Below are positions 1-64,000 of a DNA stretch of 64,000 bases, piece by piece. The DNA is taken from positions 682,001-746,000 of the forward strand of contig NZ_LR593886.1 in assembly GCF_901538265.1 (NCBI RefSeq), read 5' to 3'. The stretch comes from Gemmata massiliana (GTDB lineage: Bacteria > Planctomycetota > Planctomycetia > Gemmatales > Gemmataceae). The position numbers and the translations under genes were made by a program. The notes beneath the pieces were generated by a model that saw nothing but the letters and a program-made list of their open reading frames with translations, had not been told where the DNA came from and did not search any database. The number at the start of each line of letters is the position of its first letter. Position 1 is the first letter of the stretch.

Positions 1-720
1 GGGATGCTGAACGCGATCGGCCTCGATAACGACGGCCTCGAACACTTCCTCACACACCACCTCCCGTACCTCCGCACGCTCCCGACGGCGATCGTCGGCA
101 ACATCGCGGGGAAGAGCGAGGACGAGTTCGTGGCGATGGCGGCGCGCGTCCACCAGTCGCGAGAGGGATTGAGCGCGCTGGAACTGAACCTGTCGTGCCC
201 CAACGTGAGCGGCGGGACCGATTTCGCCGTGGACCCGAAGCTGACACGGGACATCGTTCGCCGGTGCCGCGACGTGTGCCCGGACCTGCCGCTGATTGCG
301 AAGCTCACACCGAACGTGACCGACATCACCGTCATTGCGAAAGCCGCGGCCGACGGTGGCGCGGACGCGGTGAGCGCGGTCAACACGTTCGTGGGGATGG
401 CGGTCGATTGGCGGAAGCGAACCCCGATCCTCGGCAACATCACGGGCGGTTTGAGTGGTCCCGCGATCAAGCCGCTCGCGCTGCGTGCGGTGTGGCGGAT
501 CGCACAGTTGAAAGCGATCCCGGTGATTGCAGTGGGCGGAATCGCAACCCTTAACGACGTGATGGACTTTCTCGTGGTTGGGGCAACTGCCGTTCAGATC
601 GGCACCGCGAACTTCTATGACCCGACCGCGAGCGTGAAGGTTGTGGACGCGCTTCCCAGCGCGATTGAGTCACTCGGGGCAAGTAGCGTGCGCGAGATTG
701 TCGGCACGCTGAAGACATAG
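1..720 (+). CDS. pyrD: Dihydroorotate dehydrogenase, class 1 (3' part of gene)
   Basis: Oxidises dihydroorotate to orotate in pyrimidine synthesis using FMN in the cytosol. The frame is open through base 1, so the start lies upstream of the window. 239 residues are visible, against roughly 300-310 for the family, so about 65-70 are missing. Visible signatures are GMLNAIGL at the cut end, NLSCPN, AKLTPNVTDI, the SAVNT segment and the C-terminal phosphate-binding pair GGIATLNDV and AVQIGTANF. The pattern fits class 1B, which normally pairs with an electron-transfer subunit (PyrK). No such subunit is seen downstream. A hairpin follows the stop codon at 731-753, and the next gene is convergent. 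Confidence 0.9.
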   Translation, partial: GMLNAIGLDNDGLEHFLTHHLPYLRTLPTAIVGNIAGKSEDEFVAMAARVHQSREGLSALELNLSCPNVSGGTDFAVDPKLTRDIVRRCRDVCPDLPLIAKLTPNVTDITVIAKAAADGGADAVSAVNTFVGMAVDWRKRTPILGNITGGLSGPAIKPLALRAVWRIAQLKAIPVIAVGGIATLNDVMDFLVVGATAVQIGTANFYDPTASVKVVDALPSAIESLGASSVREIVGTLKT

Positions 721-730
721 ACCACAGCAC

Positions 731-753
731 GTGCCCGGCGTTCCACCGGGCAC
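731..753. terminator. Hairpin between convergent genes
   Basis: A perfect 8 bp stem (GTGCCCGG/CCGGGCAC, 7 nt loop) sits 11 bases after the pyrD stop and 11 before the stop of the convergent coiled-coil gene. There is no clear U-tract on either strand, so it may act as a bidirectional stop or only as a 3'-end stabiliser. Confidence 0.5.
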
Positions 754-763
754 GAACTCCCAC

Positions 764-2089
764 TTATGCCGCACGGCGAGTGTACGGGAACACCTCGGCC
801 TCTTCTGTCGCTTGGTCCGCGGCCCACGGCAGGTCGCCCTCGTGCGGTTCCGGCGGTTCCGGCAACTCTGCTTCGAGGAGCAGACCGGCCATGCGCTCGA
901 CCTCGTTGCGGAGCGCGGACAGTTCCGCCGAAGCCGCTCCGGGGCCGGCATCGTCGGCGACCGGGATCGCGAACGGAATCACGGGTGGGAGCGCGTCCGA
1001 GCCGTTTCCACCGGTACCCGACTCGCGGGCGAGGAGCACCTCTTCGCGCCGGGCGAAGTCCGCTTCGAGTTGCTCGCGTTCCGTGTTCCAGCGCATCTCG
1101 AACGCGACCAGCTTCGATTGCCACGCTTCGAGCCGCAACCGAAACTGCCACAGGTCGTAAGCGTCCTCGCGCCGGCGAACGTCCGCGGCGCTGATGCGCT
1201 GGTCGCGCGAGTCGAGTTCGGACTCGCGCTGCCGGAGCGACTGGGCAAGTTGCTCGATTTCCGCCACGGTCGCGCGCTCGGCGGCTTGCCACCCGGCGCG
1301 GGCCGCGGTGAGCTGCGCGAACTGCTCGCTGAGCAGCCGGCGCTGGTCCCCGATCCCGGCCTTGTCTCGCGCCAGATCCGCGAACAGGGTCGTGACCGTG
1401 GCGCGCTCGACGTTCAGGCGCTCCTCTTTCTTCGCCAGTTCGGTAACCCACTGTGCGAGGTCGCGGTCGGTCGCGCGATCGAGCGCGACCTGGGTGTCGA
1501 CAGGCGTTACTTCGTCCACCGCGACCGGTACGAGTGCCTCGGCCCGCAGTTGTTCGCGCTGTTGTTCGAGTTCCTCGATCACCTGGCGCATGTTGCGCAC
1601 TCGCGATTCGAGTGTCGCGGTCTCTTCTCGCAGCAGTGTCACATCGTGCTGGAGCCGGTCTTTCTCTTCGCTCGCGCCCCGCTCACGTGCGTCGAGGGCG
1701 GCGGCGCGTGCGTCGAGGGCCGTGGCCTGGTCCGCCTGGAACCGGCTCGCCTCGTCCCACTCTTCCACCGAGCGCTTCTGGCGGGCGGCGAGGTCGGTCC
1801 AGGCCTCACGCAGCCGGGCGCGGTCGGCCGCCATCGTGCTGTTGAAGGTCGATTGTGTTTCATTAAAACGCGCGACTCGTGCTTCGAGCACCATGCGGTC
1901 GGCGTCCAGTTGCGCGCGGGCCGAGTCCAGCGTGCGTTCGACGCGGCGCGACAGGCGCCCCGCGATTTTACGGGCGCGGCTCCGCTCGCGCTCGGCGTTG
2001 CGGTGCGCGGTTCGGGCCTCCGCGAGCAGGCGCTCCGCCTCCGCGCGGTCCAACGCGATCCGTAGCCGCTCGTCGTTAACGTTTGCCAT
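764..2089 (-). CDS. Long coiled-coil protein of unknown function
   Basis: A 441-residue protein almost wholly of charged heptad-rich helix. It is rich in Glu, Arg, Ala, Leu and Gln from about residue 5 to 350, with no signal peptide or membrane segment. The C-terminal part is Pro/Gly-rich, less ordered and acidic. I chose the ATG at 2089 because a purine-rich GGGAGCG lies just upstream. A longer reading from 2200 would begin inside the 26 bp inverted repeat at 2168-2259 and lacks a ribosome site. A structural or scaffold role is possible, but nothing in the sequence names a partner. A long open frame on the opposite strand is an antisense shadow. Confidence 0.75.
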   Translation of the reverse strand: MANVNDERLRIALDRAEAERLLAEARTAHRNAERERSRARKIAGRLSRRVERTLDSARAQLDADRMVLEARVARFNETQSTFNSTMAADRARLREAWTDLAARQKRSVEEWDEASRFQADQATALDARAAALDARERGASEEKDRLQHDVTLLREETATLESRVRNMRQVIEELEQQREQLRAEALVPVAVDEVTPVDTQVALDRATDRDLAQWVTELAKKEERLNVERATVTTLFADLARDKAGIGDQRRLLSEQFAQLTAARAGWQAAERATVAEIEQLAQSLRQRESELDSRDQRISAADVRRREDAYDLWQFRLRLEAWQSKLVAFEMRWNTEREQLEADFARREEVLLARESGTGGNGSDALPPVIPFAIPVADDAGPGAASAELSALRNEVERMAGLLLEAELPEPPEPHEGDLPWAADQATEEAEVFPYTRRAA

Positions 2090-2167
2090 GTCCGCGCTCC
2101 CCGCTCCGTCGGAAGAACCCGCACACTTTATCGGCACGGGGCGGGGGCAATCTTCAAACATCAAAGC

Positions 2168-2259
2168 GAGATGGGCGGAGGGGCTAAGTGGGCGAACCAA
2201 TGACCGAGCGCGTCACGCCCCCCGATCACCAATGCCCGCTTAGCCCCTCCGCCCATCTC
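2168..2259. repeat. 26 bp inverted repeat, 40 nt loop
   Basis: Arms 2168-2193 and 2234-2259 are reverse complements with one mismatch. The element lies between the end of the thioredoxin gene and the start of the coiled-coil gene, both on the minus strand. It may stop thioredoxin transcription or be a dispersed palindromic element. The long loop is unusual for a simple terminator. Confidence 0.7.
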
Positions 2260-2279
2260 CGACGAACTCTGGCTCGAAA

Positions 2280-2609
2280 TTAGGCGTACTGGTTAATCAG
2301 CTTCGACAGTTCGTCCGGGGACAGGACGCCGCTCTCCGTGTGAACGGGGGTGTCGCTGCCCTTGAAGAACAGGATGCGCGGGATCGTCATCACGTCGTAC
2401 TTCACGGCGAGATTCGGGTTCTCGTCCACGTTCAGTTTGCCCACCTTCACTTTGCCGGCGAACTGATCGGCGACGGCGTCGATGGTGGACGCGAGCCGGC
2501 GGCACGGGCCGCACCACGGCGCCCAGAAGTCGGCCACGATCAGCGTCCCGCTGGTGACGTACTCGCTCCAATTGCCTTCGGTCAGTTCAACAACGTTCGG
2601 GCTGGCCAT
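2280..2609 (-). CDS. trxA: Thioredoxin
   Basis: Cytosolic dithiol-disulfide oxidoreductase of 109 residues, the normal length. The redox motif WAPWCGPC is intact, followed by KLNVDENPNLAVKYDV and the cis-proline segment TIPRILFF, where Ile-Pro is the usual substrate contact. The ATG at 2609 is preceded by GAGGACTCCC. The open frame continues 32 codons further upstream, but that stretch has no thioredoxin similarity. It stands alone, with tRNA-Glu divergent upstream and a large inverted repeat downstream. Confidence 0.95.
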   Translation of the reverse strand: MASPNVVELTEGNWSEYVTSGTLIVADFWAPWCGPCRRLASTIDAVADQFAGKVKVGKLNVDENPNLAVKYDVMTIPRILFFKGSDTPVHTESGVLSPDELSKLINQYA

Positions 2610-2877
2610 GTGGGAGTCCTCGGAACAGAGATATGGGTTAGATGGTTCGATACCTGCGAGCGGTTCGTGAACCATTCTACTCGTCCACTCTGGAGATTGT
2701 ACCACACCAAAGCCCGGCCCTTACGCTCCGGCCACGCGCCCCGGGTGCCGGACAACCGGACCGGAGCCGGACCAATCTCATCGCTTTTTTAGTGCCCGAT
2801 CCCCGGTACACACGTTGCCGCGCCCCCCCATTGGCCCTAATAATGTTGTGTCCTCGGCAGCGCCGACTTCAAGACGT

Positions 2878-2950
2878 GGCCCTATCGTCTAGTGGCCTAG
2901 GACACTGCCCTTTCAAGGCAGGAACTGGGGTTCGAATCCCCATAGGGTCA
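2878..2950 (+). tRNA. tRNA-Glu (anticodon UUC)
   Basis: A complete cloverleaf can be drawn. The acceptor stem is GGCCCTA/TAGGGTC with one G-U pair. The D arm contains the AGTGGCCTAGGAC segment. The anticodon stem CTGCC/GGCAG encloses loop CTTTCAA, with TTC at 2912-2914. The T arm is TGGGG-TTCGAAT-CCCCA. The discriminator is A at 2950 and CCA is not encoded. The gltX gene that would charge it lies about 40 kb away. Confidence 0.96.
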
Positions 2951-2962
2951 CTCTTTTCCAGC

Positions 2963-3033
2963 GCGGAACGCGGAGTTCGGATCGCGGAGCGAAGACCTGT
3001 TCTTCGTTCCGAACTCCGAATTCTGCGTTCCGC
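2963..3033. repeat. Imperfect 33 bp inverted repeat of GGAACGCGGAGTTCGGA-type words
   Basis: Arms 2963-2995 and 3001-3033 pair imperfectly around a 5 nt loop. They are built from repeated words such as GCGGAACGCGGAGTTCGGA and GTTCCGCGTTCCGC. The second arm continues to 3040. The element sits between tRNA-Glu and the next gene. Related words recur inside the first glnE insertion near 7.26-7.40 kb, which suggests a dispersed family. Confidence 0.6.
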
Positions 3034-3054
3034 GTTCCGCATTTTGGACCATCA

Positions 3055-3690
3055 ATGAACAGCATCCCGTGGTGGGGCTACGTCATTCTCGCAGGACTGG
3101 CGTGGGGCACCTACGTGCCGATCATTTTCTTCGGCGGGCAGATGCTCAGCCCGCTCAACGCACAGGGCAACGCGATCGGCGTCGGCGGGCGGCTCGCGTC
3201 CATTCTGTCGGTCGGCGTGGCGTACATGGTGATGGCCGTGGTCATTCCGGTCGCACTCATGGCGACCCGTGACGACGCCCAGGCGAGCTGGCGCACGGTG
3301 GGCCTCGTGTTCAGCGGGCTAGCGGGTGTGGCGGGTGCGGTCGGTGCGATCTGCGTGATCTTCGCGAGCAAGGCCGCGGTCGATCAGGCGATCATTGAGG
3401 GTGTGGACAGAGCGACGTATCGGATGTACATCGCCCCTCTTATTTTCTGCCTCGCACCGCTCATCAACACGGTGCTCAGCTCCGTCTGGCACCCGAACGC
3501 GAAGACCGGCGAGTGGAGCAATTTCCACTTTGAAATGCCGGGCTTGAAACTGTGGGCCGGGATCATTCTCGTCGCGGCAGGTACGTTCCTGGTGCTGATG
3601 TCGAAGGAAGAGGCGGAAGCCTCGAAGGGCAAGCCGGCTTCTCCGCCCCCTGCCGCGCCGACCGAAAGCCCCAGCCCGGCACAGCCATGA
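3055..3690 (+). CDS. Multi-helix inner-membrane protein of unknown function
   Basis: A 211-residue protein with four or five hydrophobic segments, near residues 7-27, 45-70, 80-105, 122-140 and 163-181. A low-complexity Lys/Glu then Pro/Ala tail follows. Segments such as LAGLAWGTYVPIIFFGGQM resemble small drug/metabolite or sugar-uptake permeases, but the match is too weak to name one. No good Shine-Dalgarno site precedes the ATG. The stop overlaps the next gene's start in ATGA, so the two are translationally coupled. Confidence 0.7.
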   Translation: MNSIPWWGYVILAGLAWGTYVPIIFFGGQMLSPLNAQGNAIGVGGRLASILSVGVAYMVMAVVIPVALMATRDDAQASWRTVGLVFSGLAGVAGAVGAICVIFASKAAVDQAIIEGVDRATYRMYIAPLIFCLAPLINTVLSSVWHPNAKTGEWSNFHFEMPGLKLWAGIILVAAGTFLVLMSKEEAEASKGKPASPPPAAPTESPSPAQP

Positions 3691-4136
3691 GCCCCGAAGA
3701 GGCCGTCGCACGGTCAAACACGGTCCTCGCACACGCCTGGATGATCCGCACGTTTCTCAAGCACGCGGACGAGGTCCAGGACAACGAGGACATGCTCGAC
3801 GTCCCCCGGACGCTGTACGACAGCATCCGGGCCGTCGAGCCCGCGTTCCAGCGCGGCGATCACGGCGACTTTTTGCGCCGATTGAAGGGAAAGCTACCCA
3901 AACTCCGCCGCGTCGCGGAGCACTTCCGCGATCACTTCAAAGAGTTCTCCCCGCACACCAATTTCGAGATGGCGTCCGCGAGTTTGCTGGGCGTGGTGCG
4001 GCACCTGGAAGAGATTTTTGCCGCGGTGAACTGGGACGACGTCGCAGCACTCATCAAAGCGAATCAAAGCAAACGAGCCGCCGACAGCCAAGAAAAAAGC
4101 GACCCGCTCGACGACATCGAAATCCCCGAAGTGTGA
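3687..4136 (+). CDS. Conserved hypothetical helical protein
   Basis: 149 residues, soluble and helix-rich, with a charged C-terminus (EKSDPLDDIEIPEV). The start overlaps the stop of the membrane-protein gene by four bases (ATGA at 3687-3690), so the two are co-expressed and may act together. I recognise no catalytic motif. The central region, about residues 45-110, has regular amphipathic helices and could be a helical bundle. Confidence 0.75.
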   Translation: MSPEEAVARSNTVLAHAWMIRTFLKHADEVQDNEDMLDVPRTLYDSIRAVEPAFQRGDHGDFLRRLKGKLPKLRRVAEHFRDHFKEFSPHTNFEMASASLLGVVRHLEEIFAAVNWDDVAALIKANQSKRAADSQEKSDPLDDIEIPEV

Positions 4137-4153
4137 ACCCGATAACGTCTTCC

Positions 4154-4225
4154 GAGTGTAGTGCGCTCGCTCCGCGAGCGGTTGGCTCGACATGCACGAT
4201 CGCGTTCCGTTCGGGGACTACACTC
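4154..4225. repeat. Palindromic element with nested hairpin
   Basis: Outer arms gagtgtagt (4154-4162) and actacactc (4217-4225) enclose a perfect 7 bp hairpin, CGCTCGC-TCC-GCGAGCG, at 4164-4180. It lies between two convergent genes and close to a separate terminator. The nested design resembles the element at 63.4-63.5 kb. Confidence 0.45.
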
Positions 4226-4250
4226 CAGAATCCCGCCGCCTCAATTCGGC

Positions 4251-4288
4251 GCAAAAATAAACGCGGACAGCTTTTACGCTGCCCGCGT
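4251..4288 (-). terminator. Rho-independent terminator of the secreted-protein gene
   Basis: An 11 bp stem (4261-4271 with 4278-4288, one G-U pair, 6 nt loop) is followed on the minus strand by TTATTTTTGC. It lies 22 bases after the stop of the gene at 4311-5297. Confidence 0.85.
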
Positions 4289-4310
4289 CGTTGACTTCGC
4301 AGTTGTGGGA

Positions 4311-5297
4311 TCAGCCTTCCTGCGGCGCGAGCAGTTTACCGACGACGTCACCGGCCACTTTCCCGGAGAGCGTGACGTTAGCCTTTTTCACGTCGGATTT
4401 GAGCGTTTTGACGATCTCGCCGAGGGGCTTAGCTTTCGGATCGAACGCGGCCGCGGTTTGAGCGAGGCTACCAACATCCTTGATGAGTTTTGCAACCGCT
4501 GCGCCCATGTCGGTGGCCGCGTCTTCGTCTTTCATCCCGAGCGTGACTTCCAGGTTGATGTCCGCGGTGGCCCGAATCAGGAAACTGAGGCTGTTGGTTT
4601 TCGGGAGCCCCTTGGCGATCTCGGCCAGGTCGATGATGGGTACTTGCGGGAGGTTCACGTTGTCGAGCTTGCCCTTCACCAGCGACGCGACGAACAGCGA
4701 CGCCTTTTCATCCTGTTGCTTGACGAGGTCGGTGAGTTCCGCTTTGATCGGAGCCTTCTTCTTGTCCTCGGACTGCTTCAGTGCGTTCGCGATGAGCTTC
4801 TTGTCCGTCCCGGCGATGACTGTGCCGTCGTCCACCACGGTCCCGTAGACCGGGTTGCCCTGGTCCGGTTGGTACTTGAACATGGTGACGTTGCCGTCCT
4901 TCACCATGCTGAACTTGTCGCCGTCCTTCTTGGTGATCGCGGAGGCCGCCTTGAACAGCTTTTCGGGATCAAAGCTGCCGTGAACGATCAGAAGCGCCTT
5001 CGTGTCGTCCGGGGTCGAGCCGGACATGCCGACCCAAACCTTGTCGACGTCCTTCATCGGGTCGAGGCCAATTTCTTCCAGGAACTTCTTGGCGTCTTGG
5101 CCGGCGAGTGCCTGCTTGATCTGGTCCAGCGCGTACTTCTTAACGATATCGGAGTCGAGGATCTGCTTGAAGTTGATGTAAGCGACGGTGTCCGCTTCGG
5201 CCGGCAGGAGTTTGTCCGGTTCGGCAGCGCGGGCGACCGGGGCGGCCAGGGTTGCGGCGAACAGGGCCGCTAAGCCCAGGCGTGAAAAACGCACCAT
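4311..5297 (-). CDS. Secreted protein of unknown function
   Basis: 328 residues with a clear signal peptide (hydrophobic core LGLAALFAATLAAPVARA, cleavage after ARA near residue 24). The mature part is Lys/Asp-rich and predicted alpha/beta. The spacing of phrases such as DTVAYINFKQIL and FLEEIGLDPMKDVDKVWVG recalls planctomycete envelope proteins that test substrate-like surfaces, but no enzyme motif is visible. AAAGGA precedes the ATG. It is followed by a strong terminator and appears monocistronic. Confidence 0.8.
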   Translation of the reverse strand: MVRFSRLGLAALFAATLAAPVARAAEPDKLLPAEADTVAYINFKQILDSDIVKKYALDQIKQALAGQDAKKFLEEIGLDPMKDVDKVWVGMSGSTPDDTKALLIVHGSFDPEKLFKAASAITKKDGDKFSMVKDGNVTMFKYQPDQGNPVYGTVVDDGTVIAGTDKKLIANALKQSEDKKKAPIKAELTDLVKQQDEKASLFVASLVKGKLDNVNLPQVPIIDLAEIAKGLPKTNSLSFLIRATADINLEVTLGMKDEDAATDMGAAVAKLIKDVGSLAQTAAAFDPKAKPLGEIVKTLKSDVKKANVTLSGKVAGDVVGKLLAPQEG

Positions 5298-5466
5298 GAG
5301 TTGATCCTTTCCGAGATGAATCGGCTCTGTGTTATCGCCAGCAAACCGATTCGGACATCGGCCACACGCATTCTACCCATTCAGACGTTTTCCTGTTTCG
5401 TGGATTTCAGAATCACCCGGCGCTGCGAAATTGGGCGGTTTGGGCCGACCTTGCCCGGCGGTCCGC

Positions 5467-8400
5467 CTACGACCGTTCGCGCGCGGTAACGGTGCTGTAG
5501 GCCGCGCGGATGCCCGCGGTGGCCCGGCGGAACGCGGCAAGGAAATCCGCAGGGGTCGCGAACCCGAGCCGGTGGGCGAGCTTCGCCCGATCGTCGTCGG
5601 CGCCGGGGATCTCGGTCAGCGGCCGGTCGGTCACGATGCGCAGGCGTGCTTCAACGAGGCGCAAGAACGAGTACCCATCTCGCAGAGTCATTGCCTCGCT
5701 TGCGGGGAGCACGCCAGCCGCGGCCAGGGCATCGAGTGCGTCCCAGATGTTGGGCTTCAGAACGTCCGGGTGCTCGCGCCCGTACTTCAGTTGAAGCAAC
5801 TGCACCGCGAACTCGACGTCTGTTAATCCGCCCGGTCCGCGCTTCAGGCTCCACTGGCTGGCGGTCGCTTCGAGTTTCTGCCGCATCGCCCGCACTTCAT
5901 CCACCACGTCTGGGTGCCACGCCGCGCCGAGCATCGCGCCGCGGATCGCAGCCGTCACTACGTCTGCGAACCGAGACTCGCCGCGAACAACGCGCGCCCG
6001 CGCGAGTGCCTGGCGCTCCCAGAGCTGGCACGTCGATCCCGCGAAGTACCGGCGGAACTCGGACAGCGGCAGCACAAGACTCCCGGACTTTCCCGTCGGC
6101 CGCAACCGCATGTCCACTTCGTAGAGCCGGCCCATCGGTCCCATTCGGCTCGTCGTTTTGATGACGCGCTGCGCCAGCTCGGTGAAGTACAGCCGGTTCG
6201 CTTCGCCGCGCGACGTGGTGCCGTCGGCCGCGTACACGAGCAGTAGGTCGAGATCGCTGTGGTAACTGATCTCGCGCCCGCCGAGCTTGCCAAGCCCCAG
6301 GAGAACGTAGGGGCAGGAGCCATCTACCCTTGCTTCTTCGTGTACTGATCCTGTTGGCTGAGCTTCTCGCGCGGCGGTATTAAGCCCCGCCCCCAAGGGG
6401 AGAGGGGTTGGGGCAGGGTTTTCTATCATCGGATCGCCGAACTTCGCCCGGACCGAAGGTTCGATCAGTTCCACGACCTGATTCAGAATCGTGTCGGCCA
6501 TGTCGGACAGCGCTGCGGTGGTGACTCGCACATCGGCCTTGCCGAGCAGGTCGCCCACGCCGATGCGCAGGAACTCTTTGTCCTGGAAGCTGTGCAGAAT
6601 CGGGTCCGGGTCCGTAGCGCCGCGAAGAAGTTCTGTCAGCTCCGCGCGCAGTTCGTCGGCTGTCCGCGGTTGGTTGAGCACGAGTGAATCGAGCAACTCG
6701 TCCACCATGCCCGGGTTGTTGATGAGCAGTCCGGAAAGATAGGGACTACCGGCGCACAGTTCGACGTACAGCTTCAGGCTCGGCGGGCTAATGCTGAACA
6801 GTTCCCACAACACGGCTTTCGCCCCGAGCGAGGCGCTGACGCGCTCCAGATCGGTGAGCGCCGCGTCCGGGTCGGGACTGGCGGCCACCGCACGCAAGAG
6901 GGGCGGCGCGATGCTCGCCAGGAAGTGCCGGCACCGGCGCGCGGACAGGAACGGTACGCTCTCTCGCGCCAACGCGGACAGGTTGGCGAACGCCTTCGGC
7001 ACGTCGCGGAACGGGTAGCGACCGAGCACCGCGCGCACGGTTTCCGCGTCCGGGTCCGGATCGAGAATGAGGTCCGCTTCCGGCTCGGAGCGCCCGTCTT
7101 CCCCCTGAAACGACTGGTGGAGCAGGTGGTTCAGGATGGTACGGTCGATCGACGTTTTGTCCTGCAAGTCCTTCAGGAACCGGTCGAGCGGATCGACGAG
7201 TAGGTCGCGCGTGTCGAGCGGCGGCGGGTCGGACTCGTCGAGCGGCGACCGGCGCTGCGCAGAGAGCGCGGGATTCGGCGCGCGGAGTACGGAATTAGAA
7301 GTACCGCTCTCGGGACCGAGTTCTCCGCTCTCTGGAATTGGGGGCGGCTCCTCTTCGTTCCGTGCTCCCCGCTCCCCGCCCGGCGCTACCGTGTACCCCA
7401 TTCGCCGCGCGAGTTTCCGTAGTTCGTCCCCCTCGGCGGGCAGTTTGTGCGTTTGGAGATCGAACAGCAGTTGTAACCGGTGCTCGGTCTTGCGCAGGAA
7501 TCGGTAGGCATCCGCGAGAATGTACGTCTCCTGCGAACTCAGGCACCCGGCGATTTCTAGGGCTTCGAGCGCGAGTAGCGTGTTCCGCTGGCGCACGGCC
7601 GGGAGGTCGCCGCCGTTGAGTAACTGGAGGAACTGGACCGTGTACTCGATGTCGCGGATGCCACCGCGCCCGGTCTTCACGTCGCGCGGGAAGTCCGTTT
7701 CGCTCGTCTGCGCGCGCTGGGCCTTCGCTTCCATTTGGCGCTTGAGCGCCTTGACCTCGTTGATCTCCGAGAAGCTGAAATACTTGCGGTACACGAACGG
7801 CTCGACGGCCGAGAGGAAGTCGCGTGCGAGGGCCGGATCGCCGCCCACGTGCCGCAACTTGATGAGCGCCTGGCGCTCCCAGGTGCGGCCCATTGTGTCG
7901 TAGTAGCTGAGCGTACTCGCCAGGCTCCGCGCGAGCGGACCGCGGTTGCCCTCGGGCCGGAGGCGCAGGTCCACCCGGTACGCGAACCCGCGGTCGGTGT
8001 GACTCGAAAGCAGGCGCACCACCTCGCTCACGACACGGCCAAAGAACTCGGCGTTGCTCACGCCCGACCTGCGATTCGTCTCGCCGTCGAAGTCGTACAC
8101 GAACATCAGGTCGATGTCGCTCGAATAGTTCAGTTCGTCGCCGCCGAGTTTGCCGAACGCGAGCGCGGTGATTCGCGCGGGTTGACCGGTCGGCACGGTC
8201 GGGCTCCCGAACCGGGTCGAAACGGTTCGCAGTGCTTGTTGAAGTGCGACTTCGATCGATGTATCCGCGAGCCGGGAGAGCTCGCGGGTGATCTCTTCGA
8301 GCGGCCGGTCGCGGATAACGTCGCCGATGCCGATGCGGAGCGTGTGCCGGTCGCGGAACCGGCGGAGCGCACGCAGTGCGCCCGCGTCGTCGCCGGCCGC

Positions 8401-8790
8401 GTCCACCTCGGACTTCAACTGCACGATGAGTTCGGGCGTGGAGGGGTTCCGCTTGGGTATGTGGAACACGGTCGCGAGGAACTCGGGGTAGGCCGCGAGC
8501 GTGTCCGCGAAGAACTGCGACGTGGCGAGCAATTGGAGCGTAGCGTCGAGTTCGCGCGCGCGCGATTCGAGTAGTGCGGGGAGGTGCGCCCGGGCTTCCG
8601 GCCGCGCGAACAGGCGCTCCAGGTTGTTGAGCGCCATGTCGGGGTCGGCGGTTCGCGGGAGCAACCGGCCGAGCGGTGCGAACACCTCGGCCGCGGACGT
8701 GCCGAGGTGCGCGGTGAGCGCGGTGAGGTTCCGGCGCCCGCGGTCCGCGTCGCGCACGGTCTTCAGGATGTTGTCTTCGAGAGAGGCCAT
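5467..8790 (-). CDS. glnE: Bifunctional glutamine synthetase adenylyltransferase/deadenylyltransferase
   Basis: Controls glutamine synthetase by adding or removing AMP in response to PII. Both nucleotidyltransferase domains are present. The N-terminal one has GKLGGDELNYSSDIDLMFVY (about residues 213-234) and the C-terminal one GKLGGREISYHSDLDLLLVY (about 830-850). Each is followed by its helical domain. At 1107 residues it is longer than E. coli GlnE (about 946). Much of the excess lies in two low-complexity segments, about residues 463-516 and 787-826, that do not look like GlnE sequence (see findings). The ATG at 8790 has only a weak ribosome site. A 15 bp perfect palindrome lies just upstream at 8813-8848. 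Confidence 0.95.
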   Translation of the reverse strand: MASLEDNILKTVRDADRGRRNLTALTAHLGTSAAEVFAPLGRLLPRTADPDMALNNLERLFARPEARAHLPALLESRARELDATLQLLATSQFFADTLAAYPEFLATVFHIPKRNPSTPELIVQLKSEVDAAGDDAGALRALRRFRDRHTLRIGIGDVIRDRPLEEITRELSRLADTSIEVALQQALRTVSTRFGSPTVPTGQPARITALAFGKLGGDELNYSSDIDLMFVYDFDGETNRRSGVSNAEFFGRVVSEVVRLLSSHTDRGFAYRVDLRLRPEGNRGPLARSLASTLSYYDTMGRTWERQALIKLRHVGGDPALARDFLSAVEPFVYRKYFSFSEINEVKALKRQMEAKAQRAQTSETDFPRDVKTGRGGIRDIEYTVQFLQLLNGGDLPAVRQRNTLLALEALEIAGCLSSQETYILADAYRFLRKTEHRLQLLFDLQTHKLPAEGDELRKLARRMGYTVAPGGERGARNEEEPPPIPESGELGPESGTSNSVLRAPNPALSAQRRSPLDESDPPPLDTRDLLVDPLDRFLKDLQDKTSIDRTILNHLLHQSFQGEDGRSEPEADLILDPDPDAETVRAVLGRYPFRDVPKAFANLSALARESVPFLSARRCRHFLASIAPPLLRAVAASPDPDAALTDLERVSASLGAKAVLWELFSISPPSLKLYVELCAGSPYLSGLLINNPGMVDELLDSLVLNQPRTADELRAELTELLRGATDPDPILHSFQDKEFLRIGVGDLLGKADVRVTTAALSDMADTILNQVVELIEPSVRAKFGDPMIENPAPTPLPLGAGLNTAAREAQPTGSVHEEARVDGSCPYVLLGLGKLGGREISYHSDLDLLLVYAADGTTSRGEANRLYFTELAQRVIKTTSRMGPMGRLYEVDMRLRPTGKSGSLVLPLSEFRRYFAGSTCQLWERQALARARVVRGESRFADVVTAAIRGAMLGAAWHPDVVDEVRAMRQKLEATASQWSLKRGPGGLTDVEFAVQLLQLKYGREHPDVLKPNIWDALDALAAAGVLPASEAMTLRDGYSFLRLVEARLRIVTDRPLTEIPGADDDRAKLAHRLGFATPADFLAAFRRATAGIRAAYSTVTARERS
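6318..6430 (-). repeat. Second in-frame insertion in glnE
   Basis: Encodes about residues 787-826, including NPAPTPLPLGAGLNTAARE, directly before the second GKLGG domain. In other GlnE proteins this linker is a few residues long. The DNA word ccccaaggggagaggggttggg looks like non-coding repeat material read in frame. Boundaries are approximate. Confidence 0.55.
7230..7400 (-). repeat. First in-frame insertion in glnE
   Basis: Encodes about residues 463-516, rich in Pro, Glu, Ser and Arg (EEEPPPIPESGELGPES). It sits between the LARRMGYT segment and FLKDLQDKT, which are nearly adjacent in typical GlnE. The DNA has the same GGAACGAAGAG and TTCCGTACTCCGCGC word style as the intergenic repeat at 2963-3033. 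Boundaries are approximate. Confidence 0.6.
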
Positions 8791-8812
8791 GCGGAAATGA
8801 TAGTCAATGGGG

Positions 8813-8848
8813 CAATTAGTTCGCGTCCCGGAAGACGCGAACTAATTG
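8813..8848. repeat. Perfect 15 bp palindrome upstream of glnE
   Basis: Arms 8813-8827 and 8834-8848 match perfectly around loop CCGGAA. It lies 22 bases before the glnE start codon and 64 after the stop of the preceding minus-strand gene. No U-tract follows. It could be the terminator of that gene, or a leader structure or operator for glnE. Confidence 0.75.
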
Positions 8849-8912
8849 CGAATCCCCGCTCGTTGAACCACTCTGTGCCCCGGTGAAAGAGCAGGGGCAT
8901 GGTCCCGGTAGG

Positions 8913-9911
8913 TTAGCGGCGCGAGAATAGACGGTACGGCCGGTCGAGATAGCGGACGCGCGACGGCGGGGACTGCGACACGGGCGCGCCGGGTTCACCG
9001 GGAACGTGCCCGACGACGGTGGGCACCGGGGGCTGCTGAGTGCCGGTCGGGATCGGATTGACCACGAGTGCGCCGCCTGCGCCGGGCCAGGCCGCTGGGG
9101 GCTTTGGCCGATCGCTCCCGCGGAGGGCCATCCCTGGGATCGGGGTCCATAATTGCGGTTCACCCCAACCCCGCCCGGCGAGCGGCGGGTGCCGGTCGAT
9201 GTAGGGGTTCCGCGACCGGTCGTAGAACAGATCCTGCGCGTAAGTCGCTTTGGGGCGCGCGGTCTTCGCGTCGACCAGCCCCGCGTGGACCAGAGCCTCC
9301 ACCACGATCTGCACGCAGACGTACTTGTGACCCGGGCCGACCGGCTTGCCCACGAACCGCGTCACGATCGGGTTGCGCGCGCGGAACAGCGTGAGTTGCG
9401 AAGCAAAGCTCGGTAGATTGTACTTCCCGCCTTCGGCCGCCATCGCGAACTCGGTCAGCCGGCGGTCCTGTTCCGGCGTCAGCGGCGTCTCACGCGGCCG
9501 CACCCAGATGTGGCCCGCGTACAAGTTCATGCAGTAGTCCAGTGGCGTGACCCGCGTGTAGGGCGTGAAACTGAACCCCGATTCGAGCACCCCGAGCTGG
9601 CCGTCCGACATCGTGACGACCAGTGCGCAGTGGCCCGGCTTTCCGCTGCGGGCGAAAACGTACAGGACGTTGAACAGTGGGTCGGGATCACTGAGGAGGA
9701 GAATGTCGCCCGCTTTTGGGGCGTATTTGACCGCGGTCCCACGCGGTACCGGGTTGAGATCGACCGCGGGGCAATAGAGGTACCCGGACGGCGCTTCGGC
9801 CGGGACGTAGACGGGCGGGTAGGCTTTCGGCCCGAGCGGTTCGGCCCTGGCCCCGCCGAAAACGTCGACACCCGGAGTGAGAGCCAGAGTAAGAACGAGC
9901 GTGGGGACCAT
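8913..9911 (-). CDS. Secreted permuted papain-like (YiiX/NlpC-P60 type) protein
   Basis: 332 residues with an N-terminal hydrophobic signal segment (residues 1-22). The order of catalytic elements fits the circularly permuted NlpC/P60 fold. An early His lies in KPGHCALVV (H94), after AGDILLL, and a later Cys in HKYVCVQIVVEAL (C199). Such enzymes cleave amide or ester bonds, often in cell-wall peptides or lipids; the substrate here is unknown. The C-terminal 80 residues are Pro-rich and probably disordered. It reads in the same direction as glnE but is separated by the palindrome at 8813-8848. Confidence 0.65.
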   Translation of the reverse strand: MVPTLVLTLALTPGVDVFGGARAEPLGPKAYPPVYVPAEAPSGYLYCPAVDLNPVPRGTAVKYAPKAGDILLLSDPDPLFNVLYVFARSGKPGHCALVVTMSDGQLGVLESGFSFTPYTRVTPLDYCMNLYAGHIWVRPRETPLTPEQDRRLTEFAMAAEGGKYNLPSFASQLTLFRARNPIVTRFVGKPVGPGHKYVCVQIVVEALVHAGLVDAKTARPKATYAQDLFYDRSRNPYIDRHPPLAGRGWGEPQLWTPIPGMALRGSDRPKPPAAWPGAGGALVVNPIPTGTQQPPVPTVVGHVPGEPGAPVSQSPPSRVRYLDRPYRLFSRR

Positions 9912-10234
9912 CGATCTACTCCAAACGTTCCGTTGAGCGGCTCCGGCTTCGAGTCACCTATCAGCATTGCACTTACACACCCTGTGGTAAACCACTACCC
10001 CTTGTCAGCAAACTCCCGACTAGAGGCCCCCGCCTGCCCGCTCCGAAAAATCGTCACTACGCACCGCATCGCCGCCGTTTCCGCACTCTAACAGTCGAGG
10101 GCCGGCTTCGTTACAAGCGGCCGGACCATCAAACTCGATCCATCGGTAACCGGTAAAAAAGTCGTGTATCAAAACGTCGCTGACCGGCGGATAACAGGTA
10201 GAGGACCAGCGATGGTCTCCACGCAGGGAGGGGT
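9912..10234. other. Divergent intergenic region
   Basis: 323 bases between the divergent papain-like and sigma-factor genes. It must hold both promoters. I see no gene and no strong hairpin. A small palindromic word (CGGTAACCG) lies near 10148, and the sigma gene's GGGAGGGG ribosome site closes the region. Confidence 0.6.
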
Positions 10235-11569
10235 ATGGAAGCCATTACGACCACCAGTGTCGCCCACAAGGTTCGCCGGACTGTCCTCCTTCAAGACGGT
10301 ACCGGGCTAACGGACGGGCGACTCCTCGACTCCTTCATCGAACACCAAGACGGCGACGCCTTCGCCACTCTGGTTCGGCGCCACGGGCCGATGGTGTGGG
10401 GCGTCTGCCGCCGACTCCTCGACCAGCATGACGCCGAAGATGCGTTCCAGGCGACGTTTCTCGTCCTCGTTCGCAAGGCCGCGTCCGTCGTGCCGCGGGA
10501 GTGCGTTGGTAACTGGCTCTACGGGGTCGCTCGTCAGACTGCGCTACAAGGGCGGCGGACATCTGCACGACGAAAAGGACGAGAGACACGGGAGGCTGAC
10601 GTGGCGGAATTGCCCGTGCGGGAAGATGCCGACCGGTGCGATCTACACCTGTTGCTCGACCAGGAGTTGAGCCGCTTGCCCGACCGGTATCGCACCGTCG
10701 TCGTGATGTGCGACTTGGAAGGGAACACCCGCAAGGAAACGGCGCGGCAACTCGGTGTACCGGAGGGATCGGTGGCGGGTTGGCTGGCGAGGGGACGGGC
10801 GACGCTGGCGAAGCGGCTCGCCCGACAGGGCGTTTCACTGCCTGCTGGGATTTTGGCGACGGCGCTGGGGCAAGCGGCGGTGGGACGTGTGCCGCCCTCA
10901 GTGGTGAGTTCCACGATTGGAGCCGCACGCATTTATACGACTGGGCAAGTAACTGCGGAATTGATTTCGATGAGGGTCATTGCTCTCACGGAAGGAGTGC
11001 TGAAAGCCATGACGGTGTCCAAACTCAAGCTCGTGACGGCGGTGTTGTTCGCTGCGGTCTGCTTCGTTGGCGGTGTCGCGGCGGCTCTACCCCCAGCGGT
11101 GGGCCAACCACCGACCGCCGAGAAGAAGGTCGAGACCGCCAAGTCACCAGCGGGTGAAACTCCGCAAAGCAAGACGGACCAGGAAAAGCTCCAAGGTCGT
11201 TGGACCGTCGTGTCGCTCGAGTTGGGTGGTCGGGTTCTCACTCCGGACGAATTGAGTAAAGAGAATGTTGATGACGTGATTTTCGAGGGGGATCGCGTCA
11301 AGCCAACGAGAGCCGATCCCGAAAACTCCCTGTGGCACGGTAAGTACAAGTTGGACGCCCGGCGCGATCCAAAGCAGATCACCGTCTACGACGAAGAACC
11401 CGACAATACGGTGATGACCTTCCGGGGCATTTACACTCTGGACGGCGACACGCTGAAGTGGTGCATGAACCCTGACGGTACCGACGTATGCAGGCCAGAG
11501 GAGTTCAAGACGAAGAAAGGATCGCCGCTCTGCATCTTCACGCTCAAGAGGGTGCCGGCAACGAAGTAG
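10235..11569 (+). CDS. ECF RNA polymerase sigma factor fused to a membrane helix and TIGR03067 domain
   Basis: 444 residues. Sigma-70 region 2 spans about 36-105 (DAFATLVRRHGPMVWGVCRR, DAEDAFQATFLVLV). Region 4 spans about 140-195 (LSRLPDRYRTVVVMCDLEG, then the helix-turn-helix RKETARQLGVPEGSVAGWLA). A transmembrane helix follows at about 264-284. The C-terminal domain at 316-442 (KLQGRWTVVSLELGG to CIFTLKRV) is a TIGR03067-type domain, presumably outside the membrane. The layout suggests a sigma factor tied to the membrane by its own sensor. No separate anti-sigma gene lies beside it. GGGAGGGG directly precedes the ATG. Confidence 0.9.
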   Translation: MEAITTTSVAHKVRRTVLLQDGTGLTDGRLLDSFIEHQDGDAFATLVRRHGPMVWGVCRRLLDQHDAEDAFQATFLVLVRKAASVVPRECVGNWLYGVARQTALQGRRTSARRKGRETREADVAELPVREDADRCDLHLLLDQELSRLPDRYRTVVVMCDLEGNTRKETARQLGVPEGSVAGWLARGRATLAKRLARQGVSLPAGILATALGQAAVGRVPPSVVSSTIGAARIYTTGQVTAELISMRVIALTEGVLKAMTVSKLKLVTAVLFAAVCFVGGVAAALPPAVGQPPTAEKKVETAKSPAGETPQSKTDQEKLQGRWTVVSLELGGRVLTPDELSKENVDDVIFEGDRVKPTRADPENSLWHGKYKLDARRDPKQITVYDEEPDNTVMTFRGIYTLDGDTLKWCMNPDGTDVCRPEEFKTKKGSPLCIFTLKRVPATK

Positions 11570-11590
11570 TTCGGCTCTCTCCGAGCCGAA
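11570..11590. terminator. Hairpin after the sigma factor gene
   Basis: A perfect 8 bp stem (TTCGGCTC/GAGCCGAA, 5 nt loop) starts at the base after the TAG stop. It also sits 13 bases beyond the stop of the convergent vWA gene, so it may serve both. Confidence 0.6.
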
Positions 11591-11603
11591 CTCCGAGTTC
11601 ATC

Positions 11604-13160
11604 TCACGGCTTGCTCATCCCCACGAAGCTGCCGTCGTTGTCGCGGGCCAAAGCCCAGAGGAACGCGCCGACTTCGACGCTCTCGAAGTAGAACCCGACC
11701 GCGTTGATGCGGACCTTCGGTTGGCCCACAGCCGGGCGGTTCCACGAGCGGTCGAGCGTATCACGCACGTGCTTGCCCAGGATCGTTCCTTGCTCCGTTT
11801 CCGAGAGCGGCGGGTTCGCCCGTTCTTGGGCTGGGGTCAGTCCGGGGCCGCTCGTCGGGAGGCCGTCGGAAAACAGGTAGATCGTGTCGAGTCCGTTGGG
11901 GCGCAGGGCAAACGCTTTCTCGAACGCCGCGAACACGTTCGTGTCGTCCACAGGTTTCACCTTGAGGAGTGCCGTCCGTGCGTCCTCGACCGACCTCTCG
12001 CCCGCGAACGTCCGCCACTCTCCGCTGTCGAACAACCACCGGGCCGAACTCGAAAACACGATCACCTGGTACTGCTCCAGCGTGGGGATGCTCCGCATCA
12101 CCTTGCACACGGTTTCGATCACCAGGGGCCACTTGGTGCTGTCGAGCGTCTGGAGGTCGCGCTTGCCCATGCTCCCGGACATGTCCACGAGGAACACGAC
12201 CCGTTTGCCGGTCATCGCGACCCCGGCGAACCGCGACTCGGAGTCCTTCTGGAATTTGTTGTACTTGTCGGCCAGTTTCGCCTTGTCGCCCTGAAGATCG
12301 ATGATGGTGACGTTCGCATCGTCGACCTTCCTGGTGAGGTCTTTGATCTGCGCGCGGGCGGTACCCAGTTCTTCGCCGGCCTTCGCCATGCCCGCTTTCG
12401 CCGCGGCCAATTCCTCGGCCATTCCCTTCGCCGCGGCCCGCGCTTCGTCGAGTTTCGCGTCGAGTGCCTTTTGTGTCGCACGGAGCCGGGCTTCGAGGTC
12501 CGTCAGTTCCTTTTGTGCGGTGCTCACGCGGGCTTCCATTGCGAGGCGCTCGTCGTCCTTCGTGCGCACGAGCCGCTGGAGCCCGTCCACTTGCGCCGCT
12601 GTCGAGGCATCCTTCTTCGTCAGTGTTTCGATGTCCCTTTGTCGCTTCTTGAGCAACAGGTCCGCGTCGGTCATCTCCGCGCGCGCGGTCGCGAGTTCCT
12701 TGGCGGTCGCGCCGGCTTTCTTCTCAATTGCAGCGAGGTCCAGTTGGGTCGCGTCGAGTCGCTCCTGGGCCGCTTTCGCTTCGTCGCGTGCAACGGCGAG
12801 TTTGCGCCCGGTTTCGTCCTTCTCGGTGCGAGCCAGTTTGAGTTGATCCGCGAGTTGCTTCGCTTCGTCCACCAACTTGAGGCGCACGCCTTCGAGTTCG
12901 GTCAGCGCTGCAGCAAGTTTTCCGCGTTCGGCCTGTTCGGACGTGAGCTTCAGTTTGGTCGAATCGAGCGCGGCCAGCGCCGCGGCGAGCTTCTTGTCGG
13001 TGTTTTCCAGGTCCAGGAGCGCGGTGCGGTTCGCCTTCGCGCTCTCGGTGGCCATCCGGCTGTTGAGGAGGAACAGGAGCGTGACGCAGCCGAGGGCGCA
13101 GCAGAACACGTCCAGCATCCACATGCTGACCAGGGTCGGCTGCTTGTGGCGAACGCGCAT
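11604..13160 (-). CDS. Membrane-anchored coiled-coil protein with C-terminal von Willebrand A domain
   Basis: 518 residues. A single membrane helix lies near the N-terminus (SMWMLDVFCCALGCVTLLFL, residues 12-31), with an Asp at position 17 inside it. A long coiled coil follows at about residues 35-305. A vWA domain begins at VVFLVDMSGSMG with an intact MIDAS (D326, S328, S330). An Asp in the single helix next to an ExbB/TolQ partner recalls the ExbD/TolR/MotB arrangement, though no OmpA-like domain is present. It is the last gene of a three-gene operon, 14 bases after the Hsp70-fold gene. Function is inferred only from context. Confidence 0.8.
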   Translation of the reverse strand: MRVRHKQPTLVSMWMLDVFCCALGCVTLLFLLNSRMATESAKANRTALLDLENTDKKLAAALAALDSTKLKLTSEQAERGKLAAALTELEGVRLKLVDEAKQLADQLKLARTEKDETGRKLAVARDEAKAAQERLDATQLDLAAIEKKAGATAKELATARAEMTDADLLLKKRQRDIETLTKKDASTAAQVDGLQRLVRTKDDERLAMEARVSTAQKELTDLEARLRATQKALDAKLDEARAAAKGMAEELAAAKAGMAKAGEELGTARAQIKDLTRKVDDANVTIIDLQGDKAKLADKYNKFQKDSESRFAGVAMTGKRVVFLVDMSGSMGKRDLQTLDSTKWPLVIETVCKVMRSIPTLEQYQVIVFSSSARWLFDSGEWRTFAGERSVEDARTALLKVKPVDDTNVFAAFEKAFALRPNGLDTIYLFSDGLPTSGPGLTPAQERANPPLSETEQGTILGKHVRDTLDRSWNRPAVGQPKVRINAVGFYFESVEVGAFLWALARDNDGSFVGMSKP

Positions 13161-13174
13161 AGCTCCTCCGGGTG

Positions 13175-14422
13175 TCAGCCGCCGGTCCGCGGGGCGGCGG
13201 GCTTCTTCGCGGCTTCGGTGAACGCGGTCGAATCCTTCGGCAGCGGGATCACGCTATCCAGGTGCGCGCGAGGCAAGTTCTCGGCGAGCCAGCGCGGAAC
13301 GAGTGCTGCAGTCGCGGTCGCAATCGCGTTCGGAGGTAGGATCTCGACCGCGGTCCCCTCCTGCGTGTTCGCGTGGACCGCACGCACGAACCCCGGGAGC
13401 CGGGCCGCTGCGTCCGTCAGCCACACCGCGCGAGGGGGTTCGGCCAGTCCGATACCGGAGACGAAATCGCGGACCGAATCCCCGGTCAGCCGCGCGAGTG
13501 TACTGCAATGCGCTTCGACCTCTTCCGGCTGTTGCAGCACGTCCTGGAACCAGTGGGCCGTGCGCACGGTGAGACTCATGCGCTGCCCGGCGCGGGCGCG
13601 ATCGAGGGCCTCGTCGAGTTGCTCGAAGAGCGCCTGTTCCGCGTCGGCGGAATCGCGCGGGTCGCGCCGACACAGACGAACGCACCGGTCCGAGATCCCG
13701 TCCAGGAGCCGGTCCTTCCACGCCTTGACCGATAACCGCGGCCACACCGCCGAGCCGACCAAGCGCACGAGATCGCGTTCAACAGAGACGAGCGCCGCGG
13801 AGCAGGCGAACTCGTCCGCGTCGAGCACGATGACCGCACCGGGACCGCCGGACGCGGGCCGGAGCGGGACCACCCAGTCCGCGCTCGTGGCTTGAGGCGC
13901 GGCCGGTTTCCCGGTCAAAAGTGTACCGGCTCGGTCCGCGGCCAGGGCCAGTGCCCCCACCGCAGTACCCTTCAACGGGAATTTAACGCGCGCGGCTGTT
14001 GCCCCCACGCGCGCGACCTGTGCGGGGCCGAGGTATACGGGAAGCGAGAGCACCACCGCTTCGGACTCGTGTGCGACGGGACCGCGCATCCGCTCGAAGA
14101 CAATGCCGAGCGCGGATTCCGCGTTCAGCGTGTGCCGACCGAGCTTCCACTCGCGCGTTTGCCCGAGCGCCGGGAGGAAGTTGGAACAAACCGCGTGCGG
14201 CGCCTTGCGGCACAGCGCGACGCCCGTGCGCCCGATTTCGGGAACGCGCCGATCACCGGCAATGAACTGTGCGAGCTCCGCGTCCGGCTCGTCGAAAATG
14301 AGCGTGCGCGGCTTCCCGCCAACGGCTTCCGCCAGAGCGCGGCTCGCGGTGAGGTCGATACCGACCGACCGCGTGCGATCGTGAACCGGAGCTTGCTTAC
14401 GAGACCACAGCATTCGGTACAC
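13175..14422 (-). CDS. Hsp70/actin-fold protein, no substrate-binding domain
   Basis: 415 residues. The N-terminus carries a phosphate-1-like loop, SVGIDLTASRALAEA, which resembles the GIDLGTT motif of Hsp70/actin ATPases but lacks the canonical GTT. The length fits a nucleotide-binding domain alone; DnaK is about 640. Helical and strand segments of the right order follow, but I cannot confirm the second phosphate loop or the adenosine motif by eye. It is the middle gene of an operon, 61 bases after the ExbB-like gene and 14 before the vWA gene. The fold is a moderate-confidence call; ATPase activity is uncertain. Confidence 0.5.
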   Translation of the reverse strand: MYRMLWSRKQAPVHDRTRSVGIDLTASRALAEAVGGKPRTLIFDEPDAELAQFIAGDRRVPEIGRTGVALCRKAPHAVCSNFLPALGQTREWKLGRHTLNAESALGIVFERMRGPVAHESEAVVLSLPVYLGPAQVARVGATAARVKFPLKGTAVGALALAADRAGTLLTGKPAAPQATSADWVVPLRPASGGPGAVIVLDADEFACSAALVSVERDLVRLVGSAVWPRLSVKAWKDRLLDGISDRCVRLCRRDPRDSADAEQALFEQLDEALDRARAGQRMSLTVRTAHWFQDVLQQPEEVEAHCSTLARLTGDSVRDFVSGIGLAEPPRAVWLTDAAARLPGFVRAVHANTQEGTAVEILPPNAIATATAALVPRWLAENLPRAHLDSVIPLPKDSTAFTEAAKKPAAPRTGG

Positions 14423-14483
14423 CGTTGTTGGGGTCGTTATCTGCCGGACCGCCCACCCGTCGGACTGCTACTACCGCAAAAAC

Positions 14484-15374
14484 TCACACGCCCGCGTGTT
14501 CCGCGGCCGGGTCGTAGAGTCGCAGTAACAGGTGCTCTTGGCAGTATTGCTGAGCGTCCGTGACGAGCGTCTCTTCGGCCCGCTGCACCATGTGAACGAA
14601 GTACATCAGCCCCAGGCTCAGCACGAGCGCCACGAGCGTGCAGTCGAACGCGATCTTCAGTTGGTCCTTCGCCTGACGGGTGAACTCCGCGATGTCGGGG
14701 TCGTTCGCGCCGAACGCGCCGCCGAGCCCGCGGACCGTCCCGACGAACCCGATCGCCGGGATCGCCCACGCGAGGTAATGCACTGTGGACATCCCCGTGA
14801 TCAACCGCGACAACTCGACGTCGGCTTGGTTGCGGACCACCTCGGCCACGTCCGTTGCGGACTTACTGATCGCGAACTTGCCCAGCCCGAGCCGGATCAT
14901 GTTGGCGAGTACGAACGGCCGGCCCGCGGTGACTTGTTCCACTTTTCGCGCGAGCGGGCGGGCGTCCTCCGGCAGAATCCGCGCACCCTCTTCGGTGGGT
15001 AGTAACTCCAGCCCGAACGCCCGGCGCTGGCGCAACACTTCGCGGTACCGGCTCTGGAGGATGAGAATTGCCCACACCGCGCAGACGTAACAGAGTACCT
15101 GCTCGAACCCGAGGAGCAGCCGCCCCAGGCGCTCCGGTGTCCACCGGGCCGCGAGTTCGTCGCGCGATTCGGGGCTGCCCATGATCTGCCACAACGGGGT
15201 GATCACCCCGGCGACGATGAGCAGCGCGATCACGAGCAGCAGCCACTCGCGCGCGGGGCGATGGGACGCGGGTATCGACATCAACCGTCCCTCGAACGCG
15301 GAACCGCGCGGCCACCGGACCGCGCGCAATCCCAGAGCGATATTGTCGGTCCCCAACTGTCGGGCCGCAAGCAC
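14484..15374 (-). CDS. MotA/TolQ/ExbB-family proton channel protein
   Basis: 296 residues from a GTG at 15374, or 265 from an ATG at 15281 that has a better ribosome site (GAGGGACGG). Membrane segments lie at about 43-65, 85-108, 200-222 and 243-265. The family motif is clear in AIPAIGFVGTVRGLGGAFG, and the last helix ends in MYFVHMVQRAEE. Such proteins form the ion-conducting ring that powers TonB, Tol-Pal or flagellar stators. The usual small ExbD/TolR partner is absent; the vWA protein two genes downstream may fill that place. It is the first gene of the operon and is divergent from the VCBS-repeat gene. Confidence 0.85.
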   Translation of the reverse strand: MLAARQLGTDNIALGLRAVRWPRGSAFEGRLMSIPASHRPAREWLLLVIALLIVAGVITPLWQIMGSPESRDELAARWTPERLGRLLLGFEQVLCYVCAVWAILILQSRYREVLRQRRAFGLELLPTEEGARILPEDARPLARKVEQVTAGRPFVLANMIRLGLGKFAISKSATDVAEVVRNQADVELSRLITGMSTVHYLAWAIPAIGFVGTVRGLGGAFGANDPDIAEFTRQAKDQLKIAFDCTLVALVLSLGLMYFVHMVQRAEETLVTDAQQYCQEHLLLRLYDPAAEHAGV

Positions 15375-15442
15375 CTGTGTACCGAACGGGCCGACATGTT
15401 AAGCTGAGTGCCCCGTTTTCACCTTACGGAGAACGACCCACC

Positions 15443-16702
15443 GTGCGCTATTTACTCTCCGTGCTCGTCGCACTCGCCGCACCTCCCCTATTCGCGGCGG
15501 ACCTCCCGAAATTCAAAACTCAGGAAATCGATACGGGCCTGAAAATCGGGTACGCCGTCATCACCGCGGACATTGATGGCGACAAGAAGCTCGACATCGT
15601 GGTCGTCGATCAGCACAAGATCGTGTGGTACCGGAACCCCGGCCAAACCGACGCCCCGTGGAAGAAGCACGTCATCCTCGACGGCAAAACGCGCCCGGAC
15701 AACGTGTGCATCGCGCCCATCGACATTGACGGCGACGGGTTGCCGGAACTCGTGGTCGGCGCCGCGTGGAAGCCGTTCGACACCGCGACCGCGGCGCAAC
15801 TCGTCTGGCTCAAGCGCGGGAAGAACGTCACCGACGAATGGACGATGCACGAACTGCCGTGCGACGAACCCACGGTTCACCGCGTCCGGGTGTTCGACAT
15901 TGATGGCGACGGCAAACCGGAGATCGTTCACGTCCCGCTGATGGGGCGCGGGTCGAGCGCGAAGGGTAACTGGACCGATGGCAAACCGGTGCGCATCGTC
16001 GCACTCAAGATTCCCGCGAAAGACCCGGAGAAAAAGGAGAACTGGAAGACAGAAGTGCTTTCGGAAGAACTGAACGTCGCCCACAATTTCTGGCCCGAAC
16101 ACCCGCAAGCGGCCGGGCGTGAACATCCCACCCCGAACATTTATGTGACCAGTTACGACGGCGTTCACGTTCTGTCGGAAGAAAAGGGGAAGTGGACGAC
16201 AAACAAGATCGGGGTGGGTAATCAAGCGAACCCGAAGAGTAATCGCGGTGCGAGCGAGATCAAGGTCGGCCGCGTCGGAGGGCGCCTCGGCACCATCGCC
16301 ACAATTGAGCCGTGGCACGGGAACCAAGTGGTCGTCTACACGGCGCCGGAGAAGGCGGGCGAGAAGTTGTGGGAGCGGCACGTCATCGACGAACAACTCC
16401 GCTGGGGCCACGCGGTCTGGTTCGCGGACCTCGACGGCGACAAGGTCGATGAACTCATCATCGGCGTGCGCGACGACCCGAACCCGAAGGCGGGCGACAC
16501 CTTCAAGGAGCGCCGCGGGGTGCGCGTCTACAAATGCACCGACGGTAAAGGGGCGCGGTGGGAGCGGACGATTCTGGACGACGGCGGGGTGGCGGTCGAA
16601 GACCTGACCGCGGCCGATCTCGATGGTGACGGCAAGGTGGACATCATCGCCGTGGGTCGACAAACCGGGAACGCGCGCATCTACTGGAATCAGGGAAAGT
16701 GA
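15443..16702 (+). CDS. Secreted VCBS/FG-GAP repeat protein
   Basis: 419 residues from a GTG at 15443, chosen because GGAG lies about 10 bases upstream and a clean signal peptide follows (RYLLSVLVALAAPPLFA). The body is a seven-bladed-type propeller with calcium-binding loops repeated as DIDGDKKLDIVV, DIDGDGLPELVV, DIDGDGKPEIVH, DLDGDKVDELII and DLDGDGKVDIIA. Such proteins are exported and bind ligands or calcium; no catalytic domain is attached. A strong hairpin at 16714-16741 follows the stop. Confidence 0.88.
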   Translation: MRYLLSVLVALAAPPLFAADLPKFKTQEIDTGLKIGYAVITADIDGDKKLDIVVVDQHKIVWYRNPGQTDAPWKKHVILDGKTRPDNVCIAPIDIDGDGLPELVVGAAWKPFDTATAAQLVWLKRGKNVTDEWTMHELPCDEPTVHRVRVFDIDGDGKPEIVHVPLMGRGSSAKGNWTDGKPVRIVALKIPAKDPEKKENWKTEVLSEELNVAHNFWPEHPQAAGREHPTPNIYVTSYDGVHVLSEEKGKWTTNKIGVGNQANPKSNRGASEIKVGRVGGRLGTIATIEPWHGNQVVVYTAPEKAGEKLWERHVIDEQLRWGHAVWFADLDGDKVDELIIGVRDDPNPKAGDTFKERRGVRVYKCTDGKGARWERTILDDGGVAVEDLTAADLDGDGKVDIIAVGRQTGNARIYWNQGK

Positions 16703-16713
16703 CTTCAATTCAA

Positions 16714-16741
16714 CGGCCCGCCGAAATGCTCCGGCGGGCCG
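16714..16741. terminator. Hairpin after the VCBS gene
   Basis: A perfect 10 bp GC-rich stem (16714-16723 with 16732-16741, 8 nt loop) is followed on the plus strand by CGTTTC. The convergent RbfA-like gene ends 10 bases further on, so it may act for both. Confidence 0.7.
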
Positions 16742-16750
16742 CGTTTCACA

Positions 16751-17152
16751 TCAACTCGGAACGACCTCAAACACCAGCTCCGGCGCGTACCGCCGACTGA
16801 TGGCTGACGCCACTTCACTACGCAGGAACCCGGCCGCTCGCTCCAGCGCGTCCACCACGGTTCCGCGGTCGAAATCGGGCGGCACGCTCACCAGAACCCG
16901 CAACCGGCCCGAGTGCGGGGCCGGTTCCACTGTAACGACGCCCGCCGCTTGAATCGCCGGGTCGCCACATGCCGCGAACGCACTGTGGAGCGCGTCCCGG
17001 ACCTGTCGGCACAGTTGCTGGGATTTACGACCGGCCTGCTTCGGGGCGTTCCACAGCTTCGCGTGGAATTCCTTGGGATCACTACCATCCTCGGGGCTGA
17101 TGTCGCCCGCGAGGGTCTTGAACTCGTCCGCTTTCTGCCGCCTCCGGCTCAT
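16751..17152 (-). CDS. rbfA: Ribosome-binding factor A-like protein
   Basis: 133 residues. RbfA helps mature the 3' and 5' ends of 16S rRNA on the 30S subunit. The C-terminal half matches the family pattern: RLRVLVSVPPDFD, then the AAGFLRSEVASAISRRYAPELVF helix-strand unit. The N-terminal half is more divergent, and the usual RI.e.I..el opening is replaced by KSQQLCRQVRDALHSAF. It is isolated rather than next to infB or truB. A short frame with a very strong ribosome site overlaps its start (17082-17222). Confidence 0.6.
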   Translation of the reverse strand: MSRRRQKADEFKTLAGDISPEDGSDPKEFHAKLWNAPKQAGRKSQQLCRQVRDALHSAFAACGDPAIQAAGVVTVEPAPHSGRLRVLVSVPPDFDRGTVVDALERAAGFLRSEVASAISRRYAPELVFEVVPS

Positions 17153-17222
17153 CGGAGATGCCTCGGATTAAGGGGAATGTCACAACACACGCCACGCGAA
17201 CGGTGATCGCAATAGGACGCAT
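17082..17222 (-). CDS. Candidate 46-residue leader frame overlapping rbfA
   Basis: An ATG at 17222 sits 7 bases after AAGGAGGTG, the best Shine-Dalgarno match in this stretch. The frame encodes MRPIAITVRVACVVTFPLI and ends at 17082, out of frame within the first 70 bases of the RbfA-like gene. It may be a short hydrophobic peptide, a leader that couples translation into rbfA, or chance. No homology is recognised. Confidence 0.3.
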   Translation of the reverse strand: MRPIAITVRVACVVTFPLIRGISDEPEAAESGRVQDPRGRHQPRGW

Positions 17223-17347
17223 GGGGCACCTCCTTCCGGGCGGACGGGATTGTCGGGCAGCGATTGGGACACGCGACGGGCGCCGAAGGTTCGTTGATTG
17301 CTTCTGTACCTTGCTGAGGTCGCTTAGGTTCTGAAAGGGACTCCGGC

Positions 17348-17401
17348 TTTAAACTCGCGGGCCGCTCCCCTGCGATCAGAAGAGCGGCCCGCGAGTTTAA
17401 A
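17348..17401 (-). terminator. 20 bp perfect hairpin after the first DUF1559 gene
   Basis: Arms 17348-17367 and 17382-17401 are exact reverse complements with a 14 nt loop. On the minus strand it begins 36 bases past the stop of the DUF1559 gene. The stem ends in TTTAAA, so the transcript's 3' arm ends in a short AU-rich stretch. Confidence 0.8.
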
Positions 17402-17437
17402 CTTCTGCGAAATCGACTCACTATCCGATAGCCGGAA

Positions 17438-18376
17438 TCAGTCGATGGTCGTGACTTCGCCCCCGGCTCGGGTCGAGAGGGCCGCGAGGATGCCGTTGTT
17501 GCTGTAGGTGATGAGGCGCGCCGAGCCGTCAGCCATCAGGAACTGGGCGCCGCCGGAGTGGAAGCTCCAGTAGTGTGCGGCGTCGCACCCGACGTTCGGG
17601 TTACCCGTTTGCAGCCCGATCTTTTGCGCCGCGGTCCCGTTGCACGGGAGGTTCGACCCGGAGGAGTAGTTCGTGATGAAGTAGTTCGCGATCGCCAGGT
17701 CGTTCGACGTCATCACGCAGTCGGCGTTGCCCTGGCCGTCGTACCCGTAAGCGGAGAACCACCAGCCGAACTCGAGGTTCGAGTTCGGCGGGCGCTCGCC
17801 GACCAAGAGCGTGTTGCTGGTCCCGTCCGTGATATGCGTCAGGTGAACCTTGGACTTCATGTAGAGCACGCCATCGAACGCGGTCGAGGTGGTCCCGGAG
17901 TTACCGAGGTACCCGGTCGTGGCCTGGTCGACGATCCCGGACGAGGCGCCCGGGAACGCTTGGTTCCCGCGCGAGTCCGCCGGGCAAACGTACATCTTCA
18001 TTTTCAGCGCGCAGACCGGGTTGCTCCACGAGTACGGGTTGGTCGGCGCGAACGCCTTGGCCTGCTTAAAGGCGTTGTCCTGCTCCACGTAGGGAAGGAT
18101 GTAGTTCATCCACGACCACGCCCCCTCGTAGGGAGGGGAGTACGCCGTGGCCCACGGGGACTGGCCCTGCGGGAGCGCGTTGTTGGCGTCGTGGAAGGCG
18201 TGGAGCGCGAGCCCCTGCTGCTTCAGGTTGTTGATGCACTGGGTCCGGGCCGCGGCGTCGCGGACCTTTTGAACCGCGGGGAGCAGTAACCCGATGAGAA
18301 TCGCAATAATGGCGATCACGACCAACAATTCGATCAGCGTGAACCCGGGACGGAACCGTCTCTGCGCGCGCCTCAT
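17438..18376 (-). CDS. DUF1559 pilin-like secreted protein (copy 1)
   Basis: 312 residues. The N-terminus has a type IV pilin-like prepilin site and helix ([18 protein letters not shown]), followed by the DUF1559 body with [19 protein letters not shown] and the closing H/DG signature [17 protein letters not shown]. Such proteins are abundant in planctomycetes and are thought to be exported and anchored or assembled by their pilin helix; their role is unknown. The ATG at 18376 is preceded by GAGGAG, which is paired in a small hairpin (18381-18395). It is about three-quarters identical to the copy at 31027 and shares its leader. Confidence 0.92.
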
Positions 18377-19132
18377 GACACTCCTCGAGAAGGAGGAACG
18401 AAAATGGAAAATATTCGCCAACGGTACTTGCGGACTTCGGGCGTGGGGGCAACAAATCCCGTTCAACGAACCAATTGCGAGAGGTAGTCGCGGCCTTACG
18501 GAACGAATCCAAGCCGGAGAGAAGGCTATTTAGAAATCTTAAAGATCGAGTTTGGAGAGCGAGTGGGCTGCGAGTGGGTTTCAATTTAGACAGACACTAG
18601 ATCACAAGCAAGTAGAATACTATGAGAGTGCTGGAGCGATGTCACAACTCAATCGATTAGGTGTGATGATTCGCTGTAAAATCAGGCAATATTGAGATTA
18701 GCCTGCTTGAGCCGGTTGCCAGGGATAAATTTCACATTCCGTGGGGAAGAGATATATGAGAAACCAATGATGTTGATTTATGTCATTAATGCAATGCGGG
18801 AAAATATGATTATTTGATATTAATTAACATTGTAAATATATAAATCGTTTTAAATTATAATTGTTGAATCGACTCGTCTGTAGAGCACACCTTGGCCGTG
18901 TCCCCGTCGTAGCTGCGCGTCGGAGTCGAGCAGGCCAGTGCTACCGGAGGGCGTTATGAACGCGGTACTGGTGAACGGGAAGCACGTGAGTGTGCCCAGG
19001 GCGGTTGCTGGCGGCGAGGTGAATTGGGGTTCGTAGAGGGACACGAATCGGACCAGTAGGTTCACGCGCGCGACGGAAGCTCGTCCCGTGTATACAACAA
19101 CTTGCGTTCTGCTCTCCACGAAAGGAAGTGCG
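18377..19132. other. Gene-free region with an AT-rich island
   Basis: 756 bases between the divergent DUF1559 and aminotransferase genes. From about 18590 to 18870 the DNA is strikingly AT-rich: 13 of 60 bases are G or C in 18781-18840, in a window that is otherwise clearly GC-rich. Composition jumps back near 18870. I find no gene in it. A minus-strand frame at 18850-19164 overlaps the aminotransferase start and has no recognisable content. A pseudogene remnant is possible but unproven. Confidence 0.6.
18381..18395 (-). promoter_or_regulatory. Leader hairpin that pairs the ribosome site (copy 1)
   Basis: On the minus strand the sequence reads CTCCT-TCTCG-AGGAG, so the Shine-Dalgarno GAGGAG lies in the 3' arm of a 5 bp stem, 5-10 bases before the ATG. 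The same 15 bases recur before the second DUF1559 gene at 31006-31020. Confidence 0.5.
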
Positions 19133-20269
19133 ATGAAGCCGCGCCTGTTCACCCCCGGACCCACGACCGTTCCCGAAGAGACGCTCCTCGAACTCGCGCG
19201 CCCGGTGACCTACCACCGGGCGGCGGAAGCAAAAGCGATCCTCGCGGAAGTCAGCGAAGACCTGAAGTACGTCTTCCAGACGGCGCAACCCGTGTTCACG
19301 CTCACGTGTTCCGGGACCGGCGCGATGGAAGCGGCCGTCAGTAACACGCTCGCGGCCGGCGAAAAGGCGATCCTCTGCACCGCGGGGCGCTGGGGCGAGC
19401 GCTGGCGCGGCATCCTGAAGGCGTTCGCGACCAACATCGTGCCGGTCGAGGTGCCCTACGGCAAGGCGGTCACGGCCGACATGCTGGCGAAGGCGCTCGC
19501 CGACAACCCGGACACGAAGGTGGTGTTCACCACGCTCAGCGAAACGAGCACCGGCGTCGGGCACGACCTGGAAGCGTTCGGCAAGGTCGTCGCCAAGACG
19601 GACGCGCTACTCGCAGTGGACGGGATCAGCGGCGTCGGCGCGATGGAGTGCCGGATGGACGCCTGGGGCCTGGACGTGGTCGTGACCGGCTCGCAGAAGG
19701 CCCTCATGATGCCCCCGGGCCTGGCGTTCATTGGTGCGAGCGAGAAGGCGTGGAAGAAGATTGATGCGACCGCGCCGCGCGGGTTCTACCTCGACATCCG
19801 GCGCTACAAGAAGTCGCTGGCGGAGAGCGACACGCCGTTCACCCCGGGCAACACGCTCATCAAGGCCCAGCGCGCGAGCCTGAAGCGCATCCGCGCCGAG
19901 GGCATCGAGAACCTCTGGGCGCGCCACAACCGGATCGCCGCGGCGTGTCGTGCGGGGGTCGAGGCGATGGGGCTGAAGGTGTACGCGGAGCGCCCCAACA
20001 GCGCGCTGACCGTGATCGCGGTTCCGCAGGGCGTGGACGGCACCGCCACCCTAAAGGCGCTCGAAAAGAAGTACGGGTACAAGCTCGCCGACGGCCAGGA
20101 CACGCTCAAGGGCCACATCTGGCGCCTCTCACACATGGGCTACACCGACTCGTTCGACGTGCTCGGCGCGCTGAGCGCGCTGGAACTGGTGCTCCTCGAA
20201 AGCGGCTTCAAGTTGGAAGCCGGCGCCGGGGTCGCCGCGTTCCAGAAGACCTACGCGACCGGGAAGTAA
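19133..20269 (+). CDS. Class V aminotransferase (alanine/serine-glyoxylate type)
   Basis: 378 residues, a PLP enzyme of aspartate aminotransferase fold type I. It opens with the family phrase RLFTPGPTTVPEETL. GTGAMEAA marks the phosphate-binding loop, DGISGVGAMECRMDAWGLD the strand with the PLP-binding Asp, and TGSQKALMMPPGL the lysine that forms the Schiff base. This group transfers amino groups between alanine or serine and glyoxylate or pyruvate. Soluble hydrogenase small-subunit-like annotations belong to the same family and cannot be excluded. AAAGGAAGTG precedes the ATG. A terminator hairpin follows at 20281. Confidence 0.9.
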   Translation: MKPRLFTPGPTTVPEETLLELARPVTYHRAAEAKAILAEVSEDLKYVFQTAQPVFTLTCSGTGAMEAAVSNTLAAGEKAILCTAGRWGERWRGILKAFATNIVPVEVPYGKAVTADMLAKALADNPDTKVVFTTLSETSTGVGHDLEAFGKVVAKTDALLAVDGISGVGAMECRMDAWGLDVVVTGSQKALMMPPGLAFIGASEKAWKKIDATAPRGFYLDIRRYKKSLAESDTPFTPGNTLIKAQRASLKRIRAEGIENLWARHNRIAAACRAGVEAMGLKVYAERPNSALTVIAVPQGVDGTATLKALEKKYGYKLADGQDTLKGHIWRLSHMGYTDSFDVLGALSALELVLLESGFKLEAGAGVAAFQKTYATGK

Positions 20270-20280
20270 AGGGTTGTGGT

Positions 20281-20318
20281 AAGATGGTTCGGGAGACATC
20301 CCGAACCATCTTCGTTTT
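20281..20318 (+). terminator. Terminator after the aminotransferase gene
   Basis: A perfect 14 bp stem (20281-20294 with 20299-20312, loop GACA) followed by CGTTTT. The antitoxin's ribosome site starts at 20320, leaving no room for a promoter between them. Confidence 0.85.
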
Positions 20319-20330
20319 CAGGAGGCCGCG

Positions 20331-20582
20331 ATGTCCGACGTTCCGCTGGACAACAAAACACTCGCCGCCCTCATCGCTCAAAAGCGCCTTGTGGCCGTGA
20401 CCGACGTGGAGGGGCGGGTCGTCGGGTATTTCGCTCCGGCCCTTTCGCGTGAAGAAATGGCGCGTCGGCACCTGGGGCTTCCTGACCCAGAAGTCGTGCG
20501 CGCACAACGAGAGAAACCCGAGAAGACGTACACAACCACTGACGTCAAAGCGTACCTCGGTTCCCTGGAGAACCGGGGATGA
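20331..20582 (+). CDS. Antitoxin of a ParE/RelE-type toxin pair
   Basis: 83 residues. The N-terminal half (ALIAQKRLVAVTDVEGRVVGYFAP) looks like a small beta DNA-binding or dimerisation unit, and the charged C-terminal helix would wrap the toxin. It does not match a ribbon-helix-helix or HTH family clearly enough to name. A strong AGGAGG lies at 20320-20325. The stop overlaps the toxin's start (ATGA at 20579-20582). The antitoxin role is inferred from order, size and coupling. Confidence 0.6.
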   Translation: MSDVPLDNKTLAALIAQKRLVAVTDVEGRVVGYFAPALSREEMARRHLGLPDPEVVRAQREKPEKTYTTTDVKAYLGSLENRG

Positions 20583-20836
20583 GGTACACCGTCGTTTGGC
20601 GGGAAACGGCTCTCCAGCAGCTTGCCGAGATCTGGATGGGAGCCACGGATCGCGAAGCAGTGAATCGCGCGGTCGATAACGTGGACGCGGAGTTGCTCGA
20701 CGACCCGGATCAAAAGGGCGAAGATTATTTCGGCGATCGTTACATTCTTAATTCCGTGATTTGGGCGCTATACCACGTAATTCCCGATGACCTGATGGTT
20801 CACGTTCTGCAAGTCGGGCGTATCGGACTTGATTGA
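20579..20836 (+). CDS. ParE/RelE-superfamily toxin
   Basis: 85 residues with the superfamily outline: a starting strand MRYTVVWRETALQQLAEIW, a helix carrying AVDNVDAELLDDP, then the strands of the C-terminal sheet ending VIWALYHVIPDDLMVHVLQV. The Arg/Tyr/His pattern (Y at YHV, H at MVHVL) fits either a ribosome-dependent RNase or a gyrase inhibitor; the two cannot be told apart here. It is coupled to the upstream antitoxin by a four-base overlap. Confidence 0.7.
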   Translation: MRYTVVWRETALQQLAEIWMGATDREAVNRAVDNVDAELLDDPDQKGEDYFGDRYILNSVIWALYHVIPDDLMVHVLQVGRIGLD

Positions 20837-20889
20837 TCGCACGAAAACGCACCTTAAACCTACAGCTCGAACAATAGCCGGAATCACTC

Positions 20890-21549
20890 ATGCCGCTCGT
20901 TTACGAGCCGTATGCCGAACAGGTCAAGGTTTGGCCCCGGGACGGGCGGCACATTCTCGCGCAGTACGACGACGAGAGCATCATCGTTTATCAGGCGTAC
21001 AACCCGACAGTCGGGCGGTACGCGAGCGCCCACGGGCACTTCGGCGCCGGTTTCAGCTTTTCGCGGATGAGTTGGGTGAAGCCGAACTTCCTGTGGATGA
21101 TGTACCGCTGCGGGTGGGGCACGAAGGAGAACCAGGAAGTCACCCTCGCGCTCCGACTGCGGCGAGCATTCTTTGACTCGCTCCTCGAAAGCGCGGTCCC
21201 CTCTACTTGGGACCGCGAGCAATTCGCCACGTCCGAAGACTGGTCGCACGCGGTGGGGCGGTCGTCCGTGCGGCTGCAATGGGATCCGGATCACCACCCG
21301 TCCGGCGCGAAACTCGATCGGCGCGCGATTCAACTCGGCTTGCGCGGCCCGGTTCTTCGGGCGTTCGCCACAACAGAACTGTTGGAAGTAATCGACCTGA
21401 CCGAGTTTGTCGCGGAGCAGTGCGAGGTGCTCTCATCGCGCGGAACGTCTGGCATTTTCATCCCGCGTGAGCGGGTGTATGTTCCCGAAAATCCATCAAT
21501 TGCAAAGCGCCTGCGCCTCGCAATTGACGGAAATGACACGACCGAGTAG
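20890..21549 (+). CDS. DUF4291 family protein
   Basis: 219 residues, the normal family length. The hallmark opening IIVYQAYNPTVGRYASAHG, then RMSWVKPNFLWMMYRCGWGT, and the later LQWDPDHHPSGAKLDRRAIQLG are clear. The family is widespread in bacteria and fungi; its molecular function is not established. It is probably cytosolic: no signal peptide. It stands alone between the toxin and another hypothetical gene in the same direction. Confidence 0.9.
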   Translation: MPLVYEPYAEQVKVWPRDGRHILAQYDDESIIVYQAYNPTVGRYASAHGHFGAGFSFSRMSWVKPNFLWMMYRCGWGTKENQEVTLALRLRRAFFDSLLESAVPSTWDREQFATSEDWSHAVGRSSVRLQWDPDHHPSGAKLDRRAIQLGLRGPVLRAFATTELLEVIDLTEFVAEQCEVLSSRGTSGIFIPRERVYVPENPSIAKRLRLAIDGNDTTE

Positions 21550-21637
21550 TTACGGGACCGTCCTGTGTAACGCTCCTGAATAGCTCCGATCACTTCCCGC
21601 TCCGTCCATCCCCGAAAGTACCGAATACGGTCGCAAC

Positions 21638-22105
21638 ATGCACCACGCCGATATGACTCCGATTGGGCTCCCACCCATCGGAAGTTCGTCAAAGCTCTTC
21701 GCGGTCGGCTGGCTGGAGCCGGGGCATGACTATCGACGGGGAGAAGTTGAGACGGACCTCGTCCGAAAGTTGGTGGATTTACTTATCAATCCTTGGCAAT
21801 CCGCATTGACGATGGGGCGTCATGCCTGTGGTTTCTGCCGGTTAACGGGTGGCCCAACCTCATTTCACTTGGGGATGGTCAGTGACTCGGCTGTTCTAAT
21901 GGGCGTGTCGAATCTCTGGCTTCCGGGGGACGGGTTCCTGTTTGTCGCCCCATCACTCATCCTGCACTACATGGACGCGCACGAGTATTCTCCACCCGAT
22001 GAGTTCCAGGAAGCAGTGAGGGCTTGCCCGCCGATGCGATCGATGGCCTACTTGAAAGCACTGCTGAAAAACGGCCCGAAAGAACTATTTCCTGCAACCG
22101 GGTGA
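21638..22105 (+). CDS. Conserved hypothetical protein with a CxxC site
   Basis: 155 residues. A motif GRHACGFCRLTGGP (CxxC at about residues 65-68) looks like a half zinc knuckle. The C-terminal phrases MGVSNLWLPGDGFLFVAPSL and YSPPDEFQEAVRACPP are the kind seen in a widespread bacterial family that lacks a known function. An ATG at 21653 is a possible alternative start. No operon partner is evident. Confidence 0.65.
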   Translation: MHHADMTPIGLPPIGSSSKLFAVGWLEPGHDYRRGEVETDLVRKLVDLLINPWQSALTMGRHACGFCRLTGGPTSFHLGMVSDSAVLMGVSNLWLPGDGFLFVAPSLILHYMDAHEYSPPDEFQEAVRACPPMRSMAYLKALLKNGPKELFPATG

Positions 22106-22157
22106 ACTCAAGGAGAGGCGCCTTTGAACGGGGTCGCTTTACCCGGTCGCTAAACGC

Positions 22158-22841
22158 TCATGGCACGAACCAGTAGTACACCGCGCCGGTGATCGCGGTG
22201 CCGATCACGAACAGGATCGCGCCCCACTTCCCGCGGCTCTTGAGCGACCACCACATGACCAACCCGGTCGCCGAGATGATGAGCAGCAGAACGCACGTCC
22301 CGTCGATCACGAAGCTCCATACGCGCCCGGTGCGCTTCACCTCGTTACTCATGTTCCCGCGGTTCCCGCGGTGCAAGTCGGTCATCACGATCGCCCACCC
22401 CTGATAGGTGGACGCGACCTCCGTTGTCGCGCTCTCTACATCGATCGTCGCGACCGTTTCACCGCCGGCGCGCTTGAACTCCACTTTGATTTGCGGGCGG
22501 TCGTTGTCGTCCTTCACGAACACGAAGGAACTCAATTCGCCGCGCACGTCGAACTCCTTACGCAGCGCCTCCACCACCGCGAGTTTCTCCTCTCCCGTCG
22601 CCTCACCTGAGGACTCGGACGGCACCGGGAGCTTCCCGCCGGGCATTTTGTCCAGCGGGAGCGGGCGCGACTCCCGCCGCGTTTGGGCTTCGAGTTTGGC
22701 GTCATCGGGAAGAAACCACTCGGTGTGGTTCAGCATGAACCCGGTGACCGCGAAGAACAGGATCAGCGTCAACCCGAACAGCGTGAGGTACACGTGAACC
22801 GTTCGGGACGTTTTGAGTATCCAGCGGTGGAGCGGCGACAT
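22158..22841 (-). CDS. PepSY-associated transmembrane protein
   Basis: 227 residues from the ATG at 22841. Three membrane helices lie at about 16-37, 172-195 and 203-224. The first carries HRWILKTSRTVHVYLTLFG with the two His that ligate heme in such families. The external domain is about 120 residues, and TDLHRGNRGN sits just before the second helix. The ATG overlaps the stop of the ApbE-DUF2271 gene in TAATG (22839-22843), so the two are coupled. It is likely part of an electron-transfer or iron-reduction step at the cell envelope that uses flavin installed by its partner. Confidence 0.75.
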   Translation of the reverse strand: MSPLHRWILKTSRTVHVYLTLFGLTLILFFAVTGFMLNHTEWFLPDDAKLEAQTRRESRPLPLDKMPGGKLPVPSESSGEATGEEKLAVVEALRKEFDVRGELSSFVFVKDDNDRPQIKVEFKRAGGETVATIDVESATTEVASTYQGWAIVMTDLHRGNRGNMSNEVKRTGRVWSFVIDGTCVLLLIISATGLVMWWSLKSRGKWGAILFVIGTAITGAVYYWFVP

Positions 22842-24376
22842 TACTTCTTCTTCGCCTCCTTGAACTCCACTATCGTCTCGGCCGTCTCCGCGTTCTTTTC
22901 GAGCTTCACGCTTGTCGGCTTGTCCTTGCACTCGATCTTGCCGCTCTGCCGCAAGTGCTCGCCGAACTCGCGGTGAACTTCCACGCGGACGGTGTACGTG
23001 CCTTGCGGGAGCGCGTTCCCCTTATCGTCTTTGCCGTCCCACGCGAGATCGTACTTCCCCGGTCCGCGGGTCGCCCGCGTCACGGCTTTCACGAGGTCGT
23101 TGTCGCCCTTACCGATCTTCCACCAGTCCTTGAGGTCTTTCAGATACTTGGGCGCGTTACCCCACACTGCCAACGTGCGGACGGCTTTACCCTTGTCGTC
23201 CTCGACCCAGATCGCAGTGTACGGCCGGCGGTAGCGCTTCGCGTCGATCTTCGGCAACTCCACCGCAACCGTGACTTGGTAGCCCTCTAGCCACACCGCG
23301 CCCTTCGGCTCGTCCTTCTTTTCTTGCGGCGTGAAGATGTACGTCGGTGCGACCTCGGACAGTTTGAGCCCCGCGCTCCGGTGTTGCTTGCCGTCCGGAG
23401 TGATAATCAGGCACTCCGCTCCGGGAACGCTCGCGACCAGCTTCAAGCCGTCTTCGGGCTTCAGCACGCAGAGCGTCGTGGCGAGCGCGTTCGCGGTGAC
23501 GTTGTCGTTCGCGATCACGGTGGCGCTCGTCGCGCTTTCGGCCGGGTGGCCGGTTCGCGGGTCGAAGATGTGACCGTAGCGCTTCCCGTTGATCGTGTAG
23601 AAGCGCTGGTAATCGCCGCTCGTTGCGACCGCCTGGTTCTTGAGACGCACGGCTGCGATCGGCGCCGCGTTGTCAAAGTGCTGGAACGGGTTCTGGATAC
23701 CGACCGCCCATCCGGTGCCGCCCGGCGCCGCGCCCCAACCGAGGATGTCGCCTCCGAGGTTGATGAGCAGCGCAGTAACATTAGGGTGCTCTTTGCGCAC
23801 CGCGTCGGCTGCTTTTTGGATGATGTAACCTTTCCCAATGGCGTTCAGGTTCAGTGACTGATCGGTGAGGCGCTTCACCGCGGTGCCGGTCGCGTCCCAT
23901 TCCCAGCCCGGTTTGCGGAGGTCGTTCGCAATGCGCTCCAGGGTGAGCGCGTCCGGCACGCGACCGACTCGTTCACCTTCCTTCCACACGCGGACCAGCT
24001 CGCCGACCTGCCCATTGAACGCCCCACCACTCTTCCGCTGCCACGATTCGTAAGCCCGGAGCACGTCGGCCATTTCCGCGGACACTTTTACCGGCTCGCG
24101 CGAGCGGTTCAGACGGCTGATTTCGCTCCCCGCGTCGTAGGTGCTGAAAATCATGCGCAGGCGCTCGATCTCGGCGAGAACAGTTAACTCGGCCTTCTCC
24201 GCGACAGATTCGTTCGGAGCCACGACGCACAAATTCAGCGACGTGCCGATGACGTGGTCGTGGTGGAACTGGAACTCGCTCACTTGAGGTGGAGGCGTTC
24301 CAGCAGGCTCTGTGGCACTTGCCCCAACAGCCCAACCGAGCGCGAGGACGGTCAGCGGACGCAGGAATCGGAGCAT
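22841..24376 (-). CDS. apbE: FAD:protein FMN transferase (ApbE) fused to DUF2271
   Basis: 511 residues with a signal peptide (FLRPLTVLALGWAVGASA). The ApbE domain, about residues 30-330, transfers FMN from FAD to Thr or Ser of exported proteins. Its signatures are NAIGKGYIIQKAADAVR, LLINLGGDILGWG and GHIFDPRTGHPAES. From about residue 340 a DUF2271 domain follows (QVTVAVELPKIDAKRYRRPY to TYTVRVEVHREFGEH). DUF2271 and PepSY proteins recur in flavin-based extracellular electron-transfer gene sets, so the fusion plus the coupled partner fits that role. A palindrome lies 17-35 bases upstream of the start. Confidence 0.9.
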   Translation of the reverse strand: MLRFLRPLTVLALGWAVGASATEPAGTPPPQVSEFQFHHDHVIGTSLNLCVVAPNESVAEKAELTVLAEIERLRMIFSTYDAGSEISRLNRSREPVKVSAEMADVLRAYESWQRKSGGAFNGQVGELVRVWKEGERVGRVPDALTLERIANDLRKPGWEWDATGTAVKRLTDQSLNLNAIGKGYIIQKAADAVRKEHPNVTALLINLGGDILGWGAAPGGTGWAVGIQNPFQHFDNAAPIAAVRLKNQAVATSGDYQRFYTINGKRYGHIFDPRTGHPAESATSATVIANDNVTANALATTLCVLKPEDGLKLVASVPGAECLIITPDGKQHRSAGLKLSEVAPTYIFTPQEKKDEPKGAVWLEGYQVTVAVELPKIDAKRYRRPYTAIWVEDDKGKAVRTLAVWGNAPKYLKDLKDWWKIGKGDNDLVKAVTRATRGPGKYDLAWDGKDDKGNALPQGTYTVRVEVHREFGEHLRQSGKIECKDKPTSVKLEKNAETAETIVEFKEAKKK

Positions 24377-24748
24377 CGGGCACCGGGATTGTGTTGAGAT
24401 TTGATCTCAACAAGATTTACCCGGCGCGCAGCGATCGGCAAGCCAAAAACGGTGAGATCGGGATGAGGTGAACGCGCGAAATGCTTGTAATTCTTACACG
24501 CTCCGCGTGTCGGTCGGGACCGGCTGTACTCTTTACACCATTCGTTCGGTGGGTCGATTTCTTCGTCACACTTAGTTCGATCCCGAACTACTGCTCTTAT
24601 CGCACCTTGCGCTGTGACATTTCCGCGCACTCCCGCCACCGTACATTCCCGGCACACCGGTTGCGGTTAGACTTCCGACGCCCCTTGCTTCACAGCACCA
24701 CGGCCGCACAAAGCGGACCAGGCGTCTCCAACCACGGAGGTCAAGGGA
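24377..24748. other. Divergent intergenic region
   Basis: 372 bases between apbE (minus) and the HExxH peptidase gene (plus). It holds the palindrome at 24393-24411 and a short ACACGC-TCC-GCGTGT hairpin near 24496. I see no gene. Confidence 0.6.
24393..24411. promoter_or_regulatory. 8 bp palindrome upstream of apbE
   Basis: GTTGAGAT-TTG-ATCTCAAC is a perfect 8 bp inverted repeat with a 3 nt spacer, 16 to 34 bases before the apbE start codon. It is the right size for a homodimeric repressor site such as a metal-responsive regulator; identity is not known. Confidence 0.4.
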
Positions 24749-25810
24749 ATGACTCTTCGTCGGCACTTCAGCGCGATCGTTGTGGCGCTTTTTGCGCCCG
24801 CCTTTGCGCCCGCCGCGAGCTACGACACCGCGAATTTCACCGTCGAAGCGTCGACTGCCAAACTCGCACAAGAGTTCGGCGAATGGGCCGAAACGTACCG
24901 TAAAGAGAAAGCACTCGAGTGGACCGGCCGGGAGATGCCCCAGTGGCCCCGGCGGTGCCCGCTCCAGGTCCAGATCACCCAAAACTCCGCGGGCGGGGCG
25001 ACGACGTTCACGTTCGGTCAGGAGGGTGGGCGACCGGTCGTCACGAGTCTCCGCATGGAGATCCGCGGCGAGAAGCAGCAACTCCTTCACAGTGTGCTCC
25101 CGCACGAAGTCACACACACCGTACTCGCTCACTACTTCGGGCGCCCGGTTCCGCGCTGGGCCGACGAGGGCGGGAGCGTTCTGAGCGAGAACGACGACGA
25201 GCGCTACAACCACGACGTGCGGTGCCGCGAGCTGCTGAACGCGGGGCGCGGGATCCGGCTCCGCGTTCTGTTCCGCATGACCGAGTACCCGCGCGACATG
25301 ATCGTGCTGTACGCACAGGGGTACTCAGTGTCGCACTACCTCGTGCGGAAGGGCGGCGACGGGCGCGAGGGGCGCGGGAAACTGCTCCAGTTCCTCGGAA
25401 TGGGGATGCAGGGCAACAACGCCGAGAGCTGGAACGCCGCCGCGAACAAGGTGTACGGCTTCGACACGATCGACGCCCTGGAAGAGTCCTGGCTGACCGC
25501 ACTGAAGGCCCCGCCGGATCGCGTGGTCGCCCGCGGCACACACTCGTCTGCGGGGTTGACCAGTGCGAGTGCCGCGCGGACGGAACTGCGGTCGTCGGCC
25601 GCTCCCACGGTGCCGCTACTCGAACCGCCGGTGCGTGCCGTTCGCGGAACCGCCCCGGATCGCGATCGCGAGTCGGCACGCCCGACGTACCTCCCGCCAC
25701 CCGACCCGTCCGCGTTCGGGAGCAGCCCGGTTGTGCGTCCGCCTCAACCCGAACCGCCGCCCCCATCCTTGTTGCTCCCGCCGGAACTCCCGCGCCCGGT
25801 GAAGCCGTAA
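24749..25810 (+). CDS. Secreted HExxH metallopeptidase (MA clan-like)
   Basis: 353 residues with a signal peptide (FSAIVVALFAPAFAPAASY). The zinc site HEVTH (H119, E120, H123) is followed by a likely third ligand in PRWADEGGSV (E140), as in gluzincins of clan MA. The catalytic core ends near residue 250. The last 90 residues are Pro/Ser/Arg-rich and probably disordered, perhaps a cell-wall spacer. Target unknown. A ribosome site GAGGTCAAGGGA precedes the ATG, and a 20 bp terminator follows. Confidence 0.8.
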   Translation: MTLRRHFSAIVVALFAPAFAPAASYDTANFTVEASTAKLAQEFGEWAETYRKEKALEWTGREMPQWPRRCPLQVQITQNSAGGATTFTFGQEGGRPVVTSLRMEIRGEKQQLLHSVLPHEVTHTVLAHYFGRPVPRWADEGGSVLSENDDERYNHDVRCRELLNAGRGIRLRVLFRMTEYPRDMIVLYAQGYSVSHYLVRKGGDGREGRGKLLQFLGMGMQGNNAESWNAAANKVYGFDTIDALEESWLTALKAPPDRVVARGTHSSAGLTSASAARTELRSSAAPTVPLLEPPVRAVRGTAPDRDRESARPTYLPPPDPSAFGSSPVVRPPQPEPPPPSLLLPPELPRPVKP

Positions 25811-25829
25811 GTGGTCGGTGACTCGACGC

Positions 25830-25874
25830 AGAAGCAACGAACGCTCGGAGACATTCCGAGCGTTCGTTGCTTCT
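25830..25874 (+). terminator. 20 bp perfect hairpin after the peptidase gene
   Basis: Arms 25830-25849 and 25855-25874 match exactly with loop GACAT. It starts 19 bases after the stop. The GGAGACATTCC apex matches the GGGAGACATCCC apex of the terminator at 20281. Confidence 0.8.
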
Positions 25875-26064
25875 ATGGCTTGCATTTCCTTGAATCGAAC
25901 GCGCAATTCGTATCGCGCATCTTCGATCCACCAGCGACGAAGCGGACCGCGTGTAACAACCCATTGCGCTGTTATTCCCGGGTGCGGGCGCGGGCGGGTA
26001 TGATCGCGCGGAGTTGCGATTGGTTGGACACGCCCCGCGGGGCGTCACTCACAGAGGGCAAGTC

Positions 26065-28311
26065 ATGGCGAGCAAGTGGTTACTGGTGGCTCCGGTCGCG
26101 GGCACTCTGGGACTCGGCGCGGGTGTGGGCGCGGACCGGCTCCTGAGCGCCGCGGGCGAAGCGAAACAGGATCTCAAGCCCGCGACCACGCTACCCGTCA
26201 CGCGGGTGGTCCTGTTCAACAGTGGCGTGGGGTACTTCTCGCGCTCGGGCGAGGTGGACGGTGACGCGCGCGTCGATCTCACGTTCCCCGAAAGCGACGT
26301 GAACGACCTGCTCAAGAGCATGGTCCTCGAAGACTTCGGAAACGGGCGCGTCAGCGCCGTGAGTTACGATTCCCGCGAGCCCGTCGCGCGCACCCTCAGT
26401 TCGTTCGCGATCAACCTCAACAACAACCCCACGTTCGCGGGCATCATCGGCCAATTGCGCGGCGAGCGCATTGAGGTCGCGGTCAGCGCGACAGCAGCTA
26501 ACCAACCGGGCAAACTCACCGGAACCATCGTTGGAATCGAGAAGCAGAAAGTCCCCGTGGGCACTCAAACCACGGACACGGAAGTGCTCAACATGTGGTG
26601 CGCCGAGGGCATGCGCGCCATCAAGATGAGCGACATCCAGTCCCTCCGGTTCAGCAACCCCCTAATCGAGAGCGAGTTCCGGCGCGCGTTGGAGGTACTA
26701 GCGCTGTCGCGCGACAGCCAGAAGAAGGCGGTTCAGTTGCACTTCGCGGGCGAGGGCAAGCGCAAGGTCCAAGTCGGGTACGTCATCGACGCGCCCATCT
26801 GGAAGACCTCGTATCGCTTGCTCCTGAAGGACCAAGAGAAGCCGTATCTGCAAGGCTGGGCGATGGTGGAGAACCCCACGGACGAGGACTGGTCCACGGT
26901 CAAGATGGCACTCGTGAGCGGGCGCCCGATTAGCTTCAAGATGGACCTGTACAACCCGCTCTACATCAACCGCCCCACCGTCGAACCCGAACTCTTCGCC
27001 TCACTGCGGCCCGTTACGTACCAGGGCAATTTCAATGGGCGCGCCGAGCGAAGTGGTGCGGACAAGCAAGTCTTCAACTACAGTCTGGGCCTGTACGGTT
27101 CTAAAGACGCAGGTGTTCCGGCCCCAGCGCCCGCATTCGATGCTCCAATGCCCCCTACGGGCGGGAAAGCCGGTGGGCTCGCCAGCGGTACCTTCGCTGA
27201 CGGTGCGCCTGCGTTAGGAAAAATGAGGCTCGCGGAGGTAAACGACCCTGCGGCGGAAGCACAGCGGCGGAAACACGCTGCTGGTACTGCTGCAGAGTTG
27301 GTCCAACGTTTGGGTACCGGGAGCGTCGGCAACGCGGCGACCGCGGGCGCGCTGGGGGATTTCTTCCAGTACACGATCGACCACCCGGTCACGCTCCCGC
27401 GCCAGAAATCGGCCCTGCTCCCCATTGTTGGAAAGAACATCGAAGGGACGCGCGTCTCGATCTACAACGCGGGCGTTCAAGCGAAGCACCCCCTGCTCGG
27501 GCTGCGCCTCAAGAACACGAGTGGCGCACACCTGAACCAGGGTCCGATCACCGTGTTCGAGGGGAGTACCTACGCCGGGGACACGCGCGTTCTGGATGTC
27601 CAGCCCAACGAGGAACGGCTCCTGAGCTACGCCATCGACTTGGGTACCGAAGTCGATCCGAAGGCCGGCGCGGGCAAGCAGAAGATCACCAGCGTCAAGG
27701 CCGTGAAGGGGATCGTGACGACCACCACGAAGGTCACGGAGGAGACGACGTACAAGGCGGTGAACCGTTCCCAGACGGACCGCACGCTACTCATTGAACA
27801 CCCGAACCGGACGAGCCAGCAGTTCAAACTGGTGGACACGGACAAACCGGCCGAGGATACGCCGGAGGTGCTCCGGTTCCAGATCGCACTCAAGGCGAGC
27901 GACACGAAGTCGTTCACGGTCAAGGAGGAACGCGACGACGTGAGCACGATCGCGCTGACCAACGGCGCGGAGGACCAGATCCGGTACTTCGTGTCGCTCA
28001 ACGAGATCAGCGCGGGCCTCAAGAACAAGCTCAACGAGGCACTCAAACTCAAGGGCGCCTGGGACTACACCGCGCGCGAGCTGAACCAAGTGAATGGTGA
28101 CTTGCAGCGGTTCACGGTGGACCAGGACCGGATTCGCAAGAACCTGCGCGAGACCCCCAAGGAGTCCGAGGTGTACGCCACGTACCTGAAGAAGCTCTCG
28201 GAACAGGAAAAGGAGATCGACGCACTCACCGCCAAGCAGAAGGGGCTCACGGCCGACGAGTTCGGCGCCCGCAAGAAGTACGAAGATTTCCTCGCCAACA
28301 TCTCCGACTGA
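26065..28311 (+). CDS. DUF4139 domain-containing protein
   Basis: 748 residues. A membrane or signal segment opens the protein (LLVAPVAGTLGLGAGVG). The DUF4139 region is recognised from VVLFNSGVGYFSRSG, VGYVIDAPIWKTSYRLLL, GWAMVENPTDEDWSTVKMAL and the closing strand region. The C-terminus (about 670-748) is a coiled coil (LNQVNGDLQRFTVDQDRIR onward). A Gly/Pro/Ala linker at about 355-400 divides the beta region. The family is common in planctomycetes and others; function unknown. The ATG at 26065 follows GAGGGCAAGTC. A hairpin follows the stop. Confidence 0.85.
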   Translation: MASKWLLVAPVAGTLGLGAGVGADRLLSAAGEAKQDLKPATTLPVTRVVLFNSGVGYFSRSGEVDGDARVDLTFPESDVNDLLKSMVLEDFGNGRVSAVSYDSREPVARTLSSFAINLNNNPTFAGIIGQLRGERIEVAVSATAANQPGKLTGTIVGIEKQKVPVGTQTTDTEVLNMWCAEGMRAIKMSDIQSLRFSNPLIESEFRRALEVLALSRDSQKKAVQLHFAGEGKRKVQVGYVIDAPIWKTSYRLLLKDQEKPYLQGWAMVENPTDEDWSTVKMALVSGRPISFKMDLYNPLYINRPTVEPELFASLRPVTYQGNFNGRAERSGADKQVFNYSLGLYGSKDAGVPAPAPAFDAPMPPTGGKAGGLASGTFADGAPALGKMRLAEVNDPAAEAQRRKHAAGTAAELVQRLGTGSVGNAATAGALGDFFQYTIDHPVTLPRQKSALLPIVGKNIEGTRVSIYNAGVQAKHPLLGLRLKNTSGAHLNQGPITVFEGSTYAGDTRVLDVQPNEERLLSYAIDLGTEVDPKAGAGKQKITSVKAVKGIVTTTTKVTEETTYKAVNRSQTDRTLLIEHPNRTSQQFKLVDTDKPAEDTPEVLRFQIALKASDTKSFTVKEERDDVSTIALTNGAEDQIRYFVSLNEISAGLKNKLNEALKLKGAWDYTARELNQVNGDLQRFTVDQDRIRKNLRETPKESEVYATYLKKLSEQEKEIDALTAKQKGLTADEFGARKKYEDFLANISD

Positions 28312-28315
28312 TTCG

Positions 28316-28358
28316 CGGATCGGGCGCCTCGTGCTTTGGTTACGACGCGCCCGATCCG
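28316..28358 (+). terminator. 12 bp hairpin after the DUF4139 gene
   Basis: CGGATCGGGCGC (28316-28327) pairs perfectly with 28347-28358, with a 19 nt loop. It starts 5 bases after the stop codon. No U-tract follows. Confidence 0.6.
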
Positions 28359-28428
28359 GGTTGTGCGGAAAGCCGACACGCGGATACGCTGAGCGGCGTT
28401 TGGAACCCGCGTTACGGCACGGCGACCT

Positions 28429-28773
28429 ATGGCGAAATATCTCGTTCCGACTGTTTTGCTATTGGTCACAGCTGCTGGTTGGGGCGTCTGGCGGTGGATG
28501 CCTGCAACATTTGCGATCCGGAACGAATCCGGGAAGCCGATTTGCGTGTTGACGGTCAACGTTGCGGGGAAAACGCTCCGGTACAACAACGTTCCGGCTG
28601 GGGGAACGGCGACGGGATCATTTCACGTCAAACAGGAAGAAACACTCTCCGTGCGGGGTCGGTTCGCGGATGGGACCGCGTTCGAGGAGCACTGCGGGTA
28701 CGTTGTGTGGGAAGAATTCGCCCCGCACATCAGCGCCGTAGTGCGAAATGACGGGTCCATTGGCAGCCCGTAA
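28429..28773 (+). CDS. Small membrane-anchored hypothetical protein
   Basis: 114 residues. An N-terminal helix (PTVLLLVTAAGWGVWRW) is followed by a small beta-rich external domain with two cysteines (PICVLT, EEHCGYV) that could form a disulfide. No family is recognised. It is downstream of the DUF4139 gene with a hairpin between, so it may have its own promoter. Annotation rests on the clean open frame and domain layout. Confidence 0.6.
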   Translation: MAKYLVPTVLLLVTAAGWGVWRWMPATFAIRNESGKPICVLTVNVAGKTLRYNNVPAGGTATGSFHVKQEETLSVRGRFADGTAFEEHCGYVVWEEFAPHISAVVRNDGSIGSP

Positions 28774-28959
28774 CCGCACCTCCAAATCTGCCGTCTTCAT
28801 TCGCCACGAAAATGTGCCCACGGGGAGCCGCTCGCTCGATACCCAAGTGGGGTCCGTGCGCGCCGCGCGGCCTTTGTGAACCTCGGCCCGTTCAGTATCC
28901 TCAACCTGATACTCTTTAATTTTAAGAGGCCGGCCCCGTCTCATAACGGTATCCCGACC

Positions 28960-30471
28960 ATGCCGCAGAAAGTGTACATCGAAACCGTCGGCTGCCAGAT
29001 GAACGTGCTCGACAGTGAGCTGGTCATCGGCGCCCTCCGCAAGCGCGGGTACGACCTCACCGATTCCCCCGCCGACGCGGACGTGCTGCTGTTCAACACG
29101 TGCTCCGTGCGCGAGCACGCGGAAGACAAAACGTACTCGGCGCTCGGCCGCGTGCGCCCCATCAAGCGCGACAACCCGGACGCGGTCATCGGCGTGCTGG
29201 GCTGCATGGCCCAAAAGGACCAGGACGCGATCCGCAAGCGCGCCCCGTTCGTGGACATGATCGTCGGCACGGGACAGTTGGGCGCGGTGCCGGACTTGGT
29301 CGACAAGGTGCGGGCCACGCGCGCGCCGCAACTCGCGGTCAGTTTGGGGCGCACAGACGGCGGCCGGAACGAGGTCGAGGCGAGCTTCGTGAGCTACGAC
29401 CCGGCCCGCGACCCCTCGATGCGCCCGACCCCGTTCCAGGCGTTCGTCCGCATCCAGATTGGCTGCGACAAGTTCTGCACGTACTGCGTGGTCCCGAGCA
29501 CGCGCGGCCCGGAGCAGAGCCGTCCGCCGGAGCACATCTGGAACGAAGTGCGCCAACTCGTCGACCAGGGGTGCAAGGAGGTCACGCTCCTCGGCCAAAC
29601 GGTGAACAGCTACGTTTACGAGTCGGGCGATACGCGCACGCGGCTGAGCGACCTCATCGCGGGCATGCACGACGTGGCCGGTCTGGAGCGCATCAAGTTC
29701 GTGACGAACTACCCGAAGGATATGACGGACGACCTGCTCGATGTGGTGCGCGAGCTGCCCAAAGTGGTGAAGTACCTTCACGTCCCGGTGCAGTCGGGGT
29801 GCGACGAGGTGCTGAAGCGCATGAAGCGGAACTACACCGCCGCGTACTACATGGAGATGCTCGCGCGGTGCCGGGAACTGGTCCCCGGCGTGTCGGTGAG
29901 TTCGGACTTTATCGTCGGGTTCTGCGGTGAGACGGAGGAGAGCTTCCAGAAGTCGATGGAGCTGGTCCGCGCCGCGCAGTTCAAGAACTCGTTCATCTTC
30001 AAATACAGCGAGCGCGCGGGCACGAAGGCCGCGGACCGGTATCCGGACGACGTGCCCGAGGACGTAAAGAAGCGCCGGAACAACGACCTGCTCGCCGTGC
30101 AGAACGAGAACAGCCGGATCGACCACCGGGCGCAGGTCGGCAAAGTGGTCGAAGTGCTGGTCGAAGGGCCGAGCCGCCGCGAACAGCGCGCGAGCCGCGA
30201 CCGCGAAGCCCCCGGGCACGTCACGCAGCTCACCGGCCGCAGCATGGCCGACCACATCGTGGTGTTCGACGGCACCGAACGGCTCGTCGGCCACACGGTC
30301 CGCATCGCGGTCACCGACGCCAGTCCGTTCACGCTGTACGGTAATGTGCTCACGGACGAAGTCGTAGGCGTGGACGCGACCGATCGCGAACCCCGTCGAA
30401 CCCCAAGTACTAGCTCTCTCGGTCGCGACACGGGATCGCGCCCCGAGCGTTTTTCACTCCCTCTGGTTTGA
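28960..30471 (+). CDS. miaB: tRNA-2-methylthio-N6-dimethylallyladenosine synthase
   Basis: 503 residues. A radical-SAM enzyme that methylthiolates A37 of tRNAs reading UNN codons. The N-terminal auxiliary cluster cysteines are at C12, C48 and C82 (VGCQMN, NTCSVRE, GCMAQ). The radical-SAM motif is GCDKFCTYC (C169, C173, C176), followed by VPSTRGPEQSR. A TRAM domain follows, about residues 385-450. The start at 28960 was chosen because MPQKVYIETVGCQMN is the family's usual opening. The last 25 residues are a low-complexity tail. No operon partner is visible. Confidence 0.95.
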   Translation: MPQKVYIETVGCQMNVLDSELVIGALRKRGYDLTDSPADADVLLFNTCSVREHAEDKTYSALGRVRPIKRDNPDAVIGVLGCMAQKDQDAIRKRAPFVDMIVGTGQLGAVPDLVDKVRATRAPQLAVSLGRTDGGRNEVEASFVSYDPARDPSMRPTPFQAFVRIQIGCDKFCTYCVVPSTRGPEQSRPPEHIWNEVRQLVDQGCKEVTLLGQTVNSYVYESGDTRTRLSDLIAGMHDVAGLERIKFVTNYPKDMTDDLLDVVRELPKVVKYLHVPVQSGCDEVLKRMKRNYTAAYYMEMLARCRELVPGVSVSSDFIVGFCGETEESFQKSMELVRAAQFKNSFIFKYSERAGTKAADRYPDDVPEDVKKRRNNDLLAVQNENSRIDHRAQVGKVVEVLVEGPSRREQRASRDREAPGHVTQLTGRSMADHIVVFDGTERLVGHTVRIAVTDASPFTLYGNVLTDEVVGVDATDREPRRTPSTSSLGRDTGSRPERFSLPLV

Positions 30472-31026
30472 TCCGAATGAGTGTTTTGCGCGGCGAGTGA
30501 TGTGACCGCGCAGATGATTTGGCCCTCATGGTTTCGTTGGGGCAGGTGACAAAGTGGGCCGGCCGACTCCCGTTCAGACATTGGAGGGCCGGCTCTATTT
30601 TAGACTCTATTCTGAGAAAATGCCCGAGCTGCAATTTGCGGTAACTGCTTGTAATTTCAGCATTTCGTGACGGGATCGGGTCGCACATTCGCCCCGAAGA
30701 CGATCCGGCGAAAGCCTTAACGCAACTGCGCTGTACAGATATTTAAAAAACATTAGCTCTCACGTAGGATTTTCACTTGCGTGTGAGTCAAGCCCTGGTT
30801 ACAACTAATTCCACTCGCGGTTCACTCGCTCTCCGAACCGATTATTCACAGTCTTTTTGATCGCTCTTTCAGAAGCTCGGTTCGGGCTCGTAAGACCGCG
30901 AATACCTCTCATTTGTTTGTTCGTTTGACGGTGTTGGTCGCAGTTACTCGCAATTGCACCAAGATTCGCAAGGGCCGTTGACGAATATTCTCCATTTTTT
31001 TGTTCCTCCTTCTCGAGGAGTGCCTC
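30472..31026 (+). other. Gene-free region upstream of the second DUF1559 gene
   Basis: 555 bases with no supportable gene. AT content rises from about 30640 towards 31000. Its last 55 bases (about 30972-31026) closely match the region before the first DUF1559 gene, including CGAATATT, a T-run and the leader hairpin. It therefore likely holds the DUF1559 promoter and 5' leader. Confidence 0.6.
31006..31020 (+). promoter_or_regulatory. Leader hairpin that pairs the ribosome site (copy 2)
   Basis: CTCCT-TCTCG-AGGAG places the Shine-Dalgarno AGGAG in the 3' arm of a stem, 6 bases before the ATG at 31027. The same 15 bases are before the first DUF1559 gene. Confidence 0.5.
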
Positions 31027-31965
31027 ATGGGGCTCGCGCAGAAACGCTCACGTCACGCGTTTACGTTGATCGAATTGTTGGTGGTGATCGCGATCATCGC
31101 GATCCTGATCGGGCTGCTCCTGCCCGCGGTCCAGAAGGTGCGTGAGGCTGCGGCCCGCACCCAGTGTATCAACAACCTGAAGCAGCAGGGACTCGCGCTC
31201 CACGCCTTCCACGACGCCAACAACGCACTGCCGAAGGGCTACTCGCAGTATACCTCCGCCGCGCCGTATGAAGGGGCGTGGTCGTGGATGGCGTTCATCC
31301 TCCCCTACGTCGAACAGGACAACGCTTACAAGTTGGCCAAGACGTTCGCGAACGGCGGCGGGACGAACTGGTACGCCTGGTACAACCCGGCGTGCGCGCT
31401 GCAGATGAAGACGTTCACGTGCCCCGCGGACTCGCGCGGGAGCCAGCAGTACCCCGGCGAACCGGGCATCCGCAACCAGACGCTGACCACCTACCTGGGT
31501 AACGCCGGCACCACCTCGACCTCGATGGACGGCGTGCTGTACTACAACTCCAAGGTCCACCTGACGCACATCACGGACGGGACCAGCAACACGCTGTTGG
31601 TCGGCGAGCGCCCGCCGAACTCGAACCTCGAATTCGGCTGGTACTTCGCGGCCTACGGGTACGACGGTCGGGGCACCGGCGACTGCGTGATGACGTCCAA
31701 CGACCTGGCGATCGCGAACTACTTCATCGCGAACTACAACTCGTCTCCGAACCAGCCGTGCAACGGGACCGCGGCCCAGAAGATCGGGCTGCAGCCGGGT
31801 AACCCGAACGTCGGGTGCGACGCGGGCCACTACTGGAGCTTCCACGGGGCCGGCTCGCAGTTCCTGATGGCCGACGGCTCCTGCCGTCTGATCACCTACA
31901 GCAACAACGGCGTTATCGCGGCCCTCTCGACCCGGGCCGGGGGCGAAGTCGCCAACACCAACTGA
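31027..31965 (+). CDS. DUF1559 pilin-like secreted protein (copy 2)
   Basis: 312 residues, the same length and about three-quarters identical to copy 1 at 17438-18376. Prepilin-type helix ([18 protein letters not shown]), then [19 protein letters not shown], a middle region that differs most between the copies, and the close [23 protein letters not shown] is 6-11 bases before the ATG. A hairpin and two small lipoprotein genes follow at once, suggesting one transcription unit. Confidence 0.93.
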   Translation: MGLAQKRSRHAFTLIELLVVIAIIAILIGLLLPAVQKVREAAARTQCINNLKQQGLALHAFHDANNALPKGYSQYTSAAPYEGAWSWMAFILPYVEQDNAYKLAKTFANGGGTNWYAWYNPACALQMKTFTCPADSRGSQQYPGEPGIRNQTLTTYLGNAGTTSTSMDGVLYYNSKVHLTHITDGTSNTLLVGERPPNSNLEFGWYFAAYGYDGRGTGDCVMTSNDLAIANYFIANYNSSPNQPCNGTAAQKIGLQPGNPNVGCDAGHYWSFHGAGSQFLMADGSCRLITYSNNGVIAALSTRAGGEVANTN

Positions 31966-31989
31966 TTGGTCCTACCGCTTAACACTTTT

Positions 31990-32020
31990 GGTTGCGCCGG
32001 TGAGGTTTCCCGGCGCAACC
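31990..32020 (+). terminator. 11 bp hairpin between DUF1559 and lipoprotein gene
   Basis: GGTTGCGCCGG (31990-32000) and its exact complement (32010-32020), loop 9 nt. It starts 25 bases after the DUF1559 stop. No U-tract follows, so it may be a partial terminator or mRNA stabiliser that sets lower expression for the lipoproteins. Confidence 0.6.
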
Positions 32021-32060
32021 AGTTCGCGTTTACGTCACGTTTTGTTCCCGAGATTCTCTT

Positions 32061-32225
32061 ATGAAATCGGTACTGTTTGCCATCGTGTTGGCCATCGGAA
32101 CCGCGGTCCTGGTCGGGTGCTCGTCGTCCAACTCGACCCCAGCCGGCGGGGCCGGAAGTGCGCCACCTCAGGATTCTGGCGCGGGCGCCAAGAAGGGCTC
32201 CCGAATCCCGGCCCCCACAAAGTAA
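32061..32225 (+). CDS. Small lipoprotein A (54 residues)
   Basis: A very short secreted lipoprotein: MKSVLFAIVLAIGTAVLVGC, so the lipobox is LVGC with Cys20. The mature part is a Ser/Pro/Gly/Ala-rich tail ending in lysine and threonine. It lies 95 bases after the DUF1559 gene with a hairpin between. A similar lipoprotein follows 28 bases later. The gene is short but the signal and lipobox are textbook. Confidence 0.7.
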   Translation: MKSVLFAIVLAIGTAVLVGCSSSNSTPAGGAGSAPPQDSGAGAKKGSRIPAPTK

Positions 32226-32253
32226 GCTCCCACGCTTATCTCGGACCACCACC

Positions 32254-32406
32254 ATGAGAAAACTGTTGCTGGGCCTCGTTCTGAGTGCCGGGCTCGTCGG
32301 GTGCGAACCGTCGAAGCCGAAGCCCCCGAACGATCCGCCCCCGCCGCCCCAGGACTCCGGCGCAGACAAGAACCCCCAGGAACCGAAACCGGTTCCCCCA
32401 AAGTAA
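32254..32406 (+). CDS. Small Pro-rich lipoprotein B (50 residues)
   Basis: MRKLLLGLVLSAGLVGC gives a perfect lipobox LVGC with Cys17. The mature part is almost only Pro, Lys, Asp, Gln and Glu (PPPPPQDSGADKNPQEP), likely an extended spacer. Both this protein and lipoprotein A contain a PPQDSGA-type segment (PPQDSGAGAKK against PPQDSGADKN). A strong terminator follows at 32443. Confidence 0.7.
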   Translation: MRKLLLGLVLSAGLVGCEPSKPKPPNDPPPPPQDSGADKNPQEPKPVPPK

Positions 32407-32442
32407 GTGCGCACCCGATAAGCCGAGTGCTCACCGTTCGTG

Positions 32443-32479
32443 CCGGGCGCGGGTTATTCCCGCGCCCGGTGTCGTTTTT
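32443..32479 (+). terminator. Rho-independent terminator of the DUF1559-lipoprotein unit
   Basis: An 11 bp perfect stem, CCGGGCGCGGG with CCCGCGCCCGG (32443-32453, 32459-32469), 5 nt loop, followed by TGTCGTTTTT. Confidence 0.85.
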
Positions 32480-32536
32480 GCTCCCGTTCGCGACAATGAT
32501 CCCGCGCCCGTCGCTCCGGCCGTTAAAGGGAATCAC

Positions 32537-33121
32537 ATGTCCGCGCCCGCCGCACCCGAACCGCTCCTGAACGTCCCCAATCTCCTTTCGTTCGCTCGCA
32601 TCCCGTTGGCGGTGGGCCTGTTCGTGTGCATCGTGCAGGGGGCGTGGCTCGCGGGGCTCGTCATCTTCTTCGTTGCGACCGCGACCGACTGGCTCGACGG
32701 CTGGTGGGCGCGCAAGTACGGCCCGCTCACTCTCGTGGGGCGCAACCTCGACCCGCTGGCCGACAAGGTTCTCGTGTGCGGTACGTTCATCTACCTGATT
32801 CCCGTGACGTCCGCTGGTATTGATCCCTGGATGGTCACGGTGGTGGTGTGTCGCGAACTGCTGGTGACCGGCATCCGCGGAATGGTGGAGGCTACGGGTA
32901 AGAAGTTCGGCGCGGACTGGTTCGGCAAGTTGAAGATGGCGCTCCAGTGCGCCGTGCTGATCGGCGTGCTCCTCATTCGTTGGCTCGATACACTTTCGGG
33001 TACCTCGGACGCGCTCGCGGTTCTGAACCCGGTGCAACTGGTGCTGCTCTGGGCGATGCTCGTGGCGACCATCGGGAGCGGCGCGCAGTACGTCGTGAAG
33101 GCCGCGAAGCTCTTGAGCTGA
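32537..33121 (+). CDS. pgsA: CDP-alcohol phosphatidyltransferase (PgsA-like)
   Basis: 194 residues, an integral membrane enzyme that makes phosphatidylglycerol phosphate from CDP-diacylglycerol and glycerol 3-phosphate. The signature D-x2-DG-x2-AR-x8-G-x3-D-x3-D is exact: DWLDGWWAR at about residues 55-63, then G-RNL-D-PLA-D. About five hydrophobic helices are visible, and the opening LLNVPNLLSFARIPLAVGLF is typical. The substrate is inferred: the family also includes phosphatidylserine and phosphatidylinositol synthases, but the length and opening fit PgsA. Confidence 0.85.
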   Translation: MSAPAAPEPLLNVPNLLSFARIPLAVGLFVCIVQGAWLAGLVIFFVATATDWLDGWWARKYGPLTLVGRNLDPLADKVLVCGTFIYLIPVTSAGIDPWMVTVVVCRELLVTGIRGMVEATGKKFGADWFGKLKMALQCAVLIGVLLIRWLDTLSGTSDALAVLNPVQLVLLWAMLVATIGSGAQYVVKAAKLLS

Positions 33122-33258
33122 TCGCTGGGACAAATCGGAATTTCGCGCGCGAAGAACCGATCGGACCGCGGCCCTCGTCGTAAGAGTGGGCGCTGTGCCC
33201 GCGCTTCGCAGGGCGAGCGAATGTTGGGCATCGTTTTTACCGGGTGACGGGGCTGAGC

Positions 33259-34140
33259 ATGTTCGTTCCGGTCCATTGCACCAGTTGTAGTAAGCCGTTC
33301 CAGGTGCCCGACGACGCACTCGGCAAGCCGACCCTGTGCCCGTGGTGCCAAGCCGTTGTTACCGCGCTCCCTGTGGCCTCGGTCGCCGAGGTGCCGCACA
33401 CACAACCCGCACCCGCGCCGGAACCGCCCGCACCTGTCGTTCCAACCGCGAAGCGGGGCGGACCGCGCCTCCTTTCCCTCGACGAAGACGCCCCACCGAA
33501 ACCAAGAATCGGCCGCGCCGCGCCGTGCGAGAACACGAAACCGCGCCCCGTTCTGGTCGCAACCGTGATTGGTGCGGTGCTGACGACCGTGATTCTGGTT
33601 ATGGGGGTAACGCTCGCCGCGCTCCGATATGGTTCCGGGAGCATCCGGGAGAGCGGGTGGACGGAGTACACCCCGCCGGACGGGTCGTGCTCCGTTTTGC
33701 TCCCCGGTTCTCCTACCGAAGAGGGCGTGGAGCCCAACGCCGCTGGATCGGCGACCGGAGGGAAACGGTACACCCACAGCGGGTGGTACACGCGGACGAG
33801 CGCGTGGCTCGCGTGGAACGATCTCGAACCGGGGTTCGTCGCGTCACTCGCGAACGACAAGGAAAAGGTTTTCACCGCGTCCGCGATTCAGGCCGAACTG
33901 AACCGCGAGAAGACGCGGCTCGGGGGCACCGTCACGAAGGAGGCCGAGATCCGGTTCAAGAGCGCGTGGGGCGTCGAAGTTCACATGGATTCGCCGAACG
34001 GGAAGGTCATTGAGTGGCTGGTACTCGTGGCCGAGGGCGGGCGCCCGCGGCTCTACGTGTACGGCGTCCGGGCGAAGAATATTGCCCACGACAGTGCTGT
34101 CGTGCGCCGGATGTTCACATCGTTTAAAGTAAATGATTAG
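33259..34140 (+). CDS. Zinc-ribbon membrane protein
   Basis: 293 residues. Two CxxC pairs at the N-terminus (CTSCSKPFQVP and LCPWCQ) form a zinc ribbon. A Pro-rich linker leads to one membrane helix at about residues 97-122 (VATVIGAVLTTVILVMGV), and an external domain of 165 residues follows that starts SGWTEYTPPDGSCSVLLPG. A GTG at 33244 is an alternative start, five residues longer. This ribbon-linker-helix design is common in planctomycetes. Function unknown. Confidence 0.7.
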   Translation: MFVPVHCTSCSKPFQVPDDALGKPTLCPWCQAVVTALPVASVAEVPHTQPAPAPEPPAPVVPTAKRGGPRLLSLDEDAPPKPRIGRAAPCENTKPRPVLVATVIGAVLTTVILVMGVTLAALRYGSGSIRESGWTEYTPPDGSCSVLLPGSPTEEGVEPNAAGSATGGKRYTHSGWYTRTSAWLAWNDLEPGFVASLANDKEKVFTASAIQAELNREKTRLGGTVTKEAEIRFKSAWGVEVHMDSPNGKVIEWLVLVAEGGRPRLYVYGVRAKNIAHDSAVVRRMFTSFKVND

Positions 34141-34391
34141 GTCGCTCGTTAGACCGCTCCGGGTGATCCGCAATTCCGGCGAGTGCGGCCTTGTTTTCTC
34201 AAGGCGTGTGGGTTGAAATGGCTGTGCCCACGGTGAAATTGACACACCCGCCTGAAACGCGGACAATAACCCGTAGGGATAAAACATCCCATCAGTGGTT
34301 TTTACGCCCGACCCGAATTGGTTGTGCTATACCACATCCATCGGGCCTCCCGCTTCTAATCGGGTCCGGGCGCCGGCACAGGATTCTTTCA

Positions 34392-35078
34392 ATGCGCACC
34401 GTTACCTTCCTGGTTCTCGAAGGGGTCGATAAGGGCCGGGTCTACAAAGATCTGCCCATCCCCGTTACGATCGGCCGGGAAGAGGGCAACGGCCTCCGTC
34501 TTAACGACGAGCGCGTCAGCCGGTTCCACGCCAAGGTCCAGGTCGAAGACAACGACATTATCCTGACGGACCTCGACAGCACAAACGGTACTCGGGTGAA
34601 CGGCACCGCGGTGCAGATCCGGCGCCTGCGCCCCGGCGATCAGGTGTCGATCGGCCGCAGCATGTTGCTGTTCGGGACGATGGAAGAGATCGCGGCGCGC
34701 AAGGCCGCGGTGCCCGCCAACAACGCCGGTGGTCAAGTACAAACGATCCGGGCCGACGAACTTCAGGCCGCGTCCGGGCGCGTCTCGGTGGCCGACAGCC
34801 AGCGCACGGTGGCCCCGTCCCCGCCCCCGGCCGGGGGGTGGACCGCGTTCGACGACGACGTCCCGCCCCTCCCGCAGAAACTCACCCCGTCGCAAGCCGC
34901 CCGTCTCGCCGAAATCCTGGACTACCTGCACAAGGGACTGACCACGGCCGTCGAAAACATCGACGCGAACGAGGACGGCACCGAGGTGCGGATCGGGTTC
35001 GCCGAGTGGCAAACGATCCAGGCCGTGCAGATGCTCCTCGCGCGCTACGCACGCAGCATCTCCGAACCGACGGTGTAA
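34392..35078 (+). CDS. FHA-domain protein
   Basis: 228 residues. The N-terminal FHA domain (about 5-100) binds phosphothreonine, with the key residues in TIGREEGNGLRL, VSRFHAKVQ and DLDSTNGTRVNG. A Pro-rich linker leads to a helical C-terminal region (LTPSQAARLAEILDYLHKG to QMLLARYARSISE). No membrane segment. FHA proteins usually read the output of Ser/Thr kinases; the only kinase-like gene in this window (56 kb) is predicted inactive, so its kinase is elsewhere. Confidence 0.88.
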   Translation: MRTVTFLVLEGVDKGRVYKDLPIPVTIGREEGNGLRLNDERVSRFHAKVQVEDNDIILTDLDSTNGTRVNGTAVQIRRLRPGDQVSIGRSMLLFGTMEEIAARKAAVPANNAGGQVQTIRADELQAASGRVSVADSQRTVAPSPPPAGGWTAFDDDVPPLPQKLTPSQAARLAEILDYLHKGLTTAVENIDANEDGTEVRIGFAEWQTIQAVQMLLARYARSISEPTV

Positions 35079-35100
35079 GTGTTTTTATGTTTGCTTGACT

Positions 35101-35128
35101 GTGCGGGTGTTGATCGCGTCGCCCGCAC
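35101..35128. terminator. Weak hairpin between convergent genes
   Basis: GTGCGGG/CCCGCAC, 7 bp stem with a 14 nt loop, between the ends of the FHA gene (plus) and the propeller gene (minus). No U-tract. Confidence 0.35.
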
Positions 35129-35133
35129 GGTGC

Positions 35134-36099
35134 TCAGCACGCACAAACAGTGACCGTCCCTTCTGCCGTACCCACCGCCAATAAGCTCCCGTCCGGCGAT
35201 ACCGCCAAGCACGTTGGGTGCCCCGTGATGGGCACATCCAAACGTAATTCTGTCCAGTTCTGCGAATCGTAACGGAACACACCTTCCCGAGTTACTGCGA
35301 AAAGTGTCTGCCCGTCGGGATGAAAAACCGCGTCTCGGAATTGGTTGAACCGAGAGACTTGCGTCGGTGCTTCCGATTTGGGTTTCGCGCTCCAAACGAA
35401 CAGGCAGCCGGAGACGATTCCGGCAATGAGCGGCGCACGCGGACTTACTGTGATCGCGTGGATCTCGTGATCCACTCGAGTTGTGCTTATGGGAGACGGC
35501 AGCACGACGCGCCGTGTACCCGAATCCGCATCGAAAACCGCGATCTCTTCGACCCAACGGTTGTTGGGTGTATCGTGACGCCGCTCCACAGCAACAAAAG
35601 CCTTCTCGCGGGGTAATAAGCCGAGCCCGCGTGTAGGGAGGTCGCGTCCTACTGGGATTCGCTTCTGCCACCGGCGCGCGACCGGTGCGTTAGGGGTAAT
35701 GTCCCAGCGCGCGAAGGCCGCGTACCCGGCCGATACATACGGTTTGGAGCACCCGACGACCACGGACCGGCCGGTGGCCGTCACTGCGAACGAGCCGATG
35801 GGGTAGATCGGCTCGGGAATTAAAGGTGTGACGGTCGGTGTTGGTTCGGTCGGGTCGCAAACCTTCAGGTAGTTGGAATCAGCGACCAGAAGTAGTGCGC
35901 GGTTCGGGAGGAAGCGGAAGTCCGGTCCGCGGCTCTGGATGCCGACCGGGATGTTCGCGCTCTCGGGATCGTTGAGAGCGCGCAGAACGAGCTGCCAGTT
36001 TTCGTTCGGGTAGTACGCAACGAGCCAGCAGTTGTCGTGACTGATCGCGACGCGCTCGATCGGCGCGCCGGCGACCGCGTGCGTGATCGATGTGCTCAT
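35134..36099 (-). CDS. WD40/YVTN-like beta-propeller protein
   Basis: 321 residues. The sequence has repeating blades with the rhythm of beta-propellers: RVAISHDNCWLVAYYPN, SFAVTATGRSVVVGC, AITVSPRAPLIAGIV, DAVFHPDGQTLFAV and CLAVSPDGSLLAVG. Each pairs an H/SPDG-like turn with hydrophobic strands. No signal peptide, so cytosolic. The ATG at 36099 follows GAGGGCG. It ends the dnaE run, 46 bases beyond the dnaE stop, but is separately initiated. Confidence 0.7.
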   Translation of the reverse strand: MSTSITHAVAGAPIERVAISHDNCWLVAYYPNENWQLVLRALNDPESANIPVGIQSRGPDFRFLPNRALLLVADSNYLKVCDPTEPTPTVTPLIPEPIYPIGSFAVTATGRSVVVGCSKPYVSAGYAAFARWDITPNAPVARRWQKRIPVGRDLPTRGLGLLPREKAFVAVERRHDTPNNRWVEEIAVFDADSGTRRVVLPSPISTTRVDHEIHAITVSPRAPLIAGIVSGCLFVWSAKPKSEAPTQVSRFNQFRDAVFHPDGQTLFAVTREGVFRYDSQNWTELRLDVPITGHPTCLAVSPDGSLLAVGTAEGTVTVCAC

Positions 36100-36145
36100 C
36101 GCGCGCCCTCGCAACACCGTCGCCCGATCGCGCACGCGCCCCGCG

Positions 36146-39100
36146 TCAGCGCGAGAAAATGATCGCGCCCTGTCCCAGCAGCATTTCGAGTTCTTCGAGC
36201 TTGATCGACGCTGGGTTGATCCGGAAATCGTCGTTGAACTTCAACTGCACCTGTTTGCCGTTCGGGTCGCGGACACTCATATACACCGGGCACTGCCCCC
36301 GGTTGCGCTTCAAGATGAGGCTCACGGCTTCGAGCTTCCGCAGCGTCTCGTCGTCCTCGGTGTAGGCGAGTTTCAGCACCATGCTCTTGGTGAACTCGGC
36401 CCGGGCCTCGTCGAGCGTGATGATTTTCTTGATGGCGAAGTCCGGTTCCGCCCGGTCGGGCGCCCAGTTCAACACGCCCTCGAAGATCGCGACCGTGTCC
36501 GAGTTGATCTGGTCCCGGAACCGCGAATACTCGTCGGACCACAGGATGCACCGCACGGAATCGGTGAAGTCCTCGATGCGGAACATGGCGTACTTCTTGC
36601 CGATGTTGCGGCCCTTGTTCGCGGTGCGCACGTCGAGGTTCGTAATCATCCCGCCGATGCGGGCCTCGGTGCCGTTCTTCGAGCCCTTCGTGAGCATGAC
36701 GCAGTCGTGCGTGCGGAACCGGCGCAACTGTTCGTCGTGCTGCGCGAGCGGGTGGCTCGAGATGTAGAACCCGAGCACCTCCTTTTCGCGCTTCAGGCGC
36801 TCGGTTTCGGACCACTCGTCCGTGTCGAGAAGGCCCTGTGCGGTGGGGCCGCTGTTGGCTTCCTCTTCCACATCGTCGAACAGCCCGGTCTGGCCCTTGC
36901 GCTTCTCGGCGGCGCGCTGGTCCGCCACCGCGTAGGCCTTCGCAACGGAGGCGAACTGTGCGGACCGCTTCCCGAACACGTCGAACGCCCCGGCTTGAAT
37001 CATGCATTCGGCCGCGGCCTTGGCGAGGATGCGCCGGTCGACCCGCTCGCAGAAGTCGAACAGATCCTTGAACTTGCCGCCCTCGGTACGCGCGCGCACG
37101 ACCTCAAGGGCGGCGCCGCGGCCGACCCCCTTGATCGCCGTCAGCCCGAAGATGATGCGGTTGTGCTGCACGTCGAAATCGGCCATCCCGCGGTTCACGT
37201 CGGGCGGGAGCACGTCGATGCCGAGCTTGCGGGCGTCGGAGATGTGGTCGATGAACACGTCGCGCTTGTTGCCGTCGTCGATCTCGGACGACAGCAGCGC
37301 GGCCATGTACTCGGCGGTGTAGTGCGTCTTCAGGTAGGCGGTCTGGAAGCCGATCTGCGCATACGCAGCGGTGTGTGATTTGTTAAAACCGTATCCGCCG
37401 AATTTGACGATCAGGTCAAATATTTCTTCGGCTTTCTCCGCGCTCATGTCGCGCTGGGTCGCCCCCGCAACGAAGTCGGCCTTGCGCGCGTTGATGATCT
37501 CGAAGTTCTTCTTGCTGATCGCCTTGATGCACGCGTACGCTTTGGCCAGCTCGATCCCGCCCATGCGGTTCAGCATCCGCATGATCTGTTCCTGGTACAC
37601 CATCACGCCGTAGGTCTCGGTCAGCACCTCCTCGACGATCGGGTGCGGGTACTCCGGCTTCTTGCGGCCGTTCTTGCACTCGACGTACTCGTCCACCATG
37701 CCGCCCTCGATCGGCCCCGGCCGGTACAGCGCGAGGACGGCGATCAGGTCGCGGATGTTGTCGGGCTTCATCCGCTTCAGCAGCTCGCGGATGCCCTCGC
37801 TTTCGAGCTGGAACACGCCCTTCGCGTCGCCGCGCTGGAGCAGCTTGTACGTGTCCGGGTCGGTGAGCGGGAACTTCGTCGGCTCGACGGTCACCTTGCG
37901 GGTCTTTTGGATCAGCTTCACGCAGTTGTCGAGCACCGTCAGGTTGCGGAGCCCCAGGAAGTCCATCTTCAGCAGCCCGACCTTCTCGAGGATGCCCATC
38001 TCCCACTGGGTGGTCATCGTGGTCGTGTCGCCGGAGTTGTCGTCCCCCTTCTTGGGCGGGCGCTGGACCGGCACGTAGTTCGTGACCGGGCCGTTCGCGA
38101 TCACCACCCCGGCCGCGTGCGTGCCCACGTTTCGGTTCGCGCCTTCGAGCTTCAGCGCGATGTCCACCACCTGCTTGATGGCGGGGTCCTGGTCGTACTC
38201 GCGCTTGAAGTCCGGCGACTCGTCGAGCGCCTCTTGAAGGCTCTTCGCGATCGCCCCCTTCATCGGGACGAGCTTGCACAGCGCGTTCATGCGCTCCGGG
38301 GCCTGCCCCAGCACGCGGCCCACGTCCTTGAGCGCGGCCTTCGCCGCGAGCGTCCCGAACGTCCCGATCTGCGCCACCGATTCGGTGCCGTACTTGCGCT
38401 TCACGTAGTCGATGACGAGCTCGCGGCGTTCCTGGCAGAAGTCGATATCGATGTCGGGCGCTTCCGAGCGGTTCGGGTCGAGGAAGCGCTCGAACAGCAG
38501 GTCGTACTCGATCGGGCACACGTGGCTCATGTACAGCAGGTAGCAGACGATCGCGCCGCACCCGGAGCCGCGGGCCGTACACGGGATGCCCTCCTCGCGC
38601 GCGAACCGGACGAAGTCCCACACCACGAGGAAGTAGGTGGAGAACCCCATCTTGTTGATGATGCCGAGTTCGTGGTCCAGGCGCTTGCGCACCGCCTCGC
38701 TCGGCTCGGCCCCGTACCGTTCGTACATGCCCTGTTCGCACAGCTCGCGCAGGTACGCGTCGGGCGTCTTCTCGTCGGGCGTGACGAACACCGGGAAGTA
38801 GCGCTTCTTGAAATCGATGTCGATGTTGACCTTGTCCGCGATCTCCTGGCTGCGCGCGACGGCGTCCTGGTGGTTGGGGAAGAGCCGGTACATGTCCTCC
38901 GGGCTGCGGACGAAGTACGGGTTCGCCATCCGCTCTTCGGGATACTTCTTCTTCCGCGGGTCGTGCATCTGGCGCGTGTTGATACAGAACAGCACGTCGT
39001 GCGCTTGCGCGTCCTCGGAGCACAGGTAGTGCGCGTCCGCGGTCGCAACGAGGGGCACGCCGAGCTTGTTGGCAATGTCCGCGGCGACGGGGGTACACTG

Positions 39101-39655
39101 GTCCTGGAGCCCGATCCCGTTGTTCTGGATCTCGATATAGAAATCTTCGCCGAACACTTTGCGGAACCACTTGGCGGTTTTCTCGGCCTCGTGGGGCTTG
39201 TCCTTGATGATGTACTGGTTGAACTCACCCGCCAGGCACCCGCTCAGGCACATGATGCCCTCGTGGTACTCCTCGAGGATCTCTTTGTCGATGCGCGGGT
39301 TGCGGTAGAACCCTTCCAGGTACGCGATGCTCGACAGCTTGATGAGGTTCTTGAGCCCGGCTTCGTTTTTGGCGAGCAGGGTGAGGTGCGTGGAGAACCC
39401 GAGTTCGCCCTTGCTGTCGCGGTCCAGGCGCGACCCGGGCGCGAGATACGCTTCGTACCCGATGATGGGCTTGATGCCGCCCTTCTTGCACTCCATGTAG
39501 AACTCGATCGCGCCGTACAGGTTCCCGTGGTCGGTGATCGCGACCGCGTTCATGCCCAGCTCTTTCGTCTGCTTCACCAGCGGCTGGATGCGGTTGAACC
39601 CGTCCAGCATGCTGTAGTGGGTGTGCAGGTGCAGGTGGCAGAAGCAACGGGCCAT
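36146..39655 (-). CDS. dnaE: DNA polymerase III alpha subunit
   Basis: 1169 residues, the replicative polymerase. The N-terminal PHP domain starts CHLHLHTHYSMLDG with later PHP residues (ITDHGN, GYEAYLAPG). The palm carries the catalytic aspartates in PDIDIDFCQERR near residue 400. The beta-binding, HhH and OB regions follow, with RIGGMITNLDVRTANKG near the C-terminus. A single dnaE1-type gene is consistent with the sequence; no dnaE2-like feature is seen. The stop is 46 bases before the propeller gene's start. ThpR is 168 bases away on the other flank. Confidence 0.97.
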   Translation of the reverse strand: MARCFCHLHLHTHYSMLDGFNRIQPLVKQTKELGMNAVAITDHGNLYGAIEFYMECKKGGIKPIIGYEAYLAPGSRLDRDSKGELGFSTHLTLLAKNEAGLKNLIKLSSIAYLEGFYRNPRIDKEILEEYHEGIMCLSGCLAGEFNQYIIKDKPHEAEKTAKWFRKVFGEDFYIEIQNNGIGLQDQCTPVAADIANKLGVPLVATADAHYLCSEDAQAHDVLFCINTRQMHDPRKKKYPEERMANPYFVRSPEDMYRLFPNHQDAVARSQEIADKVNIDIDFKKRYFPVFVTPDEKTPDAYLRELCEQGMYERYGAEPSEAVRKRLDHELGIINKMGFSTYFLVVWDFVRFAREEGIPCTARGSGCGAIVCYLLYMSHVCPIEYDLLFERFLDPNRSEAPDIDIDFCQERRELVIDYVKRKYGTESVAQIGTFGTLAAKAALKDVGRVLGQAPERMNALCKLVPMKGAIAKSLQEALDESPDFKREYDQDPAIKQVVDIALKLEGANRNVGTHAAGVVIANGPVTNYVPVQRPPKKGDDNSGDTTTMTTQWEMGILEKVGLLKMDFLGLRNLTVLDNCVKLIQKTRKVTVEPTKFPLTDPDTYKLLQRGDAKGVFQLESEGIRELLKRMKPDNIRDLIAVLALYRPGPIEGGMVDEYVECKNGRKKPEYPHPIVEEVLTETYGVMVYQEQIMRMLNRMGGIELAKAYACIKAISKKNFEIINARKADFVAGATQRDMSAEKAEEIFDLIVKFGGYGFNKSHTAAYAQIGFQTAYLKTHYTAEYMAALLSSEIDDGNKRDVFIDHISDARKLGIDVLPPDVNRGMADFDVQHNRIIFGLTAIKGVGRGAALEVVRARTEGGKFKDLFDFCERVDRRILAKAAAECMIQAGAFDVFGKRSAQFASVAKAYAVADQRAAEKRKGQTGLFDDVEEEANSGPTAQGLLDTDEWSETERLKREKEVLGFYISSHPLAQHDEQLRRFRTHDCVMLTKGSKNGTEARIGGMITNLDVRTANKGRNIGKKYAMFRIEDFTDSVRCILWSDEYSRFRDQINSDTVAIFEGVLNWAPDRAEPDFAIKKIITLDEARAEFTKSMVLKLAYTEDDETLRKLEAVSLILKRNRGQCPVYMSVRDPNGKQVQLKFNDDFRINPASIKLEELEMLLGQGAIIFSR

Positions 39656-39823
39656 TCGTGGCGCCCCGGTTGGTCGTAGTGGACGGGCGGATAAGCGAGT
39701 TCACTGCCGTTATACCGCGACGATGCCGGGAGCGGAAGGTGAACAGGGCGCACGCGGCGCTGTGGACCAGCGCCGGTAGCAGACGTGATGTGTGTGCGGA
39801 TTACGTGTGTCAGTTGGGAGGGG

Positions 39824-40408
39824 TCACGAACGCGCTTTGCCGGTCAGAGGCGCGCGCCCCAGGACCGTGTACACCGGGCCGTCGCGGTCCATTTCGCTGC
39901 AATACACCACCACTTCTTCAACCGCGAAGCGCCCGCCCTGCCACGCCATCCGCTTGGGAATTTCAGTCGCGAGCGCGAACCCATCTTCGGGGCTGTTGAT
40001 ACGGCCGAGTGTAAGGTGTGGCGTGTACCCACGTTCCTCGGTGCGGTAGCACCCGAGCTCCAGCATTTCTTCTTCGAGGTCCGTATACAACCGTTGGAGC
40101 GGTTCCGCGCCGTCGGTGACGCCGCCCCACAGCACCTTCGGGCGCCGCGGGGTCGGGAACGCGCCCACACCGGAAACCCGGAGGGAGAACGGCGGTTCAC
40201 TCGCCGCGACCGCTTTAACAGCTTTGCACACCGCGTGCAGTTCGCGGTCGTCCACTTCGCCTAGGAACAGCAGCGTGACGTGCATGTTCTCGGGCGTCAC
40301 CCACTTCACACCCGTTGCGATTTTCGCCAGTTCGCGTTGGAGCGCGGTCGCGCTCCCGCGAATCGCGGCGCCGACGTCGACACCAATAAACGTTCTCGTT
40401 CGTTTCAT
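39824..40408 (-). CDS. thpR: RNA 2',3'-cyclic phosphodiesterase
   Basis: 194 residues, a 2H phosphoesterase that opens 2',3'-cyclic phosphate RNA ends. Both HxTx motifs are visible: MHVTLLFLG (about residues 43-51) and HLTLGR (about 127-132). TFIGVDVGAAIRGS opens the protein. It lies 23 bases after the PfkB kinase gene, so the two are probably co-transcribed. A long antisense frame across it is an artefact. Confidence 0.9.
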   Translation of the reverse strand: MKRTRTFIGVDVGAAIRGSATALQRELAKIATGVKWVTPENMHVTLLFLGEVDDRELHAVCKAVKAVAASEPPFSLRVSGVGAFPTPRRPKVLWGGVTDGAEPLQRLYTDLEEEMLELGCYRTEERGYTPHLTLGRINSPEDGFALATEIPKRMAWQGGRFAVEEVVVYCSEMDRDGPVYTVLGRAPLTGKARS

Positions 40409-40431
40409 ATTCTCAGTGGTCAGTGCGTTTT

Positions 40432-41418
40432 CTAAACGCACGCCTCGCGCCAGTAGTCGCGCGCCCCGTGGTGGAGCCGCGCGCCGATTTGGGTAATGAC
40501 CTTCATTGCCAGGAAGTTCGCGGCCCGGGCCGCTTTTTCCGCGGCGATCCCGTGCGTGATACCGTAGAGGAACGCCCCCGCGAACATGTCGCCCGCGCCG
40601 GTCAGGTCGGCCGGTTTGCACTCGAACGCCGGGATGTGGTGCTCCGCGTCGTGATAGCGCAGGAACGCGCCGTTCGGGCCGTCGGTGACGACGACGTTCG
40701 GAACGACGCTCTTCAGTTTCGCGAACGCTTCCTCGGCCGTGCTCGCCCCCGCGACCGCCATTGCTTCCGTTGCGTTGCAGAAGAGCAGGTCGCTCTGCTT
40801 GAGCGCTTCGTGGAACGCTTCGCCGAACACTTGCGGGATGAAGGCGTCGGAGCACGTCAGTGCGATCTTCGTGCCGCTCGCTTTTGCCGCCTTGAGTGAT
40901 TCGCGGATCGCGAGCTGACCGGTCGCGGGGTTCGCGAAGATGTACCCCTCCACGAACAGCCACTCGCTCGCGGCGATCTTCTCGGCGGGCACGTGGCGCG
41001 CGGCGAGGTGGCTCGACACCGCGAGGCACGTGCGCATCGTGCGCTCGGCGTCGGGCGTGATGATGCTCACGCAGGTGCCGGTCGTTTCGCCCACGAGCGG
41101 GGCGTTCGCGAAGTCGATGTCCAGTTCGCGGAACTCTTCGGTGTAGTGCAGGCCGTAGCGGTCGTCGCCCACGCACCCGATGAACGCCCCCTTACCGCCG
41201 AGCTGCGAGCACGCAATGACGGAGTTCGCCACGCTCCCCCCGCTCACGAGGCGCGGTTCGCGCCCGTGGAACGCGGTGAGCAACTGCTGCTGCTCCTCGC
41301 GCTCGGTGAGGCGCATCGTCCCCTTCTCGAACGCGAGCGGCCCGAACTCCGCGTCGCTCAGTTCGAGGAGGATATCGACCAGCGAGTTACCGAGGCCGAT
41401 GAGGTGGAACTCTTTCAT
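40432..41418 (-). CDS. PfkB-family carbohydrate/nucleoside kinase
   Basis: 328 residues of the ribokinase fold. The N-terminal opening is GLGNSLVDILLEL, the middle has SGGSVANSVIACSQLGGKGAFIG (binding site), and the C-terminal ATP site is DLTGAGDMFAGAFLYG, with the catalytic Asp in GAGD. Members phosphorylate adenosine, ribose, fructose or other sugars. The sequence resembles the adenosine-kinase branch, but the substrate is not assigned. Confidence 0.85.
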   Translation of the reverse strand: MKEFHLIGLGNSLVDILLELSDAEFGPLAFEKGTMRLTEREEQQQLLTAFHGREPRLVSGGSVANSVIACSQLGGKGAFIGCVGDDRYGLHYTEEFRELDIDFANAPLVGETTGTCVSIITPDAERTMRTCLAVSSHLAARHVPAEKIAASEWLFVEGYIFANPATGQLAIRESLKAAKASGTKIALTCSDAFIPQVFGEAFHEALKQSDLLFCNATEAMAVAGASTAEEAFAKLKSVVPNVVVTDGPNGAFLRYHDAEHHIPAFECKPADLTGAGDMFAGAFLYGITHGIAAEKAARAANFLAMKVITQIGARLHHGARDYWREACV

Positions 41419-41552
41419 GAATTCGGTTCTGTTTCTGGTGGTACGGGGTCCGCGGGGGCACTTCGCAGCGCGCGAACAATCTCCAGAATACGAGCCATCT
41501 CCGCAAACGGCACAACTCCGCCCACATCACCGGGGCTGATTGCGGCGATCTG

Positions 41553-42029
41553 TCAGAGCACAGTCGCGAGTGTGTCGTCGGCTTCATCGAACCACGCTTG
41601 CGGTGGCGGGTTCTTCGCGGCCAACTCCTTGAGTTGGTCGTTCGAGAGCGAAACGCGCTCCAGTAGGATCGCTTCGAGGTCTTGGAGCACTTGCCAGCGC
41701 GGGAAGAGTGAATCGTAGTGCTTCTGGAGCTGATCGCGCAGACGCGGCAAGCGGTTCACAAGTTCCGGGTGCAGGTACTCACCCGAGAACCGGTTTGCCA
41801 GCACCGAATAACCGTCGAGAACCTTGAGGTGCCCCGTGAGTACCGCCTGATAGTCGTCCCGAGCGGCGTGCAACTCCTCGACCGAGCCGCTCTGAATTGC
41901 CTGATGACAAGCGCGGTCCCAGGCGTCGATCAAGTGCCGAACCCCGCGTTCGTAGGGGAACCCCGGCTCCTCGAACCAAAAGAAGGGCGGAAACGGTCCC
42001 GCGAGTTCGCGTAACATCGGCGTGACCAT
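41553..42029 (-). CDS. Hypothetical protein following gltX
   Basis: 158 residues, soluble and helix-rich, with no recognised domain. The phrases ELAGPFPPFFWFEEPGFPYERG and KNPPPQAWFDEADDTLA frame helices. The ATG at 42029 follows GGAGGGCGAAA, a strong ribosome site, and lies 29 bases after the gltX stop, so the two are co-transcribed. Its role is unknown; a tRNA or growth link is only inferred from position. Confidence 0.65.
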   Translation of the reverse strand: MVTPMLRELAGPFPPFFWFEEPGFPYERGVRHLIDAWDRACHQAIQSGSVEELHAARDDYQAVLTGHLKVLDGYSVLANRFSGEYLHPELVNRLPRLRDQLQKHYDSLFPRWQVLQDLEAILLERVSLSNDQLKELAAKNPPPQAWFDEADDTLATVL

Positions 42030-42058
42030 TTTCGCCCTCCGCTGCACCAGCCCCTATT

Positions 42059-43639
42059 TTACGTCATCTTGATGGCGTTCTCAATCCGGGCGAGCACCTT
42101 GTCGCGGCCGAGAAGCACGAGCGTTTCCGGCAAGCCGAAGCCGGTCGTCTCACCGGTCACCGCGACCCGGAGCGGGCCGTCGAGATCCCGGGGCTTCACG
42201 CCGACCTTGGTCGCGTAGCCCATGAACGCCGCCAGGATCGTCGGCGCGTCGAACGGCTCCAGGGCACGGAGTTCGTCCGCGAACCCGCGGAGCCGGTCCG
42301 CGACGCCGGGCTTCGCGAGTTTGTCGGCGACCGCCTTCGGGTTGTAGTCCGGCACGTCCTTCAGGAGGGGGGCCGAATAAAACACGAAGTCGGACAGCAA
42401 CTTGATGCGCTCCGCCGAAGCCTCCGCGATCTTCAGGAGAAGCGCGTGGGTCGCTTCCGGGATCGGATCGCTCACGAGCTTCGCGCGCCGGAGGTACGGG
42501 AGCGAGCGCTCCAGTTTCTCCGCCGGCGAGAGCAGTTTCATGTACTCACCTTGCAGCCACAGGAGCTTCTTCTCGTCGAAGTTCCCCGGCGCTTTCGTCA
42601 CGCGATCCAGACTGAAGTTCTTCACGGCTACGTCGAGCGGGATGAACTCGTCCGTATCATTGAGCGACCAACCGAGGCGGAGGAGGTAGTTGACCAGGGC
42701 GCCCGGGAGATAGCCCAATTCGCGATAGTAGGCGACCGTCGCGATGTTAAGGTCGTCCCGGCCTTTAATCTCGTCCTCGGTCCACCCGCACGCTTTCAGC
42801 GCGTTGATCTCGGTCGCGGACAGCGGGGGGAGCTTTCGCTTGCTCATCTTCTCGCCCTTGTAATAGACGAGCGGGATGTGCGCGAACTCCGGCGGCTTCT
42901 TGCCCATCGCCTGGTACAGAAGCGCGCTGTAAATGAGCAACTGGACCGGCGTGTTGGAGAGGTGCTCCTCCGCGCGAATCACGTGCGTGATGCCGAAATC
43001 GACCTCATCAACGACCGTCGCAAAAGCGTACAGCGCGCCGCACACGCCCGCCTCGTTCGGCGCACGCAGCAGGGCCGGGTCGCGGATCGTGTCGGTGCTC
43101 ACCTCGACGCGCCCGCGGACGTGGTCCTCGAACACCACCGTCTCGCCGGCCGGGACTTTCAGCAGAACCGGCGCCGGCTTCTCTTTGTAGAGGCGCAGGT
43201 TCTCCTCGGGGGCAACGTCGCGGTTGCTCCCGCGGTGGACGTAGGCTTTCTTGAGCCGCGTCGCGAGGTCGCGCCGGCTGTCCTGCTCGGCCTGCGTGGT
43301 GTAGTCCGGGTACGCCTTGCCCTCGGCCATCAGCTTCATGGCGGCGGCGACGTACTTGTCGTTGCGCTGGCCCTGGAAGTACGGCTTGTGCGGGCCGAAG
43401 CTGTCGCCGCTGGCGTCCTTCGTCGGCCCCTCGTCCCAGTCCATACCGAGCCAGTCGAAGCCGTCCAAAATGGGCTTCACGGCCTCGGCGCGGTTCCGGG
43501 CGGCGTCGGTGTCGTCGATGCGGAGGACGAACTGCCCCTCGTGGCGCCGGGCGTAGAGCCAGTTGAAGAGAGCGGTGCGGACGCCCCCGATGTGCAGGTA
43601 CCCCGTCGGGCTGGGCGCGAAGCGTGTGCGAACTGTCAT
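42059..43639 (-). CDS. gltX: Glutamyl-tRNA synthetase
   Basis: 526 residues, class I synthetase. It carries the HIGH-type motif as TGYLHIGGVRTALFNW and the KMSKS loop as EKMSKRKLPPLS. TRFAPSPTG opens the protein, and VLRIDDTDAARNR is the usual strand. The C-terminal anticodon-binding domain is complete. Discriminating and non-discriminating forms cannot be told apart by eye. A hairpin lies upstream between it and the hotdog gene. Confidence 0.96.
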   Translation of the reverse strand: MTVRTRFAPSPTGYLHIGGVRTALFNWLYARRHEGQFVLRIDDTDAARNRAEAVKPILDGFDWLGMDWDEGPTKDASGDSFGPHKPYFQGQRNDKYVAAAMKLMAEGKAYPDYTTQAEQDSRRDLATRLKKAYVHRGSNRDVAPEENLRLYKEKPAPVLLKVPAGETVVFEDHVRGRVEVSTDTIRDPALLRAPNEAGVCGALYAFATVVDEVDFGITHVIRAEEHLSNTPVQLLIYSALLYQAMGKKPPEFAHIPLVYYKGEKMSKRKLPPLSATEINALKACGWTEDEIKGRDDLNIATVAYYRELGYLPGALVNYLLRLGWSLNDTDEFIPLDVAVKNFSLDRVTKAPGNFDEKKLLWLQGEYMKLLSPAEKLERSLPYLRRAKLVSDPIPEATHALLLKIAEASAERIKLLSDFVFYSAPLLKDVPDYNPKAVADKLAKPGVADRLRGFADELRALEPFDAPTILAAFMGYATKVGVKPRDLDGPLRVAVTGETTGFGLPETLVLLGRDKVLARIENAIKMT

Positions 43640-43689
43640 GGCAGTGCGGCCGTCGGAACTCGGAACGGAACCAAAGCAAGGATACGAGA

Positions 43690-43733
43690 AGCGCGCGGAA
43701 GGTTCGAGCGTCTGCTCCCCCGTTCCGCGCGCT
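43690..43733. terminator. Hairpin between MaoC-like gene and gltX
   Basis: An 11 bp perfect stem (AGCGCGCGGAA 43690-43700, TTCCGCGCGCT 43723-43733), 22 nt loop. It lies 25 bases after the MaoC stop on the minus strand and 51 before the gltX start. No U-tract. Confidence 0.45.
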
Positions 43734-43757
43734 GACGTTCCGCACTCGCGGGCCGCG

Positions 43758-44273
43758 TTACACCGGCCGGTTGGTCGACGCGGGAGCGGGGGCCGACTCC
43801 TGGGTGGCGGCTTCGCGGGCCGGGGTGCGGCACTCGACGAGCGTAATCACTTCGCCGTCCTGCACCACCTTACCGTCCTGGTTGATGATGGACCGCTGCC
43901 AGAGGATCTCCCCGCGGCGCCCGCGCCCGCGGAGCGTTTTCTCCTTTACGCGGCTCACGTTGTGGATGGTGTCGCCGATGAAGACCGGCAGGTGGAAGTT
44001 CCACACGCCGACCCGGAGCATCGCGATCGTGCGGACCGGCGGCGCGATGATGCCCAGCCCGCTGGCGATGCAGAAGACCGCGAACCCGTGCGCGATGGGC
44101 CGGCGGAACGGGGTGCCCTTGGCGAACTCGTGGTCGATGTGGATCGGGTTGAAGTCGCCGCTGAACCCGGCAAAGTTCACGATGTCCGCGTCCGTAACCG
44201 TGCGCCCACCGGACGTCCACTCCTGGCCCAGTTCCAGGTCGTCGAAGTAGAGGTGGAACGAGGAAAAACTCAT
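43758..44273 (-). CDS. MaoC-family hotdog dehydratase
   Basis: 171 residues. The hydratase motif is visible: DADIVNFAGFSGDFNPIHID, HEFAKGTPFRRPIAHG, with the catalytic Asp and His of MaoC (D at SGDFNP, H at PIHID). Such proteins hydrate enoyl-CoA or related substrates. The C-terminal tail is Ala/Pro/Ser-rich. It shares its direction with a second hotdog-fold gene 133 bases upstream, so an acyl-CoA role is likely for both. No fatty acid synthesis genes flank it. Confidence 0.85.
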   Translation of the reverse strand: MSFSSFHLYFDDLELGQEWTSGGRTVTDADIVNFAGFSGDFNPIHIDHEFAKGTPFRRPIAHGFAVFCIASGLGIIAPPVRTIAMLRVGVWNFHLPVFIGDTIHNVSRVKEKTLRGRGRRGEILWQRSIINQDGKVVQDGEVITLVECRTPAREAATQESAPAPASTNRPV

Positions 44274-44406
44274 TGTGCGGCCCCGTATTTCGGCAGTGCG
44301 CGGACAACAGTTTGTATACGTGTCTCAAGCGCCGGAACAAGGTGAACCCGGCCGCCCTGAGCAGTAGGGGCGGCTCGCGTGTCCCCACCGCTTTTGCGCG
44401 CAGGAT

Positions 44407-44814
44407 TTACGCCTTCGGGAACAATTCCACCGGCTTGCGCTCGGGCGTAGACAGGTCCACGCCGACGAACACGCCCTCCGCGGAGGTCACGTGAATCGTG
44501 TCCGCGCCGCGCTCGGCGTAAACTTCGATGTGAACAGTCATTGACGTGCGCCCGACCCGAACCACCGACGTCTCGAACCGCACCACGTCCCCGACGAGCA
44601 CCGGCTTCTTGAACTCGACGCGGTTGATCGCGACCGTGACGAACGACGCCTTCGGGTTCCCACCTCGGAGCTGCAGTTCGCGCTGGGCGGTGATCGCCCC
44701 GGCCAAGTCGATGTACGACAGTAGCACGCCGCCGAAGATGGTCCCGTGCCGGTTCGTGTCGCGGGGCATCATCGGGACTTGGACGGCGATATAGGGTTGC
44801 GTCGGCTCGGACAT
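44407..44814 (-). CDS. Acyl-CoA thioesterase (YciA-like hotdog)
   Basis: 135 residues, standard for the family. The signature is RHGTIFGGVLLSYIDLAGAI, with the catalytic Asp in YIDLAG, followed by VAINRVEFKKPVLVGDVV. It hydrolyses acyl-CoA; chain preference is unknown. AGGAG lies 6-10 bases before the ATG at 44814. It is divergent from the Gemmata family gene. Confidence 0.85.
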   Translation of the reverse strand: MSEPTQPYIAVQVPMMPRDTNRHGTIFGGVLLSYIDLAGAITAQRELQLRGGNPKASFVTVAINRVEFKKPVLVGDVVRFETSVVRVGRTSMTVHIEVYAERGADTIHVTSAEGVFVGVDLSTPERKPVELFPKA

Positions 44815-44885
44815 GCGGACTCCTGGTTCGGGCGCGGTGATGGTAAACTGCGGAACCGACCGCACCGGGACCAGAGGGCGCGCCC

Positions 44886-45527
44886 GTGACCGAACAGGAG
44901 TGGCTTGTAGCGACCGACCCCGTGCCGATGTTGGAGTTCCTGAACGGCAAGGCGAGCGACCGGAAGGTTCGGCTGTTCGCTTGCGGATGCGCATTCCGTA
45001 TCTGGGAACAGTTGCCAGACGACCTTTTCACACAAGTAATCTTGATGGGTGAACGACTGGCTGATGGGAAGATGGACGAGCAGGAGTTGCAAATTGCTCA
45101 AGAAACAGCTTTCGCAGCATGGCTCGACTCGGGCGTCTTCACCGACTCCATTGAAGAGGCAGCCATCCTCGCCGCCAGATACACCCTGTTGATACCGGCG
45201 AACCTGAGCTTTACCTCTGCCCGTGAGGCGGCCTTCAGCCGTGATGCCGAGGCATTAGCCGAACAGACTTGGCAATCGAACTGCTTTCGAGACATTTTCG
45301 GCAACCCATTCCGCCCCACCGTCGCCAATCCTTCTTGGCTCACGTCCACCGTCCAGGCACTTGCGACCGACATCTACGAAGACCGCGCCTTTGACCGGCT
45401 GCCGATTCTGGCCGACGCACTTCAGGACGCTGGCTGTGACAACGCTGACGTCCTCGATCACTGCCGTTCGGAAGGGCCGCACGTTCGGGGGTGTTGGGTG
45501 ATCGATCTGTTGCTAGGTAAGTCCTGA
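44886..45527 (+). CDS. Gemmata-type paralogous protein
   Basis: 213 residues from a GTG. The N-terminal (MTEQEWLVATDPVPMLEFL, KASDRKVRLFACGCAFRIW) and C-terminal (RDIFGNPFRP, RAFDRLPILADAL, GPHVRGCWVIDLLLGK) signatures belong to a protein family that occurs in many copies in Gemmata-like genomes. Its function is not known to me. It is convergent with a histidine kinase gene and their stops are 7 bases apart. Annotation rests on family recognition rather than motif biochemistry. Confidence 0.7.
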   Translation: MTEQEWLVATDPVPMLEFLNGKASDRKVRLFACGCAFRIWEQLPDDLFTQVILMGERLADGKMDEQELQIAQETAFAAWLDSGVFTDSIEEAAILAARYTLLIPANLSFTSAREAAFSRDAEALAEQTWQSNCFRDIFGNPFRPTVANPSWLTSTVQALATDIYEDRAFDRLPILADALQDAGCDNADVLDHCRSEGPHVRGCWVIDLLLGKS

Positions 45528-45534
45528 TCGCCCT

Positions 45535-47931
45535 TCAGCCGCTCCCGTCGAGAACGGCCCGCACCTTGTGTGCCAGCGATTGCGGGGTGAACGGTTTCTG
45601 GAGGAAGGCGTCGGTCGCTTCAACGATCCCGTGCCGGACGACCGCGTCGTCCGTGTACCCGCTCATGAACAGCACCTTCAGGTTCTGGCGCTGTGCCCGG
45701 ATCGCCTCGGCCGCCTTACGCCCGTTCGTCCCCGGCATCACCACGTCCGTTACCAGCATGTGAATCGGCCCCGCGTGCGCGGCCGCCACCGCGATCGCTT
45801 CGGCCCCGTTCGCCGCTTCCAGCACCCGGTACCCCTGGCTCTCCAGAGTCAGCCGGGCGAGCCGCCGGACCCCGTCCTCGTCTTCCGCTATCAGCACCGT
45901 CTCCGTGCCCCGCTTGACCGGCACCCGGTCGTCCGGGCGACTCCTGGGCTCGGTTTCGGTTGTTGCCGGGAGCAGGATCTTGAACGTGGTCCCCACACCC
46001 AGTTCGCTGTACACGTCGACGTACCCACCGTGGGTCTGAACGACGCCGTACACCATCGCCAGCCCCAAACCGGTTCCTCGGCCCGGGGCCTTCGTGGTGA
46101 AGAACGGCTCGAACATGCGCGCCTTTACCTCTTCTGTCATTCCTTCGCCAGTGTCGGACACGGCCAGTTGAACGTACCGTCCGGGAGCGAGGTCCGGGTA
46201 CGTCTCCTCATCTCCCTCGTCCAAACGCACGTTCCGCGTCTCGATCGTGAGGCGCCCGCCCTTGGGCATCGCGTCGCGTGCGTTCACCGCCAGGTTCATG
46301 ACGACCTGTTCGATCTGACTCGGGTCCGCACGCACGGGTGCGAGATCCTGGGCCGGTGCGGTGGACAGAACCACGTCCGCCCCGATTAGGCGGTCGAGCA
46401 GTTTCACCGACCGGGTGACAACCTCATTCAAATCCAGCACTTGTGGCTCGGTGATCGCTTTGCGGCTGAACGTTAGCAGTTGTCGCGTGAGGGCCGCGGC
46501 CCGGTCCCCGGCGTCGCGGATCGCTTCTGCCGCGGTCCGGTCCGCGTTCGTGTACGTTCGGGCCGCGAGGAGCACTTCACAGTACCCGTTAATGATGGTG
46601 AGGAGGTTGTTGAAGTCGTGTGCCACCCCACCCGCGAGCCGGCCCACCGCTTCCATCTTCTGGGCCTGACGGAACTGTTCTTCGAGCTTCTTGCGCCCGG
46701 TCGTGTCGCGCACCACAACGGTGAAATGCGCCGCACCTCCTAATTGGAACGCGGCCACCGAGAGTTCGGCGGGGAACGTCGCCCCGTCGCGCCGCCGGCC
46801 CTGGACCTCGCGCCCGATGCCGTTCGTGGGCCGTTTGGCCGCGGACGGAGCCTCAGCGAGTTCGGTGTTGAGCGGCTCCGCGACCAGTTCCCGCATCGGG
46901 TGCCCGACGAGTTCGCCCTCTGGGTACCCGAACGTTCGGTCCGCGGCCGGGTTCGCGGACCGGATGATACCGCGGTCGTCCATTGTGATGACCGCGTCGG
47001 GCACGCTTCCCATCACCGCACGGAGCACCTCGGCCCGCTGACGGGCTTCCTCCTCGGCGTCGCGCAACCGCAGATCCAGGGCGTGAACGGTCAGCCCGGT
47101 CCAGACCACGAGGGCCGTGAACAGGGCCGTAGCCGATACCACCATCAGCGCCAGACCGAACGTGGTGTCGTAATACCCGGCCCGCTCGCCGGCCAAGCGC
47201 ACCCATCCGAGCGTGAACAGGCCCACTGCGGCGAGCGGCAGTTGTCGGCGGATCACGAGCCCGCCCGCCGTCCCACTCGCGATGACGCCCACAATTCCTC
47301 GGTGTGGGCGGGCGGCGAGAACACCCAGGGCCAACAGGAACAGCGTGCAGGCAGCGGGCGCGGACACGGCGGAAAACGGCCAGACCTCGTGCAGAGACGC
47401 GACCCCGTAGATGTACCCCGCCAAGACGATCAGAGCGATGGAGGCTACCAGCAGGGCCAGCACGTGAGCGGGGGCTACTCCTCGAATCGCGGGGGCATCG
47501 AGGATCAGCAGGGCCAGTCCGATCAGGATGAAGCTCGTGGCCGTGGCCGGCGCCATCCGTCCCGGGTGGGGGGACGCGGGGTAACCGGACCCGACCGGAG
47601 CGATGAGTTGATCGATCCCGAATTCGAGTGCAGCGAGATATTGCGAAAGTGTGAGAAACCCTATGACAACGGCGAGAACGGCCGCCGATCGCTCCACCCA
47701 CTTCAATCGCGTGCCTGAGACGGAGAGGAACAGCGCGACCCCGGACGCCAGGAACCCGCTGGCGGTGTTCGCTTTCATGACCCCGAGGTCGGGGCTGAGG
47801 CTCGTGAGTACGAAAACGTTGAACGCCCACCCGATCAAAACGATCACACCGACCGAGCCGACGACGACGGCAACGGCCCGGCTGAAGCGGTGGAACCGGG
47901 CGTCGGAGACGGCGAGCGGGGGAGCGGTCAT
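45535..47931 (-). CDS. Membrane hybrid histidine kinase
   Basis: 798 residues from the ATG at 47931. Nine or ten hydrophobic helices occupy about 20-260, a PAS domain about 295-410 ([20 protein letters not shown]), and the HisKA domain carries [16 protein letters not shown] with the phosphorylated His near residue 437. The ATPase domain has [20 protein letters not shown] and [15 protein letters not shown]-terminal receiver follows with its Asp in [10 protein letters not shown] near residue 727. This architecture is CckA-like. No cognate regulator lies beside it. An 11 bp inverted repeat lies 22-66 bases upstream. Confidence 0.92.
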
Positions 47932-47952
47932 AATAGGCGACAGTAGGGCGAT

Positions 47953-47997
47953 CCCGATCGTCGGGCAGAGGCAGCGACGTGAAGAGCGACGATCGGG
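47953..47997. repeat. 11 bp inverted repeat upstream of the hybrid kinase
   Basis: CCCGATCGTCG (47953-47963) and CGACGATCGGG (47987-47997) match exactly with a 23 nt spacer, 22-66 bases before the kinase start. It may be a leader hairpin or operator. Confidence 0.4.
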
Positions 47998-48135
47998 TTT
48001 CGTGTCGTTAAGAGTATCACAGGTTCTAGTGTGTGCAAAGTATGAACCTGAAAGAACATCGGGCGCCACTAATGTTCCTGTGACTGATATACGCCCTTTC
48101 GAGAGTATATTCAACCCAGACAGCACACCCCTGAG

Positions 48136-48867
48136 TCACTTCACCGTGAGCAGTTTGTCTTCCTTCGGGAACGTCTCCAGCACCAGCCCCTTGAACTGAA
48201 CCTCTTGTGGCACCGTGTTCGAGTGCAACTGGAGGCCGATCGGGGCTTCCTTGATGCGGTCCGGGAGCGGGTCGCGCCAGTCCACGACCGCGGTCCCGTT
48301 GACCGCGACGCGGACGCGATTGCCCTGGGCCAAAATCTCGATGTCGTTCCAGTCGTGCTGCTTGCCGACCTTCTTCGCCGGTCCGCCGTCCACCGGGAGG
48401 CCGTTGCGCCCGAACAGGTCGTACATCCCGTACCCGGACGGGAACATGACGAGGTGCCCCGCGTAGGTGTGCTTCGTGCGGTCCTTTTCCGGCTCTTTGC
48501 TCACCTCCGGCTTCACGATGCCCCAAAAGCACACGCCGGAGTGCATCTCGGACGTGACCAGCTTCGACGCGAACGTGAGCCGGAAGTCGGTGTACTTGTT
48601 CTTGGTCAGCAGGTACGTGCTGAACTTCAGCGGGTCCGTGTTCTTCGCGACGATGACGCCGTCCTTGACCGACCACAGGTCGGTGTAGCCCTCCCAGCCG
48701 TCGAGGGTTTTGCCGTCGAAGAGCTTGATCGTCTCACTCTTCCCCTCGCGGGGCTTCACGACCGGCGCCTCTTTTGGCGCACTAGACTTCTGATCACCGG
48801 ATTTCTTGTCCTGACCGAGAGCCACGCCGGAGGCGAGCACGAGTAGCAGCGGAACGAGGCAGCGCAT
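48136..48867 (-). CDS. Secreted DUF1080 protein (3-keto-disaccharide hydrolase-like)
   Basis: 243 residues with signal peptide RCLVPLLLVLASGVALGQ. DUF1080 starts IKLFDGKTLDGWEGY and ends with APIGLQLHSNTVPQEVQFKG, with the expected strand TDLWSVKDGVIVAK. Members include 3-keto-disaccharide hydrolases and are very common in planctomycetes. The mature start (KKSGDQKSSAPKEAP) is lysine-rich. It is flanked by two histidine kinases on the same strand, but there are 115 bases on one side and 204 on the other. Confidence 0.88.
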   Translation of the reverse strand: MRCLVPLLLVLASGVALGQDKKSGDQKSSAPKEAPVVKPREGKSETIKLFDGKTLDGWEGYTDLWSVKDGVIVAKNTDPLKFSTYLLTKNKYTDFRLTFASKLVTSEMHSGVCFWGIVKPEVSKEPEKDRTKHTYAGHLVMFPSGYGMYDLFGRNGLPVDGGPAKKVGKQHDWNDIEILAQGNRVRVAVNGTAVVDWRDPLPDRIKEAPIGLQLHSNTVPQEVQFKGLVLETFPKEDKLLTVK

Positions 48868-48982
48868 GTGGAAGTGTCCCTGATAAATGGAGAGAGTTGG
48901 GCACTAATACCCGCCGGATGATACCACTTGTGTCGGGGAGGATGTGTGCGAATCGCGAAATGTGTGCTGGTGAGCGTTCCGG

Positions 48983-49237
48983 TTATTCGCTGGTGAAGCC
49001 GTACTCGGTTTTCATGCGGGCGCTCACGTCGGCCGGCGGATCGGCGCCGTAGCCGGACGCGATGATGCGCCCGTAAGCGTTCAATTCGAGTTCTCCCGAT
49101 GACGCGCGCTGGAACGCGGTCCGCTTCGCCGGGTCGACCAGCAGGAAGTACCACGCCGCGCGGCCGGTTGAATCGTTCCCGCGCACGAGGAACACGTTGG
49201 TCGCCCGCTCGCGCCGGACCCGATCGGCGAAACTCAT
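48983..49237 (-). CDS. Small hypothetical protein downstream of hybrid kinase
   Basis: 84 residues, no membrane segment. The phrases NVFLVRGNDSTGRAAWYFLL and SGELELNAYGRIIASGYG suggest a small mixed fold. It starts 22 bases after the kinase gene's stop, so co-transcription is likely. It might be a partner or modulator of the kinase, but this is inferred only from distance. Confidence 0.6.
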   Translation of the reverse strand: MSFADRVRRERATNVFLVRGNDSTGRAAWYFLLVDPAKRTAFQRASSGELELNAYGRIIASGYGADPPADVSARMKTEYGFTSE

Positions 49238-49259
49238 AACGACCCCCGTGCGCTGAGAG

Positions 49260-51227
49260 CTACGGCCCCACAGTATCGAGTACGATCTTTAATAGCTCAT
49301 CGGCCCGAAACGGCTTGCGAAGGAAGCCGGCCAGCCCTTTTCCCTCGAACCCGGACGTCGCTTCTTGCGCCGCGAACCCGCTGGTGAGGACGACGCGGAC
49401 GTCCCCCCGCAAGCGCCGCATCTCGCGGTACGCCTCCGCGCCGCCGAGCCGCGGCATGGTCAGGTCGAGGAGCACGAGAACGAACTCGCTCGGTTCGGCG
49501 GCGAACGCCTCGACCCCGGCCCGCCCGTCGCGGGCCACGGTGACCACGAACCCGACGAGTTCGAGGATCTTCCGGGTGAACACCTGCACGTCTTCTTCGT
49601 CGTCCACCACGAGCACCCGGCGCCCGCGCCCGGCCAGCGCCGGTATCGCGGGGACCGGGGCACTCGCCTCGTCGGGGCGGTCGAGGGCCGGGAATAACAC
49701 TTTGAATGTGGTCCCCTTGCCCACCTGCGAGTACACCTTGATCGCGCCCCTGTGGGCGCGCACGATGCCCTGCACGGCGGCTAACCCCAGTCCGCGCCCG
49801 GTGAACTTCGTGGTGAAGAACGGATCGAAGATCTTCGACTGCACGTCCTCCGTCATCCCGCTCCCGGTGTCCGACACTTCGAGGTACACGTACCGGCCCG
49901 TCGTGAGTTCCGCGGCGGCCTGGATCTCGGACAGGTATCGCGCGTCCGCGTCGATGAGCCCGGTCGTCAGGGTGATGACCCCGCTCCGCGGTTCGATCGC
50001 GTCCGAGGCGTTGGTGATGAGGTTCATCACGATTTGCCGGAGCTGCGTCGGGTCGGCCTGAACCGAGGGGAGCCCGATCGTCAGGTTGTACTTGAGCACG
50101 GCCCGCTTCGAGAGCGCCGTGGCCAGGAGCTGGCTCATCTCCTGAGTGAGCGCGTTCAGGTCGACCGGGTGAACGACGAACTGCCCGCGCCCCGCGTAGG
50201 CGAGCATCTGCTGACACAGTTCGGCCGCGCGCTGGGCCGCGGACTCGATGCGCTTCAAGTCCTCGCTGATCGGGTCGTTCGGCGGGAGCCGCATCCGGCT
50301 CAGTGAAGCGTACCCGAGCATCGCGGTGAGCAGGTTGTTGAAGTCGTGCGCGATCCCGCCGGCCAGCACTCCGAGGCTCTCTAATTTCTGCGACTGGAGC
50401 AACTGGCGGTCGTACTTCTGCTGCTGCTCGCGCGCTCGCAGGTCGGCTTCCAGTTCGCGCCGGGCGTCCTCCGCGGCCCGGCGGTCGGTCACGTCGCGGC
50501 CGACCGCTTGCACCTCGACCAGTTCGCCGCCCGGCACGTAGAACCCGCGGTTCACGAACTCCATCCAGCGCATCCGCCCGGCCCCGTCCGTCAAACGGTT
50601 CTCGATCCGGACCACCGGGTTGGTCGGCGCCATCGTCGCGAGTTCGGTCTCGATGTGCGCGCGGTCGTCCGGGTGAACGAGCGGTTGCCACGTGTGCCCG
50701 ATCAGCTCTTCGACGCGCTTCCCGAACATGCGGCAGTACACGTCGTTGACGAACGTGATGGTCCCGTCCGGGCGGAACCGGCACACGACCTCCGTCTGGT
50801 CCTCGACGACCTTGCGGTACCGCTCTTCGCTCTCGCGCAGCGCGATTTCGGCGTGAGATTGAGCGGTGACGTCGGTCGCGGTGGCGAGGACCCCGGCGCC
50901 CTCGGGCAGCGCGGTGAGGTTCACGAGGAGGGTGACGGGGCCGATCGCGGCCGGGAACCGCAGTGTGTGTGCGAGCGGCTCGCCCGAGGTGTAGACGCGC
51001 TCCAGGTTCGCACTGATCTCGGCCGCGACCTCTTGCGGCAGCCCGACCTCTGTGACCCTGAGACCGAGCAACTGGTCCAGGGGGCGCCCGACCATGCGGC
51101 ACCCGGCCGGGTTCACGAACGTGTGGCGCCCGTCCCGGTCGAAGCCGACTACGGGGGTGGGGAGCAGATCGAAGATCGCTCGGAAGGTATCGTTCGGTGA
51201 GTCGGGCACAGTTGGGCCTGGGAACAC
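49260..51227 (-). CDS. Soluble hybrid histidine kinase with two PAS domains
   Basis: 655 residues from a GTG; no membrane helix. PAS 1 lies at about 13-130 (DLLPTPVVGFDRDGRHTFVN) and PAS 2 at 137-255 (RKVVEDQTEVVCRFRPDGTI, with a PAC motif). HisKA is [17 protein letters not shown], His near 293, and the ATPase domain has DPTQLRQIVMNLITNASDAI and GRGLGLAAVQG. The C-terminal receiver has its Asp near 588 (VLLDLTMPR). It lacks the sensory helices of the other kinase at 45.5 kb. The first codons have only a weak ribosome site, and a later GTG at 51209 is possible. Confidence 0.93.
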   Translation of the reverse strand: MFPGPTVPDSPNDTFRAIFDLLPTPVVGFDRDGRHTFVNPAGCRMVGRPLDQLLGLRVTEVGLPQEVAAEISANLERVYTSGEPLAHTLRFPAAIGPVTLLVNLTALPEGAGVLATATDVTAQSHAEIALRESEERYRKVVEDQTEVVCRFRPDGTITFVNDVYCRMFGKRVEELIGHTWQPLVHPDDRAHIETELATMAPTNPVVRIENRLTDGAGRMRWMEFVNRGFYVPGGELVEVQAVGRDVTDRRAAEDARRELEADLRAREQQQKYDRQLLQSQKLESLGVLAGGIAHDFNNLLTAMLGYASLSRMRLPPNDPISEDLKRIESAAQRAAELCQQMLAYAGRGQFVVHPVDLNALTQEMSQLLATALSKRAVLKYNLTIGLPSVQADPTQLRQIVMNLITNASDAIEPRSGVITLTTGLIDADARYLSEIQAAAELTTGRYVYLEVSDTGSGMTEDVQSKIFDPFFTTKFTGRGLGLAAVQGIVRAHRGAIKVYSQVGKGTTFKVLFPALDRPDEASAPVPAIPALAGRGRRVLVVDDEEDVQVFTRKILELVGFVVTVARDGRAGVEAFAAEPSEFVLVLLDLTMPRLGGAEAYREMRRLRGDVRVVLTSGFAAQEATSGFEGKGLAGFLRKPFRADELLKIVLDTVGP

Positions 51228-51326
51228 GGGGGAGCGACCGCGTTACTGCCGGATTGTAACCGCGTGGGGCCGACGACGAAATCACAACCGTATCGAACTG
51301 ACGATGCGGTTCCAATTGGATCGAAG

Positions 51327-51346
51327 CCCCTCGAATAGTAGAGGGG
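51327..51346 (-). terminator. Hairpin after the esterase gene
   Basis: CCCCTC-GAATAGTA-GAGGGG, a 6 bp stem, 31-50 bases past the esterase stop on the minus strand. A modest terminator candidate. Confidence 0.4.
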
Positions 51347-51376
51347 ACGCAGGCGAACGGGAACCGAGCCGCCCGA

Positions 51377-52858
51377 TTAGCGCCCGACTTTCTCAATCTT
51401 GCGGTACGAAGAGGCCATTTCCTCGTTCATCCGCTTCCGGAGCGCCGGGTCGACGAGGTTCCCGTGGTTCCGCTTGGGGAACAGTTCCACTACAGCATCG
51501 CTCTTGAGGTCCGCGAGCGACTGCTTGAGCAACCGCGTTGCACCTTCCAGGTAGAACGTGTCCTCGTCGCCCATGTACACGTGAATCTTGCCGCCGAGTT
51601 TCGGGCCGAGCGCCTTCCAGTTGCGCTCCAGGACGAGTCGAATGTCGTACTTCTCCCACGTCTTCGCGACCTTCGGGTCGACGGCCCCCGTCGCCCGGTC
51701 CCACAAACGTTGGGGGCGGCCGTCGGCCCCGCGGCGGCTAAAGACCGCTTCAAACGAACCGAGCTGCCCGCCGCGGGTCATGTACTCTTCCATGTCCGAG
51801 AACGGCTTGAAGAACAACATCGGTTTGCCGTTCGTGCGGCCAAGCGGGCGCGGTTTGCCGTCTGTGTCGGTGAACGTGTTCACGCCCTTCGCGTAGAGAT
51901 CGATGAGCTGGAAGTCGCGGAAGTCGACCGGGTCCGGCGCCGTGGACCAGCACCCGGCGAACGTGTCCGGGTACGCGACCTGGAGCCACAAACTGCTCCA
52001 CCCGCCGGACGAATGTCCGGTCGCAAATCGCGTTCCGTTCCCACGATAAATTTTCTCCAGGTGTGGAATCAGTTCCTCCACGAGCGCCCGGCCGACCGGC
52101 CCGTTGTTTTCCGAGTCCGCGAACACGTGGTGCCCGAGCCGGCAGTTCGGGTCGAGCACGACCCAGATCATCTCGGTGCCGTTCACGTCCCACGCTTTGC
52201 GCGCTGCGGCGCCTGCTGCGGCGAAGTGGTTCCCACCGAACCCGGGCACCTCGTACACGACCGGGTACTTGCGGTTCGGTTCCTTTGCGAAGGACGGCGG
52301 GAGTACGACGCCCCCGCGCAGGTGCATCGGCTTACCGTGGAACTTGCTCAGCAGCTTGCTTTCGACCTCGACGAGTTTGACCGTGTCGGTGTCCTTGAAC
52401 TCGCGGGCCTTGACCACCTGATCGAGCTTGAGTTCGATGGTGCCGGACGTTTTGGGGTCGAGTTCGAATTGCTTCGTCTTCGCGTAGACGTTGCCGGGCG
52501 AAGCGAGGAAATCGATCCCGCCCAGGTCGCGGTCCATCACCGCGCTGACGTAATACTCCCCGGGTTTGAGGTCCGCGAGCGGCGCGGGGTAGGCGACGGC
52601 CTTCGTATCGAGAACGAGCGGTTCACCGGGCTTCCAGTTCTTGACGTCCTTGGCGAGCCCCGGTTCGGGCTTGAACCAGTTCATGCCGACGGGGGGAGAA
52701 GCCGCGCTCGAGCGGATCGTCACGTACACGCGCCCGGTGAACGGCACGTCGCACGCGGACTTGTCGAACGCGAGTTTGAATTCCAGTGGTTTCGGATCGG
52801 CCGCGCGTGCGGCGGGCGCGAGCGCGAAAAAGGCGAGGGCGATGAGGGCGGAACGCAT
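51377..52858 (-). CDS. Secreted alpha/beta-hydrolase (esterase-like)
   Basis: 493 residues from the ATG at 52858, with signal peptide RSALIALAFFALAPAARA. An N-terminal beta domain precedes the hydrolase fold. The nucleophile is in GHSSGGWSSLWL (Ser near residue 283). PVVYEVPGFGGNH marks the oxyanion side and KRNHGNL is a likely catalytic His. It resembles the putative-esterase/feruloyl esterase group; substrate unknown. Two terminator-like structures flank it. Confidence 0.8.
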   Translation of the reverse strand: MRSALIALAFFALAPAARAADPKPLEFKLAFDKSACDVPFTGRVYVTIRSSAASPPVGMNWFKPEPGLAKDVKNWKPGEPLVLDTKAVAYPAPLADLKPGEYYVSAVMDRDLGGIDFLASPGNVYAKTKQFELDPKTSGTIELKLDQVVKAREFKDTDTVKLVEVESKLLSKFHGKPMHLRGGVVLPPSFAKEPNRKYPVVYEVPGFGGNHFAAAGAAARKAWDVNGTEMIWVVLDPNCRLGHHVFADSENNGPVGRALVEELIPHLEKIYRGNGTRFATGHSSGGWSSLWLQVAYPDTFAGCWSTAPDPVDFRDFQLIDLYAKGVNTFTDTDGKPRPLGRTNGKPMLFFKPFSDMEEYMTRGGQLGSFEAVFSRRGADGRPQRLWDRATGAVDPKVAKTWEKYDIRLVLERNWKALGPKLGGKIHVYMGDEDTFYLEGATRLLKQSLADLKSDAVVELFPKRNHGNLVDPALRKRMNEEMASSYRKIEKVGR

Positions 52859-52883
52859 GATGTTGGGACCAAACAAATAAAGA

Positions 52884-52964
52884 AAAGAACCGACCGGGTT
52901 CAACAAGATTAGCAGGAGCGGTGGGTCCGTTCCCGTTAATCTTGTTAAACCTGGTCGGTTTCTT
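52884..52964 (-). terminator. 28 bp inverted repeat and U-rich tract after the DUF1549/1553 gene
   Basis: Arms 52884-52911 and 52937-52964 pair with about three mismatches. On the minus strand the repeat starts 16 bases past the stop and is followed by a U-rich stretch of about 20 bases before the esterase start. A strong terminator. Confidence 0.75.
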
Positions 52965-52979
52965 CTTTCGCGCGATCGC

Positions 52980-55508
52980 TTAGTGCCGGAAGAGGAACTC
53001 GCGGGTGTTCACGAGCGCCCAGACCAGGTCTTCCCAGGCTTTGCGCTTGTCGTCGCGCTTGGCGACGTGGTCCAGCGCGATCTGCTTCTCGTCCGCGAAC
53101 GGGGCGCGCCCGAGGGCGGCGAAGTACAGTTCGCTCAGGATCTCGTCGTCCTTCATCTTCGCGGCGAGCAGCTTACCGAGCCGGTTGTTCGCCCCGCGGA
53201 CCTTCTCGTTCACGGTCGGCCCGTTGATGAGTTGCAGGGCTTGCGCGAGGTTCCCGTCACTCTCGCGCTCGCACTCGCACGCCAGTTCGCGGGCGGGTTG
53301 GCCGAACGCCTTCAGGAACGGGTGGTTCACCTCGCCGTCGGGGAGCTGGATCGCCCGCGTGCCCACCGGCAGCCCGGCGAACTTCTCCGGCATCGCGGTG
53401 AAGTCGCAGATCGCGTCCAGCAGTTGCTCGGCGGTGAGCAGCTTCGTCACCGCGTGCGAGAAGTACTTGTTGTCGTCCCGGTTCGAGTCGTTCGGCTGCG
53501 CGGAGAGCTGGTACGTCCGCGACTTCATGATGGTCTTCACCAGCACCTTCATGTCGAACTTGTTCTTGGCGAAGTCCTTCGCGAGCGCGTCGAGCAGTTC
53601 ATCGTTGCACGACGGGTTGGAGTCGCGGAAGTCGTCCACCGGGTCCACGATCCCCTTGCCCATCAGGTGGAACCACACGCGGTTCGCCACCGATTTGCTG
53701 AAGAAGGCGTTCTCCGACGAGGTGAGCCACGCGGCCAGCACCGCGCGCCGGTCCTCGCTCGGCTTCACGTCCGCGTCGCCCGTGCCGATGTAGCGCGGCT
53801 TCATCTGCTTGCCGGTGCGCGGTTGGTTCACCTCGCCGTCGCGCGCGGTGAAAACCACTTCCGCGGTCACGGCGCCGTTTTGGGGCTTGGCCCCGATGGT
53901 CGGTTCCGGCTTGGTCCGCACGCGGGCGAACCACGCGGCCATGCCGTAGTAGTCGTCCTGGCTCCAGCGCTCGAACGGGTGGTTGTGGCACTTCGCGCAC
54001 TGCATCCGCACCCCGAGGAACAGTTGCGCGGTCGTCTCCGCGAGCGCGGTCGGGTCTTTCGCGATGCGGTAGTAGTTCGCGGGCGGGTTCGAGTAGGAGT
54101 TCCCGTTGGCGGTGATGACCTCCTGCACGATCTTGTCCATCGGCGTGTTCTTCAGGAAGTGCCCGCGGAGCCACGCCTGCATGCCGTAGCTGCCCTTCAC
54201 CTGGATCGTCTTGCGGCTCGAGCGCAGCACGTCGGCCCACTTGAGCGCCCAGAAGTCCGCGAACTCCGGCGTGTCGACGAGCGCGTCGATGAGCTTGTCG
54301 CGCTTCTTCGCGTCCTTGTCCGCGAGGAAGGCCTTGGCCTCGTCGGTCGTGGGCATCCGGCCGATGCAGTCGAGGTACGCCCGGCGCACGAACTCGTGGT
54401 CCTCGCTCAGTTCAGAGGGCGCGATGCTCATCTGCTTGAGTTTGGCGAACGTGTGCGTGTCCACGAAGTTCGTTTCGGCCGGGTTGGGCCACACGAACCC
54501 GTCGCGCGGTTCGAGATAGGTGATGCGGACCGCGACCAGTTCTTCGAGGTACCGGCACAGGATCGCGACCTCGCCCGAGCGCTTGAACTCGACCATCCCG
54601 GTCGGCGTAACGTCCGCGATGGACGGGTCGCTGCTGCTGAAGTTCGTGAGCCGGGTCACGTCGCGCTGGGAGTCGTCGGCGAACGTGACCACGACGCCCA
54701 GTTGCTGCCACTTGCTCGGGGCCTTCAGCAGGCGCGCCGGCGGGGTGACTTCGACCTTCTTCACGGCCGGCAGCGACGGGGCGTCGTCCTTCAGCCCCTC
54801 CGCGAGCCACGCGGTCACGACCTCGCCGGGCACGCTGGTCGCGCCGAACCGCTGGCCGCCTTCGTGCGGAACGCGGCCCACGCCCTTGAGCAGCAAGAGG
54901 CTCTGTTCCGGGTCGTGCTTCCCGGTGCGCCGGCCGAACTGCTCGCGCGTGAGTTGCAGGTAGTCCGCGGCCGGGTCGAACCCGCGGAGCGAGAGCTTGA
55001 AGCCGTTTTTACCGCTCGGCGTGCCGTGACACGCGCCCATGTTACACCCGCCCACGTTCATCGCGGCAATCACGTCGCGGCGGAAGCTAACCGGGGCGGC
55101 TTTGTCCATTCCGGCAACGGTCACGGCCACGCGGACCTCTTTGCCGTTCGCGCGAACGGTGACGGTCGCGTTTCCGTTCTTCTTGGGCCGCAGGTACCCA
55201 CCTTCTTGCAGATCGACCACGCCGGTCGGTTCGACCTTCAAATCGACCACGCCGGTCAGGTCGCGCACCGATCCGTCGCCGTACTTCCCGCTGACGACAA
55301 GCTGGCGGGCGTCTCTTACCCCACTGAGCGTCACGGTTTGCGGGAACGCTTCGATAGTGGCGGGCTGGCCGATGACGGCCTTGCGCTCTTCCGCCTCAAC
55401 CGGCGGGGCCGCGAACGCGGGAGCTGTGGTCGCGAGTGCGAATGCCAATCCAAAACCCCGCGCGCAAGCGGAGAGAGAAAATCGCGTTCGAGCGAGATCG
55501 AATTGCAT
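52980..55508 (-). CDS. DUF1549/DUF1553 cytochrome-like secreted protein
   Basis: 842 residues with a signal peptide (RGFGLAFALATTAPAFAAPP). After an Ig-like segment (about 40-130) comes a cysteine-rich DUF1549 opening GGCNMGACHGTPSGKNGF, with a Cys-His element. A CxxCH motif, MQCAKCHNHPFERWS near residue 504, looks heme-binding. DUF1553 follows (NRVWFHLMGKGIVDPVDDFR). These proteins are typical of planctomycetes and usually pair with DUF1501 proteins. No DUF1501 gene lies on either side here. Confidence 0.9.
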   Translation of the reverse strand: MQFDLARTRFSLSACARGFGLAFALATTAPAFAAPPVEAEERKAVIGQPATIEAFPQTVTLSGVRDARQLVVSGKYGDGSVRDLTGVVDLKVEPTGVVDLQEGGYLRPKKNGNATVTVRANGKEVRVAVTVAGMDKAAPVSFRRDVIAAMNVGGCNMGACHGTPSGKNGFKLSLRGFDPAADYLQLTREQFGRRTGKHDPEQSLLLLKGVGRVPHEGGQRFGATSVPGEVVTAWLAEGLKDDAPSLPAVKKVEVTPPARLLKAPSKWQQLGVVVTFADDSQRDVTRLTNFSSSDPSIADVTPTGMVEFKRSGEVAILCRYLEELVAVRITYLEPRDGFVWPNPAETNFVDTHTFAKLKQMSIAPSELSEDHEFVRRAYLDCIGRMPTTDEAKAFLADKDAKKRDKLIDALVDTPEFADFWALKWADVLRSSRKTIQVKGSYGMQAWLRGHFLKNTPMDKIVQEVITANGNSYSNPPANYYRIAKDPTALAETTAQLFLGVRMQCAKCHNHPFERWSQDDYYGMAAWFARVRTKPEPTIGAKPQNGAVTAEVVFTARDGEVNQPRTGKQMKPRYIGTGDADVKPSEDRRAVLAAWLTSSENAFFSKSVANRVWFHLMGKGIVDPVDDFRDSNPSCNDELLDALAKDFAKNKFDMKVLVKTIMKSRTYQLSAQPNDSNRDDNKYFSHAVTKLLTAEQLLDAICDFTAMPEKFAGLPVGTRAIQLPDGEVNHPFLKAFGQPARELACECERESDGNLAQALQLINGPTVNEKVRGANNRLGKLLAAKMKDDEILSELYFAALGRAPFADEKQIALDHVAKRDDKRKAWEDLVWALVNTREFLFRH

Positions 55509-56019
55509 GGCGTAGTCCTCGCGAGTGCGGCGAGCCGGACCATCAGCGCCCGGTGGGGTGGGTGAGGTAGAACGCGGACTGCGGTAGGCTGGTGCAGGTG
55601 TGAACAGCCATTAGCATAAACCGGCAGGCGGCGCCGAGCGAGAGGAAAACACAGAACCTCGCTGCGTCGCTTTGTTGGTGAGAAATTGGCTGAAATTCAA
55701 GCGTTTCGGTCGCTCGACTCCTCCTGGATCGTGAGAGAGGCCGAAAAACTTTTCGCGCCCCACGCGAATCATCGTTACCTGATCGTTACCTCAGTACGGC
55801 GGTTCTCGATCGTCTAAACGGTAGGTGGCTCCGTGAAGATTCGGACGATTACACGAATTCGCGCAGAACGGTCGGCGCGAATCGGAAACGTCTCCTACAG
55901 TGGAGTGCCCCGTGGTCCGAAGCCCCGAACACGAGCCGGTGGGCACGGAACGGCCGACCGATAACACGATAGGAATTTGCCGCCGGAGCAATAGCAATTG
56001 CCGACGCGGTGCGTCGCCC
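55509..56019. other. Gene-free region with a short tandem repeat
   Basis: 511 bases between divergent genes. The word ATCGTTACCT occurs twice, starting at 55771 and 55782, spaced one helical turn apart. This could be a pair of regulator sites. I see no gene; a GTG at 55900 would extend the downstream frame by 40 residues but with no family content. Confidence 0.5.
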
Positions 56020-57378
56020 ATGCACACCACCCACCCGATTGCGGACCGCGACGCGCTGCTGGAAGCGGCCTGTACCGCCGGGTTGTTCACCCCCAATCAA
56101 ATTCAAAAAGCCGTAGACCGCACGACGCCCGGCCCCGCACGCACCGCGGCCCGCGCCCTCGTGACGTCCGGGCTGCTCACGCAGTTCCAGGTCGATCGCC
56201 TGCTCGCCGGGCGCACCGACGGGTTCCGGATCGGCCCGTACATCGTCCTCGACCAGATCGGGCGCGGGGCGATGAGCTGCGTGTACAAGGCGAAGCACCA
56301 GACGATGAACCGGTCGGTCGCGATCAAGGTGTTCGCCGCCGATCTGACGCGGACCGCTGAGGAACGCCAGGCGTTTCAGAGTGCGGCGCAGGCGGCCGGT
56401 AAACTCACGCACACGAACATCGTCACGGCCTTCGACGCGAACGAGCTGCACGACCGGTTCTACCTCGTGCTGGAACTGGTGGACGGCCCGAGCCTGGACG
56501 CGCTCGTTCGGCAACACGGCCCGCTCCCGGTGGGGGAGGCGTGTGAGTTCGTGCGGCAACTCGCGCACGGATTGAGTCATGCCCACGACCACGGAATGGT
56601 TCACCGCGCCCTGGAACCGAGCGGGATTCTCGTCACGCGGGCGACACCGTCCGCGCGGTCCGCGGCCAAGATCGCGAACTTCGGCGTCCCGCGGTTCGAG
56701 ATCGGGGCGCCCGATTTCGCCGCGCCGGAACAATTCCGCGCTCCCGCGACGGTCGATGCACGCACCGATCTGTACTCGCTCGGCTGTGTCTTCTACTTCC
56801 TTCTGACCGGGCACGCACCGTTTACGGGCGGTACGGGGGGAGAGATCACGCGCCGGCAGTTGCTGGAAGACGCCCCGCGTGTTGATCGCTTGCGCCCGGA
56901 CGTGCCGCCCGGAGTGGCCGCGATCGTTCACCGACTGTTGATGAAGTTACCCGGCGAGCGGTTCGCGTCCGCCGCGGAACTGATTAGCCACCTCGACGCG
57001 GTTCACGTGCCGGTTGCGCCCGGGTCCGGGTACATCAGCTTCGATACACCGATCGCCATACCGTACCCCTACGACAGCGGCTACCTTACCGGGCACTACG
57101 GCCAGCCGGACGGCTCGGGCGCGTACCCGCTGTCGCACTCGGGGTTCGGGCTCCCGGTTGTGGAGCCGTCGCCGTGGGAACAGATCACCGACGAGGTCGT
57201 GTGCGAAGTGACCGCGGTGGATTTGAGGAACGCGCCCGCCCCGCGAAAGGTGCTCAAGCTCAACCCGTCCGTTCACCGCGAACCGGCGCCGCTCTGGAAG
57301 AACGCCGGGTTCCTCGTCGGCGCCGTGCTGCTGGCCTTTATGTGCGTCGGCGCGGTCATCAGGCTGGTGGCGAAGTAG
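56020..57378 (+). CDS. Protein kinase-fold pseudokinase with C-terminal membrane helix
   Basis: 452 residues. A kinase fold is clear from IGPYIVLDQIGRGAMSCVYK to FAAPEQFR and later SLGCVFYFLLTGHAPF. The ATP-site lysine is kept (K103 in VAIKVF). But the alphaC glutamate position reads Ala (FQSAAQA, A122), the HRD motif is HRALEPSG (Asp to Ala197, catalytic Lys and Asn also lost), and DFG is NFG (N220). It should therefore not phosphorylate proteins. A helix near the end (FLVGAVLLAFMCVGAVI) anchors it. Start at 56020 is preferred; no clear ribosome site. The stop overlaps the convergent MFS gene by 20 bases. Confidence 0.85.
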   Translation: MHTTHPIADRDALLEAACTAGLFTPNQIQKAVDRTTPGPARTAARALVTSGLLTQFQVDRLLAGRTDGFRIGPYIVLDQIGRGAMSCVYKAKHQTMNRSVAIKVFAADLTRTAEERQAFQSAAQAAGKLTHTNIVTAFDANELHDRFYLVLELVDGPSLDALVRQHGPLPVGEACEFVRQLAHGLSHAHDHGMVHRALEPSGILVTRATPSARSAAKIANFGVPRFEIGAPDFAAPEQFRAPATVDARTDLYSLGCVFYFLLTGHAPFTGGTGGEITRRQLLEDAPRVDRLRPDVPPGVAAIVHRLLMKLPGERFASAAELISHLDAVHVPVAPGSGYISFDTPIAIPYPYDSGYLTGHYGQPDGSGAYPLSHSGFGLPVVEPSPWEQITDEVVCEVTAVDLRNAPAPRKVLKLNPSVHREPAPLWKNAGFLVGAVLLAFMCVGAVIRLVAK

Positions 57379-58726
57379 GCTTCTCGACGGGCTTCGTCGC
57401 ATCGAGCATCAGTCCACAGATGGCAGCGATAACGTAACACGTCGCACAAATCGCGAACGCGGCTTCCCACCCACCGATCCGTTTCGTTTCGCCCAACAAC
57501 CGCGGCGAAAGTGCCGCGCCGAAGTTGCCCAGCATGTTCCCGAAGCCGAGCGCGGCCCCGACGCTCTTTCCGCCCACGTCCTGGGCGTAAGCCCACACGG
57601 ACGGAATCCCCAAGTCCTGGCAGAACGCCATCAGCGCTAGCGCTGTGACCGCGAACCACAGTCCAGGGGCCGAACTCAGAACCGCGCACATCGCGGCCCC
57701 CAGCGCCATCGTCGTCGCGATGGGCACGCTCCGCCCCCACCGGGCGCCGAGCCGCTGGCGGATCGCGTCCGTTACCATCCCGCCGACGATCATGCCTACG
57801 CACCCCGCGAGGAGCACGCCGGTTTGAATGGTGCTGCGCAGCGAGATGTCTACGTTCGCGTCCTTCAAGTAGGTCGGGAGCAACGTGACGAGGAACGCCC
57901 ACGAAATGTTGTTGCAGAACTGGAGCGTGCCGAAGAACCACATGCCCCGGTTACTGGCGAGCGTGATGAGTTGGCGCTTGAACGGCGGAGGTGCGGTGTT
58001 CACGGGTGGAGTCGCGTGTTCGCCGATTTCAGGTTCTGCTCCCGGAGGTACGGGCGGAAGCGCGTGCCAGTCGGCTCCCGAGTCTTGTTCGGGGACCACG
58101 CGCGTCGGTTCCGGGTGCGGTTCCGGCGGGTGATCGCGGACAACGAGCCAGAACAAAAGCGCAACGACTAAACCGCACACACCGTACAGAACGAACACGC
58201 CGCGCCAGTTCATCCCGGATTCGCCCGCAGCGATGCCCGCAATGGCGACGCCTGCGAGGAGCTTGCCGAGTGTCGTGGTGAGCGTCGGTGCGAACGCTCC
58301 GCCAACGCGCCCGCCCAGCGAAACCACCGAGTTGAAGCGCCCGCGTTCGTCTGGGCGCGCCCACCGCTTGATGAGACTGGCCGCGGCCGGGTACGCGCCG
58401 GCCTCGGACAAGCCCAGGAGCAGCCGCACCCCGAATAGCGCCCCGAACGACCACGCCAGCCCGGTCATTGCCGTGACCACCGACCACAGCGCGATCGACA
58501 CGCTGAGGACGAGGCGCGGGCCGTACCGGTCCGCGAGCGCCCCCACCGGGATCTGGAACAGGGCGTAAGTGAAGAAGAACGCACCGAGCGCGCTTTCTTT
58601 CTGCTCCTCGCTCAGCGCGAGATCGGTCTGAATAGGATCCGCGAGAATCGAGATACAAACGCGATCGATGTACAGCAGTAGTGCGGCGAAAGCGGTGATA
58701 CCGACGATGAAATAGCGCTGGGGCAT
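57359..58726 (-). CDS. MFS transporter (anion/sugar-acid-like)
   Basis: 455 residues with about twelve membrane helices. Signatures: LYIDRVCISI in helix 1, then ALADRYGPRLVL in the loop after helix 2. A Pro-rich insert of about 45 residues (EPHPEPTRVVPEQDSGADWH) sits in the central loop. The layout fits the anion:cation symporter group (hexuronate or glucarate carriers), but the substrate is not assigned. ATG at 58726 follows CGGAGCACC. Confidence 0.85.
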   Translation of the reverse strand: MPQRYFIVGITAFAALLLYIDRVCISILADPIQTDLALSEEQKESALGAFFFTYALFQIPVGALADRYGPRLVLSVSIALWSVVTAMTGLAWSFGALFGVRLLLGLSEAGAYPAAASLIKRWARPDERGRFNSVVSLGGRVGGAFAPTLTTTLGKLLAGVAIAGIAAGESGMNWRGVFVLYGVCGLVVALLFWLVVRDHPPEPHPEPTRVVPEQDSGADWHALPPVPPGAEPEIGEHATPPVNTAPPPFKRQLITLASNRGMWFFGTLQFCNNISWAFLVTLLPTYLKDANVDISLRSTIQTGVLLAGCVGMIVGGMVTDAIRQRLGARWGRSVPIATTMALGAAMCAVLSSAPGLWFAVTALALMAFCQDLGIPSVWAYAQDVGGKSVGAALGFGNMLGNFGAALSPRLLGETKRIGGWEAAFAICATCYVIAAICGLMLDATKPVEKPTSPPA

Positions 58727-58933
58727 GGTGCTCCGAGTGAATCTGCGCGGAACGTGGTCGCGGTGTGTGAGGCGCGCACGTCGGCGCCTGCGGGTGGGAT
58801 CACCGGAGTGTAGCAACTCGGCCGGGGGGATGCACGGAGAAACGCCGCGCGGAGCGGTATTGAAAGCCCACCCGCCCCGCGCGGTACAACATCGCGGTAC
58901 GACTGATTTTTCACCGAACCCGGAACCGGACCG

Positions 58934-59410
58934 ATGGCTTCCCCTCAAGAACTGGCCGATCAGTACCTCGCCGGCGCCGAACAGGTCCGCGCCGCGGTCG
59001 CCGGCATGACCCGCGAGCAACTCGCTGCGCGCCCCGTCGCGAACAAATGGAGCACGCTGGAAGTCGTCTGTCACATCAGCGATTTCGAGTCGGTCCTCGC
59101 CGACCGCATGAAGCGAATCATCGCGCTGGCCAGCGAAGTACCGCTCCTGATGAGCGCGGACGAAACGCTGTTCGCGCAGGAACTCGGGTACAACCAGCGC
59201 GACGCGGAGGAGGAGTTGGCGCTGATCGAAGCGACCCGCAGACAAATGGCGCGCATCATCCGCGGGCTGACCCCAGAACAGCTCCAGCGCACCGGCAACC
59301 ACAACAAGCGCGGGCTGCAAACGCTGGAGCGGGTGATTCAACTGGCGATCAACCACATTCCGCACCACCTCACGTTCATCGGCGAGAAGCGCAAAGCCCT
59401 GGAAGCGTAG
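58934..59410 (+). CDS. DinB-family metal-binding protein
   Basis: 158 residues, a four-helix bundle with histidines that bind a metal: VVCHISDFE (His near 47), and INHIPHHLTFIGE (His pair near 139-143). The DinB/DUF664 family contains thiol transferases and damage-induced proteins; this member's reaction is unknown. No signal peptide. A strong bidirectional hairpin follows the stop. Confidence 0.85.
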   Translation: MASPQELADQYLAGAEQVRAAVAGMTREQLAARPVANKWSTLEVVCHISDFESVLADRMKRIIALASEVPLLMSADETLFAQELGYNQRDAEEELALIEATRRQMARIIRGLTPEQLQRTGNHNKRGLQTLERVIQLAINHIPHHLTFIGEKRKALEA

Positions 59411-59442
59411 GCCCACTCACCGAATTCGGGCTCTACGAACGA

Positions 59443-59473
59443 AAGAAGGCCCACCGTTCTGGTGGGCCTTCTT
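59443..59473. terminator. Bidirectional terminator between convergent genes
   Basis: A perfect 13 bp stem (59443-59455 with 59461-59473, loop GTTCT) between the DinB gene and the giant minus-strand gene. It ends in CTTCTT on the plus strand, so it can act on both. Confidence 0.75.
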
Positions 59474-59489
59474 GATTGGCACGCAATTT

Positions 59490-62400
59490 TTACTTGTCCG
59501 AGCGGAACTGCAACAGCCCCATCCCTTCGGGGCGCGGATCGTTGTCGGTCGGGCCGCTCCACGATTGCACGCCCGCTCCGGGCACGAAGCGCGACACGTT
59601 CATCGCCCACGTCTTGCCGTGCGAGGGCTTCTCGCCGGTCAATTCCGCGAGCGGGATCGCCAGTTCCGCCGTCCACCCGTCGTCGGTCGCCTGGAACGCG
59701 GCGTGGTACTTCGGGTTCCAGGTCTTATCGCCCCAGCAGTCTTCCGCCAGGCACCCGCGGTGGTCGATCTGGAACCGGTAGTACGTTTGGTAGTCGCGGT
59801 CCATGTCGAGCAGGATGTCCACGCGGTCGTGGCCGTTCAGGTCCGCGTCGCGGGTGCGCTTCGTCACCGGCTCGACCTTCTTACCGACCGGGTGGGAGCA
59901 CTTCACGCCGATGTACAGGTACCGGTCGTCGTAGGTGAACACGCTCTCGGTGCGGTAGCGCTCGCCGAACGCCTTCGCCTCTTCCGGCTTGTCGGGCGTC
60001 GCGGCCGCGTTGAGCTTCATCACCTTCGCGGCCTTCCAGCAGTCGTCGTCCAGTTTGCCGTCGAGAATCGGGCGCGTTTCGGAGAGCCGGCACTGCACGA
60101 GCGCCTTGGGCGGCGTCGCGATCGCGGTGGGGTTCACGAGCCACAGTTCCGCCGCGAGGCAGTCGCGCCACAAGTCCAGACCGGGGGCCCCGGTCACGGC
60201 CGCGGGCGTGTGCTTGAAGTAGTCGCTGATGAACGTGTCCGCGTCGGTGTGGCGCCCGACCTGTTTGCGCGCAGCGAGGAAGCACAACCACGACGCCGGG
60301 TCGCGGCTGTACACCGGGCCGAATGCATCCAGCTTCGGCTCCAGGTCCAGACAGGTCTGGTGCCACTTCAGGATCATGTTCGGGCTGTAGAACTTGTAGT
60401 GATCCTCTTCCACGTTCGCGCCGCCCACGGTGGTCGCCGTTCCGCTCGCGGGCTTGATGTTGCCTCCACCTTTAGCCTCGAACGTCACGGTCTTCAGCAG
60501 CATTTTTTGCTGGATCTCGGTGCGCCGCCGGGCCTCGGTGCTCGCGTGGTAGCGCGTCAGCCAGCGGAACCCTTCCACCGCGAGCGGGTGGCCCGGGTAG
60601 TTGATCGTGAGCACGCCGAACACTTCGCGGGCCTCGATCCACTTCCCCTCGCGGGCCAGCCGCGTGCCGACCGCGAACGCGGTCCGCGCCGCGACGTCGT
60701 CCGGCATCTTCTTCAGCTCGGTGTTGAGCGAACCCATCAGCTTATCCACGCCGCCGAAGTCGGAGTCGTTGATGTTGGCGAGCAGTTCGATGTTCCGGCG
60801 CGACTGCACGGCTTTTTGCTTCTCGGCCGCGGTCGCCGGATCGTAGGTCACGGAAACGTTCCGGCGCGCCGTTCCGCCCGGAGCGAGCGCGACGCCGTCC
60901 ATCAGGTTCGCGTGCCCCTCCGCGCCCTGCAACCGGTGGGCGACCAGCACGAAGCAGCGGCGGTCAACAACCGCGCCATCGCCCGCGAGGACGCGCGTGG
61001 CGGTCTCGGCGAAGTCTTTCGGCGAATCGTTGAGCCGGCTGCTGAACGCGCCCTGATCGAGCTTCACGGCCGCGGTCTTCGGGTCGAGCGCGAGTGCGTA
61101 GAGCTTCTTCGCCTCCCACGGCTTGAGTCCGAGTGCGGTGATCTGTTCCGGGAAGCAGTTCGCGTCGGCTGCCTGCTTGAAGGCTTCCTTCGCAACGTTG
61201 AGCGCGAGGGCATCGGCCGGGTTGGTGTCGGTCGCGTAGAGGTCGCACACAATCACGTCCGGTTGCCACGTGCGGATCGCCAGCACCGCGTGCCGCAGCA
61301 GTTGTTCGTTCGCCTTGCCGTTGTGGGCGCGGTCCCAGGTCGCGAGCAATTCGCGCGGCGGCAGCCCGGTCGCGTGTGCGGAGAGCGGGAACGCCCACGC
61401 GCTTTCGGCCGCGGACCCGCCGGCCAGCCGCATCGCGGCCCGCGCACGCAGCCCGTCGCTCGCGCGCTTCGGGTCGGCCGTGGCCGGGTCCGCGTTCATC
61501 AGGCTCGTCGAAGCGCACAAGTAGCCGTCCGCCGCGCCGATGCCGGCCACCACGTCGAGCGGCGTGTTCTTACCGCTGGAGTGCAGGAACAGCGCCGCGG
61601 CGCGCTGGCCGCCGGCCCGCTGCACCTTCCACGACTTCCCGCCGTCCACGGTGCCGATGATGCAGCCGAGATCGCCGACGAGCCAGCCTTCCTTCTCGCT
61701 GACGAAGTGCATGCCGTTCACGGGCACGCTCAGTTCGGTCTTCTGCACGTCCCAGGTCTTGCCGAGGTCCGCGCTGTGCAGCACGAACCCGCCCGGCCGC
61801 CCTGCAACCCATACGTGCGTGCCGAAGGTCGCGACGCAGCGGAAATCGCACGAGGCCAGCGCCGCCGCCGGCAGCCCGAGGTTCACGAAACCCCACTTGC
61901 GCCCGCCGTCGGTGCTCGTGAGAACCGCCCCGCCGTCGCACGCGGCGAACGCAGTCGAGACTTTGCCCGCTTCAGTGACGCAGGCGACGCTGTGAATGTT
62001 GCGCCCGCCGAGCGGGTCGAGTTCCGCTTCGCGGTACGTTCCGCCGTTCACCGCGCCCAACTTGCCCCACGCGCCCGCGACAACGATATCTTTCGCCGGC
62101 ATCGCGACATCCGCGCCGCGTGCGGACGGCAGCCGCGAGCCCTTCACGGGTTCCCAGCTGATCCCGGCATCGTTCGTGGTGAACATGCCGGTGGGGAACG
62201 CATCGGACCCGTCGCCGCACGCGAAGCCGTTCTTTTCGTCCAGGAAGCGGACCGCGTGGAGCCCCGGCATCACGTTGGTACCGACCTCGGCCCACTTGTT
62301 CCCGCTATCGGTGGTCTTCAGCATCACGCCAATGGACCCGATGGGCGTATCGAGGCGCCCGACCGCCCAGCCGGTGGACAGGTTCACGAAGTGAATCCCG

Positions 62401-62624
62401 CGGAGACTGGCGCGCGTGCCGGTTTTCTGGCGCTCCCACTTGTTCCCGCCGTCCATCGTGTGCCAGATGGCGCCGTCGTCACCGCACGCCCAGCCCTCGC
62501 TCGCGTCCACGAAATGAACCGCGTGCAGGCCCGCGTCGTCGAACGCGACCGCCGGCTGTGCGAGCGCGGGGGCCGCGATCACGAGCGCGGACGCCACCGC
62601 AAGAAGTAACCGGACGCGAATCAT
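59490..62624 (-). CDS. Secreted multidomain protein: YCF48-type propeller, LmbE-like remnant and CBM9-type domain
   Basis: 1044 residues from the ATG at 62624 (a GGAG lies upstream). Signal peptide RLLLAVASALVIAAPALA. Residues about 27-340 are a propeller of YCF48 type with blades such as LHAVHFVDASEGWACGDDG and GKSWKVQRAGGQ. Residues 345-540 resemble the core of LmbE/PIG-L deacetylases (TWQPDVIVCDLYATDTNPAD, FPEQITALGLKPWEAKKLY), but the HPDD zinc motif is not seen. The last 190 residues are a CBM9/DOMON-like domain (ILDGKLDDDCWKAAKVMKL, ELAIPLAEL). It may bind sugar outside the cell. Confidence 0.75.
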   Translation of the reverse strand: MIRVRLLLAVASALVIAAPALAQPAVAFDDAGLHAVHFVDASEGWACGDDGAIWHTMDGGNKWERQKTGTRASLRGIHFVNLSTGWAVGRLDTPIGSIGVMLKTTDSGNKWAEVGTNVMPGLHAVRFLDEKNGFACGDGSDAFPTGMFTTNDAGISWEPVKGSRLPSARGADVAMPAKDIVVAGAWGKLGAVNGGTYREAELDPLGGRNIHSVACVTEAGKVSTAFAACDGGAVLTSTDGGRKWGFVNLGLPAAALASCDFRCVATFGTHVWVAGRPGGFVLHSADLGKTWDVQKTELSVPVNGMHFVSEKEGWLVGDLGCIIGTVDGGKSWKVQRAGGQRAAALFLHSSGKNTPLDVVAGIGAADGYLCASTSLMNADPATADPKRASDGLRARAAMRLAGGSAAESAWAFPLSAHATGLPPRELLATWDRAHNGKANEQLLRHAVLAIRTWQPDVIVCDLYATDTNPADALALNVAKEAFKQAADANCFPEQITALGLKPWEAKKLYALALDPKTAAVKLDQGAFSSRLNDSPKDFAETATRVLAGDGAVVDRRCFVLVAHRLQGAEGHANLMDGVALAPGGTARRNVSVTYDPATAAEKQKAVQSRRNIELLANINDSDFGGVDKLMGSLNTELKKMPDDVAARTAFAVGTRLAREGKWIEAREVFGVLTINYPGHPLAVEGFRWLTRYHASTEARRRTEIQQKMLLKTVTFEAKGGGNIKPASGTATTVGGANVEEDHYKFYSPNMILKWHQTCLDLEPKLDAFGPVYSRDPASWLCFLAARKQVGRHTDADTFISDYFKHTPAAVTGAPGLDLWRDCLAAELWLVNPTAIATPPKALVQCRLSETRPILDGKLDDDCWKAAKVMKLNAAATPDKPEEAKAFGERYRTESVFTYDDRYLYIGVKCSHPVGKKVEPVTKRTRDADLNGHDRVDILLDMDRDYQTYYRFQIDHRGCLAEDCWGDKTWNPKYHAAFQATDDGWTAELAIPLAELTGEKPSHGKTWAMNVSRFVPGAGVQSWSGPTDNDPRPEGMGLLQFRSDK

Positions 62625-62796
62625 GCTCCGCTCCACTCAAGGAGTGCCTCTCTCACTGCACCGGAGGCTTTGGGGGAGCGGGGTAATAGGCGAACCGAGG
62701 AAATGACGCTAGCCGAGTTTGGGAGGGGCTAAAAACAGCAGTGACGACGCGCGAATGTTGCGCCAGAGCGTAGTTAGGATACCCAGCGCTCGATAC

Positions 62797-63363
62797 TCAG
62801 GTGCACTGGAAGGTCCAGTATCGTTTGCCACAGCCGATGCACCGGAATGCCGACACCCCGCCTAGCACGGCCAGGTCATTGCTCGGGACGAGTGTAACTG
62901 CCCGATCGTGAAATGATGCCGGTTTGTGGTCCCAATACTGCCCCTCTCGATCAAGTAACTCGGCTTCCGCGCGGGATGGTTCCCCCGTGTATTCGGTGAG
63001 ATCGCCACAACAGAACGGCCAGTCATCACCCTGAACGAAGTGCGGCAGCCGCGGCGTTCGCCGTAGCTCTTGGGTGATCGCCACCAACCGTTCCCGAACA
63101 GTGGGTTCGTCGAACTCAGGAGTGGTCTTAAGGTACGCGGGTAGCCGTTTCTCGGTGGCCCATCGGGATACTTGTTCGGGCGCGAGGCGACGGATACATG
63201 CTACACAAGCCTCGCTGATCGGTGACTCGCTCCCGTCTGGCTCCTCGATATCGGCGCAGACGTAGTACACGTCGCCGAACGCACCGCAGATAGAGCACGG
63301 CAAATCGCTGTGCCGGTGTGCGGGTAACGCGCTGTCCGCGACGTATCGGAATACCTCACCCAT
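62797..63363 (-). CDS. Cys-rich hypothetical protein (possible UPF0167/CbrC-like)
   Basis: 188 residues. Cys pairs lie at CSIC (about residue 23), CVAC (about 53), CC (about 117) and CIGC (about 179), forming likely zinc sites. RRTPRLPHFVQGDDWPFCCG resembles the middle of UPF0167/CbrC proteins, but the match is weak. No signal peptide. A complex palindromic element lies upstream. Confidence 0.55.
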   Translation of the reverse strand: MGEVFRYVADSALPAHRHSDLPCSICGAFGDVYYVCADIEEPDGSESPISEACVACIRRLAPEQVSRWATEKRLPAYLKTTPEFDEPTVRERLVAITQELRRTPRLPHFVQGDDWPFCCGDLTEYTGEPSRAEAELLDREGQYWDHKPASFHDRAVTLVPSNDLAVLGGVSAFRCIGCGKRYWTFQCT

Positions 63364-63418
63364 TCGGTCCCGAATAGTAAAACAGAGGTGATTCTGTGAT
63401 AAGATCGCTTCAAAAGCA

Positions 63419-63537
63419 CACAGGGCTTCCGCCCTGTGCTACGAACGCCGGCCGCTCCGCGGCGTGAAAGGCATTGAATGTACTGGTCTTCGCCCCGGAG
63501 GGGGCCGTCTGACGTAGCACAGGGCGGGAGCCCTGTG
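63419..63537. repeat. Double-hairpin palindromic element
   Basis: Each arm is itself a hairpin: CACAGGGC-TTCC-GCCCTGTG at 63419-63438 and CACAGGGC-GGGA-GCCCTGTG at 63518-63537. The two arms, extended to 25 bases (63419-63443 and 63513-63537), are reverse complements with one mismatch. The centre is GC-rich (CGGCCGCTCCGCGGCG). Likely a dispersed, non-coding element. Confidence 0.65.
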
Positions 63538-63552
63538 TACGTGGAGACCGAG

Positions 63553-64000
63553 TTAGTCCGCGAGCCAGTAGCGGATGATACAGTAGAGGGCCTGGAACCC
63601 GTCCTTCATGCCGATCTTCTTGCCCTCTTCGTAGGTGCGCCCGGAGTAGCTGATCGGCACCTCGAAGATGCGCCAGCGCGGTTGCCCTTTGCGCCTGCGG
63701 GCGATCTTCGCAGTCACTTCCGGCTCGAACCCGAAGCGGTCGCTCTTGAGCGTCATGCCCTGAATGATTTCCCGCTTGAAGACCTTGTAGCACGTCTCCA
63801 TGTCGGTCAGGTTCAGGTTGGTGCACCAGTTCGAGAGCGTGGTGAGCACCTTGTTGCCGACCGAGTGCCAGTAGTACAGCACGCGGTGGCTCTCGCCGAT
63901 AAACCGTGACCCGATCACCACATCGGCGCGCCCGTCGAGGATCGGCTGGATCAGCTTCGGGTACTCGGCGGGGTCGTACTCCCAGTCCGCGTCCTGCACG
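63553..64000 (-). CDS. GT2-family glycosyltransferase, dolichyl-phosphate mannosyltransferase-like (C-terminal part)
   Basis: The frame is open at the window's right edge, so the start lies beyond it. About 149 residues are visible, starting [10 protein letters not shown], the usual DxD metal site of the family. [11 protein letters not shown] and the [14 protein letters not shown] segment follow. The family moves a sugar from a nucleotide donor to a polyprenyl phosphate. No clear C-terminal membrane helix is visible. Confidence 0.85.

Follow-up and report, generated by a model that had tools for sequence, protein, structure and literature searches.

Three adjacent genes of Gemmata massiliana probably, on balance, encode an ion-driven motor of the 5:2 type, with a vWA protein as its axle and an Hsp70-derived pseudo-ATPase as a cytoplasmic regulatory subunit, a function that we infer. 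Ion-driven 5:2 motors drive flagella and gliding as well as the Tol and Ton systems; to our knowledge, little is understood of how they are controlled from the cytoplasm except in flagella. If our reading is correct, we know of no earlier case of an Hsp70-fold protein as part of an ion-driven motor, and the operon is a candidate new use of the Hsp70 fold. With a homologous partner in two phyla, and with FHA fusions or FHA/kinase neighbors in several lineages, the Hsp70-fold protein encoded within the operon is a testable candidate motor regulator. Reconstitution would be simplest with the Gemmatales operon, which has a single gene each for the vWA and the Hsp70-like protein.

As a preliminary description of the sequence had it, three open reading frames lie on the minus strand of the window (the whole stretch of DNA that was analyzed, 64,000 nucleotides), with intergenic gaps of 61 and 14 bases, and their coordinates were borne out. 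The features are as follows:

14484 to 15281, minus strand: gene 1, MotA/TolQ/ExbB-type channel subunit (PF01618, conserved threonines, hydropathy)
13175 to 14413, minus strand: gene 2, Hsp70-fold protein, nucleotide-binding half only, degenerate phosphate loops (profile, AlphaFold model, motif comparison)
11604 to 13160, minus strand: gene 3, TM helix, coiled coil and vWA protein of 518 aa (VWA_2, alignments)
13062 to 13133, minus strand: predicted single TM helix of gene 3, residues 10-33, with the D17 codon at 13110-13112 (hydropathy 14-32, conserved residues)
12246 to 13058, minus strand: coiled coil of gene 3, residues about 35-305, some 270 residues (SMC, myosin and tropomyosin chain matches)
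11607 to 12206, minus strand: vWA domain of gene 3 with a complete MIDAS, D326, S328, S330 and, as we presume, T407 and D432 (Pfam and alignment)

The listed frames of genes 1 and 2 open at GTG codons (15374, giving 296 aa, and 14422, giving 415 aa) that are probably too far upstream. The alignment and the codons suggest that the real starts are ATG 15281 for gene 1 (about 265 aa) and ATG 14413 for gene 2 (412 aa). The view that no separate ExbD or OmpA-domain protein accompanies these genes held up: there was no ExbD (PF02472) match in the window, the genome's 4 matches falling in two other loci at about 4.79 and 10.13 Mb, and an OmpA-type peptidoglycan-binding domain was absent from the Pfam matches of all three proteins, gene 3 included.

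The identification of gene 1 as a MotA/TolQ/ExbB channel was confirmed by a Pfam match to MotA_ExbB (PF01618; 7.1e-8), whose 32.7 bits exceed the curated cut-off of 22.9. Two threonines that may line the pore, T213 and T246 (296-aa numbering), were present in 59 of 60 and in all 60 rows of the alignment, respectively. Both were also invariant in a 13-row alignment that takes in outgroup loci, and we take them to be the counterparts of the E. coli ExbB pore threonines. Hydropathy analysis gave three stretches above threshold (44-62, 87-105 and 245-263), and a fourth hydrophobic stretch at about 199-219, read from the sequence by eye, would give gene 1 a MotA-like four-helix topology. A search of the ExbB profile (A3) against the PDB returned no solved structure at E <= 0.01.

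Gene 3 had been described as a helix bearing D17, followed by 270 residues of coiled coil and then a vWA domain whose MIDAS (D326, S328, S330) is intact, and this architecture was recovered in full. VWA_2 matched at 1.2e-9, above its Pfam cut-off, and D17, D326, S328, S330, T407 and D432 were invariant in all 60 vWA rows of the alignment. Within the helix, M15, D17, C20, C21, G24 and C25 were each present in 60/60 rows, and D17 was kept in all 11 rows of an alignment that includes 4 outgroup loci; the Asp is therefore conserved among homologues, as had been anticipated. This helix is predicted to be a transpore helix like those of ExbD, TolR and MotB. No match to the ExbD/TolR domain PF02472 was found in gene 3.

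Gene 2 alone matched no credible Pfam family, its best hit being AAA_16 at 0.1, far below the cut-off for that family. A profile of the gene 2 family (A1) matched DnaK chains at 5e-17, and 7 of 45 homologues gave Pfam HSP70 matches at E <= 0.1. An AlphaFold model built on a 52-row alignment (pLDDT 90.8, pTM 0.88; an alignment-free model with a pLDDT of 33.8 was discarded) superimposed on Hsp70 domains with a VIA Z of 35.1 and an rmsd of 2.6 over 346 residues. The predicted structure supports an Hsp70 nucleotide-binding-domain fold. No substrate-binding domain was found in gene 2, the Hsp70 nucleotide-binding-domain matches spanning residues 14-384 of the 413-residue model. The middle gene is thus Hsp70-like without a substrate-binding half, in agreement with the preliminary description. 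Its further designation as an Hsp70-like ATPase stands as to the fold, but the ATPase part is doubtful, since the Hsp70 phosphate loops GIDLGTT and DLGGGT are replaced by GIDLTAS and LDADEFA. Because of these replacements, a pseudo-ATPase or nucleotide-sensing scaffold appears likelier than an ATPase. Three Hsp70 proteins compared from the same genome retain both canonical loops. Ribosome-associated-complex chains, taken from their entry titles to be the atypical Hsp70 Ssz1, ranked first in the structural comparison, with DnaK, mortalin and BiP level with them to within 1 Z unit. Ssz1 partners a J-protein and, going by the title of entry 6sr6, has a substrate-binding domain, whereas the gene 2 protein lacks both that domain and the Hsp70 phosphate signatures.

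Gene order was retained in relatives, as had been anticipated: in 63 of the 81 family genomes (counted by hand), a single contig carried the trio in the same order and on the same strand. In a second, named genome collection, whose genomes overlap in part with those of the first so that the two are not independent, the trio was found at 52 of 79 loci, a count that includes one locus with a broken ExbB frame (L141). The other 27 loci comprised 12 with a generic vWA match only, 10 that lacked upstream genes (in 9, the vWA gene lay less than 1.5 kb from the sequence start), and 5 outgroup planctomycete loci with ExbB and vWA only, the Hsp70 gene being absent. Two family genomes, both listed as 100% complete (G014 and G029), gave no match to gene 2 or gene 3, and a sister-family genome (locus L207) had the vWA gene without the ExbB and Hsp70-like genes. 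A second vWA match, lacking the Asp helix, was seen in one of 60 family loci (L072, also L209).

An Hsp70-like gene also immediately followed ExbB in 12 of 21 Verrucomicrobiota loci, with vWA genes coming next in 11 of these 12. These 12 genes were the sole profile matches among 760 ORFs. The Gemmatales and Verrucomicrobiota Hsp70-like sets matched each other at a profile-profile E of 5e-29, and a profile of the 12 Verrucomicrobiota proteins alone matched DnaK at 9e-10 and Ssb1 at 2e-9; one such protein, searched by itself, matched nothing up to E 1 in Pfam or up to E 0.1 in the PDB. A tree united the two Hsp70-like groups with support of 100/100, but on a long branch (1.96), and the backbone of the ExbB tree was without resolution. 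The remaining Verrucomicrobiota loci had an ExbB-vWA pair without an Hsp70 gene (3/21), another or unrecognized gene in the Hsp70 slot (4/21), or neither partner (2/21: L247, at a contig end, and L255). The helix motif with its Asp was present in all 35 Verrucomicrobiota vWA proteins found, and DxSxS in 6 of the 18 in first position. Plasmid searches returned nothing for the vWA relatives and one weak Rhizobium match for the ExbB relatives. With the pair alone at the 5 outgroup and 3 Verrucomicrobiota loci, the Hsp70 gene is not obligatory for the ExbB-vWA pair.

At 10 of the 52 trio loci, an FHA domain was fused C-terminally to the Hsp70-like protein, and the Hsp70-like proteins of Verrucomicrobiota have a C-terminal extension that matched FHA weakly (27%). 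Among outgroup Planctomycetota, the gene for an FHA protein lay directly upstream of the ExbB-vWA pair at 4 loci, and at 3 loci protein kinase genes occupied the first or second position upstream of ExbB. The FHA domains of the Hsp70-like relatives suggest a role in signaling.

Families, fold, conserved residues, gene order, phosphate-loop loss and FHA fusions were established by sequence comparison or prediction, and they can be assembled into the following mechanism. Five copies of the MotA/TolQ/ExbB protein would form a ring, and two vWA proteins an axle whose N-terminal helices would sit inside the ring pore, D17 being the putative ion-binding residue opposite the ring of pore threonines. 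The coiled coil would transmit torque or pull through the periplasm, where the metal-dependent vWA head may hold a ligand in the wall or outer membrane. At the cytoplasmic face of the ring, the Hsp70-fold protein would act as a clutch, nucleotide-sensing or purely structural, or as an assembly factor, and the C-terminal FHA domain that it carries in several lineages would couple it to Ser/Thr-phosphorylation signals. As first proposed, an ion-driven ring whose partner is the coiled-coil/vWA protein is well supported as a prediction; the adhesion role and the location in the periplasm proposed with it are putative. More tentatively, a distinct Hsp70 branch without a substrate-binding domain or canonical phosphate loops may have become the dedicated, phospho-signal-responsive clutch of TolQ-vWA rotary motors in at least two phyla.

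The Hsp70-fold protein could instead be a chaperone-like assembly factor, namely a cytoplasmic holdase for the coiled-coil protein prior to export, and not a motor regulator. Both its fold and the location of its gene between those for ExbB and vWA would fit such a role, and passages of PMC7159879 associate Hsp70 proteins lacking a substrate-binding domain with other multi-component systems. However, we regard this role as unlikely given the missing substrate-binding half, the lost phosphate loops, the FHA domains of relatives, which point to signaling, and the lack of the Hsp70 gene at some loci with the same partners. It is also conceivable, if improbable, that the ring is a gated ion channel or sensor and not a rotary motor, with a vWA ligand gating it and the Hsp70/FHA part relaying to kinases. 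While FHA and protein-kinase genes adjoin related pairs, and no TonB/TolA-like transducer was found among the three genes, the well-studied MotA/ExbB/TolQ relatives are motors (family knowledge and parts of PMC9389320), and the residues of the motor mechanism, the Asp and the threonines, are retained.

We consider it very improbable that the operon is an anti-phage defense module like Zorya, in which ZorA/ZorB act with cytoplasmic effectors. Gene 1 matched ZorA weakly (E 0.004) and the third component would be cytoplasmic, but none of the three proteins matched a ZorB, ZorC or ZorD model. The single gene order across most family genomes likewise argues against defense, as defense islands are patchy.

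The motor that we favor has an already described half. Williams-Jones et al. 2025 (PMC12204202) reported, in silico, TolQ together with vWA proteins that carry an ExbD-like Asp helix, without TolR. The window likewise has a tolQ-like gene, an Asp-helix vWA gene and no adjacent tolR/exbD. Parts of that paper name Proteobacteria and describe heterologous vWA pairs as predominant in the second vWA family; being only predominant, such pairs are not a defining feature. Compared by description, our Verrucomicrobiota loci fit this family, pairs included. The window differs in the Hsp70-like gene that intervenes between the ExbB and vWA genes, and in the Gemmatales a lone vWA gene, whose coiled coil runs to ~270 residues, stands in place of a pair encoding shorter vWA proteins. 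The terms Hsp70, DnaK and chaperone do not occur in the text of PMC12204202 (figures and supplements aside), and our search of the literature, mostly of published open-access papers, found no Hsp70 member of a TolQ-vWA system in print. The statement that no such system had been described thus fails for the TolQ/Asp-helix-vWA half and stands for the Hsp70 member. What is new is the Hsp70 fold, the lost phosphate loops, the FHA-bearing homologues, and the homologous gene after ExbB in Verrucomicrobiota.

The operon shares the PF01618 ring, the pore-region threonines and the Asp helix of the partner with the MotAB, ExbBD and TolQR 5:2 motors, but its partner instead has a coiled coil and vWA domain and no ExbD/TolR or OmpA match. 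By description, it also resembles AglRQS/Glt of Myxococcus xanthus, for which part of PMC3169522 gives a TolQ-type motor with GltG, an FHA protein, and a connection to the cytoskeletal MreB; going by the title of another paper, the vWA adhesin CglB belongs to the same motility. In M. xanthus, however, AglQ/S are ExbD/TolR proteins, and the vWA and actin-fold proteins are other gene products.

At L141, a single-frame ExbB-Hsp70 match was not accepted as a fusion, its ExbB part being broken. At L146, in a metagenome-assembled genome, ExbB and the Hsp70-like protein share one open frame of 674 aa in which both matches are near full length, which, if the assembly is right, represents a natural fusion.

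The three-gene operon is real and conserved. Its minus-strand open reading frames lie in the window sequence as first described, separated by 61 and 14 bases, and two assignments of the preliminary description were borne out by Pfam matches above cut-off, gene 1 encoding a MotA/TolQ/ExbB protein (MotA_ExbB, 7.1e-8; ExbB hereafter) and gene 3 a vWA protein (VWA_2, 1.2e-9). No credible Pfam family was found for the window's Hsp70-like gene 2 protein, and an NCBIfam scan of all three proteins gave nothing above its cut-off. Alignment of relatives suggests that the true starts of genes 1 and 2 are ATG 15281 and ATG 14413, respectively. Two plus-strand genes of the window flank the operon:
15377-16702 (+), divergent upstream gene for an FG-GAP beta-propeller protein whose start reads signal-like
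10235-11569 (+), apparent ECF-type sigma factor with a membrane helix and C-terminal extension, as read from its translation; convergent with the vWA gene, with 34 bases between the stops

Of 81 Gemmataceae genomes searched, 79 had a gene 1 match (distant paralogues counted too), 71 had the Hsp70-like protein and 72 had gene 3. By hand count from these three search lists, the trio lies in the same order on one contig and one strand in 63/81 genomes. Among the named carriers are Zavarzinella formosa (L138), Limnoglobus roseus (L163) and Gemmata sp. IIL30 (L175); gene 2 of the last is 97% identical to that of the window. The 18 genomes without a one-contig trio are G002, G005, G014, G018, G023, G027, G029, G035, G042, G045, G049, G050, G055, G059, G061, G075, G076 and G079, several of which have the parts spread over different contigs. 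Genes 2 and 3 were unmatched in G014 and G029, both listed as 100% complete; thus, the trio is common, not universal.

Residues were counted in the window and 60 family loci selected for holding the genes, one locus having no ExbB row and another no vWA row. The helix Asp (D17) and the intact MIDAS (D326, S328 and S330) recognized earlier in the window's vWA protein were each present in 60/60 vWA rows, as were T407 and D432, while T213 and T246 of ExbB were present in 59/60 and 60/60 rows, respectively. A tandem second vWA gene at L072/L209 has a different helix without the Asp, and its MIDAS reads DAAES.

At E <= 1e-20, the vWA protein was detected in 35 of 148 genomes of the class (31 from Gemmataceae and 4 from a second family of the same order) and was not found in the other 113. 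The trio was present in 3 of the 4 second-family genomes; at L207, a second-family locus with the vWA gene, the profiles matched neither partner within its 15 kb. Among 149 phylum genomes, G106, G151, G169 and G187 carry vWA directly beside ExbB with no Hsp70 gene between them, and G131 has the pair interrupted by a contig end. A scan of named genomes, some of them the same as those searched above, gave 79 loci, of which 52 hold the trio; in 10 of these the Hsp70 protein is fused to FHA. The remainder comprised Hsp70 plus vWA near the start of the available sequence (5 loci), vWA alone (5, of which 4 near the sequence start), a merely generic vWA match (12), and ExbB plus vWA only (5, all outgroup: the contigs of G106, G151, G169 and G187 again, plus G203). 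Antisense ORFs inside the trio aside, no other gene family occurred in as many as half of the 52 trio loci, the next-commonest neighbour being the divergent FG-GAP gene (in the same position in 19/52, the window's own counted). Records labelled Bacteroidales (L156) and Candidatus Kuenenia (L145) hold a Gemmatales-type trio and are probably mislabelled or mixed assemblies.

The fold of the gene 2 protein was supported by both profiles and a predicted model. A profile of Gemmatales Hsp70-like proteins matched DnaK chains at 5e-17, one such match (1.8e-16) spanning positions 11-373 of 390, and Pfam HSP70 was found at E <= 0.1 in 7/45 gene 2 homologues (best 1.7e-8). The AlphaFold model (52-row alignment) reached pLDDT 90.8 and pTM 0.88; its best 50 Foldseek rows were nearly all Hsp70 family by title. 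The first VIA-align row aligned 346 residues (Z 35.1, rmsd 2.6) and is a chain from the ribosome-associated complex; DnaK, mortalin and BiP scored within 1 Z unit of it. These structural matches span residues 14-384, so the protein has no substrate-binding half. The proposal of an Hsp70-like ATPase holds for the fold but is doubtful as regards ATPase activity, since the phosphate-binding loops are changed: GIDLGTT, kept in 24/24 generic Hsp70 proteins of our tree set, reads GIDLTAS, and DLGGGT reads LDADEFA. Because of these changes the protein is likely a pseudo-ATPase, which may bind nucleotide without hydrolysis.

Related loci were found in Verrucomicrobiota. Among 337 genomes, centred on that of L198, 21 had a close ExbB relative (E <= 1e-45). 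Downstream vWA genes were present in 18 of these loci (two in 17, one in 1), and all 35 proteins matched the helix motif including the Asp. The gene right after ExbB matched the Gemmatales Hsp70 profile in 12/21 loci (E 6e-28 to 2e-5), and none of the rest of the 760 ORFs matched at E <= 0.01; at one of the 12, L245, no downstream vWA gene was seen. L236, L237, L241 and L242 have a gene in this slot without a profile match; three of these proteins, joined with that of L244, itself a weak but positive match, gave 97% in a profile-profile comparison over 190 columns from 4 rows only. The vWA gene directly follows ExbB in L238, L239 and L243, L247 lies at a contig end, and neither an Hsp70-like nor a vWA gene was seen at L255. 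The 12 Verrucomicrobiota proteins matched the Gemmatales set by profile-profile comparison (E 5e-29, 355 columns), and their profile alone matched DnaK (9e-10) and Ssb1 (2e-9). In a tree with 24 generic Hsp70 proteins the two sets grouped together (100/100), but their branch is long and long-branch attraction may be the cause. The DxSxS motif was present in 17/17 second-encoded and 6/18 first-encoded vWA proteins, counts hinting that one head of the pair binds metal and the other is structural; in Gemmatales the single vWA protein would form a homodimer.

A 2025 paper proposes that a TolQ-like pentamer is partnered by a dimer of Asp-helix vWA proteins (PMC12204202), and the window's ExbB-vWA pair belongs to the same kind. 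The earlier statement that no described system has this exact set thus stands for the trio, of which our other literature searches found no description, but not for the motor half, which is a variant, itself new, of that recently proposed kind. The words Hsp70, DnaK and chaperone are absent from the paper's text. Interest centres on the Hsp70-fold member, a recurrent component of which no description was found in the literature searched. What the operon products do, that they form a complex and how it would work are all inferred. Related ExbB genes at L108, L113, L115, L215, L216 and L217 adjoin one or two proteins with an Asp-bearing N-terminal helix, for which a profile scan gave no clear vWA match; these sequences suggest that Planctomycetota and Verrucomicrobiota have a broader range of transpore-helix motors.

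In its set of parts the system is similar to the Myxococcus gliding machinery, where a TolQ-type motor is combined with an FHA protein and connected to the MreB cytoskeleton (PMC3169522); this is a likeness, not membership. A C-terminal FHA domain was present in 7 of 8 gene 2 homologues picked mainly for length. At L146 (5914-7938, +), a single 674-aa open frame joins ExbB (residues 1-270) to the Hsp70-like protein (282-666); it is the sole fusion case, from a metagenome-assembled Gemmatales genome, and may be an assembly error. A similar frame at L141 was rejected as a fusion, its ExbB part being broken. In the outgroup planctomycete loci L097, L098, L099 and L100, an FHA protein gene lies immediately upstream of ExbB, the products at the last three also bearing a trypsin-like domain. 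A protein kinase gene is found upstream of ExbB directly in L112 and two genes away in L098 and L100.
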